DNA of 64,000 nt from Parasutterella muris (GTDB taxonomy: Bacteria; Pseudomonadota; Gammaproteobacteria; Burkholderiales; Burkholderiaceae_F). Position 1 is the stretch's first letter. Every line of letters starts with the position of its first letter. The stretch is taken from positions 1 to 64,000 of the forward strand of contig NZ_WSRP01000005.1 in assembly GCF_009767915.1 (NCBI RefSeq), read 5' to 3'. The position numbers and the translations under genes are program-made. Of this stretch, positions 1 to 64,000 are shown piece by piece. The notes under the pieces were generated by a model. That model saw only the letters and a program-made list of their open reading frames with translations. It did not search any database and was not told the DNA's origin.

Positions 1-327
1 AAACCAAGTCCGTGGCCCGAGGTCGTTGATCCGGGCCTTTATCATTTGTTAGAGGAGATCAGGGCCGATTTTGGAGAACCAATTTATATCAATTCCGGAT
101 ATCGCTCGCCTGAACATAACGCAAAAGTCGGTGGAGCTAAAAACTCCTACCATGTTCGTGGCCAGGCAGCAGACATTCGGCCTACGCGATATCACGATCA
201 AAAACGATGGCAGGATGCCCTCGGGCGTCTAAAAATTATCGTTAACAGACGATGCAAGGGCGGCGTTGGGTTTTATCCCACGTTCGTTCACGTCGATCTT
301 GGACCTGAGCGGAGGTGGAACGGATAA
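1..327 (+). CDS. Peptidase M15-type phage endolysin, N-terminus cut by window edge
   Basis: The reading frame is open from base 1, so the true start lies before the window. The product resembles the peptidase M15 (D-Ala-D-Ala carboxypeptidase/VanY-like) fold used as a lysis enzyme by many prophages, which cuts the peptide stem of peptidoglycan. Visible are the SGYRSP segment, the zinc-ligand motif HVRGQAADI (HxxGxAxD) and the later HVDLG carrying the third ligand. The stop codon is followed at once by the spanin gene at 328, a normal endolysin-Rz order. The family and lysis role are well supported by motifs and context; the exact peptide bond cut is not known. Confidence 0.85.
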   Translation, partial: KPSPWPEVVDPGLYHLLEEIRADFGEPIYINSGYRSPEHNAKVGGAKNSYHVRGQAADIRPTRYHDQKRWQDALGRLKIIVNRRCKGGVGFYPTFVHVDLGPERRWNG

Positions 328-708
328 ATGAATTTAATAAACGTTCTAAAGATCGGGGCGGCTGCGGCCGCTCTTATTTTTGCGTATTGGATCGGCGTCC
401 AAAATGGACGAGATTCGGAGGAGTTAAGAAGTGCCCGTGCTCAAATATCAGCGCTCAATGCAGCGCTTGAGGAACACAAGGCCAGGCAAGCGAACGACGC
501 TGTGTCTTTGGCTGACCTACGTGTCGCTGAGTCTCGTGCTCGCGATGAGCTTAACAGGATGCGCCAGCAACTCGCATCAATCGAGAGAATGTCCAAAACC
601 AATGCTGATCAGGAGCGCAATCGATGTCTCCGATTGGCAATCAGAGGTCGAGAATTACTCGACAGAGCTAACGGAGCTATTAAATTCTGCGAGCAAAATC
701 ACAAATAA
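328..708 (+). CDS. Rz-like inner-membrane spanin subunit
   Basis: This protein of 126 residues has one N-terminal membrane segment (about residues 8-24) followed by a long charged, probably coiled-coil periplasmic region. That is the architecture of phage Rz (i-spanin), which spans the periplasm with Rz1 and fuses the membranes in the last step of lysis. It begins directly after the endolysin stop. A second, lipoprotein-encoding frame lies inside it (458-712), the classic nested Rz/Rz1 arrangement. The sequence is too divergent to name a specific phage family. The call rests on topology, size, position and the embedded lipoprotein. Confidence 0.75.
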   Translation: MNLINVLKIGAAAAALIFAYWIGVQNGRDSEELRSARAQISALNAALEEHKARQANDAVSLADLRVAESRARDELNRMRQQLASIERMSKTNADQERNRCLRLAIRGRELLDRANGAIKFCEQNHK

Positions 709-712
709 ATAA
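458..712 (+). CDS. Rz1-like outer-membrane spanin lipoprotein nested in Rz
   Basis: A protein of about 84 residues is encoded in the +1 frame inside the Rz gene and ends four bases after it. It has a hydrophobic signal (LTYVSLSLVLAMSLTGC) ending in the lipobox LTGC, so it is probably lipidated and sent to the outer membrane, as o-spanins are. A GTG at 431 would also be in frame, but the ATG at 458 gives a better signal peptide; no clear Shine-Dalgarno decides between them. The tail is DWQSEVENYSTELTELL, and a decayed copy of it appears again at 1381-1475. Confidence 0.72.
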   Translation: MQRLRNTRPGKRTTLCLWLTYVSLSLVLAMSLTGCASNSHQSRECPKPMLIRSAIDVSDWQSEVENYSTELTELLNSASKITNK

Positions 713-718
713 AGCAAA

Positions 719-744
719 GCCTCCAAGGATTTCTCCAAGGAGGC
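719..744 (+). terminator. Hairpin after the spanin genes
   Basis: GCCTCC and GGAGGC pair around a loop that can add two more G-C pairs. No U-run follows, so it is a weak candidate terminator. A degraded version of the same hairpin lies at 1477-1501 after the duplicated spanin tail. Confidence 0.4.
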
Positions 745-755
745 TCATTGTCACT

Positions 756-850
756 ACGGACGATTGCAATCTCGTTTCCGTAGAGGCCCACTCTTAACAG
801 AGTTGGGACTTAGGCCCGTTACGCAAATTTGCCAGAGCGGGAACGCGAGT
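756..850. other. Structured non-coding stretch between spanins and toxin gene
   Basis: Several stems follow each other. ACGGA (756-760) pairs with TCCGT (777-781), with CGA/TCG inside. CCCACTC (787-793) pairs with GAGTTGGG (800-807). GCAAATTTGC (823-832) is a perfect palindrome. No reading frame is convincing here. It could be a small phage RNA, or part of the control region of the convergent toxin gene. I cannot assign it to a known RNA family. Confidence 0.25.
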
Positions 851-885
851 ATTATCGATTTATATCTGAGATTTTGCAAGTTAAT

Positions 886-1314
886 TTACAATTTAATATC
901 ACTATTTGCTAAGTTATGTAACGATAGACCTTTCAGAATACATCTATAGACTTTTTCCAATTGATCTTCTGTCAACTGCGGGAATGTATAGATTCTCTTG
1001 CCGTTTTTGTCTTTTCCTTTTCTAAAAAGAAAAAATCTATCCAAAGAAAGAGTGTAAAGCATGTCAGCTTTTACCCACATTTCTGGGCTGTTGTATGGCT
1101 CTGGTAAATCAAGATGAAGTTTGCAATGCCATGTTTGGATTGACGTAGGCGCTGTGGTGCTTAATGGAATAACGGTACACAGTCGACCAGGCCTTCTTCT
1201 TGGAGTAAGGTTAATCACGGGTCGCCTTTTTATCATCTCTGGCTCTTTAGTGTTTATCTGAGAAAAATCGCAAATAAACACATCACCGATGTCTGGATGG
1301 ATAGGAATGCTCAT
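886..1314 (-). CDS. PemK/MazF-family toxin-like protein
   Basis: The 142-residue product begins PIHPDIGDVFICDF and continues with RRPVINLTPRR and a CTVIPLSTTAP segment. These match the first strands and core of PemK/MazF-type endoribonuclease toxins. Members of this family cut mRNA in translating cells and are usually paired with a small antitoxin. No antitoxin gene is visible on either side: upstream lies only the decayed spanin copy. Its position between two copies of the spanin tail, on the opposite strand to the lysis genes, marks it as an inserted accessory (moron-type) gene. Activity is not shown by the sequence. Confidence 0.7.
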   Translation of the reverse strand: MSIPIHPDIGDVFICDFSQINTKEPEMIKRRPVINLTPRRRPGRLCTVIPLSTTAPTSIQTWHCKLHLDLPEPYNSPEMWVKADMLYTLSLDRFFLFRKGKDKNGKRIYTFPQLTEDQLEKVYRCILKGLSLHNLANSDIKL

Positions 1315-1380
1315 AGACTTTGTTTGATGATTTTGATCGTGCGAGTAGTTTAAAAGAATAACAAGTAAAGAGAAAGATTA

Positions 1381-1501
1381 CCGATTGGGAGCGTTGTGAG
1401 TCTCTTAGATTGACAAATTGCTCGTCCGAGCTGAACAAGCAATTAAATTCTGCGCAGAAAACCATCAATAAGTAGAGCCTCCATGTATTTATCTAGGCGG
1501 C
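1381..1501 (+). pseudogene. Decayed second copy of the Rz/Rz1 tail and its hairpin
   Basis: The stretch starts with CCGATTGG, as at 630, and then encodes in the Rz1 frame DWERCESL...SSELNKQLNSAQKTINK and in the Rz frame AEQAIKFCAENHQ. Both frames resemble the ends of the intact spanins (TELTELLNSASKITNK; ANGAIKFCEQNHK). Stops interrupt the Rz frame near its beginning. The degraded hairpin GCCTCC...GGCGGC at 1477-1501 follows, as at 719-744 after the intact pair. This is direct sequence evidence that the end of a related spanin module is present twice. Confidence 0.7.
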
Positions 1502-1519
1502 TTTAGATCAATGATTTTT

Positions 1520-1581
1520 TGGGGTACCTGCGGGGGTACGAAGAGTAATTTTTATTTAACTAGTTGATTTTATTAAGTTAT
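1520..1581. other. Probable prophage right-end attachment region
   Basis: Two close copies of GGGGTAC (around 1521-1539), typical of the repeats seen near integration sites of tRNA-targeting prophages, lie just before the 3' end of tRNA-Ser. The chromosome-like M20 peptidase gene follows the tRNA. The core att sequence cannot be defined without the left end, which is outside the window. Confidence 0.4.
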
Positions 1582-1672
1582 TGGCGGAAGAGGTGGGATT
1601 CGAACCCACGGACGAGGATCACTCGTCGCTGGTTTTCAAGACCAGTGCATTAAACCGCTCTGCCACCCTTCC
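1582..1672 (-). tRNA. tRNA-Ser (anticodon UGA)
   Basis: On the minus strand the molecule starts GGAAGGG and ends CTCTTCC-G-CCA, with the CCA encoded. The anticodon arm is CTGGT-CTTGAAA-ACCAG, giving anticodon TGA for serine. A long variable arm and the GTTCGAATC T-loop are present, and the length of 91 bases suits a serine tRNA. Its 3' end points at the prophage remnant, the usual geometry for phage integration. Confidence 0.97.
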
Positions 1673-1910
1673 GTAAGCGGAAGCCTGAATTATACGCAAA
1701 AATCATTTGTCTGCAAGCGATGGTGGTTGCTCTGGATGTCACAGACAATAAGATTGTCTTGTGCAATGGTTGTCATCGAGGTCATAAGGTGACGTTATAA
1801 AGTTGGTGCGACAGGCCTGACATCTCAGAACTTCATAATAAAAATGTTTATTCATAACTAATATATGTGATAATCGTTTGGCAGAGTCAATCTCAACCCA
1901 AGGAGAACAA

Positions 1911-3134
1911 ATGACTAAACGCAGAACTTTTATATCCGGCTGTCTCGTTGCCGGTTCACTTCCTTCTACAGTATTTGCCGCAGCCGGCAATGATTACGCT
2001 GATGATTTCAATATGCAGCAATATTTGAAGGAATTGGATGAGCTTATCTCTATCGATTCAAAATCCGGATATATTGAAGGCGCAAACCGGATCGCGGATA
2101 TTCTTGAGAAACGCTTCAAATCGATCGGCTGGACTGTGACAACTAAGGATTGCGAGGGCCGAGGAAAGGCGTTGGTTGCAACTAACACGCCGAATCAAAA
2201 CCACTACGACGTTGTTTTGGCTATCCATTCGGATACGGTTCAACCTGTTGGAAACGCGGCAAAGTACCCTTTGACCATTAAAGACAACATCGCCCACGGT
2301 GCGGGCGTTGCCGATGATAAAAGTTCTTTAAACGCGGTTTGGTGGATTTGTAAAAAGATTCCGCCTGAAGCGCTACGTAAACTGAATATCGCTGTTGTTC
2401 TTAATCCGGGAGAAGAGTCCGGTTCTCCTGCCTCCCGCAGCTTCATGGACGAACAGGCGAAGAAAACAGATATCGCTTTAGTTTACGAACCCGGCCGCCC
2501 CGGAAACGGTTTTGTGCGATCTAGAAAAGGCTCGATGTTCTTAACTATTAACTTCCACGGAAGACCCGCACACGCAGGTAATAATCCGGAGCAGGGAAGA
2601 AATGCTATTGAGGCGATGGCTAAAGCTATTCCGGAAATTAAAGCGATTGCATCGGAATATAAAGATGTGACGCTTAATGCGGATGTAGTAAAAGGCGGGA
2701 CAACGGCAAACACGATTGCAGAAGATGCGACGATTGTGTTTGACTTCAGATTCTTTAATGATCAGACGAGAGATGCGGTACTCGATAAGATCGAAGCTCT
2801 GTGCAAGCGTGGTTTCGCACCCGATGTGACGTCAGAGCTTAAATATGTCGCTAAGAGTTCAGCCTTAGCGCATACCGATAAGTCTCAGAAAGTAATTGAT
2901 TTGGTTAACAAAGCGGCTTCGGAGCTTGGACAGCCTGATCCGAAATGGATGGATGTCGGCGGAGCTTCCGACGGTAACCGTTTCTCAGGAGGCGGAGCAG
3001 CAGTCGCTTGCGCAATGGGTGTCATCGGCGGAGATCTTCATCATCCGGAAAAAGAATGGTCTGACATGTCGAGCGTTAAACCCCGAATCGCTCTTGGTCG
3101 TAAAGTGCTTGAGCTGATTGCTCAGCAGAAGTAA
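1911..3134 (+). CDS. M20 family metallopeptidase, CPG2-like, Tat-exported
   Basis: This is a zinc peptidase of the M20 (glutamate carboxypeptidase/ArgE/DapE) family, probably releasing C-terminal glutamate or other residues from peptides or conjugates outside the cytoplasm. The ATG at 1911 is chosen because AAGGAG sits just before it and because it gives a twin-arginine signal (KRRTFIS...) with a probable cut after VFA. Metal and catalytic motifs are seen in order: AIHSDTVQP, GVADDKSS, NPGEESGS, and a late HHPEKEW. The length of 407 residues fits the family. It follows tRNA-Ser as a single gene and is followed by a hairpin at 3147-3171. Substrate is inferred only. Confidence 0.88.
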   Translation: MTKRRTFISGCLVAGSLPSTVFAAAGNDYADDFNMQQYLKELDELISIDSKSGYIEGANRIADILEKRFKSIGWTVTTKDCEGRGKALVATNTPNQNHYDVVLAIHSDTVQPVGNAAKYPLTIKDNIAHGAGVADDKSSLNAVWWICKKIPPEALRKLNIAVVLNPGEESGSPASRSFMDEQAKKTDIALVYEPGRPGNGFVRSRKGSMFLTINFHGRPAHAGNNPEQGRNAIEAMAKAIPEIKAIASEYKDVTLNADVVKGGTTANTIAEDATIVFDFRFFNDQTRDAVLDKIEALCKRGFAPDVTSELKYVAKSSALAHTDKSQKVIDLVNKAASELGQPDPKWMDVGGASDGNRFSGGGAAVACAMGVIGGDLHHPEKEWSDMSSVKPRIALGRKVLELIAQQK

Positions 3135-3146
3135 TCATTTAATTTT

Positions 3147-3171
3147 GAGAGGGCCAAAATCGAGCCCTCTC
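3147..3171 (+). terminator. Hairpin after the M20 peptidase gene
   Basis: GAGAGGGC and GCCCTCTC form an 8-bp stem 13 bases after the stop codon. It is followed by A-rich rather than T-rich sequence, so efficiency is uncertain. Confidence 0.55.
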
Positions 3172-3353
3172 AAAAACTCTCGGTTTAATTGTCACGGTCT
3201 AAAAATAGTTCATTTTTCACCCGGTGCGTTAGATATTGATGCGCCCCGAAAAAAGCACTGAACAAAACTAGGCGGTTTTTGAAGCAAGCGCCACTAACTC
3301 CATTTACGGAGTGTTTGTCACCGTACAGCCTAATTCTTTACGGGCATTGTCGC

Positions 3354-3760
3354 TTATCCGTGCATTTTAAATGCTCTAATTAAAGCAAGCGCCCGTATAG
3401 AGATTAAAGCAAGCGCCCGTATAGAGGCAGGTTGCACCGTATTTGGCGCTTCATAGGTTGAATCTGATAGGGATGCGTTGATGTCGAGCTGCACACCTGT
3501 ATCCTCTGCAACTAGCGCGAGAGAAAAATCAGCCTTTAGAGCACTACTGGAATCATTCGAAACAGCTCAGCCACTAACAGAGGAAACCCAAACGCCATCG
3601 CTGCGTCTGAAACGATCAAAGCGGATCACGCTCGTGCTATTCGGAAACGCACAATCGGCGTTCGCCTATACGTCGATTGGTCCGGTTGCACGGTATCCAC
3701 TGAATCAGAGTAAATATTTGATCCCGCTCTGGCTAAGAATTTGATTGTCTCCCATGCATT
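3354..3760 (-). pseudogene. Possible relic of a phage tail-fibre-like gene
   Basis: On the minus strand two decayed frames both contain a TVQP motif in a context like the C-termini of phage tail-fibre or collar proteins. One (about 3757-3626) reads SNIYSDSVDTVQPDQS and ends RFRIARA. The other (3640-3354, broken by a TGA at 3567-3569) reads DSTYEAPNTVQPASIRALALI. The second is lengthened by the 24-bp tandem repeat, which duplicates eight residues (SIRALALI-type). Stops in both frames make it a relic if it is real. The assignment is by motif memory only. Confidence 0.3.
3379..3426. repeat. 24-bp perfect tandem repeat, two copies
   Basis: Two identical adjacent copies (3379-3402 and 3403-3426) share the core AAAGCAAGCGCCCGTATAG. 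A related AAGCAAGCGCC occurs near 3282. It lies inside the possible tail-fibre relic. Confidence 0.9.
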
Positions 3761-3964
3761 GGGTTGATCGCCCGGGCTTGAGTACATTTACGTAGAACAA
3801 CTAAGCTGATCCGTTTCCTGTTTTAATTACTGATACGGCTCTTTTGAAATTCCTGAGTCTCAACTCAACAAAGATACTTCCCGAAATGGAAGCAGGAATG
3901 ATCGATCGTTCAACTAACAGATTAAATTATCAGTATCCTTTATTGATAGATATGGAGGTGCCGT

Positions 3965-4111
3965 ATGAAAAAGATCGTTATGGCTATTATCTCTGCTGCT
4001 TTCATTTTCTCTGTAACCGGCTGCAATACAGTTAAAGGCGTTGGCCAGGATGTCTCTAAAGTCGGTCAGGGTATTGATAATGCGGCTCAGGATGTATCCA
4101 ATAAGCTTTAA
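3965..4111 (+). CDS. Entericidin-like small lipoprotein
   Basis: The gene encodes 48 residues starting MKKIVMAIISAAF and ending its signal with the lipobox VTGC. The mature part NTVKGVGQDVSKVGQG matches the entericidin A/B family: short amphipathic lipoproteins of the cell envelope, in which one member can act as a bacteriolytic partner of the other. GGAGGT stands just before the start. A paralogue follows 31 bases downstream, as in ecnA-ecnB pairs. It is short but well supported by the signal, lipobox and internal repeat. Confidence 0.85.
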   Translation: MKKIVMAIISAAFIFSVTGCNTVKGVGQDVSKVGQGIDNAAQDVSNKL

Positions 4112-4142
4112 GTATTTATAACTTCCGTGGCAAAGGGAAAAA

Positions 4143-4352
4143 ATGAAAAAGCTAAGCTTTCTGGCGATTCTTGCCGCTATGATGTTTGCGTTTTCCGGCT
4201 GCAACACAATCAGCGGAATAGGTAAAGACGTTTCGGCAGTCGGCAGAAGCGTCGACCATGCTGCGACTAAGACGTCAGCAAAGATTTCTTCGAAGACAAG
4301 TTCTTCAAGCAGCTCTTCGCAGTCAGCTGAATCATCGGCTGAACCGAAGTAA
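4143..4352 (+). CDS. Entericidin-like lipoprotein with serine-rich tail
   Basis: This 69-residue paralogue of the preceding gene has signal MKKLSFLAILAAMMFAF, lipobox FSGC and mature NTISGIGKDVSAVGRSVDHA. Unlike the first copy it carries a C-terminal tail rich in serine (SSKTSSSSSSSQSAESSAE), about 25 residues longer than usual for entericidins. The two genes are probably co-transcribed and end at the strong hairpin at 4366-4401. The tail may be a flexible linker or surface extension; its role is unknown. Confidence 0.82.
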   Translation: MKKLSFLAILAAMMFAFSGCNTISGIGKDVSAVGRSVDHAATKTSAKISSKTSSSSSSSQSAESSAEPK

Positions 4353-4365
4353 ATCGGTCTGATTC

Positions 4366-4401
4366 ATGAAATTATCGGAGCCTCGGCTCCGATAATTTCA
4401 T
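4366..4401 (+). terminator. Strong 16-bp stem-loop after the entericidin pair
   Basis: ATGAAATTATCGGAGC and GCTCCGATAATTTCAT are exact complements around a CTCG loop. The AT-rich outer stem makes it a likely rho-independent terminator. Confidence 0.75.
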
Positions 4402-4872
4402 TGTGATATCCATTAAATATAAAAAAACTCAAGCAGCTAGTTCTGAGCTGTTAAATAATCCGTTTGACGCGGGGCTTAGACTGTCATTTTATTTTTCTTT
4501 GTTTTCCGGTAGATAACGTTTTCTTCTCAGTTTATCTAAAAATTTTGCCTTGCCATTCCTTCCGGGCCGGATCATTTTTTTTACCATCTTTTTAAAAACT
4601 GTTTAACTATATTTCCGAGCTTATTGGATTAATACGGGGTGTTTTGTAAGTTTAGTGTTCTTTAACTCTATGAAAATTGCGTAAATCGCAACAAGGAGGG
4701 GTGGATTTAATATTCATTGGATAACTTATTGTTTTAAAATTAAATAAATTTGAAATTTATTCATGTTCAGTCCAAGAGTTACGTATTTTCTTTGGAGGAA
4801 GTCGATAATCAGTGTAATACGGTGGAAATCTTTTCTTACAAAGATGATTCCCTTTTACTTCCAAGGAAGACT
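4402..4872. other. AT-rich region upstream of the autotransporter
   Basis: Nothing codes here except an upstream in-frame extension from 4750 that lacks a ribosome site. CAAGGAGG near 4690 is not followed by a useful start. The autotransporter promoter is expected here, but no clear -35/-10 pair could be chosen. Confidence 0.4.
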
Positions 4873-7800
4873 ATGAATAAAACCTATAAAGTCGTATTTA
4901 ATCCTGTCACTTCGACATGGACTCCGGTGAGTGAAGTTTCCAGATCTCGTGGAAAGTCCGGTCTGAGATCTTCTCTGTCCAAGTTGGCGATTGCCGTAGC
5001 GTGCGGACTCTTTTCGGTTTCGCATGCAGCAACGTATGATGCTTCCATTTACGCGCAGTCAGGTCAAACTGTCACGGTTAATCAGCCGGCCCTGACTATT
5101 GAAGGTACCGGTGGTGACGAGCCGATTATCGGCATTATTGCGGAGAGCGGTTCGGTCGTGAATGTTAATGCTGACATCGTTGACATGAACCTTACAGCAC
5201 CGATTTCCCATACTAAGGCGATTGTTGCGGCAGGGGGCGAAGGTCCAGGTGCACAGATTAATATGGATGCGAAGCAGATTTCCATCTTTATGAATGGCGG
5301 AGGGCGCGGAGTTGAGTCAAATTGGGGCTCTTCAATTAACATGAACGCCTCTGAATCGATTTTGATTTCTACAAGAGCGAATGTAGGCAAATCATATGGA
5401 ATTCTGGTTGACGGGTATGGCGGTGGCCAAGGCTCTACGCTTTCCATTCAGGCTCCGGATATTAAAGTTTCCACGTATGTGAGAGGCGAAAATGAAAACA
5501 GGATAGATGCTGTTTACCTTCGCTCTAATCAAATAAATCTCCATAGTCTCTCTCTTGGAACAGAAAACGCAAAGAATATTGCAATCGATCTGACGGTTGA
5601 AAAGACTGCTCCGGCTGCTAACGCTATTAACATAGCAGGAGGTTCCGCGGTTATCGGAAATAAAGATGCAGCAGTATCCATTAATGTTGTCAATAACGGT
5701 ATGGGAGAAACTTCCTACGCTCGCGGAATTCAGGTTACCGGGGAAGACAGCAGTCTCACAATAAATGCATCTCGCTTGGACGTTTCTGTAGCCAGTAACT
5801 TTAAGGCAGTAGCTTTCAGAGTTACTGACAACGCTTCAGTAACAGTCAATGCACCGACTTATGTCACAGTAAAAGGTGGAAGCAATCAGAATTATGCGAG
5901 TGAAGGCATCAGATCTTCATACGAAACAAACGGAATTTTTCCGGCTGCAACAGAATTTGTATTTAATAAGTCAGTAACTGTGGATGTCTCCGCAGAACAA
6001 GGTGCACGTGGCGTATGTGTTCTCAACGGACAACCTTCCAATATTTCAACGAGACCTAATGACCACGGCGGTTTGATAACTTTCAACTCTGACCTGACTG
6101 TCTCTGCAAATAGCTCAGGGAGAAACGCCAGGGGCATTGCTCTGGACAATGATTTCTTAGACGGAACACATCCGACAACTCCGCTTGGAGACCCTGGATC
6201 AGGCGCATTCCTTGTTGTTAAAGGCAATCTTTCATCGAATGCTGTTGCTAAGAGTAATGCGGTAGCTATTGATCTCAATGACAATGCCGGTCTCACGGCT
6301 GGTTCTCTGAACCTTTCTGCCGTGTCTCAAACTGCCGGTGCTTACGGTATCAATGTTGACGGCAGTACCGGAAATGTCTACGCCAGCGGCAGTGAAATGA
6401 ATATTTCCGCTGAATCCCAAGGTGATGGCGAAGAAGCTATGGCAGCGGGGGTTGCAGTTCAGGGCGGCAGTGTCACCTTAAGAGCTCCGGTTATTAATAT
6501 TTCCGCCAAAGCCCCGGAAGAAGCAGCATGGGCTGTTGGCCTTGCGCTTGACACAGGAGCGCATGTCAGCATTGGTCAGGAAGGCGCTAAAGTAACACTG
6601 AATTCCGTTGGTGTTGACAGTGATGCAATCTATATTGGCGATAGCGGAACAGTGGAACTTATCGGTTCTATTGATATTCCCAACGGAAATCTGGACATCG
6701 GCTACGGCGGTAATGTTACCGTTAAAGGCGACATCGCTTTGGATGACCTCGGAAGAATCAATCCCGATGGCGGTAACGCGCTCATGATCGACGGCCAGCT
6801 CACAACGACCAGTGACCAGGTTTTCCTTAAAGCCGCAGGCGAAAGCCAGGCAACGGTCGGCGGTCTTGTCTCCGGTCTTGACGGACGGATTAACTTTGCT
6901 CCCACAGGATCGGTTCTTGTTCTTACAGATCCGGTGTTCACGATGGAATATCTGAAGAGTGCGATGGCGACATACACTCGTCCGGAAACTATTACCATGA
7001 CCGGTAAAATGGTTGATCTGACCGCCGGCAACATCGGTGATCTGACCAATCCGAACCTGCCTTCGAGTACCTTAACCTGGAACAGCAGCATCACTATCAC
7101 AGGCAATCAAATCACCGGCAGCTATGCTGTGGTAGGTAACGTTGACATGGGCAACGGACAAACACTCGAAATCGATGCCGGAAAAGATAAGAATTTCACG
7201 ATTACCGGTGCAGGTGGAAGTCTCATTACTTCCCTTAAGCCTACCATCGAATTGGTGATTAAGAGTGAAGGGCAGCTGCAGCTTGGCGGCTCGGAACTCA
7301 CAGAAGACTCTACGCTTACCGGCAGCGTCGTTGCTCAGACTGATGCCGTTTTAAACATCAAAGGCGCCACAGGCAAAGAGCTGACGAACTTCCACATCAC
7401 CGGCAGTCTGACAGCAGATGCGAATGCACATGTCACGATCGATGACAATGCGCAGGTAAACATCTCTGATGTAGTGATCGGTAAGAACGCTCAGTTCACA
7501 ATTGGTTCGCCGCAGAATAAGAGCGGATTCGGCATGCTTCTGGCATCTACACTCAAGCAGATGGGGATTCTGTTCATTGATCCGGACTGGTCTGCTAAAC
7601 CCAGCCTGACGTTGGCAAACGAAGTTGAATTCGGCGCTGACTCTCAAACCGTTGTGGGTCAGAACTCTCAGCTGATCATCGGTTCTTCTGACGAAAACTT
7701 GATTGCAAACACTCTGTCAGCCAACAACCTTAAGTTTGCGGAAGACGGTATCACCGCTGCCGCTTATATTGCCAAGCCGATTAATTTAAACGGCGGCAGT

Positions 7801-9204
7801 TTCGTTGTTGACGGTTCTTTAAACGAGATTCCGGAAGCGGCACCCGGCTCGATGGTTATCGCAGAAAACGGCTTCCTTGGTGTAACGGCTGACAACGACT
7901 CTGCATTAGGCAAGTCGGTCTTGATTTCCGGTACAGATCTGAAGTTCGAAGAAGGCAGCTACCTGTATGTTGACCTTTCTGAAGTGACCGAAGGCGGCGA
8001 TCTGCAGCTCAAGCTTGCCGACAATGTTATCGGTTTGGAAGATGTGTATCAGAACAACCATCTGCTCTTTAAGGATTCCGGACTTTGGTTTGACTTTGCG
8101 GTTCAGGACGGTGTAATTACCGCTTCCTATGATCCGATCGGCCAGATGCCTGAATTAATCGCGCCGAATGTCATGCGTGAAGCCTTGATTAGCGGCGGTG
8201 CATATTCGGATACGATCCGTGATCTGATCTCCAACTTAGGCAGCGAAGGCGCTTCCCGCGAACTCAATCGCGCAGCTGCGGCCGGTGCGGCTTCCGGAGC
8301 CCAGATTGTTGCGCTGAACGCCGGTTCCATGATCATTGATTCAGTTGAACAGCATGGTTCTCTGCTGGCTGCTTACGCACATGATAAATCCGGTGCCGAT
8401 CTGTGGATTGATCTCAACAGCTCCTTCAGCAAGGCTTCTTCTTACGAAGTTGGCTCTGCCTCCTACGGTTATAAGAGTGACTTAGCCGGTGCGACAGTCG
8501 GTGTGGATTACGCATTTGGCAACGGCGCTGCCGCCGGTGTTGCGCTCAGTATCGGTACAGGTTCTCTGCGCGGCCAGAATCTTGGCTCCGGCGTCAAGAA
8601 CTCTGTTAACTATCAAGGTGTGAACCTCTACGGTACATGGGCAACAGAATATGCCAACATCATCGGTTCAATCGGTTATCTGCGCACAGAAAACAAGATC
8701 TCTTCTTCTCTGAGCTCCAAGCAGAAAGTTCACGGCAACAGCTTCACAGCCGCGGTTAGAGCAGAGAAGTCTCTTGAACTGAATCCGTCGATTACGGTAA
8801 CGCCTCATGTTGGAGTTCGTTATCTGCATACTGATATTGATGATGTCAAACTTGGCGTCTTCAAGTTCAGCAACAAGAAGACAAATCTTGTTCAGGTACC
8901 GTTCGGTGTTGCGTTTAATGCGAACCTCAAAGCGCCCTGCGGCGCAGAGGTTAAACCGTTCATTGATCTCACAATCGCTCCGGCGTTTGGTGATCGCAAG
9001 GTTAACAACAAGGTTGGTTATGCGGCCGGCTTAGCCAGCGATACGCTTGACACAAGAATCGCTGACAATGCGATGTATTCTGCGAAGATTGGTGTGAACG
9101 CCACTAAGGGCGCTCATTCCTTCACGCTGAATTACGGTATTGGCGGAGCTAACCACGGTCGTGTCGATCAGGCACTTCAGGCAGGTTACCGTTATTCCTT
9201 CTAA
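4873..9204 (+). CDS. Autotransporter (type Va) with extended signal peptide region
   Basis: The 1443-residue surface protein starts at the ATG at 4873: AAGGA precedes it, and it gives the conserved extended signal peptide region MNKTYKVVFNPVTSTWTPVS, followed by the hydrophobic core LAIAVACGLFSVSHA. Residues about 55-1090 form a passenger rich in short G/N/D-containing strands, as in right-handed beta-helix adhesins. A linker (about 1100-1165) contains the Ala-rich SRELNRAAAAGAASGAQ stretch. The last 275 residues are an autotransporter beta-domain ending in YRYSF with the terminal Phe used for BamA insertion. No catalytic triad or RGD was noticed, so adhesion or surface display is inferred. 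It stands alone, closed by a terminator at 9231-9264. Confidence 0.92.
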   Translation: MNKTYKVVFNPVTSTWTPVSEVSRSRGKSGLRSSLSKLAIAVACGLFSVSHAATYDASIYAQSGQTVTVNQPALTIEGTGGDEPIIGIIAESGSVVNVNADIVDMNLTAPISHTKAIVAAGGEGPGAQINMDAKQISIFMNGGGRGVESNWGSSINMNASESILISTRANVGKSYGILVDGYGGGQGSTLSIQAPDIKVSTYVRGENENRIDAVYLRSNQINLHSLSLGTENAKNIAIDLTVEKTAPAANAINIAGGSAVIGNKDAAVSINVVNNGMGETSYARGIQVTGEDSSLTINASRLDVSVASNFKAVAFRVTDNASVTVNAPTYVTVKGGSNQNYASEGIRSSYETNGIFPAATEFVFNKSVTVDVSAEQGARGVCVLNGQPSNISTRPNDHGGLITFNSDLTVSANSSGRNARGIALDNDFLDGTHPTTPLGDPGSGAFLVVKGNLSSNAVAKSNAVAIDLNDNAGLTAGSLNLSAVSQTAGAYGINVDGSTGNVYASGSEMNISAESQGDGEEAMAAGVAVQGGSVTLRAPVINISAKAPEEAAWAVGLALDTGAHVSIGQEGAKVTLNSVGVDSDAIYIGDSGTVELIGSIDIPNGNLDIGYGGNVTVKGDIALDDLGRINPDGGNALMIDGQLTTTSDQVFLKAAGESQATVGGLVSGLDGRINFAPTGSVLVLTDPVFTMEYLKSAMATYTRPETITMTGKMVDLTAGNIGDLTNPNLPSSTLTWNSSITITGNQITGSYAVVGNVDMGNGQTLEIDAGKDKNFTITGAGGSLITSLKPTIELVIKSEGQLQLGGSELTEDSTLTGSVVAQTDAVLNIKGATGKELTNFHITGSLTADANAHVTIDDNAQVNISDVVIGKNAQFTIGSPQNKSGFGMLLASTLKQMGILFIDPDWSAKPSLTLANEVEFGADSQTVVGQNSQLIIGSSDENLIANTLSANNLKFAEDGITAAAYIAKPINLNGGSFVVDGSLNEIPEAAPGSMVIAENGFLGVTADNDSALGKSVLISGTDLKFEEGSYLYVDLSEVTEGGDLQLKLADNVIGLEDVYQNNHLLFKDSGLWFDFAVQDGVITASYDPIGQMPELIAPNVMREALISGGAYSDTIRDLISNLGSEGASRELNRAAAAGAASGAQIVALNAGSMIIDSVEQHGSLLAAYAHDKSGADLWIDLNSSFSKASSYEVGSASYGYKSDLAGATVGVDYAFGNGAAAGVALSIGTGSLRGQNLGSGVKNSVNYQGVNLYGTWATEYANIIGSIGYLRTENKISSSLSSKQKVHGNSFTAAVRAEKSLELNPSITVTPHVGVRYLHTDIDDVKLGVFKFSNKKTNLVQVPFGVAFNANLKAPCGAEVKPFIDLTIAPAFGDRKVNNKVGYAAGLASDTLDTRIADNAMYSAKIGVNATKGAHSFTLNYGIGGANHGRVDQALQAGYRYSF

Positions 9205-9230
9205 TGATGTCTCCTAGTTAGTTGGAAAAA

Positions 9231-9264
9231 GGGCCTTAACTGCGGAAATCTGCGGTTAAGGCCC
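9231..9264 (+). terminator. Terminator of the autotransporter gene
   Basis: GGGCCTTAAC and GTTAAGGCCC pair perfectly, 26 bases after the stop codon. An AAATTG tract follows. Confidence 0.75.
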
Positions 9265-9361
9265 AAATTGTTTCTGAAGAAGAGACACGTCGAAGCTTTG
9301 TTTTAAGCGCAGAAGAGTGCGCGGAAAGTTATGATCAAGTTATGGATTTAAAGACAAAAAG

Positions 9362-9399
9362 AATGCCCGTTCTGCAGATAGTGCCGCAGAGCGGGCATT
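9362..9399 (-). terminator. Terminator of the DUF5666-like gene
   Basis: AATGCCCG and CGGGCATT with an inner CTGC/GCAG stem. Read on the minus strand it is followed by TCTTTTTG, so it serves the gene at 9471-9785. Confidence 0.75.
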
Positions 9400-9470
9400 G
9401 ATTCTTTTAGCGCCTGATACGGCGCGTCGGAAAAACTTCCGAGATGTTTGTACGGCGTTCGCCGCAGTGA

Positions 9471-9785
9471 TTACTTAGTCAGAGCCGTGCAGCGGCTGTC
9501 ACGCTTCTGTTCAATTTCAGACACGAAGAAGTTGCCTTCGCGGTCGATATCACCGTCAACTTTTACACAAGTACCGACTTTAATTTCTGTACCGCGTCTG
9601 CTGTCAATGTGCGTGCGCTGATCAGCCATAAAGGTCTTTCCGCCGATGACCCATGTCTGTTCCGCAGAACCGGCTGCAGGCATCTGCTCAACTCGGCCGT
9701 AGAAGCCATCATGACCGTGCGCATAAACTGTTCCGGCGGCCATAAGAGCGATGGCGGCGGTAAAAACTGTCTTAGTTAATTTCAT
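9471..9785 (-). CDS. Periplasmic DUF5666-like OB-fold protein
   Basis: The 104-residue protein has a clean Sec signal (MKLTKTVFTAAIALMAAGTVYA, cut near AHG). The mature part reads as alternating strands with the pattern FYGRVEQ...WVIGGKTFMADQRTHID...IKVGTCVKVDGDI...FFVSEIE, typical of DUF5666-type OB-fold domains, whose role is unknown. Two cysteines (GTCVKV and SRCTAL) could form a disulfide. The start has GGAGGTG on the minus strand just upstream. Single gene with its own terminator. The family call is by pattern and moderately sure. Confidence 0.6.
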   Translation of the reverse strand: MKLTKTVFTAAIALMAAGTVYAHGHDGFYGRVEQMPAAGSAEQTWVIGGKTFMADQRTHIDSRRGTEIKVGTCVKVDGDIDREGNFFVSEIEQKRDSRCTALTK

Positions 9786-9910
9786 GGTTATTCACCTCCA
9801 AAAGTTGAGTTCAGTGTAGGTTCTTAATGGGGTAACGACGAATAACACGTCTAAATTAGGTACAAAAAATGCGGCCGTAAAGGCCGCACTTAGAAATTAA
9901 TTTATTGAAA

Positions 9911-11404
9911 TTAAACTTGTTTCTTTATGTCATCAAGCTTGCGCTGAACAGTGTGGAATGTCGCAAGCATAGATGTAGACGGTTTGTTCGGATCAAGAAG
10001 GCTGACCACGATGATCGTAAGGAACGAAAGAACGAAGCCCGGGATGATCTCGTAGAGGCCCCACCATGCGCCCTGGTGCCAGACCAGAACGGTAAGCGCG
10101 CCAACAATAATACCGGCAAGGGCACCGTTTTTTGTGCAGCCTTTCCAAAGCAGAGAAAGGATAATGATCGGGCCGAACGCAGCACCAAAGCCGCCCCAGG
10201 CGTAGCTCACCAGAGACAGAACGAGGTTGTTCGGATCCATAGCGATCACGATAGCGACACAGCTCACCGCGATAACCGTCAGTCGTCCGATCCAGACTAA
10301 TTCGCGTTGATTGGCGTTCGGACGGATAAATACACGGTAGAAGTCTTCGGTAAGGACGGAAGAGCAGACGAGGAGCTGACAGGAAAGCGTACTCATAACG
10401 GCTGCAAGAATCGCAGAAAGCAGTACGCCGCCGATCCAGGGATTAAAGAGGGTTGTGGAAAGGACCATGAACACGCGTTCATGATTCTCAGCAACCGCTT
10501 TGCCAAGGTCCGGATGCGCGGAGAAGAAGGCGGCTCCGAAGAAACCTGCCGCTACGGCACCGGTGAGCGAGAAGATGAGCCAAATCATGCTGATGCGGCA
10601 GGCTCTCGGCATCAAAGCGGCGTTCTTAGCGGCCATAAAACGAACCAGAATATGCGGCTGGCCGAAGTAGCCCAGACCCCACGCAAGAAGTGAGATCACA
10701 CCGATGAAAGTCTGTCCCTGAAGCATGTTCAAGTGATTCGGATCAATCGCGCGAACCTGATCAATGGTCGCGGAAAAACCGCCTAAGTCAACCATAACAG
10801 CGATCGGCGCAATAATCAGGGCAAGACACATCATGGTCGCCTGAATGGTGTCTGTCCAGCTGACCGCGAGGAAACCGCCTAAGAAGACATAGGCCAGAGT
10901 AGCAATCGTTCCGAAGACCAGAGCCGTTTCATAGGGCATGTTAAATACAAGCTCAAAGAGTCTTGCGCTTGCGACCATGCCGGAGGCGGAGTAAATCGCA
11001 AAGAAGAGAAGAATAACGATGGCGGAAATCACCCGGAGCATTCTCGAATTGTCTTCAAAGCGATGCGAGAAATAATCGGGAAGCGTCAAAGCGTTATGGG
11101 CGGTCTCGGTATAGACGCGAAGCGGGGCTGCGACAATCAGCCAGTTGGCAAGCGTGCCGAGCGCCAAGCCGATAGCGATCCAGGATTCGCAGATGCCGGA
11201 TAAGAAAACCGCGCCCGGAAGTCCCATAAGGAGCCAGCCGCTCATATCGGAAGCGCCGACGGATAGGGCGGTTACCAGAGCGCCGAGTTTTCTTCCGCCG
11301 AGAATGTAATCATTGAAATTTTTTGTGAATCGCCATGCAACAAGACCGACGATTACCATGATCACCAAATAAGAAAAAAAGGTGATGGAAACAGGAGTAA
11401 ACAT
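9911..11404 (-). CDS. putP: Sodium/proline symporter PutP
   Basis: This is a sodium:solute symporter of about 497 residues and 12-13 membrane segments that imports proline with Na+. The ATG at 11404 is preferred: it starts the first membrane helix (MFTPVSITFFSYLVIMVIVG), an AAAGAAGA precedes it, and the family begins there; an upstream in-frame start adds a non-conserved stretch. PutP landmarks are seen: the GGRKLGALVTALSVGASDMSG segment, SGICESWIAIGL, and the WGLGYFGQPHI motif. It is separated from moaA by a terminator. With proC at 60.4 kb and other amino-acid carriers it fits an amino-acid-using lifestyle. Confidence 0.93.
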   Translation of the reverse strand: MFTPVSITFFSYLVIMVIVGLVAWRFTKNFNDYILGGRKLGALVTALSVGASDMSGWLLMGLPGAVFLSGICESWIAIGLALGTLANWLIVAAPLRVYTETAHNALTLPDYFSHRFEDNSRMLRVISAIVILLFFAIYSASGMVASARLFELVFNMPYETALVFGTIATLAYVFLGGFLAVSWTDTIQATMMCLALIIAPIAVMVDLGGFSATIDQVRAIDPNHLNMLQGQTFIGVISLLAWGLGYFGQPHILVRFMAAKNAALMPRACRISMIWLIFSLTGAVAAGFFGAAFFSAHPDLGKAVAENHERVFMVLSTTLFNPWIGGVLLSAILAAVMSTLSCQLLVCSSVLTEDFYRVFIRPNANQRELVWIGRLTVIAVSCVAIVIAMDPNNLVLSLVSYAWGGFGAAFGPIIILSLLWKGCTKNGALAGIIVGALTVLVWHQGAWWGLYEIIPGFVLSFLTIIVVSLLDPNKPSTSMLATFHTVQRKLDDIKKQV

Positions 11405-11493
11405 ATCTTCTTTGAATAAGGTTAGAGGTCTGTATTTAAAAATATGATAACGAACGATCACTGCCTTTTACGCGATTAAAGACACTTAATCAA

Positions 11494-11520
11494 AAAGGTT
11501 CGCGTTTTTTGCGAACCTTT
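11494..11520 (-). terminator. Terminator between moaA and putP
   Basis: AAAGGTTCGC and GCGAACCTTT enclose a seven-base loop. On the minus strand it is followed by TTGATTAA after a T-rich side, fitting the end of moaA just upstream. Confidence 0.8.
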
Positions 11521-11527
11521 GAGGCTG

Positions 11528-12631
11528 TTATCCGCCGATATAGGACATTTCGATTTTGTGTTTCGCTCGTTCGGCGGAAGTTTCAGCAGTTCGTATTTCA
11601 GAGTAGTGGTCGTCCCTGGCACTCCAAATTCTGCCGATAGCGTCCTCAATTTCTTCGTCGGAGGCACCTCCTCGAAGCATCTGCCGAATGTCAAAACCTT
11701 CTGTGGCAAAGAGACATTTATAAAGCTTGCCGTCAACGGAAAGACGGATTCTTGAACATTCCCTGCAAAACGGTTCGCTCACAGAAGAAATAAATCCGAT
11801 TTCTCCCATACCGTCTTTGTAGCGCCAGCGGGTCGCGACTTCTCCCGGATAATTAGGATCAACGGGTTCGATCGGGTAGCGGCTGTTGATCTCTTCAACA
11901 ATTTGTCGTGAAGGAATCACATCGTCCATTCGCCAGCCGTTGGTTGCGCCCACATCCATGTATTCAATGTAGCGGACAATGACTCCAGTACCGCGGAAAT
12001 GTTCGGCGATCTTAATCAGCTCTTTTTCGTTCGTTCCGCGTTTAACGACAACGTTGATTTTCACAGACGAAATGCCGGCCTTTTGAGCTGCCTCGATGCC
12101 TGCGAGCGTGCGCTCGATCGGGAAATCCACATCGTTGAGCTGCTTGTAAATTTCCGCATCCATGGCGTCAAGCGATACGGTAAGCCGCTTTAGACCGGCC
12201 GCGGCAAGCGCCTTTGCTTTGGCCTGAAGCGCGGAACCGTTCGTTGTCAGGGCGACGTCCAAGGGTTTGCCGTTCCAGGTTTTAAGTTTGCCGAGTTCGG
12301 TGATCAGATTTTCAATACCTTTGCGCAGAAGCGGCTCTCCGCCCGTAAGACGAATCTTTTCGACGCCGTTTTCAACAGCGATCCGAGCAAGGCGAATGAT
12401 TTCTTCAAAAGAGAGAATTTCTGTGTGTGCAAGGAATAAATGTTCTTTTTCAAACTTTTCCTTGGGCATACAGTAGCGGCAGCGGAAGTTGCATCGATCG
12501 GTCACGGAAATACGAATATCCCGCAGCGGTCTGCCGCGGGTATCTACCCAGTGCGCTCCCTCCCGGTGAACTTCTCCGGCCAGGGGAATCGTTTTGGTGA
12601 TGTATTTGATCGGTATAACTTTTCTGCTCAT
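11528..12631 (-). CDS. moaA: GTP 3',8-cyclase MoaA
   Basis: A radical SAM enzyme that makes the first step of molybdenum cofactor synthesis, converting GTP to the 3',8-cyclo product. The 367-residue protein has the N-terminal cluster motif CNFRCRYCMP, the SAM-binding TGGEPLLRKG, and the C-terminal second Fe-S cluster region with PFCRECSRIRLSVDGK and later CLFA. It ends in Gly-Gly, as MoaA needs for activity. No other moa/moe gene is beside it; fdhD at 45 kb is another gene for the molybdoenzyme formate dehydrogenase. The upstream region carries three spaced 16-base sites. Confidence 0.96.
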   Translation of the reverse strand: MSRKVIPIKYITKTIPLAGEVHREGAHWVDTRGRPLRDIRISVTDRCNFRCRYCMPKEKFEKEHLFLAHTEILSFEEIIRLARIAVENGVEKIRLTGGEPLLRKGIENLITELGKLKTWNGKPLDVALTTNGSALQAKAKALAAAGLKRLTVSLDAMDAEIYKQLNDVDFPIERTLAGIEAAQKAGISSVKINVVVKRGTNEKELIKIAEHFRGTGVIVRYIEYMDVGATNGWRMDDVIPSRQIVEEINSRYPIEPVDPNYPGEVATRWRYKDGMGEIGFISSVSEPFCRECSRIRLSVDGKLYKCLFATEGFDIRQMLRGGASDEEIEDAIGRIWSARDDHYSEIRTAETSAERAKHKIEMSYIGG

Positions 12632-13049
12632 TCGTGCCTGTATTTTTTGTGAACGCTAATCATATACCTAGGAAGGTTTTGGGTCATTACGGTATCCGCA
12701 TTAATCTCTATTAAACCACATTGCATTCAGGCGTTCGAGATTCAAGTATGTGAAAAAGACCACACTTTATCGTCTCTCTAAATAAGCGTCGCAGAAGATA
12801 AGTGTTCAGGGAGAAGCGAGCATGATCCGAACCGTTTATTGTGTGCAAAAGACCACAAACTCGCTGTGACATTGAAATCAAGGTGTTAGCCTGTTATTTG
12901 CGAACCAAAGCCGTTTCGGTCTGACTGTAAACTATGCGCAAAAGACCACAAAATTATCGGAACCACTGTGCCGCAGATAAAGTCGTTATTTCTTGTTTCT
13001 TTGGAATATATTGCATAAACACAGGCGCAACTTTTGGTAATCTTAAACA
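12632..13049. other. Divergent moaA-rarA intergenic region
   Basis: These 418 bases hold the moaA promoter (minus) and the rarA promoter (plus). The only clear structure is the set of three 16-base sites at exact 93-base spacing. No gene is seen. Confidence 0.6.
12749..12950 (+). promoter_or_regulatory. Three 16-base sites at exact 93-base spacing
   Basis: TGTGAAAAAGACCACA (12749-12764), TGTGCAAAAGACCACA (12842-12857) and TGCGCAAAAGACCACA (12935-12950) share 14 of 16 positions. Their starts are exactly 93 bases apart. Sequence between them is not conserved. The ends TGTG/CACA are complementary, as in a binding site for a dimer. A spacing close to nine helical turns would put all three on one DNA face. 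The regulator is unknown. Confidence 0.6.
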
Positions 13050-14486
13050 ATGGAACAATATCTTTTTGCACTTACGCCCGACAGCGCAGAGGAGCCGAAC
13101 AAGGCTTCAAAGAGCGCTTCGTCCGGGCGTGTTAAACAAGCGGCCGATAAGGCTTCGCCTTTAGCTGAAAGGCTCAGGCCGCAGACCATTGACGAAGTTG
13201 TCGGACAGAAGCATTTACTCGGTCCGGGACAGCCGCTGCGCAGCGCCTTTGAGAATGCGCACCCGCACTCCATGATTCTGTGGGGACCTCCGGGCGTTGG
13301 TAAGACAACGCTCGCAAGGCTTATGGCAAACGCATTTGATTTGCCCTTTATTTCAATCTCCGCAGTGCTCGGAGGCGTCAAGGATATCCGTGACGCTGTG
13401 GAAAAGGCCACAGAAAATCGTCAGAAAACCGGATGCTCGACCGTCGTGTTCGTCGATGAAGTGCATCGCTTTTCTAAAAGTCAGCAGGACGCGTTTCTGC
13501 CGCATGTTGAGAGCGGTCTGTTTACCTTTATCGGCGCGACAACCGAAAATCCCAGTTTTGAGGTCATTTCCGCGCTTTTATCCCGCTCTTCGGTTTATGT
13601 GCTCGAATCATTAAAGGAAGACGATCTGCTGGAGCTGCTTGATCGGGCGCTCAAGCGTGAGTATCCGACGCTGACTGTTACCGATGAGGCAAAGAAGATT
13701 CTGACGGGGCTCGCCGACGGCGACGCGCGCCGATTCCTGAACGCTTTGGAAGTCTCCGCGACTATGGCGCTTGACCGCGGTGTCACAGTGCTCGATGATA
13801 AATTTGTCCGCAAGGCACTCCCGGCAACCATTCGGCGTTTTGATAAGGGCGGAGATAATTTCTATGACACGATTTCCGCGCTTCATAAATCGGTGCGGGG
13901 ATCAGACCCGGACGCGGCGCTCTATTGGATGTGCCGCATGCTCGATGGCGGAGTGGACCCGCTTTATATCGCGCGTCGTCTCATGCGGATGGCTGTCGAG
14001 GATATCGGACTTGCTGATCCAAGAGCAATGGAAGTGACAACGAATGCGGTCGATATTTATGAACGCCTGGGCTCACCCGAAGGAGAGCTCGCACTTGCCA
14101 ACGCGGTGGTTTACCTTTCCGTAGCTCCTAAGTCCATCAGTGTCTATCAGGCATTTAATAAAATGCGCGCCTTTGTAAAAAAGGACGGAACGAGACCCGT
14201 TCCGATGCATATCAGAAACGCGCCGACCAAGCTGATGAAAGATATCGGCAGCGGAGCGGGGTATCGCTATCCTCCGGACGAGCCGGGATCCTTTGCGGCA
14301 GGCGTGAAATATTTTCCGGATGAAATCCGAGAATATCGGGTTTATGAACCCTCGGACCGCGGAATGGAAATCAAGATTCGCGACAAACTTGAAAGTCTTC
14401 GCGCACTCAATGCCGAGGCTCGGCGCGGTCAAATGCCGTCCGGTAAGAAAGTCGGTACGCGTCATGCGAGCGAAAAAGAGGGTTAA
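13050..14486 (+). CDS. rarA: Replication-associated recombination ATPase RarA
   Basis: RarA (MgsA) is an AAA+ ATPase related to clamp loaders that acts at stalled replication forks. The 478-residue protein shows [17 protein letters not shown], Walker [10 protein letters not shown] near residue 80, Walker B VVFVDEVH near 131, the sensor segment [11 protein letters not shown], and a C-terminal tetramerisation region with the conserved APTKLMK. A charged N-terminal extension of about 30 residues precedes the conserved part. It lies directly before serS, a common order in Burkholderiales (lolA-rarA-serS), though no lolA is present here. Confidence 0.95.
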
Positions 14487-14589
14487 CTGCGGGTTTTCCG
14501 AACTTTCAACGCAGGAATAGATCATTCCTAATGCGCCATGGCGTACAATCAAGAAATTCGCTTTGAAAAAATTAAGTAAGAGAAATTAA

Positions 14590-15891
<1,302 letters not shown>

Positions 15892-15905
15892 TTAATCTGA
15901 TTAAC

Positions 15906-15941
15906 AAAGCGCTGAAATTCCTTTCAAGAGTTCAGCGCTTT
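15906..15941 (+). terminator. Terminator after serS
   Basis: AAAGCGCTGAA pairs with TTCAGCGCTTT and is followed by ATTTTTA. Confidence 0.88.
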
Positions 15942-15961
15942 ATTTTTACTGAGAGAAAAAA

Positions 15962-16966
15962 ATGTCCGCGGCACTTCCTCGTATCGCAATTTTGGCAACC
16001 GGCGGCACAATCGCCGGCAAAGCTTCTTCCGCCTCCCAGACAGTGGGGTATAAACCCGGCAGCGCGTCAGTTCAGGATATTTTGGATTCTGTACCGGGAC
16101 TTTCCGATGTCGCTGAGATTACAGCGGTCCAGGTCGCAAATATCGGTTCTGAAGATATGACGGATCATATTTGGACCAAGCTGGTCCGCGAAACTGAAGA
16201 GCAGCTCGCAGATCCCGAGATTGACGGTGTTGTCATTACACACGGAACCGACACGCTCGAAGAAACCGCTTTCCTTTTAAATCTCATTCTGAAGTCTGAT
16301 AAGCCGATTGTGATTGTAGGCTCCATGCGACCTGCAACCTCGATTTCCGCTGACGGTCCGATGAATCTTCTGAACGCGGTGCGCACTGCCTGCTCAGAAA
16401 AATCGGTCGGCAAGGGTGTGTTAGTTGTGCTCAATGATGAGATTCACGGCGCACGTGATGTGACAAAAACCAATACGACGAACTGTGCGACATTCGCTTC
16501 TCCGAGACTTGGAGCGCTGGGTTTTGTGACAGGCGGAATCGTCGATTTTTATAAAGCTTCCGTAAAACCGCATACCACTCAGACTCAGTTTACTTCCGCG
16601 CTTTTAAACGGCTCTGATCTGCCTCTGACGGATATTATTTATGCGCATGCCAATGAAGATTCCCGACTGATCGAAACTTCGGCCGCGACCGGCGCTAAAG
16701 GCATTGTCTATGCCGGTATGGGCAACGGGTCCGTTCATGTCAACGCACTGAAAGGGCTGCGCGAAGCCATCGAAAAGGGCGTTATTGTTATCCGTTCTTC
16801 GAGAACCGGAAGCGGCGCCGTGGTGGATTCCGCTCCCGAGTGGAGTGAGGTCGGCATGATTAATGGCGGCACTCTGAATCCTCAGAAAGCAAGAATTCTG
16901 CTTCAGCTCTGTCTGGCTTCCGGCCTTGGCAGAGAAGAAATTATTGAAGCCTTTAACCGTTATTAA
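15962..16966 (+). CDS. L-asparaginase, type II-like, without signal peptide
   Basis: The enzyme hydrolyses asparagine to aspartate and ammonia. The 334-residue protein has the N-terminal ATGGTIAGKASS motif with the catalytic Thr, and HGTDTLEETAFLL with the second Thr and the Asp of the active site. The motif pattern is that of type II (AnsB-like) enzymes, but residue 1 begins only a few residues before the first strand (MSAALPRIAILATGG), so no export signal is present and the enzyme is probably cytoplasmic. It provides aspartate to the C4-dicarboxylate genes elsewhere in the window. A palindromic terminator follows at 17063-17088. Confidence 0.92.
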   Translation: MSAALPRIAILATGGTIAGKASSASQTVGYKPGSASVQDILDSVPGLSDVAEITAVQVANIGSEDMTDHIWTKLVRETEEQLADPEIDGVVITHGTDTLEETAFLLNLILKSDKPIVIVGSMRPATSISADGPMNLLNAVRTACSEKSVGKGVLVVLNDEIHGARDVTKTNTTNCATFASPRLGALGFVTGGIVDFYKASVKPHTTQTQFTSALLNGSDLPLTDIIYAHANEDSRLIETSAATGAKGIVYAGMGNGSVHVNALKGLREAIEKGVIVIRSSRTGSGAVVDSAPEWSEVGMINGGTLNPQKARILLQLCLASGLGREEIIEAFNRY

Positions 16967-17062
16967 TCTCAAAACCCTGCTAGCGAATGCTCGAGGCTGA
17001 ATCGTTTGGTTCAGTTTAAAGAGTGAGATTCTGATTGAACTGCGGGCAGGCGTGCATAGAGC

Positions 17063-17088
17063 AAGAGGACTGAATATTCAGTCCTCTT
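17063..17088. terminator. Bidirectional terminator between asparaginase and nitroreductase
   Basis: A perfect 26-base palindrome with arms AAGAGGACTGA and TCAGTCCTCTT lies between two convergent genes. Confidence 0.8.
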
Positions 17089-17096
17089 GAAACGTT

Positions 17097-17915
17097 TTAA
17101 ACGAAGTTGCAGTTAATAGGCGGTCTTGCGGGGATCCGCTGAGCATGGATGGTCTTGTAGCCGAACACTATGGCGCAGTAACAATCCTCGTCTTCGCCAA
17201 TTCCTAAGAATTCGCGGATTTTTGGAGAATACTTCGCGGCGTTAGCGGCGTATCCGGCAAAACAGCAGCCGATATCGCGGGCTTCAGCGGCCATATTGAA
17301 GTACGTCATCGCGATTCCGGAATCCACGCCGCCCCAAACAATATTTTTAGGTCCGACGGTAAAGGCGGTGCAGGGCGCACCGCGAAGAATAATGTCTCTG
17401 CCTTTGCGCTGTCTTGCGATAATCGAGTCAATGTCGTAGCGCTTTGAAAGTACCGGATGCACTCTGCATTCGGTGTCCATCCAATCGGTAATCATGTCCC
17501 GCAGCATACGGGTCTTAAAGATAGAATCCGTCAAAATCCAGCGGATCTTTCTGTTGTTGCCGCCCGTGGGCGCATAGTTAGCCGCATCAAGAATGCCTTC
17601 CGTCACGGTTCTTGGAACAGGACGGGCGGTAAACATTCTGTATGAGCGTCTTGCTTTGAGGAAGAGATCCATTTTAGCGGCGGTTGAAGCATCCGCTCTC
17701 GGCGCCCTAGGAAGTGTTTGACCCGCATCAAGCGCCTGTCGGCATGCGTCTTCCGGGCAATAAGCGGTGCATTGTCCGCAGCTGTTGCACTTATGCGCTA
17801 TTTCTTCCGGCATGACCGGTCTTCCGTTTTCCAGAACCAGAAGCGACTTAGGACAAACAAAAGTGCAGGTGCCGCAGCCGGTGCATCGTGTCTCGTCAAG
17901 AATAAAATTAGACAT
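17097..17915 (-). CDS. Ferredoxin-nitroreductase fusion protein
   Basis: The 272-residue protein has an N-terminal bacterial 2[4Fe-4S] domain with CTGCGTCTFVCP and CNSCGQCTAYCP (residues about 11-58), followed by a nitroreductase-family FMN domain (about 85-260) with the RRSYRMF and YAPTGGNNR segments. Such fusions pass electrons from a cluster donor to flavin and reduce nitro groups, quinones or other small electron acceptors; the natural substrate is unknown. Typical of anaerobes. It is a single gene convergent with asparaginase and next to ilvD. Confidence 0.88.
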   Translation of the reverse strand: MSNFILDETRCTGCGTCTFVCPKSLLVLENGRPVMPEEIAHKCNSCGQCTAYCPEDACRQALDAGQTLPRAPRADASTAAKMDLFLKARRSYRMFTARPVPRTVTEGILDAANYAPTGGNNRKIRWILTDSIFKTRMLRDMITDWMDTECRVHPVLSKRYDIDSIIARQRKGRDIILRGAPCTAFTVGPKNIVWGGVDSGIAMTYFNMAAEARDIGCCFAGYAANAAKYSPKIREFLGIGEDEDCYCAIVFGYKTIHAQRIPARPPINCNFV

Positions 17916-17934
17916 AGTGTGGTGTGAGTAAAAA

Positions 17935-17959
17935 CAAAGCCGGCGTTAAACCGGCTTTG
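17935..17959 (-). terminator. Terminator after ilvD
   Basis: CAAAGCCGG and CCGGCTTTG pair across a seven-base loop. On the minus strand it is followed by TTTTTAC, just after the ilvD stop. Confidence 0.8.
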
Positions 17960-17971
17960 TAAGTTGAAGGA

Positions 17972-19630
17972 TTAACTCAGGACAGCGCCGGAGGTGCCGG
18001 AGCTCACCAGTTTTGCGTATCTAGCCAGATATCCTGTGGTGATTCTCGGCTCACGCGGCTTCCAATTCTTTCTTCTTTCCTCAAGAACCTCGTCGGAAAG
18101 CTCAACTTCCAGTTTATGTTCCGGAATATTGATGGAAATAATGTCGCCTTCTTCGAGAAGCGCGATGGGGCCGCCAATCGCGGCTTCCGGAGAAACGTGT
18201 CCGATTGCGGCGCCTCGGCTGGCTCCGGAGAAGCGGCCGTCGGTAATCAAAGCGACTGTGGAGCCGAGTCCCGCGCCCATGATGGCCGATGTCGGAGAAA
18301 GCATTTCACGCATGCCGGGACCGCCCTTCGGACCTTCGTAGCGAATTACTACAACATCGCCGTCTTTAATCTTGCCGCCCCAGATTGCGGCGATCGCGTC
18401 TTCCTCACTGTCAAAGACGCGGGCCGGACCTTTGTGCACGAGCATTTCAGGCGCGACGGCGGAGCGTTTTACGACGGAGCCGTCCGGAGCGAGATTGCCG
18501 AAGAGTGCGGCAATACCGCCGGTTTCGCTGTAGGGATTGTCGATCGGACGAATAATTTCCGGATCTTTGTTTTCCGCGTCTTTGATGTTTTCCGCAATGG
18601 TTTTGCCCGTTACGGTCAACAGGTTGGTATTGATAAGACCTTTCTTGGCAACTTCCTTCATCACTGCCGGGATGCCGCCGACTTCATTCAGTTCTTCGAT
18701 GAAGTGGGGGCCTGCAGGAGACAGGTGGCAAAGGTTCGGTGTGCGCTCCGAGATTTCGTTTGCCAGATGCATGTCAAGCTTGAAGCCGCATTCATGCGCG
18801 ATTGCGGGCAGGTGCAGCATCGAGTTGGTGGAGCAGCCGAGCGCCATGTCCATAGTCATCGCGTTAATGAAGGCATCATAGGTCATGATGTCAAGCGGCT
18901 TGATGTCTTTCTTCAGCAGTTCCATAACCTGCATGCCCGCCTGTTTCGCAAGGCGGATACGGGCGCTATGAACGGCAGGAATTGTGCCGTTGCCCGGAAG
19001 TCCCATACCCAGAACTTCTGTAAGGCAGTTCATGGAATTGGCGGTAAACATGCCGGAGCAGGAGCCGCAGGAAGGACAACATTTCTGTTCAATTTCATGA
19101 AGTTTTTCTTCGCTGATCTTGCCGGCCTTGTATGCGCCGACGCCTTCAAAAGCGGAGACGAGCGAAAGTTTCTTCTTGCCGATGACGCCGGCGCTCATTG
19201 CGCCGCCGGAGACAAAAATAGTCGGGATATTCAGTCGGGCCGCAGCCATCAGAAGGCCCGGGACGTTTTTATCGCAGTTCGGAACCATCACGAGCGCGTC
19301 AAAAGCGTGGGCAATCGCCATGGCTTCGGTGCTGTCAGCGATCAGTTCACGACTGACGAGAGAGTATTTCATGCCTTCGTGTCCCATAGCGATGCCGTCG
19401 CAGACAGCGATAGCAGGGAACACGATCGGAACACCGCCGGCAAGCGCGACGCCCTGTTTGACAGCGTCGACGACCTTATCGAGGTTCATGTGTCCGGGGA
19501 CGATATCGTTTTTAGAGCTGACGATACCGATCAGAGGTTTTTCCAGTTCTTCGTCGGTCAGGCCGAGCGCATAGAGCAGGGAGCGGTGAGGTGCGGCTTG
19601 AGAGCCTTTTTTGATTTTGTCACTTCTCAT
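17972..19630 (-). CDS. ilvD: Dihydroxy-acid dehydratase IlvD
   Basis: IlvD is the Fe-S enzyme that dehydrates dihydroxy acids in valine, isoleucine and leucine synthesis. The 552-residue protein starts at the ATG at 19630, which has AAGGTAA upstream and gives the family start [19 protein letters not shown]; an earlier in-frame start adds 33 unrelated residues and would overlap the next gene more deeply. The cluster cysteines are in CDKNVPG and [19 protein letters not shown] terminator follows. No other ilv gene is next to it. Confidence 0.96.
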
Positions 19631-19689
19631 ATTAATTACCTTGTTTTCGTTATCCTGTTGAACGATTCTTTCATTGTATCTTCTTCGGT

Positions 19690-20184
19690 TTAGACAATAC
19701 GTCGATAGCCGATGATTTTGCCTTTCCAATAAGCGCTGTTCAGATATTCCATACGGACATATCCTCCGCTTGAGGGCGCGTGCAGAAACCTTCCCTTATC
19801 AGCAACCAAACCGGTGTGCAGAGATTTTCCGACTCTAAAGACGACAATATCGCCCTGGCGAGTGTTTCGCGCGGCGGTCCATTTTCCTGCCTTAGACTGA
19901 CCGGACGTGTTGCGCGGAACGGTTATACCGTGTCGGCTGTAAGCCCAATAAATCAGGCCGGAGCAGTCAAAGCCGTCGGAGGGAGAGGATTTTCCGTAGG
20001 CGTACTTGACGCCGTACTGGGTCATCGCCGTTTTTAGGACGCGAGAGCCGAGCGAGCTGTTATAGTTGACCGGATCATACTTATAGCGGCTTGAGCTGAA
20101 CATGGAACAGCCGCTGAGTGCGAGCATAGAAAGAAGCGAAAGTGTCGTTCTTCTGCTGAGTTTACGATTGCACACGCAGTCCAT
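19690..20184 (-). CDS. NlpC/P60 family lipoprotein
   Basis: This 164-residue envelope protein has a signal ending in the lipobox ALSGC. Its NlpC/P60 domain has the catalytic Cys in [10 protein letters not shown], the His in KSLHTGLV and the polar third residue in FLHAPSSGG. Family members cut peptide bridges in the cell wall (gamma-D-Glu/meso-DAP) during growth or recycling. Size and layout match Spr/MepS-type enzymes. It lies upstream of ilvD on the same strand, but the function differs and the 59-base gap gives no clue of co-regulation. Confidence 0.9.
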
Positions 20185-20313
20185 TTACTTCAGGAGGATA
20201 GAGGTTATTGGAATGCATTACAGTTTAGCGCAATGCTGCTTAGAGGATTCTGAAGTAAAAAAATCGGGTAGTTTGTCTTACGATTGAGAACTTTTTATCT
20301 GCGGCATGAAAAA

Positions 20314-20346
20314 TGCCCAAGACACTCATTGAAAGAGTCTTGGGCA
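20314..20346 (-). terminator. Terminator of the sirtuin gene
   Basis: TGCCCAAGAC and GTCTTGGGCA pair and, read on the minus strand, are followed by TTTTTC. Confidence 0.85.
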
Positions 20347-20387
20347 ATGTGCGTGCTGCCAGCTAGGAGAGTTGTGCTTTCTAGCGT

Positions 20388-21161
20388 CTATTTATTTTTC
20401 TGTTCTCTAAAACGAGAACTCAGTTCTTCTTTAAGTGCTTCAAGAACGGGCGGAAGAGTTTGCGAGCAAGGACCGGTAATTTCATGCGTAAATCTGGCAT
20501 TTCTTCGTTTTCCGGTTTCGATATCGAAATTAATACGAATCGCGGCTTCAGTATCTAGAACGAAATTGGCTGCAGGATAAACGGCTCCGGAGGTGCCGAC
20601 GGACATAAACACGCAGACTTTTTTCAGGTAACTCGTGATCCAATCCAAGCCATACGGCATTTCGCCGAAGAGAACTACATTCGGTCTGACCGAGTAGCCA
20701 GAGGCGCCGCAGACCGGACAGACATTATTTTTCTTATAAAGACCGAGCCTTGGAAAGGTGTTTTTACACTGACTGCAAAGCGAGGACTGGAAATCTCCGT
20801 GCAGATGGAAGACTGAGGGAGAACCAGCGAGTTCGTTAAGATTGTCTACGTTTTGCGTGACGTGCACGACGTCACAGTAGTCTTTAACCGCCTGCTGAAA
20901 TTGTGCAATTGAAGTATGAGCGGCGTTCGGCAGACAGTCGACGGCCTTTGCGATTCGGAAGTTGTAAAACTCAAATACGTCTTCCGGGCGTTCCTTCAAA
21001 GCTGTATCTGAGGCAATTTCCGACGGATACAAGTTTTTCCATAAACCGTGTTTGCCTCGGAATGTCGGTATGCCGCTCTCTGCTGAAAGACCGGCTCCGG
21101 AAAGGATAAAGACTAATGGTCTGGAATCATTGATGATCAAGCGGCCAAAATCGATGTTCAT
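20388..21161 (-). CDS. SIR2-family NAD-dependent protein deacylase
   Basis: Sirtuins remove acetyl or other acyl groups from lysines using NAD. The ATG at 21161 is chosen: GGGAC stands before it and the protein then starts just ahead of the Rossmann fold; the longer in-frame version would add 34 residues without family similarity. Motifs seen: GAGLSAESGIPTFRG, VTQNVDNLNELAG, catalytic His in VFHLHGD, and a zinc ribbon with CSQC and CPVCG. The 257 residues fit the bacterial CobB-like class, although the fine class (deacetylase or desuccinylase) is not decided. Confidence 0.9.
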   Translation of the reverse strand: MNIDFGRLIINDSRPLVFILSGAGLSAESGIPTFRGKHGLWKNLYPSEIASDTALKERPEDVFEFYNFRIAKAVDCLPNAAHTSIAQFQQAVKDYCDVVHVTQNVDNLNELAGSPSVFHLHGDFQSSLCSQCKNTFPRLGLYKKNNVCPVCGASGYSVRPNVVLFGEMPYGLDWITSYLKKVCVFMSVGTSGAVYPAANFVLDTEAAIRINFDIETGKRRNARFTHEITGPCSQTLPPVLEALKEELSSRFREQKNK

Positions 21162-21709
21162 TTTTGTCCCTAATTGTTTTAATAACTGTTGGAGTATGTT
21201 GATTCCTCTGCGTTTTTCTTTTAAAGAAGGCATTGAAATCCGAGTTCCCGCTGTGCCTTCCAAAAGAATTCAATCTCTCTGTAGTGTTATCAGCTTATGT
21301 GATCTGTGCGCGGATTGTGTCGGAAGGCCGGGGACGGCAGAGACGTCGGACTTATACATATAGGAAGAAAATTCAACATTTCTGTATGAGTTCCTTCTTC
21401 CTTACAGTACTCAGAATTTTCCCATTCGAAGCCTCGCCGTCAGCACCGGACCTGATGAAATGCAGATCTAGCGTGCAAGCGCGAAAATAATTACTGAGAT
21501 TTACTGCAAACCCAGTCATTTTGTCTCCGAATGATAAAAGCCGACAATGTCAATTTAAACGATAGTACGAAAAATTTTGTCGCGCGGAAAATTGACTGAA
21601 AGGTAAAGAACTCTGCCTTTAAGCGCAAAAGAATGACGCAAGGAAAAGAGAGAAGTTTCCCTTGTAGTAAGATTCAAAACATCCTACAGACAATGTGAGA
21701 GAGAGAGCA
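21162..21709. other. Intergenic region between sirtuin and WYL regulator
   Basis: About 550 bases between divergent genes hold no gene I can support. Short open frames on the plus strand (21052-21363, 21233-21490) run into the sirtuin gene or lack any family feature. GAGAGAGAGA before 21710 is the ribosome site of the regulator. Confidence 0.5.
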
Positions 21710-22729
21710 ATGGGCCGTAAATATAACCGCAGTTCCGAAGCGGATATCATTTTAGAAATTCTCGCAAGGATTCCCGTCAGCAACCGCTATGTCTCAGCGG
21801 ACGAGATTGTAAGATCGCTCTCGGAAGCAGGCATTGAAATCAGCCTGAGGTCGACTCAGCGCTATTTAAAGCAGATGGCGGACAGCGGTAAATACGGAAT
21901 TATTCGTGATACCCGTGACAGTGCTTACGGATATCGCCGCGAACGCACTTGTTCTCAGTTTGATTCAATCAATCTCAGACCTAATGAATGTCTGTTGCTG
22001 AGGCTTGCTCAGGAACATATGCGCTATCAGATGCCGGGTGCTGTTCTCAAGTCTTTGGATTTTCTATTTGATGCCGCGGAAAAAGAGCTGAACGAGAAGG
22101 GGCGCAATGCGAAGGAGCGTAACTGGCTCAAGAAAGTCTGTGTAGTTTCTTCTTCTATTTCTCAGATACCGCCAAAGATTTTGCCGAGAATATTTGATTC
22201 GGTTTCAGAAGCGCTTTATGAAGAAAAGATGCTTCGCGTCGAATACACCAACAATGAAGGCAAAACCACGAAAGCGGCGGTAGCGCCTTTGGGCTTGGTG
22301 CAGCAGGACTCGCGCCTGTATCTGATATGCCGCTTTGAACACTTTGATAATGAGGTGCATTTAGCGCTGCACCGATTCAAACGAGCGGAAGTGACGGACT
22401 TCCCGGCTGTTCGCCCGAAGGATTTTGATCTGCAGGGCTACGTGAACGACCGGCACTTCAATTTCAGCAACGGAGCATGGATCCATTGGATTTTAGAGTT
22501 TGAAAGCGATCAGACGGCAAGGAATTTGACAGAAACGCCGTTCAATACTTCTCAGATATTGGAAAAGGGAGAGGATGGGATTTGGCACCTGGAAGTTGAC
22601 ATTCAGGATTCGATGCTTTTGGACGGATGGGTTGCCATGTGGAAAGAAAAGGCCGGCATCAGAAGATCGGACAAGCAGCCGATAGAGGGAGATGTGCCGG
22701 AGATTATCGGACTAAGCAGACCGCGATAA
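21710..22729 (+). CDS. WYL-domain transcriptional regulator
   Basis: The 339-residue regulator has an N-terminal DeoR-like winged helix (about residues 1-75, with SADEIVRSLSEAGIEISLRS and TQRYLKQMA) and a WYL domain (about 150-230, with LRVEYTNNEG...APLGLVQQDSRLYLIC and HLALHRFKRAEV), followed by the WCX C-terminal extension. WYL domains bind nucleic-acid or nucleotide ligands and control DNA damage, phage or stress genes. The ATG at 21710 follows a purine-rich ribosome site; an upstream GTG is less likely. No defence genes are next to it, so its target is unknown. Confidence 0.85.
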   Translation: MGRKYNRSSEADIILEILARIPVSNRYVSADEIVRSLSEAGIEISLRSTQRYLKQMADSGKYGIIRDTRDSAYGYRRERTCSQFDSINLRPNECLLLRLAQEHMRYQMPGAVLKSLDFLFDAAEKELNEKGRNAKERNWLKKVCVVSSSISQIPPKILPRIFDSVSEALYEEKMLRVEYTNNEGKTTKAAVAPLGLVQQDSRLYLICRFEHFDNEVHLALHRFKRAEVTDFPAVRPKDFDLQGYVNDRHFNFSNGAWIHWILEFESDQTARNLTETPFNTSQILEKGEDGIWHLEVDIQDSMLLDGWVAMWKEKAGIRRSDKQPIEGDVPEIIGLSRPR

Positions 22730-22746
22730 ATTCGGAAGGTCAAAAT

Positions 22747-22787
22747 AAAATTCCCGCTTCGTTTTTTAAACCGGGAGCGGGAATTTT
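22747..22787 (+). terminator. Terminator after the WYL regulator
   Basis: AAAATTCCCGCT pairs with AGCGGGAATTTT. Symmetric, so it may also serve the convergent gene at 22834. Confidence 0.8.
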
Positions 22788-22833
22788 GGGAGAAACGGCT
22801 GCAGCGCAGCCGTAAAAAAGTACCGAAGAAAGA

Positions 22834-23211
22834 TTACTTCTTAGCAACTTCTTTCTTCTCTTCCTTTTTGTCTTCTTTTTTCTCTTCTTTCTTTTCTTCA
22901 GGTTTGTTTTCCTGAACTAAGACAGTGGAGAGCTGGCAGAGACGAGTATGGAAATCGTCGAGCTTGTGAGTATCGATCGGCAGTCCGCCGTCGGTGAAGA
23001 CCTTAAGTACGGTGTGGAAGTTAGCGAAGATATCGCCGCGCAGGAATGTGTGTTCGTGTCTTCCGCCGAGCATATCGCACCAAGCGAATGTAACGTAGAA
23101 CACATTGTCTTTTCTCTCAAAGCCGAGGAAGGAAACGTCACCGGGGTTGAGCGTTCTGTTCTGCTGTTCGGGCGGTACACTAGCTTTGATGTTGCCAACT
23201 ACATTAGGCAT
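22834..23211 (-). CDS. Hypothetical protein with Lys/Glu-repeat tail
   Basis: I do not recognise this 125-residue protein. The first 100 residues look folded (strands around GDVSFLGFERKDNVFYVTFAW) with no signal peptide or membrane segment. The last 25 residues are almost only Lys and Glu in repeated EEKK/DKK units, ending VAKK. Such tails can bind nucleic acids or form a single charged helix. The start has AAGGAG upstream on the minus strand. The gene stands alone and is convergent with the WYL regulator. Confidence 0.75.
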   Translation of the reverse strand: MPNVVGNIKASVPPEQQNRTLNPGDVSFLGFERKDNVFYVTFAWCDMLGGRHEHTFLRGDIFANFHTVLKVFTDGGLPIDTHKLDDFHTRLCQLSTVLVQENKPEEKKEEKKEDKKEEKKEVAKK

Positions 23212-23884
23212 TGTTTACTCCTTCAAAACAAAAAGGTTTGTTATAGGTTTTATATAAAGCCAAGGGAGTAACTTATTGCGACACCCTCAGTTTTATCGTT
23301 TTTGCGAAATCGCAATGTGTTTTTAGAGAGTTTTGATGCGATTGTCAATCTTTAAATAGAAATGGGCGGGTAATGCCTAATAAAATTTGGCGCGAAACGT
23401 ACTAGTTTTCATGTCGAAATGGTGATTATTTCTGCGCAAAATGAATTCGTCAGACAGGATGTCCTACGGGCATGGAAAGCGTGAGAATCCTGCTGATGAG
23501 TCGGGCATCAGGAGGGCTTTGCAGGTAAGTATTCGTCTGCTTTTGCTGCGGGATTAGTTATCTGATTTAACACAGTCGAAGCGGTTAAATATAGAAAGAG
23601 CTCGCCTCAGTTTCCGATGAATAAAAATTCTTGTTTCCTAATGATTTCCCGGTCTTCAAAGTTTCTGAGGATTGAGTTTCTCGAGATTGTCCTGATATTA
23701 ATAATAGAAGGAAGCGCGGGTCTGAAGAATCTTATGCATACACAGCATGAATACTGGCGGCTGAAAATACGCAGCATTGGCCTTTTATGCCATTCACTCA
23801 TGAATAATGATGAATAATAAGTATTGGACGAATAAAAACTGCAGCTTCTAGAATTCACCATAGCTTTGAACGTTTGGAGAAATA
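23212..23884. other. Non-coding region before DUF3737 gene
   Basis: About 670 bases without a gene I can support. CTGATG (23495-23500) and CATCAG (23508-23513) form a hairpin inside a GC-richer patch (23458-23530) in otherwise AT-rich sequence. The patch may be structured but matches no RNA family I can confirm. A small open frame at 23617-23817 has no family features. Confidence 0.4.
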
Positions 23885-24721
23885 ATGAAGCGGATTATTG
23901 GCAGAACTTTTGAAGCCGAGCGCTCACTGTATCGTCTGACTGATACGGAACTGATTGACTGCGTCTTCGGCGGACCTGAGGACGGAGAGTCGCCTCTGAA
24001 GCATCCGGAGAACTTTCGACTGAAAAATTGCGATTTTTCTTTGAGATATCCGATTTGGCATGCCAAAGATTTCGAGATTGAGGACTGCAGTTTTGACAAG
24101 CTGGCGAGGGCGGCGCTTTGGTACTGCTACGACGGCAAAATCATCAATACAAAGCTTCATGGCATTAAAGCGCTGCGCGACTGTCAAAACGTTCTGCTTG
24201 AAGGCTGCAGCATTAAAAGTCCGGAGTTCGGATGGAAGTGCCGAGGAATCATGCTGAGAGACTGTTCGATCGAGGCAGAGTACCTCTTTCTTGACACAGC
24301 TGATTTGACGCTGAAAAACTGCAGACAAAAAGGGAAGTATTCATTCCAGTACATCCGGGACCTGCTGATTGAAGACAGCGAACTCGACACAAAAGATGCC
24401 TTTTGGCACAGCGAGAACGTGACCGTCCGCAACTCTCATTTAAAAGGTGAGTATTTAGCCTGGTATTCCACGAATCTGACACTTGAGAACTGTGTTATTG
24501 AAGGAACGCAGCCGCTTTGCTTCTGTCAGGGGCTCAAACTGATTAATTGCCGAATGGTGAATTGCGACCTTGCCTTCGAGTTTTCTGATGTTCAGGCCAA
24601 AGTGATCGGCAGTATTGATTCCATCAAGAATCCGAGAAGCGGAAGGATAGAGGCCGATGAAATTAAGGAAATCATTCTCGATGAACCGGGTGAAGCGGAA
24701 ATTACGGAGTTAAATAAATGA
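23885..24721 (+). CDS. DUF3737 family right-handed beta-helix protein
   Basis: The 278-residue protein consists of repeated short units such as FRLKNCDFSLRYPIWHAK and DFEIEDCSF, which are the hallmark of DUF3737 and predict a right-handed beta-helix. No signal peptide or catalytic motif is seen. The family is widespread in Firmicutes and gut bacteria, often beside a cupin gene, as here: the stop overlaps the cupin start in ATGA (24718-24721), so the two are translationally coupled. Function is unknown. The neighbourhood suggests horizontal arrival as a pair. Confidence 0.85.
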   Translation: MKRIIGRTFEAERSLYRLTDTELIDCVFGGPEDGESPLKHPENFRLKNCDFSLRYPIWHAKDFEIEDCSFDKLARAALWYCYDGKIINTKLHGIKALRDCQNVLLEGCSIKSPEFGWKCRGIMLRDCSIEAEYLFLDTADLTLKNCRQKGKYSFQYIRDLLIEDSELDTKDAFWHSENVTVRNSHLKGEYLAWYSTNLTLENCVIEGTQPLCFCQGLKLINCRMVNCDLAFEFSDVQAKVIGSIDSIKNPRSGRIEADEIKEIILDEPGEAEITELNK

Positions 24722-25125
24722 AAGAATCTTTAAGTGCATTTCCCTTGGGATCGACAAACGACGCTTATGCTGAATACTTTATCGGTCAGAGTTATCTTGC
24801 GCCGCTGACGGCGGAGCAGATTCCAACTTACAACGTGACTTTTGAACCCGCGTTCCGCAATAACTGGCACATTCATCATGCCGAGAAAGGCGGCGGTCAG
24901 ATGCTCATCTGCGTCTACGGAGACGGCTGGTATTAGGAGTGGGGCAAGCCTGCCCGCCATTTAAAAGCGGGAGATGTTGTCAATATTCCGGCTAACGTCA
25001 AACACTGGCACGGTGCGGCAAAGAACAGCTGGTTTCAGCATCTTGCCCAGGAGATACCGGGAGAAGGAAGCCGAACAGAATGGTGTGAACCGGTGGACGA
25101 TGCTCAGTATCAAAAACTAGGATAA
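24718..25125 (+). pseudogene. Cupin-domain protein gene interrupted by an in-frame TAG
   Basis: The frame starts MKESLSAFPLG and runs into a cupin barrel with NNWHIHHAEKGGGQ metal ligands, then meets TAG at 24934-24936 (codon 73) right after GDGWY. It continues without other stops for 62 codons: EWGKPARHLKAGDVVNIPA, the second cupin motif VKHWHGAAKNSWFQHLA, then TAA at 25123. Related cupins have Gln at this place (GWYQEWG), so one C-to-T change of CAG explains the break. The rest is intact, so the mutation is recent or the stop is read through. The gene overlaps DUF3737 by four bases. Confidence 0.85.
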
Positions 25126-25164
25126 ACACGCTTATATGTGCTAGCACATCTGAAATTTTGCTTT

Positions 25165-25188
25165 GGACGGCTGTATGGCCGTCTTTTT
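25165..25188 (+). terminator. Terminator after the cupin gene
   Basis: GACGGC and GCCGTC flank a TGTATG loop and are followed by TTTTTCTTT. Confidence 0.85.
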
Positions 25189-25507
25189 CTTTGCTTAAAA
25201 ACAAAGAAAAGGAGGTAAAAATATGAATAGCCTAAGGGTTTATCATGACAATCGGTTGACTAGTTAACGTTATGTAATACATTTAACCCCGCAGATAAAC
25301 TCGGAAAATTTAGAACAAATAAATTTCTTATTTTGTTCGAATTCGAAAAAATAATTCAGCAATTAGATAAATCTAAATTTATATAACAAGATTAAGCGGG
25401 TTAATACCAATAAATTCACATGCTAAATGAAGCGAATGAAGGCCGAAGAATACCCTCAAAAGTGCCGCCGTATCAGGGTTTAGTAGAATTTTTTCACATG
25501 AGGTTTC

Positions 25508-25523
25508 ATTTCATAATGTGCGC
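25508..25523 (+). promoter_or_regulatory. TTTCATAAT-type site upstream of yjiH-yjiG-iadA
   Basis: ATTTCATAATGTGCGC matches the first 13 bases of the full palindrome ATTTCATAATGTGAAAT found before the malic enzyme gene at 38469. It lies about 150 bases before the yjiH start. Function inferred from recurrence only. Confidence 0.45.
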
Positions 25524-25670
25524 AAGCGGGTAAACTCGCGATGTGAGAATCGTTAGTTTCAGTGTTTGTTTCATTAACTGCTTACAGATCAAAAAATAAG
25601 ATCGAAGCAATAGTGGAATGGAGATTGACAATTCTCGCTTTTGTTTAATACTTAATTGCTAGGATAGTCT

Positions 25671-26399
25671 ATGTCTTCTCAAAACGATGTTCAGAAGCCT
25701 GAATTGGCTGATGAGAAAAGCGACAAAGTCACAATCGGCGCCTACATCTCTCTGGTGCTTGCTTGTGTCTTTTTCTCGGGTGTTTGCGCAACCAATCAGT
25801 GGTGGGGCATCTTCGACTTCACAACCATCAACGGTTCTTTCGGTAAGTTAGTTTCCGGCGTAACTCAGAACGGCGACGCTCTGAATGTTGCAACGGCCAA
25901 CTTCCGCGGTAAAGGCGGTTCCGGTGCGATCGACGGCTTCATGTTCGCTCTCACTCTGGTTCCGACCGTTATGTTCGCTCTTGCGATGATCACGGTTTTC
26001 GACCACTTCGGTGCTCTTAAAGCCTGCCGTCAGATCCTCACTCCGATCCTTCGTCCGCTTATCGGCGTCCCCGGTGGTGCCGGTCTTGCTCTGATCGCTT
26101 CTCTGCAGTCTACCGACGGCGGTGCAGCGCTCACACGCCAGCTCAAAGACGACAACATTCTGAATGACAAAGAAATCAACAACTTTGCTGCATTCCAGAT
26201 GACTGCTGACGCTTGCATCACAAACTTCCTTTCTTCCGGCGCTGTTCTGTTTACACTGCTTGCCGCTGATGGTAAGCCTGCCGTTCCGGTCAGCATCGGC
26301 GCATGTCTCGGCATTCTGTTCCTTGGCAAGATTCTTGCCGCGAACATTATGCGTGTAATCCAGATGGGCGGAAAGATTTCTGTCCGCAAGAACGCTTAA
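25671..26399 (+). CDS. yjiH: YjiH-like inner-membrane nucleoside-gate family protein
   Basis: The 242-residue membrane protein has about five segments and the nucleoside-recognition Gate-like repeat (PTVMFALAMITVFDHFG, STDGGAALTRQL, GILFLGKILAANIMRV). It matches YjiH, partner of YjiG. In E. coli the order is yjiH-yjiG-iadA, exactly as here. The pair is thought to transport a substrate linked to isoaspartyl dipeptide metabolism, but no substrate has been proven to my knowledge. yjiG follows after 18 bases with a GGAGGAAAG ribosome site. Confidence 0.85.
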   Translation: MSSQNDVQKPELADEKSDKVTIGAYISLVLACVFFSGVCATNQWWGIFDFTTINGSFGKLVSGVTQNGDALNVATANFRGKGGSGAIDGFMFALTLVPTVMFALAMITVFDHFGALKACRQILTPILRPLIGVPGGAGLALIASLQSTDGGAALTRQLKDDNILNDKEINNFAAFQMTADACITNFLSSGAVLFTLLAADGKPAVPVSIGACLGILFLGKILAANIMRVIQMGGKISVRKNA

Positions 26400-26417
26400 T
26401 TTTCGGAGGAAAGAAAT

Positions 26418-26891
26418 ATGTCAGCAAGTAAAGGCAAAATGATGATCACTGACGTGTTCGTCAATGGTGCAAATCAGGGTTGGGCGATTGCGACTCACTC
26501 TACAATTCCGAACGTTTTGATGGCTTTCGTTATCATCAAAATGCTTACAATTTCGGGCGCTCTTGCCATGATCGGCAAGGTTCTCGGACCGGTTATGGCT
26601 ATCTTCGGTCTTCCCGGCGAAGCAGCCATGATCCTTCTCGGCGGCTGGATGTCCATGGGCGGCGGTGTTGGTGTTGCGGTTGCGCTTTTCGATAAGGGCG
26701 CTATCGACGGTACACAGCTCGCTATCTGTATCCCCGCTATTTACCTCATGGGCTCCCAGGTTCAGTACATGGGCCGCTGCCTTGGTGTTATCGGCGTTCA
26801 GGGTTCCGACCTCTTCAAGATTATGGCCATTCCTCCGATCGTCGCGCTTCTCTCCCTCTGGGTTATGCGCCTGGTCGTTTTAGGTTCATAA
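26418..26891 (+). CDS. yjiG: YjiG-like SpmB-family membrane protein
   Basis: The 157-residue membrane protein with about four segments is the SpmB/YjiG half of the two-gene gate family. It contains the conserved PNVLMAFVIIKMLTISGAL region and LGGWMSMGGGVGVAVALFDKG. It is probably in a complex with YjiH. It lies between yjiH and iadA in the operon. A terminator-like hairpin (26916-26937) separates it from iadA, so iadA may be transcribed at a lower level or from read-through. Confidence 0.85.
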   Translation: MSASKGKMMITDVFVNGANQGWAIATHSTIPNVLMAFVIIKMLTISGALAMIGKVLGPVMAIFGLPGEAAMILLGGWMSMGGGVGVAVALFDKGAIDGTQLAICIPAIYLMGSQVQYMGRCLGVIGVQGSDLFKIMAIPPIVALLSLWVMRLVVLGS

Positions 26892-26915
26892 TATAGTCCT
26901 CTAACAACACTTAAA

Positions 26916-26937
26916 AATCCCCGCGAAAGCGGGGATT
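26916..26937 (+). terminator. Hairpin between yjiG and iadA
   Basis: AATCCCCGC-GAAA-GCGGGGATT with a GNRA-type loop, eight bases before the iadA start. The tail CTCATAAC lacks a U-run, so it may be an mRNA-stabilising or attenuating hairpin more than a full terminator. Confidence 0.6.
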
Positions 26938-26945
26938 CTCATAAC

Positions 26946-28088
26946 ATGACTTCATATCTCTTTAAAAACGCAGGCCTTTATGCGCCTGAGCACAAAGGCA
27001 TTAAGCAGATTCTCGTTGTTAATGACAAAATTATCGCTGTCGAAGATCAGATCAATGCTGATATTCCCGGTCTTGAAGTTGTCGACTTAGGCGGCGCGAT
27101 TGTTGCTCCCGGCCTGATTGACCAGCATATTCACGTCACGGGCGGCGGCGGAGAGGGCGGTCCTCTGACTCGCGCTCCCGAGCTGAACTTCTCCGAGCTC
27201 GTCGAAGCCGGTATTACCAGCTTTGTCGGTGTTTCCGGTACTGACAGCGAAACACGTCCGATTGAAGCCCTGATGGCAAAAGTCCGTGCGCTGACCAAAG
27301 AGGGCGCAACCGGCTGGATGTGGACTTCCAACTATCGTTATCCGCCGACAACAGTTACCGGCGACGTTAGAAAAGATCTTCTGACAATTCCCGAATGCTT
27401 AGGCGTTAAGATCGCGATGGGCGACCATCGCTGCTCTTTCCCGACAACTCAGGAAGTGCTTCGTGTTCTGTCTGACTGCCGTGTCGGCGGCATGATCTGC
27501 GGTCATGATTCTTATCTTCATGTTCACTTAGGTGATCTTCCGATCGCGTTTCCGGCATTTATGGAATGTGTCAAGACCGGCATGCCGATCAAACATATTC
27601 GTCCGACACACGTTGGTCGTCATCCTGAAGTTTTTGCTCAGGCGATCGCGTTTACTAAGGAAGGCGGCTATATCGACATTACAACCAGCGGCGGCAACTA
27701 TATGGGCAGCGCTGCTGACGCATTTGTTATGGCGTTGGAAGAGGGTGCACCGATCGACCGCATTACCTTCTCGTCTGACGGTCACGGCTCCATGCCGAGA
27801 TTTGACAAGAACGGCGAGATGATTGGTCTTACCGTCTGCAAAGTTTCCGACAACCTTCTGCAGCTTCGTGAATTAGCAGACAAGATTGGTTTAGAAAAAG
27901 CTCTGCTTCCGCTCACACGCACCATTGCTACGGCTCTTTGCCTTGAGAACAAGGGCGTGATTGAAGCCGGTAAAGACGCGGACCTCTTAGTTATGGACAA
28001 AGACCTCAAGCCGGTTCATCTGTTCATGAAGGGCCGTCAGGTCATGAAAGACTCCGAAGTCATCGTCAAAGGTGCCTTTGAAGAATAA
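26946..28088 (+). CDS. iadA: Isoaspartyl dipeptidase IadA
   Basis: This amidohydrolase-superfamily zinc enzyme cleaves beta-aspartyl dipeptides, products of protein ageing, to release aspartate. The 380-residue protein has the metal motif DQHIHVTGGGGEGG, the substrate-binding TSNYRYPP segment, and the catalytic Asp in TFSSDGHGSMP, all typical of IadA. It is the last gene of yjiH-yjiG-iadA. Aspartate released here could enter the cell's C4-dicarboxylate routes together with asparaginase and the symporter at 28.6 kb. A terminator follows at 28109-28142. Confidence 0.95.
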   Translation: MTSYLFKNAGLYAPEHKGIKQILVVNDKIIAVEDQINADIPGLEVVDLGGAIVAPGLIDQHIHVTGGGGEGGPLTRAPELNFSELVEAGITSFVGVSGTDSETRPIEALMAKVRALTKEGATGWMWTSNYRYPPTTVTGDVRKDLLTIPECLGVKIAMGDHRCSFPTTQEVLRVLSDCRVGGMICGHDSYLHVHLGDLPIAFPAFMECVKTGMPIKHIRPTHVGRHPEVFAQAIAFTKEGGYIDITTSGGNYMGSAADAFVMALEEGAPIDRITFSSDGHGSMPRFDKNGEMIGLTVCKVSDNLLQLRELADKIGLEKALLPLTRTIATALCLENKGVIEAGKDADLLVMDKDLKPVHLFMKGRQVMKDSEVIVKGAFEE

Positions 28089-28108
28089 TTTTCTTTCTTG
28101 ATTCACCA

Positions 28109-28142
28109 ACGGGAGACATAAAAACTGCCTCCCGTTTTTTCG
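28109..28142 (+). terminator. Terminator after iadA
   Basis: AACGGGAG pairs with CTCCCGTT, followed by TTTTTC. Confidence 0.85.
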
Positions 28143-28350
28143 TGCCAAAATTTCTATTCTTGTGTGCAGACGGTCAAAAAATTCCGTCGAAGCCAAAAAT
28201 TCTCACCGACGAACAATTCAGAAGTCTTCATGAGAGACAATAAATGTCCAGCAGAATAGGACATAGATTTTGCTTAGAAAACTAAGCTAATGACATAAAT
28301 CATAGAATAATAAATTTATAACATATTGATTATACGATTAAAAAATAGTC

Positions 28351-28384
28351 ATTACTCAACATAACTATTATTATGTTGAGTAAT
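28351..28384. repeat. 14-bp perfect inverted repeat
   Basis: ATTACTCAACATAA and TTATGTTGAGTAAT are exact complements around a six-base CTATTA spacer. They could be an operator or an AT-rich hairpin. Not seen elsewhere in the window. Confidence 0.9.
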
Positions 28385-28408
28385 ATTTTGGGATTTTTAG
28401 GCGTTAAA

Positions 28409-28445
28409 TTTCATAATTCAATCTGTATTTTCATAATTTGAAGAT
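28409..28445 (+). promoter_or_regulatory. Two TTTCATAATT sites upstream of the DAACS symporter
   Basis: TTTCATAATT occurs at 28409-28418 and again at 28429-28438. The second extends to TTTCATAATTTGAAGAT, close to the palindrome upstream of the malic enzyme gene. The spacing of exactly 20 bases is about two helical turns. They lie 150-180 bases before the gene. Confidence 0.45.
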
Positions 28446-28589
28446 AAATTCTCGCATTACAAAAATTATTTATCTAGTTGGCAATAACTCGGTAAAATGG
28501 GCAAAACATGTCAGAATGTTTCTTGTACAAATTGTTATTTCCATATAACTATTTTTTGTTTTTGCACTGCATTCAAATTTGGAGGAGTT

Positions 28590-29828
28590 ATGTCAGCTAA
28601 AAAAAGTTTTTGGGTAGGACTGCCGATGCAGATGATGTACGGCTTGGTCCTCGGTGTCATTGTTGGGAGTATCGTCTCGAGTGAATTCGCTACGACATAT
28701 CTCCAGCCGCTCGGCCAGCTGTTCATCCGTTTAATCCGCATGGTGGTTGTTCCCTTGGTTGTTGCAACCCTGATCGCAGGTTCTGCCGGTTTGGGCAACG
28801 CCAGTAAGATCGGCTCCATCGCTGTTAAAACGATTCTGTTCTTTGCAGTCACCACAGCGATTGCGGTAACGATCGGCTTGGTTGTCGCAAATGTCATGAC
28901 TCCGGGTGTTGGTCTCACTATTTCCGTTGAGGGTCTTAAAGCTAAAGCAGCGGCCGCCCCTGCTCTTTCTCAAGTCCTTCTTGAAATCGTTCCGATTAAC
29001 CCGATTGAAGCGTTCGCTAAGGGCAACATGCTTCAGGTTATTTTCTTCTCGATCTTCTTTGGCTTTTGTGTCTCTCTCATGGGTGACAGCGCCAAGATGC
29101 TGACAGACTTCTTCCAGAAAGTTGGCGACGTCATGATCCGCATGACCAATTACATCATGCTCTACGCTCCGATCGGCGTGTTCGGCTTGATTGCTTATAC
29201 AGTGACACGCCATGGTCTTGCAGTTCTGCTTCCGCTTGGCAAGCTTATCCTTACTGCTTTCGTCGCAACAGCGATTTTCGTCGCAGTGACATATCTTCCG
29301 CTGGTCAAGGTTATCGGCCTCAAGATTTCCACTTTCCTGAAAGGCGCGTTTGAGCCCTGGCTCATCGGCTTTACAACCTGCTCTTCGGCTGCCGCACTTG
29401 CGGTTAACCTTGAAAGCGCAAGAAAGATGGGCGCTTCCAGAGCGATCGCCTCTTTTGCGATTCCGCTCGGAAATACCATCAACATGAACGGTACTTCCAT
29501 CTACATGGGTGTTACTGCGGTCTTTGCTGCTGAAGTTTTCGGTATCGACCTTACACTCACACAGCAGTTCGAAATCGTTCTCATGGGCGTTCTTGCTGCC
29601 GTCGGTACAGCCGGTGTTCCGGGTGCCGGTCTTATCATGACAACACTGGTCTTCACAGAAGTCGGTATTCCTCTGGAAGCTGTCGCTCTGATTGCAGGTA
29701 TCGACCGTATCCTCGACATGATCCGTACATCTGTAAATATTCTTGGTGACAACCTCACAGCTCTGGTTGTTTCTAAGTCTGAAGGCGTTCTTGGAAAAGA
29801 AAAGATGGACGAAGATACACAGATCTAA
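28590..29828 (+). CDS. DAACS-family dicarboxylate/amino acid:cation symporter
   Basis: The 412-residue carrier imports aspartate, glutamate or C4-dicarboxylates with Na+ or H+. The start at 28590 has GGAGGAG before it; an upstream in-frame start lacks a ribosome site. The family signature is clear: a serine-rich loop (TTCSSAAALAVNLE), GNTINMNGTSIYMG in helix 7, and DRILDMIRTSVNILGDNLTAL in helix 8. The region resembles GltP/GltT. It lies right after iadA and shares its operator-type sites, so aspartate is a good guess for substrate. A terminator follows at 29852-29877. Confidence 0.92.
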   Translation: MSAKKSFWVGLPMQMMYGLVLGVIVGSIVSSEFATTYLQPLGQLFIRLIRMVVVPLVVATLIAGSAGLGNASKIGSIAVKTILFFAVTTAIAVTIGLVVANVMTPGVGLTISVEGLKAKAAAAPALSQVLLEIVPINPIEAFAKGNMLQVIFFSIFFGFCVSLMGDSAKMLTDFFQKVGDVMIRMTNYIMLYAPIGVFGLIAYTVTRHGLAVLLPLGKLILTAFVATAIFVAVTYLPLVKVIGLKISTFLKGAFEPWLIGFTTCSSAAALAVNLESARKMGASRAIASFAIPLGNTINMNGTSIYMGVTAVFAAEVFGIDLTLTQQFEIVLMGVLAAVGTAGVPGAGLIMTTLVFTEVGIPLEAVALIAGIDRILDMIRTSVNILGDNLTALVVSKSEGVLGKEKMDEDTQI

Positions 29829-29851
29829 TCTGCTGACTTCTTAGTTGTTAG

Positions 29852-29877
29852 AAAAACCGGGTCCATGCCCGGTTTTT
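29852..29877 (+). terminator. Terminator after the DAACS symporter
   Basis: AAAAACCGGG and CCCGGTTTTT form a strong stem followed by CTTT. Confidence 0.9.
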
Positions 29878-29958
29878 CTTTGCTCTATATGAACAAAACG
29901 CTCTGCAGCTCACTTGGGATTTTGTTATGCTTTTCTCGTAAAACTGAGAAGGATAATT

Positions 29959-30153
29959 ATGTTTCCGACCTTTTGGAGCCAGCTGGACAGCTATATTGAA
30001 AGCGGCCTGTATTACTTGGCGTCAACCTTTAATCTGACCGGCTTTTTTGCCGAACATAGAGACACGATCGACGACGGGCTTTCTATCATTTACGGTCTTC
30101 TAGACGCGATATTTGATATCGTTCCAAATCTGGTTTTCGGATTCTTCTATTAA
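29959..30153 (+). CDS. Small hypothetical protein
   Basis: A protein of 64 residues beginning MFPTFWSQLDSYIESGLYYL, with AAGGA eight bases upstream of the ATG at 29959. It has amphipathic and hydrophobic stretches and a hydrophobic C-terminus (FDIVPNLVFGFFY) but no clear transmembrane helix of full length. I do not recognise it. Its own terminator follows immediately, which supports it as a real gene. Function unknown. Confidence 0.6.
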   Translation: MFPTFWSQLDSYIESGLYYLASTFNLTGFFAEHRDTIDDGLSIIYGLLDAIFDIVPNLVFGFFY

Positions 30154-30157
30154 AAGT

Positions 30158-30179
30158 AAAGCCGCTTCAGAGCGGCTTT
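30158..30179. terminator. Bidirectional terminator
   Basis: AAAGCCGCT and AGCGGCTTT lie between two convergent genes with T/A-rich sequence on both sides. Confidence 0.85.
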
Positions 30180-30187
30180 ATTGTTAA

Positions 30188-30697
30188 TTAGAGTCCGAGT
30201 TTTTTAAGCAGTGCCTCTACATGCCCTTTGGCTTTTACGCCTCGCATTTCATCCATAAGCACACCCTCTTCGTTAATGACAAATGTGCTTCTTTCAATGC
30301 CTAAGTACTTTCTTCCGTACATACTCTTCATTTTGAGCACGCCGTATTCCTTACAGACCTTCGAGTCCGCATCGCTTAGGAGCGGAAACGTTAATGCCTT
30401 CTTTTCTCTGAAGTTCGCATGACTCTTTAGGCTGTCACGCGAAATTCCTAAAATCACAAAACCGGCGTTCTGAAAAGTCTTCAGAGCCGCTTCAAAGTCC
30501 ATGGCTTCAAGACTGCAGCCCGATGTATTGTCTTTGGGATAAAAGTAAAGAACAACCTTCTTTCCAAGAAAGTCAGACAGTTTTACTTCGCCTCCCAGGT
30601 CGCTCGGAAGACAGAAGTTAGGCGCTTTTTCGCCGAGAACGGCTTTGCATTCGGACGGATCGATTTCCGCTACGGTGTTATTAGTCATATGGCACAT
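30188..30697 (-). CDS. bcp: Thioredoxin-dependent peroxiredoxin, Bcp type
   Basis: The enzyme reduces hydrogen peroxide and organic hydroperoxides. The protein (169 residues, or 166 from the Met at codon 4) contains the peroxidatic Cys in KDNTSGCSLEA and the family pattern VVLYFYPKD. The usual TPGC is changed to TSGC, and no second Cys follows five residues later (LEAMDF), so it is probably a 1-Cys-like or differently resolved form. It is preceded on the same strand, after 10 bases, by an AbrB-like gene and may form an operon with it. Confidence 0.9.
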   Translation of the reverse strand: MCHMTNNTVAEIDPSECKAVLGEKAPNFCLPSDLGGEVKLSDFLGKKVVLYFYPKDNTSGCSLEAMDFEAALKTFQNAGFVILGISRDSLKSHANFREKKALTFPLLSDADSKVCKEYGVLKMKSMYGRKYLGIERSTFVINEEGVLMDEMRGVKAKGHVEALLKKLGL

Positions 30698-30707
30698 TTT
30701 TGTACAG

Positions 30708-30953
30708 TTATCGCTTTGAAAATATTTTAAATTTTATCGAAGATGTATAGATTTTGCGGCTGTCGGAATTTTTCAGCTGGTCTTCCAATACAGGATTTTT
30801 ATCTGCGGATCGAATAAAAACGTTCTGCCCGTCAAGAACAAAACTAACGACTCCTCCAACTTTTGAGCCTATGGCTTTCATAATTTCTTCAGGAATGGTG
30901 ACTCTGCCCGATTCAGTAACCTGGACCGAAACGGTATTAAGGTAAGCTGTCAT
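30708..30953 (-). CDS. AbrB/MazE/SpoVT-domain protein
   Basis: The 81-residue protein begins with a SpoVT/AbrB swapped-hairpin domain (VSVQVTESGRVTIPEEIMKAIGSKVGG), the DNA-binding fold of MazE-type antitoxins and AbrB regulators. The C-terminal 35 residues are charged and end in KFKIFSKR. No toxin gene is beside it; the next gene on the same strand is bcp, 10 bases away. It may regulate bcp or be an orphan antitoxin. The direct neighbour suggests control of the oxidative stress gene, but this is inference. Confidence 0.78.
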   Translation of the reverse strand: MTAYLNTVSVQVTESGRVTIPEEIMKAIGSKVGGVVSFVLDGQNVFIRSADKNPVLEDQLKNSDSRKIYTSSIKFKIFSKR

Positions 30954-31049
30954 TGGCTCTCCACTATTCCTGTTGGTGGTGATTTTATGCTTCCCTGAGG
31001 ATTTTTTTAAGATTGGCTGGGCCTATTTTGAGCTTTAAAATCAATAAAA

Positions 31050-31073
31050 AAGCCTCGAGAATGCTCGAGGCTT
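31050..31073 (-). terminator. Terminator of the membrane protein gene at 31092
   Basis: AAGCCTCGAG and CTCGAGGCTT, followed on the minus strand by TTTTTTATTG. Confidence 0.88.
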
Positions 31074-31091
31074 AAATAGATTTAATGAAAA

Positions 31092-31946
31092 TTATTCCGG
31101 TCGCTTATCCATAGGATCATTCATTTTTTCCACAGGTGCGGGAACGATCGGTTCAGTCTTCTTTGAACTTGAGAAAAATCCTTTTTTAGGTTCAATCTTG
31201 GGTTCTTCCTTCTTAGGTTCCTTAACGGCCTTCGGCGCTGCTTCAATCGGGCTGCGGAAAGCGTTGAGGAAGAGAAGTAGACTCAGAACGGCCGCAAGTC
31301 CGCACAGACCGATCACCAGGTACCATTGCGGGAATGAGTACCTGATATTCAGGATCATAAGCGGAGTTTTTTCCGGAATGAAGAACCAGATGGAGCCGGA
31401 CAGCGTTGCCCAGAAAATCAGGTTAAAGCCGAACACCCAGCGGGATGCGGGCCCTCTTCCCTTGACGCAGCAAACCGCAAAACCAAGGAAGAACAGCATC
31501 GCGGTAATAATGGCGTTTTCAACCTGAAGGAAGCCGGACCATCCGGTGTTCAGCGGTACATACTCGGATTCCTGCTCATGATTCGAAGCAATCGGAGCGG
31601 CTTCGGTCGGCACTGCAGTTTCTGTGCCGGCGGAAGATTTCGTCTGTTCGGATTTAGTTTCTTCCGAAGCCTGAGGCTCAGCGGCGGCAGTGTTTTCGGT
31701 CACGGTATTTTCAGTGGTCGGAATCGCCTGCTCCTTAGGTTCACTCACGGCAGACTGAACTGCGGCCGGTGCTGCTTTCTTTCTGAATATTGCAAAACGG
31801 TCTTTTTCGCTCGGCGCTTTCTTCTCTATAGCGACGATCATGTTCTCGGGTTCGAACACCGTTTCGCCTCTGGTATAGAGGAAATATCCGAAAAACGCGT
31901 GCAGCATCATCGCGATGAAACAGACTAATGCGAGAATAATCTTCAT
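31092..31946 (-). CDS. Hypothetical membrane protein with charged linkers
   Basis: A 284-residue protein starting MKIILALVCFIAMML at 31946, with AAGGGA upstream. It has an N-terminal membrane segment, then a periplasmic linker of about 100 residues rich in Ala, Glu, Thr and Pro, then three membrane segments (around ENAIITAMLFFLGFAVCC, WVFGFNLIFWATLSGS and YLVIGLCGLAAVLSLLLFL), and a charged cytoplasmic tail with KEPKKEEPKIEPKKG. I do not recognise the family. The low-complexity linkers and lack of motifs suggest an envelope or scaffold role. It stands alone with its own terminator. Confidence 0.7.
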   Translation of the reverse strand: MKIILALVCFIAMMLHAFFGYFLYTRGETVFEPENMIVAIEKKAPSEKDRFAIFRKKAAPAAVQSAVSEPKEQAIPTTENTVTENTAAAEPQASEETKSEQTKSSAGTETAVPTEAAPIASNHEQESEYVPLNTGWSGFLQVENAIITAMLFFLGFAVCCVKGRGPASRWVFGFNLIFWATLSGSIWFFIPEKTPLMILNIRYSFPQWYLVIGLCGLAAVLSLLLFLNAFRSPIEAAPKAVKEPKKEEPKIEPKKGFFSSSKKTEPIVPAPVEKMNDPMDKRPE

Positions 31947-32093
31947 AAAATGAGTCCCTTGTAACAATATGCAAAGATTAGCACAGCATCCGACGAACGT
32001 TGCTTGTGATTCACTAAATTGAACTTAGCTTGGGAAGCAACTTACGAGTGACAAAACCTCTACAATGATCCTATTTATATTGGGGAGCCAGCC

Positions 32094-32510
32094 ATGGACA
32101 TTAAAAAAGACAATCAAATGTATATGACAATCGCTCATATCGCTTCTGAACGCAGTTACGCTAAGCGTCTCAAAGTCGGCTGTGTGATTGTGAAAAATCA
32201 TTCGATCATTTCTTTCGGGTGGAATGGTATGCCGACCGGGTATGACAACTGCTGTGAATATGAAGTCGACGGAAAACTGGTCACTCGTCCCGAGGTTCAG
32301 CATGCCGAACTGAACGCGATCGCAAAACTTGCGCAGAATGGTTACTCCTCCAACGGAGCTTCAATATTTATTACTCGTTCCCCCTGCATCCACTGTGCGC
32401 TCCTCATTCAAAAGTGCGGCATCACAGAGGTTTACTACCATGAGAAGTATCGTGACGACTCCGGTATTGAATTTCTTAAAAAGGCGGGCATTAAGGTTGA
32501 GCAGCTATAA
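32094..32510 (+). CDS. dCMP deaminase family protein
   Basis: The zinc enzyme converts dCMP to dUMP for thymidylate synthesis. The 138-residue protein has the zinc/catalytic motif QHAELNAI (His and Glu) and the second motif RSPCIHCALL (two Cys), and its early part ASERSYAKRLKVGCVIV fits the ComE-like deoxycytidylate deaminase group. A GGGGAG lies just before the start. A good terminator follows at 32536-32573. Confidence 0.92.
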   Translation: MDIKKDNQMYMTIAHIASERSYAKRLKVGCVIVKNHSIISFGWNGMPTGYDNCCEYEVDGKLVTRPEVQHAELNAIAKLAQNGYSSNGASIFITRSPCIHCALLIQKCGITEVYYHEKYRDDSGIEFLKKAGIKVEQL

Positions 32511-32535
32511 AAGACCTTACTTCACATATCTAAAA

Positions 32536-32573
32536 AATAGACTTGGAGGTCAATCCAAGTCTATTGCTTTTTT
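32536..32573 (+). terminator. Terminator after the dCMP deaminase gene
   Basis: AATAGACTTGGA and TCCAAGTCTATT form a 12-bp stem followed by GCTTTTTT. Confidence 0.9.
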
Positions 32574-32646
32574 CCGAACTCCGACAACGTATCTCGAAGC
32601 CGACCGTTCGGGAAAAGGTCAGGCTCACACCTGACGCTTTTAACTC

Positions 32647-33018
32647 TTACTTCATTGCTCTTTTAACAGCATCAATACCGCTGTTGATCATGTCATTGAA
32701 CTGGCCGGCGGTAATACCGGTATACTTTTCTTTAGTCTTTTGAACGGCAACATTAATGATGTCGCGCAGCTCGCCTTCAGTCAGACTGGAATATTTTTCC
32801 TTTGTCTTTTCGACGGCAGCATTAATCAGATCGTTGAGTTCGCCTTCTGTAACATCGCTTTCTTTGTCAATTGCACGCGGATCCTGAACATATTTGCCAA
32901 CAGCGTTTTCAACGAGGTTAGATAAACCTTCGACTCCTTCTCCGCTCTTAGCTAGATATGCCATAGCTGCGTCATTGAGTTCCTCAGAAACTGTCACACT
33001 CCATTCAGCTTTTCCCAT
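32647..33018 (-). CDS. Hypothetical helical-repeat protein
   Basis: A 123-residue protein, unknown to me. The ATG at 33018 follows AAGGAG. After an N-terminal domain (about residues 1-55: MGKAEWSVTVSEEL...) come three related units of about 24 residues with the pattern TEGELxDxINxAVxKTKEKY (DVTEGELNDLINAAVEKT, SSLTEGELRDIINVAVQKT, TGITAGQFNDMINSGIDAV). The predicted helices suggest a repeated helix-turn unit. No signal peptide or Cys. It could bind a partner or fold as a small solenoid. The gene is alone. Confidence 0.72.
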   Translation of the reverse strand: MGKAEWSVTVSEELNDAAMAYLAKSGEGVEGLSNLVENAVGKYVQDPRAIDKESDVTEGELNDLINAAVEKTKEKYSSLTEGELRDIINVAVQKTKEKYTGITAGQFNDMINSGIDAVKRAMK

Positions 33019-33122
33019 TTCGATCACTCCTTATGTTTAATCTTTTATCGGGACCTCTCTCGTCCCTTTGCAGGCAATATACTAAGGGAAAACGCTAGTA
33101 TTTAATCCATTTTGAAACCAAA

Positions 33123-33151
33123 AAGGGCACGGAGCTGAATTCCGTGCCCTT
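33123..33151 (-). terminator. Terminator of the rng-HAD operon
   Basis: AAGGGCACGGA and TCCGTGCCCTT. On the minus strand a TTTTTGG tract follows, closing the genes at 33176-35305. Confidence 0.88.
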
Positions 33152-33175
33152 CCGAGCCTTTTGCTGAAATCCGGA

Positions 33176-33844
33176 TTATTCCAAGTATTGAGTGAGATTT
33201 AAAATCTTAGCCAGTTCTTCAACATTGTCAGCGGTTCCGAGCGATGCGTACTGCTTCAGTTTGTCGGCAGGGCTTGCCCCGTAAGTCATAGCCACCGAAT
33301 CCGCTTTAGCGTTTGACGCCATCTGCATATCTAAAACCGAGTCTCCGATCATGACCATATCTGTGGTTTCGAGGCCCGATTCATCTGCAAGCGAATGCAG
33401 CATCATAGGGTTCGGTTTAGAAAAATTAGTATCCGCTGTCTGGACCGCTTCAAACAAATCACCGACACCTGTGATTTTGAAGACGCGTTCGACACCCGCC
33501 CTGCTTTTACCTGTCGCAATGGCAAGACGCCTTCCATCCTTATGCATATTGGTAAGCAGTTTGCGGAACCCGGGCACTAAGTCGAGCTGAGACTCCTGCT
33601 TCGCGTACCAATCCATATAGGCTTTAGTAAATTCGGCATAGCGTCCGGGCGGGCAATCTGCGCAGCAGATGCCGATGGAGTCCGAGCGATTCAGACCGAT
33701 GGTCGAAAGAACCAGTTCGTCCGAAGGCTTGGGATAACCAAGTTCCACACTTGCGTGCTGATAGCCCTTCATGATTAGAGACGTTGTGTCCATCAGCGTT
33801 CCGTCCCAATCAAATACAAACAGTTGCCAGTCTTTATTTGCCAT
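33176..33844 (-). CDS. HAD-family phosphatase, Gph-like
   Basis: This 222-residue haloacid dehalogenase-superfamily hydrolase has motif I FDWDGTLMD, motif II IATGKS, motif III Lys in FSKPNP and motif IV MIGDSVLDMQMA. It resembles phosphoglycolate phosphatase/PpaX-type enzymes that dephosphorylate small sugar phosphates or nucleotides; the substrate is not predictable from motifs. The ATG begins just one base before the rng stop, so it is co-transcribed with rng. Confidence 0.88.
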   Translation of the reverse strand: MANKDWQLFVFDWDGTLMDTTSLIMKGYQHASVELGYPKPSDELVLSTIGLNRSDSIGICCADCPPGRYAEFTKAYMDWYAKQESQLDLVPGFRKLLTNMHKDGRRLAIATGKSRAGVERVFKITGVGDLFEAVQTADTNFSKPNPMMLHSLADESGLETTDMVMIGDSVLDMQMASNAKADSVAMTYGASPADKLKQYASLGTADNVEELAKILNLTQYLE

Positions 33845-35305
33845 TTAGCTCACCAGTACGTCGTACTGTTCCTGCTGATATTCATGCTCAACGCTGAGCG
33901 TGATCGGTTTTTGAATTGCGTCGCCAAGCAGCGCCAGCGCTTCGCTTTCTTCATCCAGGAATAAATCAATAACGGCTTGATTTGCAAGGATTCTAAATTC
34001 TCTGGCACCGTCAAACTGATGGTGTTCGCGCAGGACTTCCCGAAGAATTTCATAGCAGACGGTACGCGCGGTTTTAATTTCGCCTCTTCCGCCGCATGTC
34101 GGACAGGTCTCACAAAGGACATGCGCCAGTGACTCACGTGTTCTCTTGCGGGTGATCTGCACCAGACCTAATGAAGTAAATTCCGATATGGAGATGCGGT
34201 TGCGGTCATTCAGTACGGCTTTGCGCAGTTCAGCGAGAACGCCGTCTTCATGAACTTTAGACTCCATGTCGATAAAGTCGACGATAATGATTCCGCCCAA
34301 GTTTCTCAGTCTCAGCTGCCGCGCAATGGCATGTGTCGCTTCGAGGTTTGTTTTGTAGATGGTGTCTGAGAAGTCACGTCTTCCGACAAATGCTCCGGTG
34401 TTGACGTCGATTGTCGTCATGGCTTCAGTCTGATCAATAATAAGATAGCCGCCGGACTTCAGATCCACCCTTCTGCTGAGCGCAGCTTCCATTTCTTTTT
34501 CCAGGTTGTACTGGTCAAAGAGCGGGCGTTCCCCTTCGTAAAGCTCCAATACTCCGCAGGCTTCCGGAACAAACTTTTGTCCGAAGTTCATTAAATCATT
34601 GAAAACAGATCTGCTGTCGACGATGATTTTGGAGGTTTTTTCTGTGAACAGGTCGCGAAGGACTTTCTGCTCAATGGACACATCGCAGTACAGCAGTGCC
34701 GGAGAATCCATGACGTGTGTTTTGTGTTCGATGTTCTGCCAGAGTTTCTCCAGGTATTTCATATCGTTTAAGAAATCTTCCTGGTGGGCATCTTCGCCGC
34801 TGGTTCGAACGATATAGCCGCCTTCTTTTGTGCCGCAGCTCTGTGACAGCAGTTCAATCTCTTCTTTGAGACGCTCTCTTTCTGCACCGTCTTCGATTTT
34901 TTGGCTGACACCGATATGCGAGGTGTACGGTAGATAAACGAGAAGTCTGCCCGCGAGACTGATTTCCGTTGTCAGACGAGCGCCCTTAGTTCCGATCGGA
35001 TCTTTGGAGACTTGGACCAGAACGACTTGTCCGTCATGAAGCAGTTTCTCAATCGGGATGTTGCCGCCGTTCGCCTGATGTGACTGGCGCATATCGCCGA
35101 CATGAAGAAAGCCTGCTCGCGGAAGGCCGATTTCCACGAACGCCGACTGCATGCCCGGCAGAACTTTGTCGACGATTCCGAGGTAGATGTTGCCTACCAG
35201 GGAAGCTTCGGCATTTCTTTCAATGCGCAGTTCCTGAATCACTCCGTCCTCCATAACAGCGACGCGTGATTCATGCAGCGCATTATTAATTAGTATTTCC
35301 TGCAT
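33845..35305 (-). CDS. rng: Ribonuclease G
   Basis: RNase G processes the 5' end of 16S rRNA and some mRNAs. The 486-residue protein has an N-terminal S1-type domain (EILINNALHESRVAV...), the catalytic Mg-binding region with IIIVDFIDMESK and nearby Asp, and the zinc-link CPTCGGRG near residue 395. Length matches RNase G (about 490) and not the longer RNase E. It is followed directly by the HAD phosphatase gene. Upstream is an AT-rich promoter shared divergently with DUF2868. Confidence 0.96.
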   Translation of the reverse strand: MQEILINNALHESRVAVMEDGVIQELRIERNAEASLVGNIYLGIVDKVLPGMQSAFVEIGLPRAGFLHVGDMRQSHQANGGNIPIEKLLHDGQVVLVQVSKDPIGTKGARLTTEISLAGRLLVYLPYTSHIGVSQKIEDGAERERLKEEIELLSQSCGTKEGGYIVRTSGEDAHQEDFLNDMKYLEKLWQNIEHKTHVMDSPALLYCDVSIEQKVLRDLFTEKTSKIIVDSRSVFNDLMNFGQKFVPEACGVLELYEGERPLFDQYNLEKEMEAALSRRVDLKSGGYLIIDQTEAMTTIDVNTGAFVGRRDFSDTIYKTNLEATHAIARQLRLRNLGGIIIVDFIDMESKVHEDGVLAELRKAVLNDRNRISISEFTSLGLVQITRKRTRESLAHVLCETCPTCGGRGEIKTARTVCYEILREVLREHHQFDGAREFRILANQAVIDLFLDEESEALALLGDAIQKPITLSVEHEYQQEQYDVLVS

Positions 35306-35414
35306 ATTTATCCTTTTTTTTTTGATATTAAAGATTTTAATCTTTGAAGCTCAAAATTGATAAGCAGTCAACATAAAAAGAAGATACTGTTGGATAATTG
35401 AACTGCTATGGATT

Positions 35415-36899
35415 TTGGAGATCGGCTTGTTCAAGTTTTTTTCTGCCGCAAAAGATGACAACACTGCAGCCTCTTTTTCAGAGGACGAAGCCCGAGATTT
35501 AATTTGGGCAAAAGCTCTGGAAGAAAAAGCGCTGAAGAGTCAGGACGCCGACAATTCTGCGTTTAGAGAGATCACGTCTCAGACTGCGCATGAACTCGGC
35601 GAAGGAGCCTCCTACTCCAAGTTTCTGGATGTTCGGGCCGGACATGTGATTGAGTTCATCAAGACAAAAATCGGAAAAGCCGCGAATGAGCCGAAACTGA
35701 TTCCGTTTAGACCGTTCTTTTGGGGACTCGCCGTAGTTATGTTTGTGGGCGGAGTGCTGACAAACGAATTTTCGGTGACCGGAAACAAGATCAACCTTCT
35801 CTATCCGCCGCTCTTAGGCGTCATTCTCTGGAATATTTTTATTTACTGTGTGCTTTTTGCGAATTTTCTTCTAAATCGAGGCAAAAAACCTTTCATGGGA
35901 ATCGGAATTCGCAGAGCGCTTGGCAGTCTTTTTCAGAAAATTCAGACTCGCGGTGCCGGACACGATTCGGCGCTTTCCGCGTTCTATCAGGAATGGCTCG
36001 TCATGCAGGGTCCGCTTCTTAAAACGCGGGTTGCGGAGATGTTCCATTTCGCGGCGTTTGCTTTTGGACTCGGCTTAATCGCCTCCATCGGTATTCACGG
36101 CTGGGGCACTGAGTACACCGTCGGCTGGGAAAGTACCTGGCTTGCGGATAAACCTGCTTTTGTCGCTGCTGTGATTAAACTGTTTTACGGTCTGGTTCCG
36201 TTTAATTCTGAGCTTTTTTCCTCTCTGACTCCGGAGGCTGCGGCTCTGATGAATTTTTCTGCAGGCCGAGGCGTCAATGCGTCTCCCTGGCTTCTGCAGA
36301 TGTTTTATGTTTTATCCGCAGTTGTTTTGATTCCGAGAGTTTTGCTTACGATTTACTCCTCTTTGAAGGCCGGATTTCTGCGCAAACACTTTTCTATTAA
36401 TCTAGAGAGTCCTTATTATTCAAATATTCTTCGCCAGTGGAAAGGCAAAACTATGCTGATTCAAGTTATTCCGTTCTCTTATCCTTTAAACGTCTCTGTG
36501 AAGCAAGGCATTGAGCATCTTGCTCAGTCGCTTCATCCTGAGAACTCGAAGATTGTTTTCTCAGAGGCCGCGCACGAGGATACGAAACTTCCGGATTTAG
36601 GCGGAGCTGAACAAACGGAAGCGCTAGCCGTTTTTGCGATGACTTCCACGCCTGAAGCGGAGGTTCAGGGTAAATTTATTCAGGAATTAAAGAAGAAATC
36701 TCAGGCGGCTTCCGCTTTTATGCGAATTATCGTGGACACGTCCGGTTTTGAGGCAAGGTTTGCCAACACGCCGCAGAGAATCCGAGAAAGAAAGAAAAAT
36801 TGGTCAGATTTTCTGGATAAATACGGCGTTAGCTTTGCCTTTGTGAATTTAACGAATGCCGACATTAACGAAGCTGCCAAGCAGTTTGAGCAAATTTAA
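35415..36899 (+). CDS. DUF2868 membrane protein
   Basis: The 494-residue protein starts MEIGLFKFFSAAKDD; an upstream purine-rich site precedes the ATG. It has membrane segments near residues 100-118, 130-150, 215-235 and 295-315 and a large soluble C-terminal part. It matches the DUF2868 family. In many Proteobacteria a DUF2868 gene sits directly before a DUF3482 GTPase gene, as here with 11 bases between. The two probably act together at the inner membrane, perhaps as a GTPase-powered scaffold. No function is known to me. Confidence 0.85.
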   Translation: MEIGLFKFFSAAKDDNTAASFSEDEARDLIWAKALEEKALKSQDADNSAFREITSQTAHELGEGASYSKFLDVRAGHVIEFIKTKIGKAANEPKLIPFRPFFWGLAVVMFVGGVLTNEFSVTGNKINLLYPPLLGVILWNIFIYCVLFANFLLNRGKKPFMGIGIRRALGSLFQKIQTRGAGHDSALSAFYQEWLVMQGPLLKTRVAEMFHFAAFAFGLGLIASIGIHGWGTEYTVGWESTWLADKPAFVAAVIKLFYGLVPFNSELFSSLTPEAAALMNFSAGRGVNASPWLLQMFYVLSAVVLIPRVLLTIYSSLKAGFLRKHFSINLESPYYSNILRQWKGKTMLIQVIPFSYPLNVSVKQGIEHLAQSLHPENSKIVFSEAAHEDTKLPDLGGAEQTEALAVFAMTSTPEAEVQGKFIQELKKKSQAASAFMRIIVDTSGFEARFANTPQRIRERKKNWSDFLDKYGVSFAFVNLTNADINEAAKQFEQI

Positions 36900-36910
36900 A
36901 AGGAATATTG

Positions 36911-38365
36911 ATGAGTACGGATCTTCAGAAAATTAACTTATCTTTAGTCAGTCATACCAATGTCGGCAAGACCACTTTAGCCCGAACACTGCTCGGTCGG
37001 GACATCGGCGAAGTCGGAGATAGGTCTCACGTCACAACGGAACCCGAGGATTATGTTCTGCTTCGCGCGCCGGATGATTCTCAGCTGATTCTCTGGGACA
37101 CACCGGGATTTGGCGACAGTGTTCGCTTGGCCAATCGTCTGAAAGGAAGAAGCAATCCGATCGGCTGGTTCACCAGTGAAATTTGGGATCGTCTGACAGA
37201 TCGTTCTCTTTGGCTGAATCAGCAGGCGATCAAGCATGTACGCGACATCTCCAACGTTATTCTGTACCTCGTAAACGCGAGTGAATCTCCGGAAGCGGTT
37301 CCCTATGTGAAATCCGAAATGGAGATTCTTTCCTGGATTAATAAGCCCGTTATTGTTCTGCTGAACCAGATGGGCGAAGTTCGTCCGCCGGAGCAGGAAA
37401 AAGCGGAAGTTCAGGTATGGAAAGACTTCCTCAGCAGCTATCCTTTCGTTAAGGAAGTCATGCCTCTGGATGCCTTTGCGCGCTGCTGGGTTCAGGAGTA
37501 TGAACTTTGGAAGCAGATTGAAAACTGTTTGCCTGACAATGAAAAAGCGGCTTTTGCTTCTCTTCATACCGCCTGGGTGCGTCAGAAGACGGCGGTCTAC
37601 TCTTCTTCGATTGATGCGATGGCGGCCTATCTCGTCAAAGTCACCAACGATAAGGAACTGCTTCAGAGTCAGTCTCTGATTGATCGACTGCGCGCGATCG
37701 GCCGTACCTTTGGTTTTATCAAAAAAGATATTAATGGCGCCATGAAGGACGCCCAGGTTTCTCTGTCTACGAGGGCCGCGGACGGCCTTTGCAGTCTGAC
37801 GCAGAAACTGATTGAAATTAACGGACTTGAAGGCAAAGGTACAAAGAACGAAATTCTCAGAAGAGTTCGTGAAGGCTGGGAAACTCAGGAATCCGTCGAT
37901 CCGAAAGCGAGTGCCTTGATCGGTGCAGTCGCGGGCGGAGCCATGACCGGTCTTGCAGCGGATATTGCGACCGGAGGACTTTCGCTTGGACTTGGCGCGC
38001 TTGGCGGCGCAATTGTGGGCGCGGTTGGCGGAGCCGGAGTCGCAGCCGCATATAACATTAAGAAAGGTTCCAAAGAAAACATTATTACCTGGAGTCCGGA
38101 AGCAACGAAAGGTTTTGTGATTGAAACGGTACTGCTCTACTTAGCCGTCGCTCATTTCGGCAGAGGCCGAGGCGAATGGGAATCGAGCGAATGTCCGGCC
38201 TTCTGGAAGGATCTTACTCAAAAAGTACTTGACGAGCAGAAAGTCGATTTTAAAGAGATCAAAGAGAAAGCTCAGAACGCGGATCAGCTTCGCGGCGAAT
38301 ACAGCCGAATTCTGAATGCGGTGCTGAAGGAAATTTTTAAAGATCTTTACAACGTTTCCATTTAA
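36911..38365 (+). CDS. DUF3482 GTPase
   Basis: The 484-residue P-loop GTPase has G1 [13 protein letters not shown] near residue 16, a switch region around DRSHVTTEP, G3 WDTPGFGD near residue 65, and G4 LLNQMG. The C-terminal half (about 270-480, DUF3482) contains a very glycine/alanine-rich segment near residues 336-381 (GAVAGGAMTGLAADIATGG...) that resembles a membrane-inserting amphipathic or hydrophobic region, as in dynamin/IRG-like GTPases. AAGGA precedes the start. Probably one operon with DUF2868. Function unknown. Confidence 0.88.
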   Translation: MSTDLQKINLSLVSHTNVGKTTLARTLLGRDIGEVGDRSHVTTEPEDYVLLRAPDDSQLILWDTPGFGDSVRLANRLKGRSNPIGWFTSEIWDRLTDRSLWLNQQAIKHVRDISNVILYLVNASESPEAVPYVKSEMEILSWINKPVIVLLNQMGEVRPPEQEKAEVQVWKDFLSSYPFVKEVMPLDAFARCWVQEYELWKQIENCLPDNEKAAFASLHTAWVRQKTAVYSSSIDAMAAYLVKVTNDKELLQSQSLIDRLRAIGRTFGFIKKDINGAMKDAQVSLSTRAADGLCSLTQKLIEINGLEGKGTKNEILRRVREGWETQESVDPKASALIGAVAGGAMTGLAADIATGGLSLGLGALGGAIVGAVGGAGVAAAYNIKKGSKENIITWSPEATKGFVIETVLLYLAVAHFGRGRGEWESSECPAFWKDLTQKVLDEQKVDFKEIKEKAQNADQLRGEYSRILNAVLKEIFKDLYNVSI

Positions 38366-38389
38366 TTAACCCGTTACGGTCCGATTTGA

Positions 38390-38407
38390 GCTCCGCTTTT
38401 GCGGAGC
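38390..38407 (+). terminator. Terminator after the DUF3482 gene
   Basis: GCTCCGC-TTTT-GCGGAGC followed by CGGGGTATTTTG; moderate strength. Confidence 0.7.
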
Positions 38408-38447
38408 CGGGGTATTTTGTCTTTATTTAATTTTTTATTGACAGTGG

Positions 38448-38485
38448 GTAAAGTGTTTAGTTTTTATTATTTCATAATGTGAAAT
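38448..38485 (+). promoter_or_regulatory. Promoter and palindromic operator of the malic enzyme gene
   Basis: TTGACA at 38448-38453 is a good -35 box; CATAAT 19 bases later can be the -10. A 17-base palindrome ATTTCATAATGTGAAAT (38469-38485) covers that -10, as expected for a repressor site. The left half recurs upstream of yjiH and twice upstream of the DAACS symporter. Confidence 0.55.
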
Positions 38486-38621
38486 CTCCTTTCAAAAGTC
38501 AATGCGCACGGGACTTTCCGAAGACTGTACGTTAGCATCAGATTTTTGAAATTATTAATGATTAGAATGTATGAAACGATTTAACTAAACCTTTAAGAAC
38601 GCTTAACAGCAAAGGAAAAAT

Positions 38622-40268
38622 ATGACGGACAAGAAAGATCAGCTCCGCGGCGTAGATCGCTTAAGAAACCCGTGGATGAACAAAGGCAGCACCTTTACAG
38701 AAGAAGAAAGAGATAAATACGGTTTGAGAGGTCTTCTTCCTCCGAGAGTCTGCTCCTTTGACGAGCAGGTTGAAAGACTGACCGACATCATCGGTTCTTA
38801 CAAAGCTCCGATCAACAAGTATCAAGTACTTGAAGGTGTTCACGCAAGCGACGAGTCTCTGTACTTTGAACTTCTGGTTCGCAACATTGATGAGTATCTT
38901 CCGATTGTTTACACACCGACCGTCGGCGAAGCCTGTCAGAAATTCAGTCATATTTTCCGCTATGCCCGCGGTCTCTATGTTTCCGCAGAGGACAAAGGTC
39001 GAGTTCGTCAGTTAGTCGCCAATGTTCCGCATCAGGATGTTGACATTATTGTTGTGACGGATGGTCAGAGAATTTTAGGTCTTGGTGACCTGGGTGTTAA
39101 CGGTATGGGTATTCCTATCGGAAAACTGGCCCTCTACACTGCCTGCGCCGGTGTCAATCCGCAGAAAGCCCTTCCCGTCTGCATTGACGTTGGTACCAAT
39201 AATGAAGAGCTGCTTGCCGATCCGCTTTACATGGGTCTTCGTCAGCACCGCGTCACCGGTCCGGCCTATGATGAACTGATTGCTGAATTTGTTGCTGCCG
39301 TTCGCGAACGCTGGCCCCATGTTGTGATTCAGTTTGAAGACTTCCACAACAGTCATGCTTATGACCTTCTGGACTACTGGAAGGATCGCATCCCCTGCTT
39401 CAACGATGACATTCAGGGTACAGCTTCTGTAGTTGTTACCGGTATGTTCTCCGCGATGCGTGCTCTTAAGCAGAAGCTTTCAGATCAGAGAATTCTGTTC
39501 TTAGGCGCAGGTTCTGCCGCCACCGGTATTGCTCATCTGATAGCCGACGCAATGGTTGAAGAAGGTGATACACGTGAAGAAGCTCTTGCCAGAATTCGTC
39601 TCTTTGACTCCAAGGGTTTAGTGACTAAGAAGCGTGAAGCTGCGATTTCGTCCGCAAAGATGCCGTTTGCCGGAGAGGACGAACCGGCCGTTTCTTTACT
39701 TGAAGCGGTCAAGGAAGTCAAGCCGACCGCGATCATTGGTGTTTCCGCTCAGGGCGGCGCCTTCACAGAAGAAGTGCTGCGTGAGATGGCAAAACTGAAC
39801 GATCGTCCGATTATTTTTGCGCTGTCCAACCCGACATCCAAAGCGGAATGTACCGCTGAAGAAGCCTACCGCTACACTGACGGCCGCTGCTTATTTGCCT
39901 GCGGTTCTCCGTTCAAACCGGTAGAAATCAACAGTAAGACTTTTGTGCCGCGTCAGGGTAACAACCACTATGTATTCCCGGGCATCGGACTTGGCTGCAT
40001 CTTTACAAAATGCACTCGCATTCCGAACGAAGTCTTCCTGGTCGGTGCGAAGACATTAGCTGATTTAGTCAGCGAAGCCGATCTGGAACGCGGTTCTCTC
40101 TATCCGCCGCTGACAGAAGTTCGTTCGATTGCTGCCGAAATCGGCGCAGCTGTTGCCGAGTACCTCTTTGACAAAGGCCTGGCAACGGTCGAACGTCCTG
40201 CCGATCTGAAGAAAGCGGTTCGTGATTTCATGTGGAATCCGAAGAATCCGCACTTCATTGCAGAGTAA
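38622..40268 (+). CDS. maeA: NAD-dependent malic enzyme
   Basis: The enzyme decarboxylates malate to pyruvate with NAD. The 548-residue protein is of the long SfcA/MaeA type: YTPTVGEACQKFS with the catalytic Tyr, LGDLGVNGMGIPIGKL, FEDFHNSHAYDLLDYW, the metal-binding CFNDDIQGTASV, and the nucleotide-binding FLGAGSAATGIAHLI. Ribosome site AAGGAAAAA precedes the ATG. It fits a metabolism in which aspartate and other C4-dicarboxylates are turned to pyruvate. Terminators at 40280-40306 and 40339-40361 follow. Confidence 0.96.
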   Translation: MTDKKDQLRGVDRLRNPWMNKGSTFTEEERDKYGLRGLLPPRVCSFDEQVERLTDIIGSYKAPINKYQVLEGVHASDESLYFELLVRNIDEYLPIVYTPTVGEACQKFSHIFRYARGLYVSAEDKGRVRQLVANVPHQDVDIIVVTDGQRILGLGDLGVNGMGIPIGKLALYTACAGVNPQKALPVCIDVGTNNEELLADPLYMGLRQHRVTGPAYDELIAEFVAAVRERWPHVVIQFEDFHNSHAYDLLDYWKDRIPCFNDDIQGTASVVVTGMFSAMRALKQKLSDQRILFLGAGSAATGIAHLIADAMVEEGDTREEALARIRLFDSKGLVTKKREAAISSAKMPFAGEDEPAVSLLEAVKEVKPTAIIGVSAQGGAFTEEVLREMAKLNDRPIIFALSNPTSKAECTAEEAYRYTDGRCLFACGSPFKPVEINSKTFVPRQGNNHYVFPGIGLGCIFTKCTRIPNEVFLVGAKTLADLVSEADLERGSLYPPLTEVRSIAAEIGAAVAEYLFDKGLATVERPADLKKAVRDFMWNPKNPHFIAE

Positions 40269-40279
40269 TTTTTAAAAAG

Positions 40280-40306
40280 CCGGCGCTAACCCAGAGCGCC
40301 GGTTTT
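40280..40306 (+). terminator. Terminator after maeA
   Basis: CCGGCGCT and AGCGCCGG followed by TTTTAAAA. Confidence 0.8.
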
Positions 40307-40338
40307 AAAAACAACGGGTATTAAAGTTAAAGAGAATT

Positions 40339-40361
40339 AGCCGGAAATTTCCGGCTTTTTT
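40339..40361 (+). terminator. Second hairpin after maeA
   Basis: AGCCGGAAATTTCCGGCT is a perfect palindrome followed by TTTTTC, a typical tight terminator. Confidence 0.8.
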
Positions 40362-40509
40362 CATTTTTACGGTATTAATAAATCTCAGCTGATCCTTAAA
40401 TTTAAAGGGGGATACAAGAAATTTAAATTGTACCCTATTGTCTCAAATTACAGTCGAATGATTCGAGCGCTTCAGAGAAATTAAAACCACTGATTAAGTT
40501 TCTCATCTA

Positions 40510-40731
40510 ATGTTTGTAGACAGTGAGCCTTTAAATTTATCAAATAGTTACAATTTGACTCTTGTTCACTCTAATTTTATTGATGTCTCTTTCGGGCTTA
40601 TTTTTAGAAATAATTTTTTGTGCGACTGTCTAACATTTAAAAACTCAAGAAATATTTCGTATATTAATTTATCCTTCCGTATTGTGAAAAATCTTCTGAT
40701 CAACGGCAAATCTTTCTATCTGTGTTTCTGA
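40510..40731 (+). CDS. Doubtful AT-rich open frame, beta-helix-like
   Basis: A 73-residue frame in a very AT-rich region reads NSYNLTLVHSNFIDVS and LTFKNSRNISYINLSF, a pattern of alternating short strands and asparagines like the repeats of the DUF3737 or pentapeptide-type beta-helices. It has no good ribosome site. It may be a fragment of such a gene or only chance. It is the only long frame between maeA and the TRIC gene. Confidence 0.25.
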   Translation: MFVDSEPLNLSNSYNLTLVHSNFIDVSFGLIFRNNFLCDCLTFKNSRNISYINLSFRIVKNLLINGKSFYLCF

Positions 40732-40855
40732 AGCATTGAAATACTTTTGTGCTAGTTCGGCAGTTGAAAATTGGTGCTTCTAAAACCGGTCTTAATATTC
40801 TGGCTGTGTTCAGTGAGAGCGCAACAGTCCCAGCTCAAGTTTTAGGAAATAAAAA

Positions 40856-40874
40856 AGGGAGCGACCGGCTCCCT
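40856..40874 (-). terminator. Terminator of the TRIC gene
   Basis: AGGGAGC and GCTCCCT with a T-run on the minus strand (TTTTTTATTT). Confidence 0.85.
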
Positions 40875-40885
40875 ATTCTGGAATT

Positions 40886-41554
40886 TTATTTTTCGGTTTG
40901 TGACCTCGCCTCTTCTTTGACGAAGTAAGAAATTCTCCACTTGAAAATGACACATGCCATTCTCAGTGCAACAATGAAGAACATACCGAGCCAAAGGGAA
41001 ATGTCAACAGAAACTTTAAGTTCCAAAAGCAGGATGTAGAACCAGCATCCGATAAAACCGACAACCGCATAAGGCTGGCGGTCAGCAACGACTCCTGGCA
41101 TTTGGTTCAGGAAAACATCTCGCATCAAACCGCCGAAGACACCGGTGATACATCCGATGATGACAGAAGACAACCATGGAACTCCGGCTGCTAAAGAAAG
41201 AGAGGTGCCAGAAATACAGAAAATACCGAGACCGATCGCATCCGCAAAAATGTACCAAGCATGTGCACTCTTCCGTTTCTGGAAAAAGCGATAGATGTAA
41301 GGCGCCAGGAAACAGATGATGAAACAAGCGACTACGTAAAGTTCGTGGTCAATCCAGTAGAACGGCCGACGGTCAATTAAGATGTCACGAAGAAGACCTC
41401 CGCCGAAAGCGGTGGAAAAAGCGACAATAAAAACACCCACCGGGTCAATTCTTCTTTTCATTCCTTCGAAGACACCGGACAGCGCAAAAGCAACGATTCC
41501 GACAAAGTCAAAGACCGGAATAAGCGCATTGAGCGCTTTAATATCGATTTCCAT
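40886..41554 (-). CDS. TRIC-family trimeric cation channel homologue
   Basis: The 222-residue inner-membrane protein has seven hydrophobic segments arranged as an internal repeat, with the glycine-rich GGGLLRDILIDRRPF in the first half and its counterpart FGGLMRDVFLNQMPG in the second. This is the TRIC/UPF0126 (YadS/YicG) family. Bacterial members form potassium-permeable or other cation channels, or possibly glycine transporters; the substrate here is unknown. Its upstream region carries three GTAAAAATTTAC-type sites. Confidence 0.9.
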   Translation of the reverse strand: MEIDIKALNALIPVFDFVGIVAFALSGVFEGMKRRIDPVGVFIVAFSTAFGGGLLRDILIDRRPFYWIDHELYVVACFIICFLAPYIYRFFQKRKSAHAWYIFADAIGLGIFCISGTSLSLAAGVPWLSSVIIGCITGVFGGLMRDVFLNQMPGVVADRQPYAVVGFIGCWFYILLLELKVSVDISLWLGMFFIVALRMACVIFKWRISYFVKEEARSQTEK

Positions 41555-41566
41555 ATTAGTTCTTCA

Positions 41567-41708
41567 CGTAAAAATTTACGCACGAATTTAATCTATATTT
41601 ACTCTAAATGCACTAAGTAAAAACCATGGCATTTCATTGAATTTACTAATAAAAATGATGGGTTTTGTAAAAATTTACGTAGCTTGCTATTCAACGGGAA
41701 AATTTACG
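41567..41708 (-). promoter_or_regulatory. Three GTAAAAATTTACG-type sites before the TRIC gene
   Basis: CGTAAAAATTTACG (41567-41580), GTAAAAATTTACG (41667-41679) and AAAATTTACG (41699-41708) lie 13 to 155 bases upstream of the start. The first two are near-palindromes. A repeated site of this type suggests a dedicated dimeric regulator. The regulator is not identified. Confidence 0.5.
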
Positions 41709-42103
41709 TTCGTTGATATTTTGGTGATTATCGGACGGCTAATATTTAAAAAATATTAAGCCGGAAGACGGCATTTTTACCAGGTTTGGCAGTGCTTCTT
41801 GGCCATGAATTATGTCGTTTAAGCTCATCTAAATAATTTATATAAATCAGCTAATTACCTGATCGGTTGTAAATATATTTTTTCTCCCGATAGGGCCTTA
41901 TGCGGTCGAAATCTTAGATTTTTGAATAGAATTAAATAAACAGACATAAATTCATTTTAAAACAATGAGATATTAATCATTACATTTAGCTAGCTACGCG
42001 ACGATAAAAATTAACTTTTTTAGAAATCAGTCGATAAAGTATTCAACTTGATGTAAAAAAATAAGGAGCGTTTTATCTCCTTATTTTCTTGATAAATCAA
42101 CAG
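41581..42103. other. AT-rich intergenic region
   Basis: No gene is supported. It includes two of the TRIC upstream sites and an imperfect stem near 41739-41764 (GGCTAATATTT...AAATATTAAGCC). The right end is the terminator side of the repeat-protein gene. Confidence 0.5.
42060..42085 (-). terminator. Terminator of the YDSxGRY repeat-protein gene
   Basis: AATAAGGAG and CTCCTTATT, with a T-run on the minus strand (the plus strand has AAAAAA before it). Confidence 0.8.
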
Positions 42104-42481
42104 TTAAGGTCTAACTTTACCGACATATCTGCCGGAACTGTCATAAACGCTGCCGTTGTCTTTTATCTGACCTTTGTATCTGCCCTGAGAATCATAGGCT
42201 CTTCCGTCTTCGGTCATTTTTCCTTTATATCTTCCCTGATTGTCGTAGACTCTGCCGTTATCCATTTTTCCAGTGTAGCGGCCTTGAGAGTCATACGCTC
42301 TTCCGTTCTGGTCAACCTTTCCTTGGTATCTTCCATTACTGTCATAGATTCGACCACTGTCATCCATCTTCCCTTGGTATCTTCCATGAGAATCATAAAA
42401 ACGTTCAGCTGAAAGACTCGTACCCATTATGATGAAAAGTGACATTAGGGAGACAAAAAATAAAAATGCCCATTTTTTCAT
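42104..42481 (-). CDS. Secreted YDSxGRYxGK repeat protein
   Basis: The 125-residue protein has an N-terminal Sec signal (MKKWAFLFFVSLMSLFIIMG..., likely cut near LSA). The rest is six tandem units of 16-17 residues with the consensus YDSxGRYxGKxDxxGR, for example IYDSNGRYQGKVDQNGR and VYDNQGRYKGKMTEDGR. Such D/G-rich beta-hairpin repeats resemble those of RHS-like or 4-fold propeller proteins. No lipobox or anchor is seen. It is a periplasmic or secreted protein of unknown role. Unit spacing is regular, so the repeats grew by duplication. Confidence 0.8.
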   Translation of the reverse strand: MKKWAFLFFVSLMSLFIIMGTSLSAERFYDSHGRYQGKMDDSGRIYDSNGRYQGKVDQNGRAYDSQGRYTGKMDNGRVYDNQGRYKGKMTEDGRAYDSQGRYKGQIKDNGSVYDSSGRYVGKVRP

Positions 42482-42774
42482 ATGTTCTCCAAGTTCCTTG
42501 CTCTAATTTAATAATAGTTTTTCGATACCTTTAAAGTCGTGAGATGAAAACCTATACATCGTCCTATATAAACGATTTTCTTAAAGGCCGTGCGGCTCAT
42601 TTTGAGTATCCTTCGCCATAGACATTGTACCCCTCTAAAACGCCCCCCAAAAGTTACATGTTAACTAGTGTGTCTTTATTTGAATCAAGATATAATTTCT
42701 TAATACGCAGAGAATATTAAATATTTTTCCCATCTAACCTTAGATTATTAAACTTTGTTTCCAAGAGAGTAATC

Positions 42775-43974
42775 ATGGATATTCTTATCAAACCATCCCA
42801 GCTGGAAGAAAGCGCAAAAATCGGTGCGGCCATTAGACATACTATTCACGAGGAGCCGGAACTCGGGCTTTATCTTCCTAAAACTCAGGAAAAAATTGTG
42901 AAAGCTCTGGAATCATTCGGAGTTAAGAACTTTTCTACTTTTGTCGGCGGTAATGATGTTACAGGTGTGGTCGCTGTGATAGAAGGTAATCGTCCTGGAA
43001 GAACGATCGGACTTCGTGCGGATTCTGACGCTTTGCCTCTTGATGAAAAAACATGCGCTCAATGGCAGAGTAAATCAGAAATGAAAATGCATGCCTGTGG
43101 TCATGACGGTCACGTGGCCACCCTGCTTACGTTGGTTCACTACCTGAATCAGCATCGGGATTTTGCCGGAAAAATTGTCGCGGTTTTCCAACCGGGCGAA
43201 GAAGGCTATGCCGGCGCAAAATATATGCTCGAAGACGGACTCGTCGAGAAATTTGGAATTGAAGAATTTTATGCACTTCACTGCGAACCGAGTGTTGATG
43301 TCGGTAAAGTCGGATTTATTTCCGGTTACGCTACTGCGAATGCAGATGTCTTCAAAATTAAATTTACCGGAAAAGGCGGACACGGTTCACGCCCTCATTT
43401 GACTAAAGATCCTCTGATCGCTGCATGTCAATGTGTTCTTTCACTTCAGACGATTGTTGCAAGAAATGTGGATCCGAGTAAATCCGCAGTTGTTTCCGTC
43501 GGATGTGTTTCTGCCGGAGAACCTTCCGGCTCCAGTGTTGTTCCGGATCATGCTTACATTGTCGGAACCTGCCGCTCTTTCGAACCTGAAGTTCAGGACA
43601 CCCTGATTAATAGAATGCAGCAGGTCGTTGACGGAACCGCTCAGGTTTTTTGTATGGAGGGGAAATTGGAATATAAGAAACTCTACCCTGCCATGTTTAA
43701 TAATCCGAAGAATGTTGCCGAAGCCAGAAGACTCGCTGAAGAAGTTCTTGGGAAAGACAATGTTGTGACCAAAGAAAGAACAATGGGCGGTGAAGACTTT
43801 TCATTTATGCTTCTCGCAAAACCCGGTTGTTTGTTCCGACTCGGTATGAAAGATGAAACTCATTCGGCTTCCGTCCATAATCCTTATTTTGATTTCAACG
43901 ATAAAGCCATTGCTACCGGTGCCGCCACTCTGCTTTCCATTGCTTTGAACAGAGCCGCCGGTCAGCCGTTGTAA
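42775..43974 (+). CDS. M20D family amidohydrolase
   Basis: The 399-residue enzyme of the M20D group (hippurate hydrolase, N-acyl amino acid amidohydrolase) has RHTIHEEPELGL, LRADSDALPL, the metal motif MHACGHDGHVATLL, FQPGEEGYAGAKYML, the dimerisation-region GKGGHGSRPHLTKDP, and the late GGEDFSFML. It cuts acyl or amino-acid amide bonds in small conjugates; the substrate is not predictable. It begins after a weak GAG site and ends before the hairpin at 43994-44019. Confidence 0.9.
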   Translation: MDILIKPSQLEESAKIGAAIRHTIHEEPELGLYLPKTQEKIVKALESFGVKNFSTFVGGNDVTGVVAVIEGNRPGRTIGLRADSDALPLDEKTCAQWQSKSEMKMHACGHDGHVATLLTLVHYLNQHRDFAGKIVAVFQPGEEGYAGAKYMLEDGLVEKFGIEEFYALHCEPSVDVGKVGFISGYATANADVFKIKFTGKGGHGSRPHLTKDPLIAACQCVLSLQTIVARNVDPSKSAVVSVGCVSAGEPSGSSVVPDHAYIVGTCRSFEPEVQDTLINRMQQVVDGTAQVFCMEGKLEYKKLYPAMFNNPKNVAEARRLAEEVLGKDNVVTKERTMGGEDFSFMLLAKPGCLFRLGMKDETHSASVHNPYFDFNDKAIATGAATLLSIALNRAAGQPL

Positions 43975-43993
43975 TTTTTTCAAAGCTAAAAAG

Positions 43994-44019
43994 AGCATCG
44001 GTAATTCCGGTGCTTTTTT
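43994..44019 (+). terminator. Terminator after the M20D gene
   Basis: AGCATCGG and CCGGTGCT pair with one wobble and are followed by TTTTTT. Confidence 0.75.
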
Positions 44020-44093
44020 ATTACACATAGTCATATGAATGTCACAAATAAAATATAAAATGAATTTATTAAAGAAATATAAAGGAGGGTCAT

Positions 44094-45026
44094 ATGAGAA
44101 TTCTTCTTCCGATTGATGGAAGTATCTATAGCGATAGAGCAATTGAATATATCTGTAATAGAAGCGCACTCAGAGAAAAAACAAATACTCTTTATCTTCT
44201 GAATGTCCAGAAAAAGGTTCCGGCTAAGGCTGCTCAGATAATCGAAAAAAATGAACTAGAAGGAATTCTCGACGATGCCGCAAAAGAAGTTCTTCGTCCT
44301 GCAAAGAAAGCACTTGAAGCTGCCGGTTATAAAGTAAAGACTAAAGTTGCATACGGTAAGGCGACAAATCGCATCGTTGAGTATGCAAAAGAAATCAAAG
44401 CGAATTTAATCGTTATGGGCTCGCACGGGCGCACACCGGTAAAAAATGTTCTTTTTGGATCAAAGACATCCGCTGTGATTGCAAGCTGTAAGATTCCGAT
44501 GCTGGTGATTCGTCATAAATTCAAAGATGAACCCGGAGCGATGCAGGTCGGCGTCTGCCTCGACGGATCGGAATACTCTCAGTCGGTAATGAATTATATT
44601 ATCGATAACTTACCCCTCTTTGGAAAAGAACCGACTTTCCATCTGGTGAATGTCGTGACTCCGTACAGCGGAATTTTGATGCCCGGTGTTTCAGCGTTTG
44701 GCGGACCTGCAATGACGGCAAAAGAATTTGAGTCTGAGCAGCGCAGTCCTTTTGTGGATGCAGCTAAGCCCTTCTACAATAAATTGAGATCCGAGGGATA
44801 CAATGTTGTGATTGCTGAACTTAAAGGAGATCCGTCAGAAGAAATTTCCAAGTATGCCGATGAGAAAAAACTCGGACTTCTGGTCATGGGTACGCATGGC
44901 GGCGGAATGATTCGAATCATGATGGTCGGATCGACAACAATGCGTGTTGCATGTATGACAGATCTTCCGATTCTGCTGATTCACAAAGAGAGTGTGTCTA
45001 AAAAATCAAAAACGGATAAAAAGTAA
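44094..45026 (+). CDS. Tandem universal stress protein
   Basis: The 310-residue protein consists of two UspA domains. The first (about residues 1-141) has ILLPIDGSIYSDRA and the nucleotide-binding VMGSHGRTPVKNVLFGSKTS; the second (about 150-300) has VGVCLDGSEYSQ and VMGTHGGGMIRIMMVGSTT. Both halves have a Gly-rich ATP-type loop (the second is changed to GTHGGGM). Such tandem proteins act in stress survival. A strong ribosome site AAAGGAGGG precedes the ATG. Confidence 0.9.
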   Translation: MRILLPIDGSIYSDRAIEYICNRSALREKTNTLYLLNVQKKVPAKAAQIIEKNELEGILDDAAKEVLRPAKKALEAAGYKVKTKVAYGKATNRIVEYAKEIKANLIVMGSHGRTPVKNVLFGSKTSAVIASCKIPMLVIRHKFKDEPGAMQVGVCLDGSEYSQSVMNYIIDNLPLFGKEPTFHLVNVVTPYSGILMPGVSAFGGPAMTAKEFESEQRSPFVDAAKPFYNKLRSEGYNVVIAELKGDPSEEISKYADEKKLGLLVMGTHGGGMIRIMMVGSTTMRVACMTDLPILLIHKESVSKKSKTDKK

Positions 45027-45050
45027 ATCTACACGAACTTTTAGGAAATA

Positions 45051-45086
45051 AAATTTAAGGCCGCATTTGTTTGCGGCCTTAAATTT
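45051..45086. terminator. Bidirectional terminator
   Basis: AAATTTAAGGCCGC and GCGGCCTTAAATTT are exact complements with T-rich and A-rich flanks between convergent genes. Confidence 0.9.
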
Positions 45087-45097
45087 ATTTCGATAAA

Positions 45098-45937
45098 TCA
45101 GAGATCTAAAAGTCTTTCTTCGCCACAGTAAATATTGGCCCTACCTTCTCGGCAGAAAGCGCAAAGTGTCAGTCCGCATTCTTTAGCCAGCGATAAAGCG
45201 CGATTTGTCGGAGCCGAAACCGCAAATAAAATTTCCACGCCGCAGACTGCCGCTTTCTGAACCATTTCATAGGAAGCGCGTGAACTCATGAAAATCACAC
45301 ACTCCTTCCAGCCCAATTTTGCGCGTAAGCCAAGTAGTTTGTCCATTGCAACATGCCGACCAACATCTTCCGCTCCTCCGAGAAAATTTCCCTCATAGTC
45401 GAACGCCATCATGGCATGAGTGCTTCCGGTTTTCGCTCCGATTTTCTGAACTTCACGGAATTTTTCCATGGCGCTTGAGTAGCGGCTCATACGAAAATAT
45501 GCGGAATGCGCGAGTTTTTCGACCGGCAGATTGACGGCTTCTAAACTTTCAACACCGCATATGCCGCATCCGGTTCTTCCAACCATGGAACGGCGATGGT
45601 CTTTAAGTTTAAAAAAGCAGCGCGGAGAGATTTCAAGATCCACGATATAGCCGCATGAGCACCCCTCATGAACGGAAATATCATAGATATGAGAAATATC
45701 TGGAATAATCTTCTCGGATAGAGAAAATCCAATCGCGAACTCCTCGAGCATGTCGGGACTCGCCATCATGACAACATGAGAAATACCGTTGTAAACCAAA
45801 GAGATAGGAACCTCTTCCGCAACGTGATCTTCTTCGCGTTTGCCGCTGGGCCAGCGGATAATCGGAACGGGCCGGCTCGGCGGAACAAGTACTGTTTCTT
45901 CCGGATCGGCTTCGTTCATTGTTGGTTCATTTGACAT
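45098..45937 (-). CDS. fdhD: Formate dehydrogenase accessory sulfurtransferase FdhD
   Basis: FdhD carries sulfur from IscS to the molybdenum cofactor of formate dehydrogenase. The 279-residue protein contains the two reactive cysteines in RTGCGICG and the fold landmarks EEVPISLVYNG, SSRASYEMVQKAA and CFCREGR-like end. The start at 45937 overlaps the preceding gene by 22 bases; a later Met at 45919 would overlap by only ATGA and is also possible. Together with moaA it implies a molybdoenzyme in the cell, although no structural formate dehydrogenase gene is in the window. Confidence 0.93.
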   Translation of the reverse strand: MSNEPTMNEADPEETVLVPPSRPVPIIRWPSGKREEDHVAEEVPISLVYNGISHVVMMASPDMLEEFAIGFSLSEKIIPDISHIYDISVHEGCSCGYIVDLEISPRCFFKLKDHRRSMVGRTGCGICGVESLEAVNLPVEKLAHSAYFRMSRYSSAMEKFREVQKIGAKTGSTHAMMAFDYEGNFLGGAEDVGRHVAMDKLLGLRAKLGWKECVIFMSSRASYEMVQKAAVCGVEILFAVSAPTNRALSLAKECGLTLCAFCREGRANIYCGEERLLDL

Positions 45938-46545
45938 GTACTGTTTTCTTTTTTCGCCAAAAAAGGTTCAGCCCCTTCAGCGGATAGTTGTTTAACGACA
46001 AAGACAATGATACCGAGAACTCTCCAGTCTCCGCTAGGCTGAATATACAAATTTGAGCGCTCTTTTGGCGTCTCTCCGTCATTGACAAAGCAGCGGATGG
46101 AGTAGCCGTTTGCTGTGTGAACGACGACCAAATCTCCCTGTTTCGGCTTTTGTGTGCGGTCGACGATAAGCAGGTCTCCGGCTTCGATGCCTTTTTCCTT
46201 CATTTCATCGTCATCGGCGATGCAGAACACCGTCTCTTCCGGATTTTTAATGAGGCAGCTCGATATCGGATCCCGCTCGTCGGATTTGAAATAGTTACCG
46301 ACGGAAGTCAGGCTGGCAAGACTTTCCGGATTCGGGATGACAGCGCATTTATCAGGAGATTTAATGATCTGCTCTCTTATCCAGGAAGAGCCTCCAAGCT
46401 TATGAAGCTTGGCAATGAGCGGCGCAGTCAGAACCACAGTGGTTACTTTTGCCGCCCCAGCATATGGTCCGGGTTTTCTGCCGGATCCGGCTCTTTTACC
46501 GCCCCAACCGTTCTTTGTCGTCTTGGCTGTAATTTCATTTTTCAT
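45916..46545 (-). CDS. LexA/UmuD-like S24 protein lacking the catalytic dyad
   Basis: The 209-residue protein has an N-terminal basic GWGGKRAGSGRKPG segment, then a module V.TT..L..KL.KLGGSSWIREQI (residues 34-60), and a C-terminal S24-type beta domain with GIEAGDLLIVDR. In LexA/UmuD the catalytic Ser sits in a GDSM/GMSM motif; here the aligned sequence is ADDDEM with Glu114 in its place, and the Lys is replaced near YSIRC (Arg151). So it should not self-cleave. It may bind DNA or partners without proteolysis. Its stop overlaps fdhD. The module recurs in the gene at 50572. Confidence 0.75.
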   Translation of the reverse strand: MKNEITAKTTKNGWGGKRAGSGRKPGPYAGAAKVTTVVLTAPLIAKLHKLGGSSWIREQIIKSPDKCAVIPNPESLASLTSVGNYFKSDERDPISSCLIKNPEETVFCIADDDEMKEKGIEAGDLLIVDRTQKPKQGDLVVVHTANGYSIRCFVNDGETPKERSNLYIQPSGDWRVLGIIVFVVKQLSAEGAEPFLAKKENSTCQMNQQ

Positions 46546-46604
46546 GGCTGTGGTCCTCCGAGCATCAGCTCATGATTAATGATAGTGATTTATTCGAACA
46601 AATG

Positions 46605-47219
46605 CTAATTTGTCTTCTTGTTTTGGACACGAGCGCAGGAAATTGCCTCTAAATTCTGGTAAACATCCACGAGAAGCCGAGTATCAATCATTGCGCCATG
46701 ATACTTTCTACAGGTTCTGTCGATATTGAAACGATCCAGAAGGGCGTCAAGTGAGTTTTTCTGCCCCGGGAATAAGGATCGGGCCATCTTTACCGTGCAT
46801 TTCAGGGAGCAGTCGGCTTCGGATAATGTCGGGAAGCCGTTCCTTTTCAATTCGGCATCAAGCATTGAGGAATCAAATGCCATATTGTGGGCGTACAGCT
46901 CCGCGCCCTCCAGAAAAAGGATGAGATCGTGTCCTATTTCTCTAAATGTCGGTTTATCCGCGAGAAATTTATTGTCCAACCCGTGAATTTTGCGGACGAA
47001 CCAAGGTACATCTCTCTGCGGATTGATATAGGCATGGTAATTTGCCACCTCCTTGAGGTGTTCATCAACTTCGATGCAGCAGACCTCCACAATGCGGTCG
47101 CTGTACTTATTCATGCCTGTGGTTTCAGTATCTAAAAAGATTCTGCGGCGGCGGTTTACTCCGCCCTTATTCTCTAAATCCATACGGAGCTGGCCGTCCT
47201 TTACTGTTTCTGTTGTCAT
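46605..47219 (-). CDS. DnaQ-like 3'-5' exonuclease
   Basis: The 204-residue protein carries the exonuclease motifs of the DNA polymerase III epsilon family: IFLDTETTGMN (Exo I, Asp/Glu), HNMAFDSSML (Exo II) and HGAMIDTRLLVD (Exo III, His-Asp). The ATG at 47219 is preferred over an upstream in-frame start because it overlaps the cadR stop by one base and fits the length of the domain. The protein is shorter than full DnaQ, as it lacks the long alpha-binding tail. It may be the true proofreading subunit or a related exonuclease. Confidence 0.85.
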   Translation of the reverse strand: MTTETVKDGQLRMDLENKGGVNRRRRIFLDTETTGMNKYSDRIVEVCCIEVDEHLKEVANYHAYINPQRDVPWFVRKIHGLDNKFLADKPTFREIGHDLILFLEGAELYAHNMAFDSSMLDAELKRNGFPTLSEADCSLKCTVKMARSLFPGQKNSLDALLDRFNIDRTCRKYHGAMIDTRLLVDVYQNLEAISCARVQNKKTN

Positions 47220-47620
47220 TATTCCGGCTGTTTTAACCCTTCGATAACCGCACACTTTCCATTTTCATGATCATCATGATGGCAATGCGCATGCAGTTTT
47301 TCGAGCTGCTGTTTGAGTTTAAGAAGTTCTTCGATTTTCTGGTCTATTGCTGTGAGATGATTCTCAATAATATTGTGCGCCTTAGAAAGCTCTTCACTTT
47401 TTGGAGAGTAAAGCTGAGAAACCAACAGTCTGATCTCCTCAAGCGAGATATCGAGCGCGCGGCAATGACGGATGAATGTCACTTGTTCTAAATGCTTATC
47501 GTTATAAATTCGATAGTTAGAAGAAGTGCGGGCCGGTTTCGGGAGGATTCCCTTTGCCTCATAAAACCGGATAGTTTCGACGGTACAACCGCTTAAATTG
47601 GCTAATTCACTTATCCGCAT
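47219..47620 (-). CDS. cadR: MerR-family cadmium-type regulator CadR
   Basis: The 133-residue MerR regulator has an N-terminal winged helix (RISELANLSGCTVETIRFYEAKGIL), a dimer helix and a C-terminal metal site with HCHHDDHENGKC, which with a Cys in the N-terminal region fits the CadR/PbrR type sensing Cd, Pb or Zn. It is divergent from the cation pump gene at 47692, and the region between them holds a MerR-type promoter. It is followed on its strand by the DnaQ-like gene with overlapping ends. Confidence 0.9.
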   Translation of the reverse strand: MRISELANLSGCTVETIRFYEAKGILPKPARTSSNYRIYNDKHLEQVTFIRHCRALDISLEEIRLLVSQLYSPKSEELSKAHNIIENHLTAIDQKIEELLKLKQQLEKLHAHCHHDDHENGKCAVIEGLKQPE

Positions 47621-47640
47621 AAATACCTATAAAAAATCAC

Positions 47641-47673
47641 TTGACTCTAAAGTAAGTTCAGGGTTTTTAATAT
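47641..47673 (+). promoter_or_regulatory. MerR-type promoter of the cadA pump gene
   Basis: TTGACT at 47641 and a TTAATA/TAATAT box near 47667-47673 are 20-21 bases apart, the stretched spacing of MerR promoters. The spacer holds an imperfect dyad CTCTAAAG...TTCAGGG. The first ATG of the pump follows within about 15-20 bases of the expected start point, so the leader is very short. Confidence 0.6.
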
Positions 47674-47691
47674 GCGTATGTTATCAAATTG

Positions 47692-50511
47692 ATGGATAAA
47701 AAAATGCCTCTAACAAACAATGACAAAAATCCGGCACAGAGTCTGAGTGAAAGCAGTTCACTTCAGAACGAGGCGGAGAAAGCGACTCAATCCTCCATCG
47801 CGCATGACCACGAAAAGGAACATGACCACTGCTGCTGCGGCCACGATCATGACCACGCTGAAAAGGAACATGATCACTGCTGCTGCGGTCACGATCATGA
47901 GCACGCCGAAAAGGAACATGACCACTGCTGCTGCGGTCACGATCATGAGCACGCCGAAAAGGAACATGACCACTGCTGCTGCGGTCACGATCACGACCAC
48001 GCTGAAAAGGAACATGATCACTGCTGCTGCGGTCACGATCACGAGCAGGCAAAAAAAGAACATGACCACTGCTGCTGCGGACATGATCATGAGCACGCAG
48101 AAAAAGCGCATGATCACTGCCGCGGCCATGATCATGGCGGACATGATCACGGTCACTGCGGCTGCGGACATGACCACTCTCATGTCGAAAATAGTATGGA
48201 TACCGACTGGGATGTCTCAGGCGTCACTCCGGATCAATACCGCCTCCTTTTCTCTGTACTCGGCGGTCTGGCCGGCGTTAAGGATGTCGGCCTCAATCCG
48301 GACGGCCTCAGAATTATCCATACGCCGGAAGCGCTGCCCTCAATCGAAAAAGCATTTCAGGCAAACGGTCTTAAACTGAAGCGAAACGTCGATCAGACAA
48401 AAGAGACCTCTCAGATTCATATCGCTCAAATGGATTGCCCGACGGAAGAAGGCTTAATTCGACAAAAATTGGGCAAAATGAAGGGCGTCGGCGGTCTCCA
48501 GTTCAATCTGATGAACCGTGTTCTGACGGTTTCTTATCCACCCGGAACTCTGCCGGAAATTCTAGCGGCCATTAGATCTTTGGACTACACGCCCGAAGTG
48601 ATTGACGGAAAAAAGACCCAGGCTCTGTCTGAATTTAAACCGACTCAGATTCCCTGGTGGAGATATATTCTTGCTATCGTGGTCGCTGCCGGCTCCGAAG
48701 TATCGGAACTTCTCGGCGCAAACGAATACCTGACGCTCGCACTCGCCATTATCGCGATCGTTATGGTGGGACTCGGGACCTACAAGAAAGGCATTATCGC
48801 CATCCGAAATTTCAACTTCAATATGAACGCCCTGATGTCCGTGGCGGTCACCGGCGCTCTTATCATCGGTTCTTGGCCGGAAGCCGCTATGGTCATGGTG
48901 CTTTTCGAATTGTCTGAAGCGATCGAACAGCTCTCTCTGGATAAGGCCAGAGGCGCAATCCGCTCGCTCCTTTCCTTAGCGCCTCAGACCGCAAACGTCC
49001 TGAAAAACGGTAAGGTTGTTGAAATTCCGGCTAATGAAGTCAAGGTCGGAGACGAGCTGCGCGTCATGCCCGGTGAGCGTCTTGCCGTGGACGGCGTCGT
49101 CGTCAAAGGATCAACCTCCATCGACCAGTCCCCGATTACGGGCGAAAGTATGCCGGTTGAAAAGAACCCGGGCGATCAGGTTTTTGCAGGCACGATCAAT
49201 AAGAACGGAGAAATTCTCTACAGAGCGGAATCTTCTGTGGCGGATTCTATGCCTTCGCGCATTATCTCTGCCATCGAGTCGGCTCAAAGCTCAAGAGCTC
49301 CGACACAGCGCTTTGTCGATAAATTCGCCAAAATCTATACACCGACCGTTTTCGTTATTGCGCTGTTCTGCGCGATCGTGCCCCCGCTTTTCTTCCAGCA
49401 GGATTGGCTCGAGTGGATCTATAAGGGGCTCACGCTGCTTGTGATCGCCTGCCCCTGCGCTTTGGTGATTTCAACCCCGGTCACCATTGTTTCTGGTCTT
49501 GCCGCAGCCGCCAGACGCGGCATCCTAATCAAGGGCGGTGTCTACCTCGAAAAAGGCAGAACCCTGAAGAGCGTCGCCTTCGATAAAACCGGTACGCTTA
49601 CCAAAGGCAAACCTTCGGTTCTGGTTTATGAGACCGTAGATCTGAATGCGGATTCAGCAGCAATTCTTAAACTAGCTGCGGCGCTTGCTTACCGCAACGA
49701 TCATCCGGTCAGCAAGGCGGTGGCGGAACTTGCGGCTTCCAAGGCGATTCCGCGTGAGGATGTCTCCGAAGTACACGGTTTCTTCGCGGTCCCCGGACAG
49801 GGGGTTGTCGGAGAAATCGACGGCACGGAATATTACCTCGGCAACATTAAAGGACTCGATCGCTATCTGCTTCAAAGCCAGATGGTCCGTGATAAGGTCT
49901 CTGTGCTCGCAAACAACGGATGCTCTCCTCTGATCCTTGCCTCTTCTAAGAAAGTACTGGCTTATTTCGGCGTCGCCGATTCGATTAAGGAAACTTCGCC
50001 TGAAGCGCTGAAGAGCCTTAAGGAGCTTGGTATTAAGACAATCATGCTGACCGGAGATAACGATAAAGCGGCTAAAGCGGTTGGCAGCAAGGTCGGAGTA
50101 GACCGTGTCAATGGAAATCTTCTTCCGGAAGAAAAACAGCAGCTTGTCCAGCAGATTGCTAAGAAAGAGCCTGTCGGTATGGTCGGCGACGGTATTAATG
50201 ATGCTCCTGCCCTGGCCCGAGCCGACATCGGCTTCGCAATGGGCGCCGCCGGTACCGATACCGCGATCGAAACTGCGGACGTCGCACTGATGGACGACGA
50301 TCTGCGCAAACTGCCGGAATTTATCCGTCTTTCCAAACGGACCTACGCTCTGCTGATGCAGAACATCGCTATCGCGCTCGGCATTAAGTTTGTATTCTTT
50401 ATCCTGACGCTTGTCGGAATCGGAACAATGTGGATGGCGGTATTTGCCGATACCGGAACTTGTCTGATTGTTGTCGCTAACGGAATGAGAATGCTTCGCT
50501 GGCGCGGTTAA
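47692..50511 (+). CDS. cadA: P1B-type heavy-metal ATPase with His/Cys repeat tail
   Basis: A 939-residue P-type ATPase, probably exporting Zn, Cd or Pb. Residues 41-136 are six units of 16 residues (EKEHDHCCCGHDH...) plus a degraded seventh up to about 165, each rich in His and Cys. A degenerate fold lies at about 173-235, then an HMA domain near 240-300 with MDCPTEE. The ATPase core has TGES near residue 482, CPCALVIS near 586, DKTGTLT near 630 and GDGINDAPALARADI near 832. The helix-8 segment FADTGTC with Asp is typical of the Zn/Cd class. It is controlled by the divergent cadR. Terminator at 50528-50554. Confidence 0.94.
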   Translation: MDKKMPLTNNDKNPAQSLSESSSLQNEAEKATQSSIAHDHEKEHDHCCCGHDHDHAEKEHDHCCCGHDHEHAEKEHDHCCCGHDHEHAEKEHDHCCCGHDHDHAEKEHDHCCCGHDHEQAKKEHDHCCCGHDHEHAEKAHDHCRGHDHGGHDHGHCGCGHDHSHVENSMDTDWDVSGVTPDQYRLLFSVLGGLAGVKDVGLNPDGLRIIHTPEALPSIEKAFQANGLKLKRNVDQTKETSQIHIAQMDCPTEEGLIRQKLGKMKGVGGLQFNLMNRVLTVSYPPGTLPEILAAIRSLDYTPEVIDGKKTQALSEFKPTQIPWWRYILAIVVAAGSEVSELLGANEYLTLALAIIAIVMVGLGTYKKGIIAIRNFNFNMNALMSVAVTGALIIGSWPEAAMVMVLFELSEAIEQLSLDKARGAIRSLLSLAPQTANVLKNGKVVEIPANEVKVGDELRVMPGERLAVDGVVVKGSTSIDQSPITGESMPVEKNPGDQVFAGTINKNGEILYRAESSVADSMPSRIISAIESAQSSRAPTQRFVDKFAKIYTPTVFVIALFCAIVPPLFFQQDWLEWIYKGLTLLVIACPCALVISTPVTIVSGLAAAARRGILIKGGVYLEKGRTLKSVAFDKTGTLTKGKPSVLVYETVDLNADSAAILKLAAALAYRNDHPVSKAVAELAASKAIPREDVSEVHGFFAVPGQGVVGEIDGTEYYLGNIKGLDRYLLQSQMVRDKVSVLANNGCSPLILASSKKVLAYFGVADSIKETSPEALKSLKELGIKTIMLTGDNDKAAKAVGSKVGVDRVNGNLLPEEKQQLVQQIAKKEPVGMVGDGINDAPALARADIGFAMGAAGTDTAIETADVALMDDDLRKLPEFIRLSKRTYALLMQNIAIALGIKFVFFILTLVGIGTMWMAVFADTGTCLIVVANGMRMLRWRG
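47812..48099 (+). repeat. Six tandem 48-bp repeats in cadA
   Basis: Unit starts at 47812, 47860, 47908, 47956, 48004 and 48052, with a degraded seventh at 48100. The unit begins GAAAAGGAACATGA. Each encodes 16 residues with the core HDHCCCGHDH. Base changes between units are mainly synonymous or D/E. Confidence 0.93.
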
Positions 50512-50527
50512 CCGCCCATAGGCGCAC

Positions 50528-50554
50528 AAAAGGCCGCCAATTTGGCGGCCTTTT
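50528..50554. terminator. Terminator after cadA, shared with the opposite gene
   Basis: AAAAGGCCGCCAA pairs with TTGGCGGCCTTTT, symmetric in both directions. Confidence 0.88.
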
Positions 50555-50571
50555 GCTTAGACGGAAATCAA

Positions 50572-51036
50572 TCAGAGTTCGCCGATACGCGCCATTCTGA
50601 TCTGATTGCGGATCCAGGAGGAGCCGCCAAGCAGCTTGAGCTTGTCCTTTTCTTCCTGTCTTAAAAGAATTGTCGTTCTGACAAGCGGTTTGTCATCGAG
50701 CGCCGGACGGCCTCTTTTGGCAATTGCCCACTGCAGAGATAAAGAGCTTTCCAAGTCTCCTTTGTTCTCCTCTTCTCTGTGGAGGAAAGCCGCCAATCGA
50801 AGAATGTCGTCTTTCAGCTGAACCAGAGCGTCTTTGAAGTTCTCATTTTCTTTGGTTGTGTTGGAGGGAACATCGATCGGGAAAATTTCTTTCTCAGTTA
50901 CCTTGGCGGATCCGAAGCAGCCGGCCTGTGTAAAGAAATAGGCATAGTAGAAACGGTCCTCACCGATATAGTCATTGTCATTGCGGCGAAGTTCGACTCG
51001 GACGTCGACGATGTTTTTCTTGAGCGTTACAGTCAT
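50572..51036 (-). CDS. Hypothetical protein with GGSSWIR module
   Basis: A 154-residue protein unknown to me. Residues 1-100 look like an alpha/beta domain without motifs. Residues 109-146 (KRGRP...LVRTTILLRQEEKDKLKLL then GGSSWIRNQI) match a module in the S24-like protein at 45916 (GRKPG...KVTTVVL...KLHKLGGSSWIREQI). The beta strand plus helix resembles a ribbon-helix-helix DNA-binding unit after a basic GRP linker. A strong GGAGG ribosome site precedes the start. The two genes lie on either side of cadR-cadA. Function unknown. Confidence 0.72.
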   Translation of the reverse strand: MTVTLKKNIVDVRVELRRNDNDYIGEDRFYYAYFFTQAGCFGSAKVTEKEIFPIDVPSNTTKENENFKDALVQLKDDILRLAAFLHREEENKGDLESSLSLQWAIAKRGRPALDDKPLVRTTILLRQEEKDKLKLLGGSSWIRNQIRMARIGEL

Positions 51037-51233
51037 GATGTGAACCTCCTTACGTGTTCAGTCAGTAATTTGATATGTACATAATAATATTGTCCATATT
51101 AAAATGAAATAGATATGTATTTAAATAATGTATTTAAATGTAAATTTAGTACTTATTCCGTGCGCACGATTTCAGCAGTGAAAGAGAAAAGTATTTAGAA
51201 TTCACGGGTTAAAGGATAAACCGAGCATATTGA

Positions 51234-52205
51234 ATGGCACAGTTGACAGCGGCACCGATGGAAGGTTTGACCGGTGCGGTATACCGAAAGCTTCATCACC
51301 GATTTTTTGGCGGTGCGGATGCCTATTACATTCCCTTTGTAACGCCGACCGTAGAGCCGAAATTTACCGATCGGCAGTTAAGGGAGCTGGCACCTGAAGT
51401 CAACAGTGGTATTCCGGTGGTTCCCCAGCTCCTTTCCAATCGCTCGGCGGACTTCATTTGGGCTGCTAAAGCGCTCGGCGAGATGGGCTACTCTGAAGTC
51501 AATCTCAACCTCGGCTGCCCCGCAGGCACAGTTGTCGCTAAGGGCAAAGGCAGTGGTTTTCTGAAAGATCTTTACGGATTGGAAAAATTTCTGTATGAGG
51601 TCTTTAGCGCCGATATCCCTGTGCCGATTTCCATTAAAACCCGCCTCGGCTGGTCAGATACCGCTGAATTTGAAGATATTCTGAAGCTCTACCGAAAGTA
51701 TCCGCTCTCGGAACTGATTGTTCATATGCGTCTCAAGACCGATCAATACAAAGGAGACGCGCGGACTCAGGTGCTTTTAAACGCGCTTGACGAGATTCCC
51801 TTCCCGCTCGGTGTGAACGGCGATTTGGTTACAGAGGCGGATTTAAAACAAGCCGATGAACGCTTTAGACATCCGCATCAGCTGATGGTGGGAAGAGCGC
51901 TTATGGCCGATCCCGCCCTCTTTCGTAAATTTAAAGGAGGAAAGCCCGCCTCAGCTGAAGAAATTCGACAATTCTCCAAAGCCCTTTATGACGGCTACAC
52001 AGAAGCCTTCGGCAGCCGCAAAAACGCAATGATGAGAATGAAGGAATATTGGTTCTTCCAATCCTGTCTCTTCGAAGAGAATCCTTCAGCCTTTAAGCGG
52101 ATATTCAAAAGCCGCGAAGAAGCGGACTTCAGCGCGGCTTTGGATGAAATTATGAGCGGCGGCCTCCTCAGAGACGCCAGATTCGGCTGGAAGAAGCCTC
52201 TTTAG
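51234..52205 (+). CDS. tRNA-dihydrouridine synthase
   Basis: The FMN enzyme reduces uridine to dihydrouridine in tRNA. The 323-residue protein has the N-terminal LTAAPMEGLT, the catalytic-cysteine region NLNLGCPAGTVVAKGKGSG, the FMN/phosphate region PISIKTRLGW, and VNGDLVTEADL with HQLMVGRALMADP. It belongs to the Dus family, but which tRNA position it modifies (DusA, B or C) is not clear. It is convergent with the thioredoxin gene, whose stop it overlaps by four bases. Confidence 0.93.
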   Translation: MAQLTAAPMEGLTGAVYRKLHHRFFGGADAYYIPFVTPTVEPKFTDRQLRELAPEVNSGIPVVPQLLSNRSADFIWAAKALGEMGYSEVNLNLGCPAGTVVAKGKGSGFLKDLYGLEKFLYEVFSADIPVPISIKTRLGWSDTAEFEDILKLYRKYPLSELIVHMRLKTDQYKGDARTQVLLNALDEIPFPLGVNGDLVTEADLKQADERFRHPHQLMVGRALMADPALFRKFKGGKPASAEEIRQFSKALYDGYTEAFGSRKNAMMRMKEYWFFQSCLFEENPSAFKRIFKSREEADFSAALDEIMSGGLLRDARFGWKKPL

Positions 52206-52540
52206 AATGTTAGAGCTTTCTGAACAAATTCTTCAAAGAGCTTGACGTTCTTCGGTTCAACCAGAGTGTCAAGGATCTCGCCCTTGCGCAGGACGATTAA
52301 AGTCGGAATGTGACGAACTTTAAATTTGCTGTTTAATCCGGCTTCTTTATCAAAGTCGCAGTGAGCAAACTGAAGCTTGTCGCTGTATTTTTCAGCAAAT
52401 TCCATAAACATCGGCTGAATGCGGCGGCAGTCAATGCACCAGGGCACGCCGATGGCCAGAAGAACGGTCTTCGGACAGTTCACCACTGTTTCGTCATAAT
52501 TGGCTTCAGTCACGTCAACGATAAATTTAGAGTCACTCAT
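52202..52540 (-). CDS. Thioredoxin-like protein with WCIDC active site
   Basis: The 112-residue protein has a thioredoxin fold with the redox motif WCIDC in place of the usual WCGPC, and a cis-proline in RHIPTLIVL. The change in the two middle residues alters redox potential, so it may act as a specialised thiol oxidoreductase or reductant. It lies 10 bases after the gltS stop (which precedes it on the minus strand) and may be transcribed with gltS. Confidence 0.88.
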   Translation of the reverse strand: MSDSKFIVDVTEANYDETVVNCPKTVLLAIGVPWCIDCRRIQPMFMEFAEKYSDKLQFAHCDFDKEAGLNSKFKVRHIPTLIVLRKGEILDTLVEPKNVKLFEEFVQKALTF

Positions 52541-52549
52541 TTGGATTCC

Positions 52550-53782
52550 TTAGAAAATCATCATTAAAAAATTAATGAGGAAAACGTTCGACACGTTCAG
52601 CATTATAAGTCCAACAATGGAAAGTACTAAGAATCCATCCGTGCTGGGTCCGTATTTTTCGCAGAGCGACTGCATGTTGCTCAGCCCGTTGCCGCAGACG
52701 CCCATAGAGAAGCTTAAACCGCCGACCGCAAAAAGCATTCCCTTGAAGTTTCTGCCGAGAAAATTGAAATAAACCCAGCGCGCATAAATAACATTAAGAA
52801 GAAGCTCAAGAAACGTGATGAGCAAAACTTCCCAAGTGACAGATCCGATCATGTCGAGTCGAAGCGAACAGGTCGAAAGAGCAATAAAAATTGTCAGAAT
52901 GACTTTGGTCAGCGTTCTGAGCGCAAGACCGTCAACGCTGAAAAAATTTGTCTTATCTGCGAAATTTCTTATCAGTATCGCGAAAATCATGCAGCTGACA
53001 TAATCCGGAATGAATACATCCTGCAGAAAATAATGATTAAACAAGTCGCCCAAAGCCATACAGACGAAACTCAGCGCAAGAATCTTCATGCACTCGACGG
53101 TGTGCTGCTGATAAAAAGGTCTTGGAGAGCGAAGGATCGAGCGCGAGAGTCTCTGGTTGTCAAATTCAGTGGAATTCGGATTTTTGAGTTTGTACTTGCT
53201 GATGAGATACTCGCCAAGGGGCGCGCCGATCATGAGAGAAAGAATCATGCCGAGCGTCACAACGCCGGAAGCCATCTGGGCGGCGCCGGAAATCGCGTCA
53301 AGCCGTTCAATGGTCGGCGCAAAATTATTGACCGTATCATAGCCTCCGATCATGGAGATCGTGCCGACTAAAAGACCTAAATGTTTATGCAGCCCGAGCA
53401 TCTCGCAGGCGCCGATTCCGACAAGGGCCTGAAGCACACCGAGCACCAGAGCCAAAGCCCAAAACAGCATGGAAACCCAGGTACCCCGACTGATGAGCTT
53501 CCACGTTCCAAAGAGTGCGAGCATTGTCAGGAAAAACCGAAGCACAATGGAATTGAGACTGACGTCAAAATTAATAATCGCGGTGTCCGTGATGCGAAAA
53601 AGAAGAATAATCCCTGCGACAGGGAGACCTCCGATAAAAGGAACCGGAATCGAAAGCTTCTGCAAAAGAGGGATTTTTGACTTAATTAATCGGCCAAGAA
53701 AATAACTGACCAGCGCGATCCCCAAGAAAACAAAAGCATTTGGCTGAATATGCAGGATATTTTGTATGACTTGGTCGTCCAT
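52550..53782 (-). CDS. gltS: Sodium/glutamate symporter GltS
   Basis: The 410-residue carrier has about 10-11 membrane segments in two inverted halves, as GltS does. The first half contains GTISMIGGYDTVNNFAPTIE and the second GLSFSMGVCGNGLSNM, matching the conserved glycine-rich re-entrant loops. It takes up glutamate with Na+. The thioredoxin gene follows. It fits the amino-acid uptake group with putP and the DAACS symporter. Confidence 0.9.
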   Translation of the reverse strand: MDDQVIQNILHIQPNAFVFLGIALVSYFLGRLIKSKIPLLQKLSIPVPFIGGLPVAGIILLFRITDTAIINFDVSLNSIVLRFFLTMLALFGTWKLISRGTWVSMLFWALALVLGVLQALVGIGACEMLGLHKHLGLLVGTISMIGGYDTVNNFAPTIERLDAISGAAQMASGVVTLGMILSLMIGAPLGEYLISKYKLKNPNSTEFDNQRLSRSILRSPRPFYQQHTVECMKILALSFVCMALGDLFNHYFLQDVFIPDYVSCMIFAILIRNFADKTNFFSVDGLALRTLTKVILTIFIALSTCSLRLDMIGSVTWEVLLITFLELLLNVIYARWVYFNFLGRNFKGMLFAVGGLSFSMGVCGNGLSNMQSLCEKYGPSTDGFLVLSIVGLIMLNVSNVFLINFLMMIF

Positions 53783-53876
53783 ATCGCCTTGGTAACTGCC
53801 CGTATTGAATAGATTTTAAGAGTTAGATAATCTTGTTTAGTATATCCTCTTAGGGTCAAACCAGAAAAATTTAGAA

Positions 53877-54797
53877 ATGAAGATAGAACTCAAACCTGTC
53901 ACACTTGAACAGCTGCCGCTCTTAAAAGAGCAGCTTCCTAAACTTCAGACTGGAGACTGCAATTTATCGATTGCCTCCGTCATCGGAAGAGCGGAAGAGT
54001 ATCAAATTAAATGGGGTTTAGTAGAAGGCGAACTGGTTTTAAACTGGATGCCTTACCCGGATATTCCTGCAGCTTATGTCCTGCCGCTGCAAAGCGAAAA
54101 TATCCTCAAAATTATGCAGACGCTTGAGTGCAGCTGCAAAGACTGTAAAGAACCCTTGATTCTGTTCGGCCGGTTTACCTATATGACCGAGAAAATCTCC
54201 GAACTGATGCGCTACCGCAATTTCATTACGGTGTCTTCAAATTCCTGGTGGGACTACGTCTACGACAGATCCCGCATTGAAACACTTGAAGGCCGCGATC
54301 TGCACGGAAAACGCAATTTCAATAAGCGTTTTTACAAAGCCTACCCCGATGCGGCCTTTGTTCCGCTTGACGCGCCAATGATTGAAAAATGCCGCGGCTT
54401 TTTAGCAAAATGGTATGAAGCGCACGGGGAAATGACAGAGTCGCTCCAAGCGGAAAAAGTCGCGATTGAATTCGCGTTCGATCATTTCGAAGACTTCGGC
54501 CTGATCGGAGGCGCACTCGTCAACGGAGACGACATCTTCGGATTTACCTACGGCTCCGGCGTCGGCGGCGATATTTTCTCAGTCCATATTGAAAAAGCCG
54601 ATCGAAACGTTACCGGCGCGTACCCTGCTCTGGCTTCCGCTTTCGCAAAAGCGCTGCCGGAAGAATTCAAACAGATCAATCGCGAAGAAGACTTGGGATT
54701 GGCCGGCTTGAGAAAAGCGAAAGAAGATTGGTCGCCCTCGACAATGATTCGTAAGACGCTGATGAGAATTCAGCGTGATGAGAGCCGTATCGAATAA
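53877..54797 (+). CDS. DUF2156 (phosphatidylglycerol lysyltransferase-like) protein
   Basis: A 306-residue soluble protein of the DUF2156 family, related to the GNAT-type C-terminal domain of MprF-like lysyltransferases. Seen are LEGRDLHGKRNFNKRF, a central pattern GLIGGALVNGDDIFGFTYG, and the Ala-rich helix AYPALASAFAKAL, followed by INREEDLGLAGLRKAK. No membrane segments, unlike MprF. It may transfer an amino acid to a lipid or other acceptor from aminoacyl-tRNA; this is family inference. Convergent with 54799, with one base between the genes. Confidence 0.85.
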   Translation: MKIELKPVTLEQLPLLKEQLPKLQTGDCNLSIASVIGRAEEYQIKWGLVEGELVLNWMPYPDIPAAYVLPLQSENILKIMQTLECSCKDCKEPLILFGRFTYMTEKISELMRYRNFITVSSNSWWDYVYDRSRIETLEGRDLHGKRNFNKRFYKAYPDAAFVPLDAPMIEKCRGFLAKWYEAHGEMTESLQAEKVAIEFAFDHFEDFGLIGGALVNGDDIFGFTYGSGVGGDIFSVHIEKADRNVTGAYPALASAFAKALPEEFKQINREEDLGLAGLRKAKEDWSPSTMIRKTLMRIQRDESRIE

Positions 54798-54798
54798 T

Positions 54799-55320
54799 TT
54801 AAGCGTAGTTCTGCAAAAGAGCCGAGACCGAAGTAAGGTCTCGCTCAAAAATCAACTTAAGCGGGATTGAAATATCCGCTTGCGGATCCTTTGGCGGACA
54901 AAGAGATGAATCCTCAAGCGCGTGATACAGCAGCCCCGCTTTTGTCATCAGTTCTTTGCCTTCCAATTCACTCTTTCGATCCCGAACAAGGCCGAGCACC
55001 TTTTTGACAAACGGATCAGCGTCCGCGTCATTCCTCATCAGCGCAGGAACAATATCTTCTGTCTGAATGACGGATTCAAAACCGAAATGCTGAATCGGTT
55101 CATGAAATCCTTCTTTATCGCCGTGCCAATTCGAGAGCGAATCAAAGCCGTTCAAAAGATAAGAAATAATCCTGTCGGCAATCTGATCCAGATCCTGCGG
55201 CGTGTGAATTTCGTAATCGCAGGCCCAGACAACCTCTTCAGCAAAATCAACTTTATTGATGATTCTGAGAAGGTAATACGTGTCGCTTTTACGGCTTAAA
55301 GAAAAATAATCCTGAATCAT
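54799..55320 (-). CDS. Hypothetical protein
   Basis: The 173-residue protein starts MIQDYFSLSRKSDTYYLL and is predicted to be a soluble alpha/beta protein without signal peptide, membrane segment or cysteine cluster. I do not recognise it. It is convergent with the DUF2156 gene with only one base between them, so neither has room for a terminator. Its promoter lies toward the tRNA-Ala side. Function unknown. Confidence 0.65.
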   Translation of the reverse strand: MIQDYFSLSRKSDTYYLLRIINKVDFAEEVVWACDYEIHTPQDLDQIADRIISYLLNGFDSLSNWHGDKEGFHEPIQHFGFESVIQTEDIVPALMRNDADADPFVKKVLGLVRDRKSELEGKELMTKAGLLYHALEDSSLCPPKDPQADISIPLKLIFERDLTSVSALLQNYA

Positions 55321-55436
55321 TTCTGAATAAATACTGTCAACCTACGCTGTGGAAATATATCACGCGTCAGCGCATGAACCACACGGTCAAACTCAATTCA
55401 GAACTACGGGAATTTAAAAATAGGAAGGAGGATGTT

Positions 55437-55512
55437 TGGTGGAGAAAATGGGGATCGAACCCACGACCTCTGCATTGCGAACGCAGCGCTCTCCCAGCTG
55501 AGCTATTTCCCC
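55437..55512 (-). tRNA. tRNA-Ala (anticodon CGC)
   Basis: On the minus strand the molecule starts GGGGAAA and ends TTTCTCC-A-CCA. The anticodon loop is TTCGCAA in the stem CTGCG/TGCAG, giving CGC. The T-loop GTTCGATCC and D-arm AGCTCAGCTGGGAGAGC are normal. Length 76 with encoded CCA. Confidence 0.96.
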
Positions 55513-55585
55513 ACCGATTTGGAAACTTTCGACATTGTGCACTAAAAAGAAGCTTCTAGCAACTCAACAAACTAAGGGTTTTTAC

Positions 55586-56977
55586 TTACTTAATAGAAGG
55601 TTGGTTAGAATTCAAATAGTTATTGAGCGCTTCTTCTCCGTCAATTTCCTGCGCCTTCTGAATTTGTTCAGCGCTCATTCTGTTTTCCAGTGCGGTAAAA
55701 GCCTGTTTAACTTCGTCAGTCGCGTTTTTATCCAATGCGCATTGATTGAGGATCGAATAAGCTGTGACCGGATCAAAATGGATCCAATTGGGCTGAGACA
55801 GTCTCATTGCGAATTCACAAACCTGTGAGCGGTCCCCTTTCTGTATAGCTGCCAGCGAGAGTGCGCCGCCTAAATTAAAGTTTTTGCGCACGCCGGTACC
55901 GTTCCAGAAACGGTCGGCTTCATTCTGAAGTTCTGATGTTGAGGCTTTTTTAATATAGATATCCAGATACTTCTGGGCCTGATCCCGGCTTCTAACGCTT
56001 TGCGGTCCGGTTTGGTAAAGTTTGACAAGAGAAAGCAGATCGTCGTTTCTTGCATATGGCGCCGCCTTTGTCAGCCACTGAACCGCCTTGACCGGATCCG
56101 GTTCCACGCCCTGCGCGCCGTCTCGGTAAAGTCTTCCCGTCTGAAGCTCGGCCGCGCCCAAGCCCTTCTCTGCCGCTTTTTCAAACCAGCTGAGTGCCTG
56201 CGGATAATCCTGACGATTCCAGTAGCATTCGCCTAAATAAAACATCGCGTTAACGCCGCCCTTCTTAGCAGCGGCCTTGGCCCAGAAAATTGCTTTGTCT
56301 TCATCTTTAGGCAGACGATAGCCATGTCCATACGAATAACTAATGGTATAGAGCTCACTCGGAGAGCCGTTTTCGAGCAGCGTATCAATCAGGAAGCGGC
56401 CTTTTGCCTGTGCCTGCGGATCGTCTGTCTTGGCAAGGTACTTTTCCCCGGTCACCACGCGCGCCAGTTTGTGTCCGTTTTCTGCGGCTTTTTCAAGCCA
56501 ATAGTCAGCCTTTTCAGCAGACTTCTCGACTCCGGTGCCGTCGCTGTAGAAAAAGCCCAGAGCGGCCATCGCCGGTACATAATCTTTTTCCGCTGCTGCT
56601 TTTGCGAGTTCAAACGCTTTTTCGGAGGACTGCTCAACTCCTGAGCCTCTGCGGTACAGAGTTGAAAGGCGCATCATTGCTTTTGGGCTCCCAAGAGCAG
56701 CCGCCTGAGAATAGAGATCGGCCGCTTTAGCCAGATCAACCGGAACATGGTCGCCGTAAAGATAAACTTCAGCTTCCTGAATCAGCTTAGCGATCTTATC
56801 TTTGTCTTCAGCAGATACCGCAGCTGCGGGCTCCGAAGCTGACTCTGACGCCGAACTCTCGGCCGAGACCGCGGGTACTGTCTCCGCATTCTGCTGCTGA
56901 GCGTGTGCGGTCATAAAAAAGAGCGCCGAACACAAACCACCGACGAGGATGGAAGTTCTGAATTTCAAATGGGCCAT
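55586..56977 (-). CDS. Sel1-repeat periplasmic protein
   Basis: The 463-residue protein has a Sec signal (LVGGLCSALFFMTAHA, cut near AQQQ), an Ala/Glu/Ser-rich linker, then about eight Sel1-like helix-turn repeats of 36 residues (for example AADLYSQAAALGSPKAMMRL and LGFFYSDGTGVEKSAEKA). Sel1 proteins act as scaffolds for partners in the envelope. The last 80 residues lack clear repeats. No lipobox, so it is probably soluble in the periplasm. It stands alone after tRNA-Ala. Confidence 0.88.
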   Translation of the reverse strand: MAHLKFRTSILVGGLCSALFFMTAHAQQQNAETVPAVSAESSASESASEPAAAVSAEDKDKIAKLIQEAEVYLYGDHVPVDLAKAADLYSQAAALGSPKAMMRLSTLYRRGSGVEQSSEKAFELAKAAAEKDYVPAMAALGFFYSDGTGVEKSAEKADYWLEKAAENGHKLARVVTGEKYLAKTDDPQAQAKGRFLIDTLLENGSPSELYTISYSYGHGYRLPKDEDKAIFWAKAAAKKGGVNAMFYLGECYWNRQDYPQALSWFEKAAEKGLGAAELQTGRLYRDGAQGVEPDPVKAVQWLTKAAPYARNDDLLSLVKLYQTGPQSVRSRDQAQKYLDIYIKKASTSELQNEADRFWNGTGVRKNFNLGGALSLAAIQKGDRSQVCEFAMRLSQPNWIHFDPVTAYSILNQCALDKNATDEVKQAFTALENRMSAEQIQKAQEIDGEEALNNYLNSNQPSIK

Positions 56978-57499
56978 GAAAACTCTCCTTCCCGTAATTT
57001 TTGCAGATTTATCCCTGCAAAAACGAATCTTTTGTGAGAACGAACAGCGTGATTAAAGACAAATGCCGAACAATATTAGAGGTAATCACGATCAGGAAAA
57101 TACTTATGATTTTTGTCCTGAAATCACCATTAAACGCTGAAATTGTTTATTACAATTTCAACTTTGCTTTTAATTATAAAAACGCCAATCAACCACCGGA
57201 TATTAAAGATGAATTTTATAGGGTTATTTGTCAGACAAAATCCGCTTAGAGACTGCGGCTCATGGGGTGGGTTTACTGAACATTACAGACGATTGTTACC
57301 CCGTATAGGTGATATTTGAACGAAAATCTTAATAAAAAAACGGATTTATAAAAATTGTTTTTATAAATATATTCATAAATTCAAATAAATAGTAAATCGG
57401 TATTACCCCGCTTAGAACAAACGATAATCCCCCTTGAAATGGTGGGGTGAAATCTTTAATATTTGTCTGTAACAATAATAATTCTAAGGATGGACCGCT
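56978..57499. other. Divergent region between Sel1 and GntR genes
   Basis: Over 520 bases without a supported gene. Two related 13-mers, TTACCCCGTATAG (57296) and TTACCCCGCTTAG (57403), lie 107 bases apart and could be sites for the GntR regulator. The rest is AT-rich. Confidence 0.45.
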
Positions 57500-58240
57500 A
57501 TGAAGAATGCACGATGGATTAAGCTGGCAAATGATCTGACAAAAGGAATTACGACTGGGGAATTCCCTCTTCATTCCTATCTTCCGACTGAAGCAGAGCT
57601 GTGCGCACAGTACAACGTCAGCCGCTATACCGTTCGTCTCGCTCTTGCGGATTTAACTCGCATGGGGTTAATCCGTCGCTGGCCGAGACTTGGTTCTAAA
57701 GTCGTCTCGGTGGGTTTTGACGAAAGCTACGCGCGCTCTTTTACTTCAGTCTCTGAAATCGATCATCTCTCAAGTACCCATAAACGTGAAATCCAGTTAA
57801 CTCAGGAATGCGTTGTCGATCAGGAGCTCGCTCAGAAACTTGAGTGTGAAAAATATCTCCGTTTCCTTCGCTTCACGAATATTCGTACCCATCCGACCGA
57901 TGAAGGCAAACCGGTTGTCTGGACTGCGGTCTACGTCAACGCCGCCTATTCCAAGCTTCCGGAACTCGCAAGACACAACCCGCTGGTTCTTCTTTCAACG
58001 CTGATTGAAAAGGAATACGGAGAAAGATGTCAGGAAGTCACTCAGAAAATTTCCGCGGTTCCCCTTCCCGCTGAAGCGGCGATCAGTCTAAACGCGACAC
58101 CGGGTTCGCCTGCGCTGAGAATCCTTCGTCACTATCTTGGCATTCGCAGAAATATCCTTGAAATTTCCGAGTCTTATCACCCGGGCGATCGTTATTCTCT
58201 CACGATCAACATGCAGAACGGCCGAAGAGATGTTCGGTAA
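57500..58240 (+). CDS. GntR-family regulator with UTRA domain
   Basis: The 246-residue HutC-type regulator has the winged helix at about residues 1-70 (LPTEAELCAQYNVSRYTVRLALADLTRMGLI) and a UTRA ligand domain at about 85-235 with the typical ending RNILEISESYHPGDRY. The family senses small metabolites, often histidine, glucosamine or other catabolites. No target operon is adjacent; recG follows. It may act on two repeated sites upstream of its own gene. Confidence 0.88.
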   Translation: MKNARWIKLANDLTKGITTGEFPLHSYLPTEAELCAQYNVSRYTVRLALADLTRMGLIRRWPRLGSKVVSVGFDESYARSFTSVSEIDHLSSTHKREIQLTQECVVDQELAQKLECEKYLRFLRFTNIRTHPTDEGKPVVWTAVYVNAAYSKLPELARHNPLVLLSTLIEKEYGERCQEVTQKISAVPLPAEAAISLNATPGSPALRILRHYLGIRRNILEISESYHPGDRYSLTINMQNGRRDVR

Positions 58241-58257
58241 TTTGCACTAAAATAAAC

Positions 58258-58284
58258 AGGGCCTTCGGGCCCTTTTCTTTTTCT
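58258..58284 (+). terminator. Terminator after the GntR gene
   Basis: AGGGCC-TTCG-GGCCCT followed by TTTCTTTTT, just before recG. Confidence 0.85.
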
Positions 58285-58316
58285 CGCGTCTTGCGACTTT
58301 TTGGTGGATTGCTTCA

Positions 58317-60386
58317 GTGGCAGAGTCTAAAAACGTATACGGCAGAAAGCCCGGTCAGAAACTTGCGCCGCTTAAAGAGCGGCTGAAAAAGCTCGGTCTC
58401 TCAAGAGACTGGGACTTTGTGCTTCATTTGCCGCTGCGCTATGAGGACGAAACCTCTGTGACGCCGATTGCCGACCTTGTCCCCGGTGTGGATCAGCAGG
58501 TTGAGGGAGAAGTGGTCCGCAGCCAGGAAAACCGTTTTCGAGGCTCATTCGAGGCTTGGATTGACGACGGATCCGACGTTCTGAAACTGCGTTATCTCCA
58601 TTACTTCCCTTCTCTGCGCGAGGTTCTGAAGGAAGGAAAGCGTGTGCGCCTTTTCGGCAATCCCCGCCGCAGCTACGGCGGTGAACTCGAAATGATTCAC
58701 CCGAAAACCCGTAATATCAAGTCGGACGCGGAATTGCCTAAAACGCTGACGCCGGTGTATCCGGCGGGCGAAGGTATTACTCAGCCGTGGCTCAGAAAAC
58801 GAATTGACCGCGCTCTGATGGACGTGGATATCAAAGACCTGCTGACTGAAGAAGAAAGACAAAGCCTCGGTCTTCCGGAATTGAGAAAGGCGATTGAATC
58901 GCTGCACCATCCTGCCCCCGGAGCCAGTCTCGAAGCCCTGCAGGAAAAAACCGATCCGGCCTGGCAAAGACTCAAGTTTGATGAACTGCTCGCGCAGCAA
59001 ATCGCGCTGAAACGCTCTCGTAAACTCAGAGAGACGAATAAAGCGCCTCTGATGCCCTTTCCGAAAGGAAGGACCGACTCTCTGAGCTTTAAATTTTATA
59101 AGTCTCTGCCGTTTAAGCTGACAGGCGCTCAAAAGCGTGTATGGAACGAAATTGTCGGTTCTCTGCAGTCGGATCGTCCGATGAACCGCCTGGTTCAGGG
59201 CGATGTGGGAAGCGGCAAAACCGTTATCGCGGCGCTCGCCGCCTGTCAGGCGATTGACTGCGGCTATCAGGCGGCGCTTATGGCGCCGACCGAAATTCTG
59301 GCCGAGCAGCATTTCAGAAAGATTATTTCCTGGCTTGAGCCTTTTGGCGTGCGCGTCGTTTGGCTCTCGGGAAAACAAAAGGCGAAAGAAAAGCGCGAGG
59401 CACTTAAGGCGATCGCGGACGGCGCTGAACTTGTGGTCGGCACCCACGCCCTCATTCAGCCTGACGTCGCTTTTAAAGCGCTCGGTCTGGCGATCGTGGA
59501 CGAACAGCACCGCTTCGGCGTGAATCAGCGCCTGCAGCTGAGAGCAGAACGCGAGGACGGCTTTATGCCGCATCTGCTGATGCTGTCGGCGACTCCCATT
59601 CCGCGAACACTCGCGATGAGCTATCTCGCGGACGTGGATGTTTCGGTCATTGATGAACTTCCGCCTGGCCGACAGAAAATCGAAACTAAACTGCTCTCGA
59701 TGCAGCGTAAGGAAGAACTGATCGAATCGATCGGCCAGTCGCTCAGTCACGGAGCTCAGGCCTACTGGGTCTGTCCGCTCATTGAGGAGAGCGAAAAAAT
59801 AGATTTAACCGCGGCGACGGAAACCTGCGAACAGATCTGCGCCCTGCTTCCGAACTATCGGATTGAGCTGCTGCACGGCAAAATGACGCCGGAAGAAAAA
59901 AACGTCATTATGGACAGATTCGTTAAGGGCGAGACTCAGCTTTTAGTATCGACTACGGTTATTGAGGTGGGCGTCGATGTGCCTAACGCGACCATCATGG
60001 TGATTGAACACGCCGAGCGCTTCGGACTGGCGCAGCTTCACCAGCTTAGAGGCCGAGTCGGACGCGGCAGTGAAAAGAGTTTCTGTGTCGCGCTCTTCGG
60101 CAATAAACTTTCCGATATCGGCAAGGAACGTCTTAAAGTCTTTAAGAGCACGACGGACGGTTTTGAAATCTCAAGAAGAGACCTTGAACTCAGAGGTCCG
60201 GGAGAGTTTCTCGGTGCCCGTCAGAGCGGAGTCGCCCTGCTTCGCTTTGCTAACCTCGACACAGATGTCGATTTGGTGGAAAAGGCGACCCATTTGGCGC
60301 AGCGCTGGATTGATGAAAATGACGAGCGGGCTGACACGCATGCAGCCCGCTGGTATGAATCTAAAGAAAAATTCCTTGAAGCTTAA
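58317..60386 (+). CDS. recG: ATP-dependent DNA helicase RecG
   Basis: RecG reverses and processes stalled replication forks. The 689-residue protein starts with GTG at 58317. It has the N-terminal wedge/OB domain (about 50-180), Walker A QGDVGSGKTVIAAL, helicase motif IVDEQHRFGV, LSATPIPRTL, and motif VI QLHQLRGRVGRG. The C-terminal TRG-like region is present. Its stop overlaps the stop of the convergent proC gene, with no terminator between. Confidence 0.97.
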   Translation: MAESKNVYGRKPGQKLAPLKERLKKLGLSRDWDFVLHLPLRYEDETSVTPIADLVPGVDQQVEGEVVRSQENRFRGSFEAWIDDGSDVLKLRYLHYFPSLREVLKEGKRVRLFGNPRRSYGGELEMIHPKTRNIKSDAELPKTLTPVYPAGEGITQPWLRKRIDRALMDVDIKDLLTEEERQSLGLPELRKAIESLHHPAPGASLEALQEKTDPAWQRLKFDELLAQQIALKRSRKLRETNKAPLMPFPKGRTDSLSFKFYKSLPFKLTGAQKRVWNEIVGSLQSDRPMNRLVQGDVGSGKTVIAALAACQAIDCGYQAALMAPTEILAEQHFRKIISWLEPFGVRVVWLSGKQKAKEKREALKAIADGAELVVGTHALIQPDVAFKALGLAIVDEQHRFGVNQRLQLRAEREDGFMPHLLMLSATPIPRTLAMSYLADVDVSVIDELPPGRQKIETKLLSMQRKEELIESIGQSLSHGAQAYWVCPLIEESEKIDLTAATETCEQICALLPNYRIELLHGKMTPEEKNVIMDRFVKGETQLLVSTTVIEVGVDVPNATIMVIEHAERFGLAQLHQLRGRVGRGSEKSFCVALFGNKLSDIGKERLKVFKSTTDGFEISRRDLELRGPGEFLGARQSGVALLRFANLDTDVDLVEKATHLAQRWIDENDERADTHAARWYESKEKFLEA

Positions 60387-61216
60387 TCTTTTTTGGATTC
60401 CAGGTTTTCATGGAATGCTTCGCCAAGCTCAGCGGATCTGCGTCTGCAGGCGTCCATCGCGTCTTGCATCATTTCCATGAAGCCTCTTTCCTGCATAACT
60501 TTTAATGCTTCATAAGTGGTGCCGCCTTTACTGGTGACTTTTGCACGGAGCTCTGCAGGCGGCTCGTCGCTCTGTCGCGCCAGTTCCGCAGAACCCAGAA
60601 CTGTGGCAATCGCGAGTCTTCTTGCCTGCACCTCGTTAAAGCCGTAGCGAATACCGGCGTTTTCGAGTGCTTCAATAAAACGGAATACGTAAGCGGGGCC
60701 GGATCCGGAAACCGCGGTCACGCCTTCGAGCATCTCTTCCTTATCGCACCAAATCAGATCTCCGCAAGCCGCAAACACCTTCACGATAAAGAGGTGGTCT
60801 TCGTCCGCCTCAGCAGTCGCGTAAAGACCGCAGACGCCCTTGCCGATTTTCATCGGCGTATTGGGCATGGCGCGGCAGATTCGATTCTGTCCGAGCATGG
60901 CCCGCAGATCTTCAATTCGTACGCCTGCGGCAATAGAGATAATCAGCGCCTCATCCATCCATTCTTTTGCCGAGGCGATCGCGTCGGGAAGCTGCTGCGG
61001 CTTAACCGCCAAAACGACAGAATCGATCTGCGCCATCCAGGAGCCGGGTTTGTCATGGACTTGAACGCCGAACTGTTTGCTGAAGCGCTCAAGCTTTTCC
61101 GTGTTGCGGTCGATCACATGAATGTCTTCACCGGACCAATCGCTTGTGACCATCTTAGAAATAATGGCGGACGCCATGTTGCCGCCGCCGTAAAAAACAA
61201 TGGTTTTTCTGTTCAT
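60383..61216 (-). CDS. proC: Pyrroline-5-carboxylate reductase
   Basis: ProC reduces pyrroline-5-carboxylate to proline with NAD(P)H. The 277-residue protein begins with the Rossmann-type FYGGGNMASAIISKM and ends in the substrate region VSGSGPAYVFRFIEAL and TSKGGTTYEALKVM. It forms an operon with the YggS gene: the two overlap by ATGA (61213-61216). Convergent with recG with overlapping stop codons. Confidence 0.96.
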   Translation of the reverse strand: MNRKTIVFYGGGNMASAIISKMVTSDWSGEDIHVIDRNTEKLERFSKQFGVQVHDKPGSWMAQIDSVVLAVKPQQLPDAIASAKEWMDEALIISIAAGVRIEDLRAMLGQNRICRAMPNTPMKIGKGVCGLYATAEADEDHLFIVKVFAACGDLIWCDKEEMLEGVTAVSGSGPAYVFRFIEALENAGIRYGFNEVQARRLAIATVLGSAELARQSDEPPAELRAKVTSKGGTTYEALKVMQERGFMEMMQDAMDACRRRSAELGEAFHENLESKKD

Positions 61217-61941
61217 TTTGATTCCTTATTGCCGTAGTCTCTGGGCCCGAAGATCGCGGAACCGACGCGCACCATAGTTGAGCCGCACTCCACTGCTTCT
61301 TTCATGTCGGAGCTCATGCCCATAGAAAGCGTATCAATATCAAAGCCCATGTCTTTGAGCTGAGTATATAGAGAAAACATCTCCCGAAGCGGCGCTTTTT
61401 TACCTTCTTCCGTATCCGACGGAGCGGGAATCGCCATCAGACCTCTCAATTTGAGATTAGGGAGCGTTGTGACGGCCTGGGCTAAAGCGGGCACATCCAT
61501 AGGTTCACAGCCGCCCTTGGAGTCTTCACCGGAAATATGGACCTCAATCAGCACGTTCAGCGGCCCAAGCTCCACGGGCCTTTGCTCGGAGAGCCGTTCG
61601 GCGATTTTAAGGCGGTCCACGGTCTGCACCCAGTCAAAATGCTCAGCGACCGGGCGGGTTTTGTTGGACTGGAGTCTGCCGATGAAATGCCAGGTTAAAT
61701 CCAGGTTCGGTTCGTTCTCTCTGAACCATCGGATCTTCTCGATACCCTCTTGGACATAGTTTTCTCCAAAGGCGTGCATTCCGCATCCGACTGCTTCCCG
61801 AATCGCCTCAATGTCAAACGTTTTTGAGACCGGAAGAAGAAATACGCTTCCGGCTGCGCGGAGTGATTCTTTCTCTGCAAGGGCTAAATTTGATTTAACC
61901 TTTTCGTACCTGTCCGCAAGACCCGGTTTAAGAACTGACAT
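61213..61941 (-). CDS. YggS/PROSC-family PLP homeostasis protein
   Basis: The 242-residue protein has the PLP-binding Lys in LLPVSKTFD, the FGENYVQE and WHFIGRLQSNK motifs, and the phosphate-binding MGMSSDMKEAVECGST. Family members bind PLP without known catalysis and keep PLP and amino-acid pools in balance. It is upstream of proC with overlapping ends, a frequent arrangement. Confidence 0.95.
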   Translation of the reverse strand: MSVLKPGLADRYEKVKSNLALAEKESLRAAGSVFLLPVSKTFDIEAIREAVGCGMHAFGENYVQEGIEKIRWFRENEPNLDLTWHFIGRLQSNKTRPVAEHFDWVQTVDRLKIAERLSEQRPVELGPLNVLIEVHISGEDSKGGCEPMDVPALAQAVTTLPNLKLRGLMAIPAPSDTEEGKKAPLREMFSLYTQLKDMGFDIDTLSMGMSSDMKEAVECGSTMVRVGSAIFGPRDYGNKESK

Positions 61942-62206
61942 TTCAAACCCCCAAAATTAAATTTCTTGTAAATAGTAGTCTTATTTTAGGGTTAGTAACC
62001 AAACTTACAAATATCTGATTAATAAAAACGGGGGATGATTGTCATTAATAAAAAATCATTCTACTCATAATCAATAATATTATTTTTTATCGTAAATGGT
62101 ATATTATTCACATAACCGAACCGCTTGGATATAAATATAAATATTCAAACGGAGACAAACCACAGTGTAGTACTTGAATATTTCCGAAATACGGGAGCCT
62201 TACAAT
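61942..62206. other. AT-rich divergent promoter region
   Basis: 265 bases between yggS and the double-HTH gene; no gene and no repeated site noticed. Confidence 0.5.
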
Positions 62207-62704
62207 ATGCCAAAAACTGAAAAAACAGCGAGAGGGCTTGGAAAGCTTGCCAAGAAACCGACGGCTGCTGCGACTAAGACAACAGATGCCGCCTCTGCTC
62301 GTAAAGCTCTTCCGCGTCATTCCTTTGAGACACGTCAAAAAGCGCTGCTTATTTTTAAAAACGGCGGAAGCTACAAGAGCTGCGCCAAGACTCTGAACAT
62401 TCCGATTTATACTGCGCGCGACTGGCACCGCAGCTTCCTGATTGGCACGTTCCGTGCGGAACACGGTGCGCGTCAGCAGTCCTACACGCCGGAGCAGAAA
62501 GCTGAAGTGCTTCGTCTCCGCCGTGAGGAAGGAAAATCCTACAACGCGATTTCGCAGCTCACAAAAGTTAACCGCGCAACAGTCCTTCAGTGGATTCACA
62601 AAGATAACGCCGAACGTGCGGAAGCTGCCCGCGTTCAGGCCGGTGAAACCGCTCCGGTTGAATTCGATGTAGAAGACAGCGGCGTCATGACACCGACTGC
62701 ATAA
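62207..62704 (+). CDS. Double helix-turn-helix DNA-binding protein
   Basis: The 165-residue protein has a Lys/Ala-rich N-terminal tail (residues 1-37, with KKPTAAATKTTDAASARK) and two transposase-like HTH units: one at about 38-76 (SFETRQKALLIFKNGGSYKS then KTLNIPIYTARDWH) and one at about 92-132 (TPEQKAEVLRLRREEGKSYN then LTKVNRATVLQWIH). These resemble the N-terminal HTH repeats of IS3/IS630-type transposases, but no DDE catalytic domain follows. It is probably a domesticated regulator or nucleoid protein. Its terminator runs up to the queH start. Confidence 0.75.
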   Translation: MPKTEKTARGLGKLAKKPTAAATKTTDAASARKALPRHSFETRQKALLIFKNGGSYKSCAKTLNIPIYTARDWHRSFLIGTFRAEHGARQQSYTPEQKAEVLRLRREEGKSYNAISQLTKVNRATVLQWIHKDNAERAEAARVQAGETAPVEFDVEDSGVMTPTA

Positions 62705-62722
62705 AAAGCTGTCAGCCCTATA

Positions 62723-62756
62723 ATTAGCAGGATTTTTTAATCCTGCTAATTTTTTT
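62723..62756 (+). terminator. Terminator touching the queH start codon
   Basis: ATTAGCAGGAT pairs with ATCCTGCTAAT and is followed by seven T's ending at 62756; the queH ATG begins at 62757. Confidence 0.9.
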
Positions 62757-63353
62757 ATGACTTTAGAAACACCTGAGGCCCCCTCAGAAGTCCTTCTGCA
62801 TTCGTGCTGCGCGCCCTGCTCGGCTGCGATTCTCGAGTGGATGCTCGATCACGGGATCAAACCGACGATCTTCTTCTATAACCCGAATATCTATCCGCAG
62901 AAAGAATACCTGATCCGCAAGCGGGAAATTGACCGTTACGCGGAAAAACTCGGCGTACGTATTATTGACGGCGATTACTGTCACGAGCTCTGGCGGATCT
63001 CTGTACTCGGACTGGAAAATGAACCGGAACGCGGAAAGCGCTGTCTCGCCTGCTTCAGCCACCGCTTATTGGTCACTGCAGAGTGCGCCCGTAAAGAAGG
63101 TATTACCCATTACACGACCACGCTTGCCGGTTCCCGCTGGAAAAGCCTGGAACAAATCCGGGCCGCGGCTGAGCGAGCCGACAGTCTCATCCCCGGCGTG
63201 CGCTACTGGGATGTCAACTGGAAAAAAGGCGGTCTTCAGGAAAGGCGCTCGGTCCTTCTGAAGGAAAACAACTTCTATAACCAGCTTTACTGCGGCTGTG
63301 AGTTCTCAATGGGACACCTTTCCGACGAGCAAAAGATCATCATTCTGAAATAG
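62757..63353 (+). CDS. queH: Epoxyqueuosine reductase QueH
   Basis: QueH reduces epoxyqueuosine to queuosine in tRNA, the last step of Q modification; it replaces QueG in many bacteria. The 198-residue protein has the cluster cysteines in LHSCCAPCS, CLACF and YCGCEF and the NPNIYPQKEY motif. The ATG follows directly after the T-run of the upstream terminator and has no Shine-Dalgarno. The protein is complete in length, so this start is the only good one. It may be expressed by read-through or from a short leader. Confidence 0.92.
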   Translation: MTLETPEAPSEVLLHSCCAPCSAAILEWMLDHGIKPTIFFYNPNIYPQKEYLIRKREIDRYAEKLGVRIIDGDYCHELWRISVLGLENEPERGKRCLACFSHRLLVTAECARKEGITHYTTTLAGSRWKSLEQIRAAAERADSLIPGVRYWDVNWKKGGLQERRSVLLKENNFYNQLYCGCEFSMGHLSDEQKIIILK

Positions 63354-63906
63354 ATAATTAGGCAATTACCTCTCCTTATATTCTTAAAGTTTATGAGGAG
63401 ATTTTTTTTAATTTTATTTAGATTTGATTTTTGATTTATTAAATAAATCGGGCGGGGTGTTTATATATATGTTTGATTTCTATTTAGTCTGATATTCCTA
63501 TATTTATTTTTTAATAACCGATTTGTTTTTCAAACTCGATATTGGGTTATTGTTTTAATTATTTATTACCCCTCATAAGAAAATAGCGAACCAGTCGCCC
63601 CCTCCTGTCCTCCAGTTGATTTCTTATATATAGTTTTCCAGTCATTTTCTTCCGGAGAAAAAGAAATAATCTTTTTTTTAGAATATTCATACAGTTTTTG
63701 TAGTCATCAAAGCAGCGCGGAAACCGTGTGCCGAAAGGATTGCCGCATTCAAAAATTCTCAAAGATGTTGTAAAAAACACACATTCAGTGTTTAAAAAGC
63801 TGCTTTATATATAGTGAGTAAATCAGTAAAAGCCGATTTAAAGGGCCTTTGTAAGTGCTTCCCCCCTTTAAAACAGGTGTCATTCTTGTAAAATTGATCC
63901 GTACCA

Positions 63907-63926
63907 GGCCTTGTTCGGCCTTGTTC
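63907..63926. repeat. 10-bp tandem repeat, two copies
   Basis: GGCCTTGTTC occurs twice in a row. Possibly part of a control region for a gene outside the window. Confidence 0.85.
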
Positions 63927-63965
63927 TAAAAAAACGGCATTTAAAGCCGAACTGCTGAAATCCCG

Positions 63966-63985
63966 ACGGAGTTATTCCGTTTTTA
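63966..63985 (+). terminator. Hairpin near the right edge
   Basis: ACGGA-GTTAT-TCCGT followed by TTTTTA. It may be a leader attenuator of the next gene or a terminator. Confidence 0.55.
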
Positions 63986-64000
63986 TAAGAGAGAAAATAT

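Follow-up and report, generated by a model that had tools for sequence, protein, structure and literature searches.

Detailed knowledge of how bacteria coordinate an additional replicon with their main chromosome comes, as far as we are aware, mainly from Vibrio. RctB, the initiator of Vibrio cholerae chromosome 2, binds eight regions on Chr1 according to PMC11711613, and most of them hold iteron-like or 29/39-mer-like sites; only crtS is presented there as a strong enhancer, mutation of three prominent RctB sites had minimal effects, one of them weak but significant, and most of the chromosomal RctB sites had little measured effect. On Rep_3 plasmids such as F (RepE), pPS10 (RepA) and those of Acinetobacter (RepM), an array of 21- to 22-bp direct repeats of an asymmetric site stands just upstream of the gene for the Rep_3 initiator. 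Rep_3 plasmids with rRNA operons are also known, from Aureimonas, Oecophyllibacter and Persicobacteraceae (PMC10645730).

We analysed a 64,000-nucleotide stretch of Parasutterella muris DNA, called the window below, in which three copies of a short site lie between moaA and rarA. These sites are probably chromosomal iterons of a Rep_3 initiator encoded on another contig of the genome, C92, with control of the Rep replicon as the leading, though open, option for what they do. Iterons and Rep_3 origins are established kinds of element, and so are initiator sites located on a main chromosome. In the literature that we searched on Parasutterella plasmids, replication initiation and iterons, the motif, the host and a widely spaced chromosomal array of this sort are not described.

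A sequence-only reading of the window had reported three 16-base sites starting at 12749, 12842 and 12935. A site search recovered them at those positions (12749-12764, 12842-12857 and 12935-12950, with 1, 0 and 1 mismatches, all on the + strand), 93 and 93 bp apart from start to start. At up to 3 mismatches, the 16-mer had four matches in the whole window for 0.59 expected, a number reached in 1 of 100 shuffles; the fourth, at 13397-13412 with 2 mismatches, falls within rarA and is possibly a chance match. The site proper is 18 bp long, begins two bases before the 16-mer and is flanked by AT-rich sequence (TATGNGNAAAAGACCACA; Table 1). All three copies lie in a divergent gap of 418 bp, 109-295 bp upstream of rarA and 124-310 bp upstream of moaA. 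The window seems to be ordinary chromosome, because rarA, whose product acts at forks, adjoins serS in 8 of the 9 genomes with a full-length rarA.

Table 1. Positions of the sites and of the neighbouring genes. Locations are window positions unless a locus or contig name precedes them.
Feature	Location	Strand	Details
Chromosomal iteron 1, TATGTGAAAAAGACCACA	12747..12764	+	0 mismatches to TATGNGNAAAAGACCACA; weight-matrix score 32.4 of 32.4
Chromosomal iteron 2, TGTGTGCAAAAGACCACA	12840..12857	+	1 mismatch to TATGNGNAAAAGACCACA; weight-matrix score 26.3
Chromosomal iteron 3, TATGCGCAAAAGACCACA	12933..12950	+	0 mismatches to TATGNGNAAAAGACCACA; weight-matrix score 28.1
Weak match within rarA	13395..13412	+	3 mismatches to TATGNGNAAAAGACCACA; weight-matrix score 15.6
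moaA, left neighbour	11528..12631	-	TIGR02666 374 bits, cut-off 284
rarA (replication-associated AAA ATPase), right neighbour	13050..14486	+	Best NCBIfam matches RarA-type AAA ATPases, under model cut-offs
Array upstream of rep on C92, starts	C92: 3363, 3384, 3417, 3438, 3470, 3492, 3514		Spacings 21, 33, 21, 32, 22, 22 bp
ihfA cluster, P. muris (C31)	L043:2236-4079		5 sites
ihfA cluster, P. excrementihominis (C23)	L108:1955-3748		6 sites
Hairpin site pair	L042:4710-4749		z -8.4
Hairpin site pair	L043:2229-2279		z -3.4
Hairpin site pair	L105:2339-2390		z -8.1
Hairpin site pair	L108:3704-3754		z -4.4

The two equal spacings are a fact, but as evidence from three sites they are modest; no 93-bp spacing occurred among the other site spacings, which were taken by hand. 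The reading's proposal that the sites share one face of the DNA is doubtful, 93 bp being 8.86 turns at 10.5 bp. Phasing was not significant over seven longer, hand-chosen site spacings (p = 0.11), as against p = 0.0015 for the array on C92 described below.

Other contents of the gap were also considered. An RNA element was discarded, the sole Rfam match near the gap being an lncRNA family far under its gathering score, and so was a plasmid remnant, the likeness to the Rep contigs being limited to the sites and a few bases. Scans with the consensus sequences found no DnaA box match in the gap and a single IHF match at 12876-12888 (WATCARNNNNTTR), between sites 2 and 3. Elsewhere in the window, 46054-46521 and 50590-50706 on the - strand are similar to an S24-like protein with a GGxRPGAGRK-type N-terminus, perhaps belonging to a prophage, and a 1,484-aa open frame on the + strand (4750-9204) has an end that, by eye, is autotransporter-barrel-like.

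The motif is enriched in the genome as a whole. Its exact 11-base core, AAAAGACCACA, occurs 29 times in the 2.71 Mb of P. muris, and the reversed control 0 times. The cores are distributed over C92 (15), C31 (5), C91, which holds the window (3), C86 (2), and C42, C48, C66 and C135 (1 each); those on C48, C66 and C135 are probably chance matches, because they fall within coding sequence and have weak flanks. That 15 of the 29 lie on the contig that encodes Rep speaks for Rep as the binder. Both this enrichment and the lack of a tandem duplication (see below) support the idea, put forward in the sequence-only reading, that these would be sites of a binding type.

We profiled 59 sites, allowing up to 2 mismatches for the 32 on the two Rep contigs and up to 1 for the 27 others. 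Position 5 was T in 32, A in 20 and C in 7, while the base that would pair with it in the other half was nearly constant; as the sites had been chosen with a search pattern, only positions 5 and 7 and the flanks are independent of that pattern, which itself included the near-constant half. Because position 5 varies while its would-be partner hardly does, the site is asymmetric, as expected for an iteron taken by one Rep monomer. The symmetric TGTG/CACA dyad, and with it the dimer proposed earlier, was therefore given up, whereas the accompanying remark that the sequence between the sites is not conserved stands. A coding motif (ATG-NGN-AAA-AGA-CCA-CA) was rejected as well: in that frame many sites read ATG-TGA, a start followed at once by a stop, so that they have no peptide in common.

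The contig richest in cores, C92 (7,390 bp; L042), codes for an EamA transporter, a DnaB helicase, a Rep_3 initiator, ParB and ParA. Seven copies of the site, six strong and one weak, form an array between dnaB and rep, just upstream of rep, and their spacings approximate whole helical turns (R = 0.95, p = 0.0015). Iteron origins are built in this way. Rep matched PF01051, the Rep_3 WH1 domain, at 105.5 bits (cut-off 22.4), the RepM model NF038290 at 142.5 bits, under the cut-off of 250, and by sequence the pPS10 RepA domain 1hkq (E 2.3e-14). A single-sequence structure model of low confidence (pLDDT 51) had its best matches in RepE-DNA complexes (E 5.8e-9, TM-score 0.41 by target) and a weaker one in RctB (E 5.6e-3).

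Among the best 30 of 2,871 matching records, the C92 Rep was less than 30% identical to the best plasmid Reps. Of those records we examined four Acinetobacter and Moraxella Rep_3 plasmids (Reps 28.8-29.6% identical to that of C92), and in all four a tandem array with a period of 21-22 lay upstream of rep; one Acinetobacter array unit, CTAACTATGAGGGATTGACTA, has the TATGAG half in common with our motif. Unlike in these plasmids, the P. muris site is also present at widely spaced chromosomal places. The C92 DnaB is the second of this genome, a separate one being encoded on C54. Since a DnaA above the family cut-off is encoded as well, here and in 38 of the 41 genomes searched, we rejected the idea that Rep runs the chromosome instead of DnaA. 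No relatives of Rep were confirmed in viral contigs. Another P. muris contig, C101 (L115; 4,214 bp), codes for a Rep_3-type protein 25% identical to the C92 Rep and is probably a circular plasmid, because it has a 77-base direct terminal overlap.

C92 ends in repeats. Its first 145-307 bp are common to six other contig ends and carry what we take by eye to be a boxA-like rRNA leader, that is, a 16S-leader flank. A stretch of 38-85 bp near the other end is similar to four contig ends that presumably run into 5S sequence (a 5S-terminator flank, again recognised by eye), and this 5S-like flank is cut short by a 77-mer common to the starts of two other contigs. Both putative rRNA-operon flanks are co-directional, as partly read by eye, and there are several further flanks of this type elsewhere in the genome. 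Rfam named no 5S in the C92-end pieces, and a 16S search of the three genus genomes found none, with a positive control detected in 9 of 14 known genomes. C92 may thus be either a small circle that carries an rRNA operon or a piece of the chromosome lying between two such operons; the second possibility fits equally well. A small Rep_3/ParAB unit with both ends apparently in co-directional rRNA-operon flanks is reminiscent of the plasmids with rRNA operons; unlike in the case of C92, the portion of PMC10645730 that deals with them leaves chromosomal iterons unmentioned. On a further P. muris contig, C95 (L186), positions 5830-6480 hold three 83-nt tRNA genes with equal scores, spaced 188 bp apart, and a further two tRNA genes come after them.

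Within the family, the motif goes with the initiator. Parasutterella excrementihominis YIT 11859 (G002) has 33 cores and a Rep 73% identical to that of C92, the two proteins being 91% identical over residues 39-258 and 52% over 259-372. Its rep contig, C41 (corresponding to NZ_GL883714.1), has the array upstream of rep with spacings of 21/33/21/32/22 as on C92, and degenerate members such as TATGTGATTTTTACCACA are in register. Core counts over 67 family genomes were 29 in P. muris, 33 in P. excrementihominis, 1 in a third genome of the genus (G001), which is without a close Rep, and 0-5 in the other 64. A close Rep was present in the first two only; six others have Reps 24-30% identical, and 0-2 cores. 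Motif enrichment thus tracks the close Rep across the 67 genomes, although the genus itself is represented by three genomes, two of them with a close Rep. At up to 1 mismatch, the 18-mer had 26 sites in P. muris, 29 in P. excrementihominis and none in G001, where none appeared at up to 2 mismatches either. Genomes without the Rep are not entirely free of the motif: one from another genus with no Rep match (G082; 5 cores) has 3 sites at 1 mismatch, so a few sites arise without this Rep.

The sequence-only reading had counted absence from close relatives against itself, and here the outcome is divided. The array is missing at rarA in both congeners: G001 has kept the moaA-rarA-serS order with a shorter, unrelated gap that contains no sites, and in P. 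excrementihominis neither moaA nor serS lies near rarA within the 4.4 kb compared, and no site was found on the contig concerned (C35). The site itself, in contrast, is abundant in P. excrementihominis, which has the same Rep.

Off the Rep contigs there are 27 sites at up to 1 mismatch, 13 in P. muris and 14 in P. excrementihominis. By hand count, 10 of the 13 (p = 1e-6) and 8 of the 14 (p = 3e-4), 18 in total, are intergenic and 9 of the 27 lie in coding sequence; with neighbours merged, 9 of 17 places are intergenic (p = 3e-4). These p-values assume a 15% non-coding share, and the ORFs come from a longest-ORF script, four C31 sites in unsupported short ORFs having been counted by hand as intergenic. 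Only one of the comparable off-contig clusters is common to both species. It lies between an ABC transporter operon (Bmp), an S24/UmuD-like gene and the IHF-alpha gene, whose products score 112.6 and 113.6 against NF001401, just above the cut-off of 111, with TIGR00987 below its own cut-off. IHF works with RctB at Vibrio ori2, according to PMC11711613.

Some of the sites have features of their own. Four convergent pairs would fold into hairpins that are perfect or nearly so and end in T-rich tails, like bidirectional terminators made of two iterons (Table 1). A full-strength site (L133:5308-5325) lies inside a gene of an apparent prophage on C42; the first 60 residues of that gene product recur on IMGVR_UViG_2889436542_000002, with a site at L168:657-674. 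In viral contigs, the 18-mer was found in 13 stretches with one match each, of which one (L168) was inspected.

The sequence-only reading could name no regulator for its site; the C92 Rep_3 initiator is now the candidate, by predicted binding. The same motif makes up the phased arrays that precede rep on C92 and its P. excrementihominis orthologue, and family knowledge suggests that one Rep monomer would be bound per site via its two winged-helix domains. In both of these steps we have considerable confidence. In the following step, the least certain and one that we put forward tentatively, Rep at the chromosomal array would have the Rep replicon as its target, and not moaA or rarA. The array would keep the initiator away from the plasmid-type origin (Rep titration) or would pair ("handcuff") with the origin iterons by Rep-Rep contacts, and initiation of the Rep replicon would then depend on chromosome dose. 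We favour control of the Rep replicon because the gap holds near-consensus iterons in a directly repeated set, the same site as at the origin (Table 1), and because a promoter scan gave nothing beyond chance. Against the reading as a whole stand the absence of the array at rarA in the two congeners, the spacing of 93 bp, compared with 21-33 bp at the origin, the sites in G082, the 9 off-contig sites in coding sequence and the small measured effect of most chromosomal RctB sites.

Alternatively, Rep might bind in order to regulate the transcription of rarA, moaA or both. Repression of their own promoter is within the abilities of Rep proteins, the sites are within a divergent promoter gap, most off-contig sites are intergenic by hand count, and the cluster common to both species adjoins ihfA and the S24/UmuD-like gene. 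However, the scan of the region found a single promoter-like site, on the moaA strand, where shuffles give 0.8, and it overlaps no iteron; the array is missing at rarA in the relatives; and RctB sites in two promoters are described in PMC11711613 as having a minimal effect on transcription, one weak but significant. We therefore regard such regulation as unlikely. We would give a little more weight, though still not much, to sites that bind Rep with no selected role, as iterons that recombination or earlier insertions had scattered and drift had preserved. In its favour, site positions differ between the species, with the ihfA cluster alone in common among the off-contig clusters that could be compared, and some full-strength sites are within coding sequence, including the prophage gene; three near-consensus sites evenly spaced in one gap, the intergenic excess (on the 15% assumption) and the lack of plasmid sequence around the sites past a few bases argue the other way.

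The binder might also be a chromosomal regulator, for example the S24/UmuD-like protein encoded at the C31/C23 cluster, or the C92 ParB, rather than Rep. The sites do flank the S24-like gene in both species, and parB lies among sites on the Rep contig. Yet S24-like proteins are present in 39 of the 67 family genomes, mostly without motif enrichment, and the one at the cluster is 44% identical between the two species, with the motif unchanged. ParB is 59% identical, and ParB sites are usually palindromes; moreover, direct repeats in phase ahead of rep are what an iteron array looks like. This makes a binder other than Rep quite improbable. As for an old 93-bp tandem duplication that would have produced the three copies without any binding, the alternative offered in the sequence-only reading, its basis is the two equal spacings. 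With the site itself set aside, identity between the 93-bp units is 24%, 24% and 32%, at the chance level (shuffled mean 25%, sd 5%); the units otherwise share matches of at most 7 bases, so that we attach next to no probability to it.

Under the preferred reading, with the three sites as chromosomal iterons of the C92 Rep, the closest parallel would be RctB, likewise a plasmid-type initiator that serves one replicon and has iteron-like sites on the main chromosome, with binding predicted in our case. Our case differs from it in the host class, in the Rep_3 initiator, in the direct array of three sites and in the weakness of the RctB fold match (E 5.6e-3, from a low-confidence model). The V. 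cholerae parallel would cut both for and against a control role. Like crtS of Vibrio, the array is an intergenic chromosomal element expected to act on the initiator of another replicon; the two are not to be identified, since crtS is without similarity to the RctB iterons, as PMC11711613 has it, whereas the window sites are full-strength iterons.

The analysis turns a site of an unknown regulator into a prediction with a named protein, Rep. In two species of a genus from the human gut, the iterons of a small Rep_3 replicon that encodes a DnaB and ParAB of its own are also found on the chromosome, which gives a second case, independent of Vibrio, in which the coordination of replicons can be tested. 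It may even be, though we judge this rather improbable, that the ihfA cluster and the moaA-rarA array function together as a checkpoint that ties initiation of the Rep_3 replicon, possibly one with an rRNA operon, to chromosome copy number. If true, a gut betaproteobacterium would possess an equivalent of Vibrio crtS that is built from iterons.
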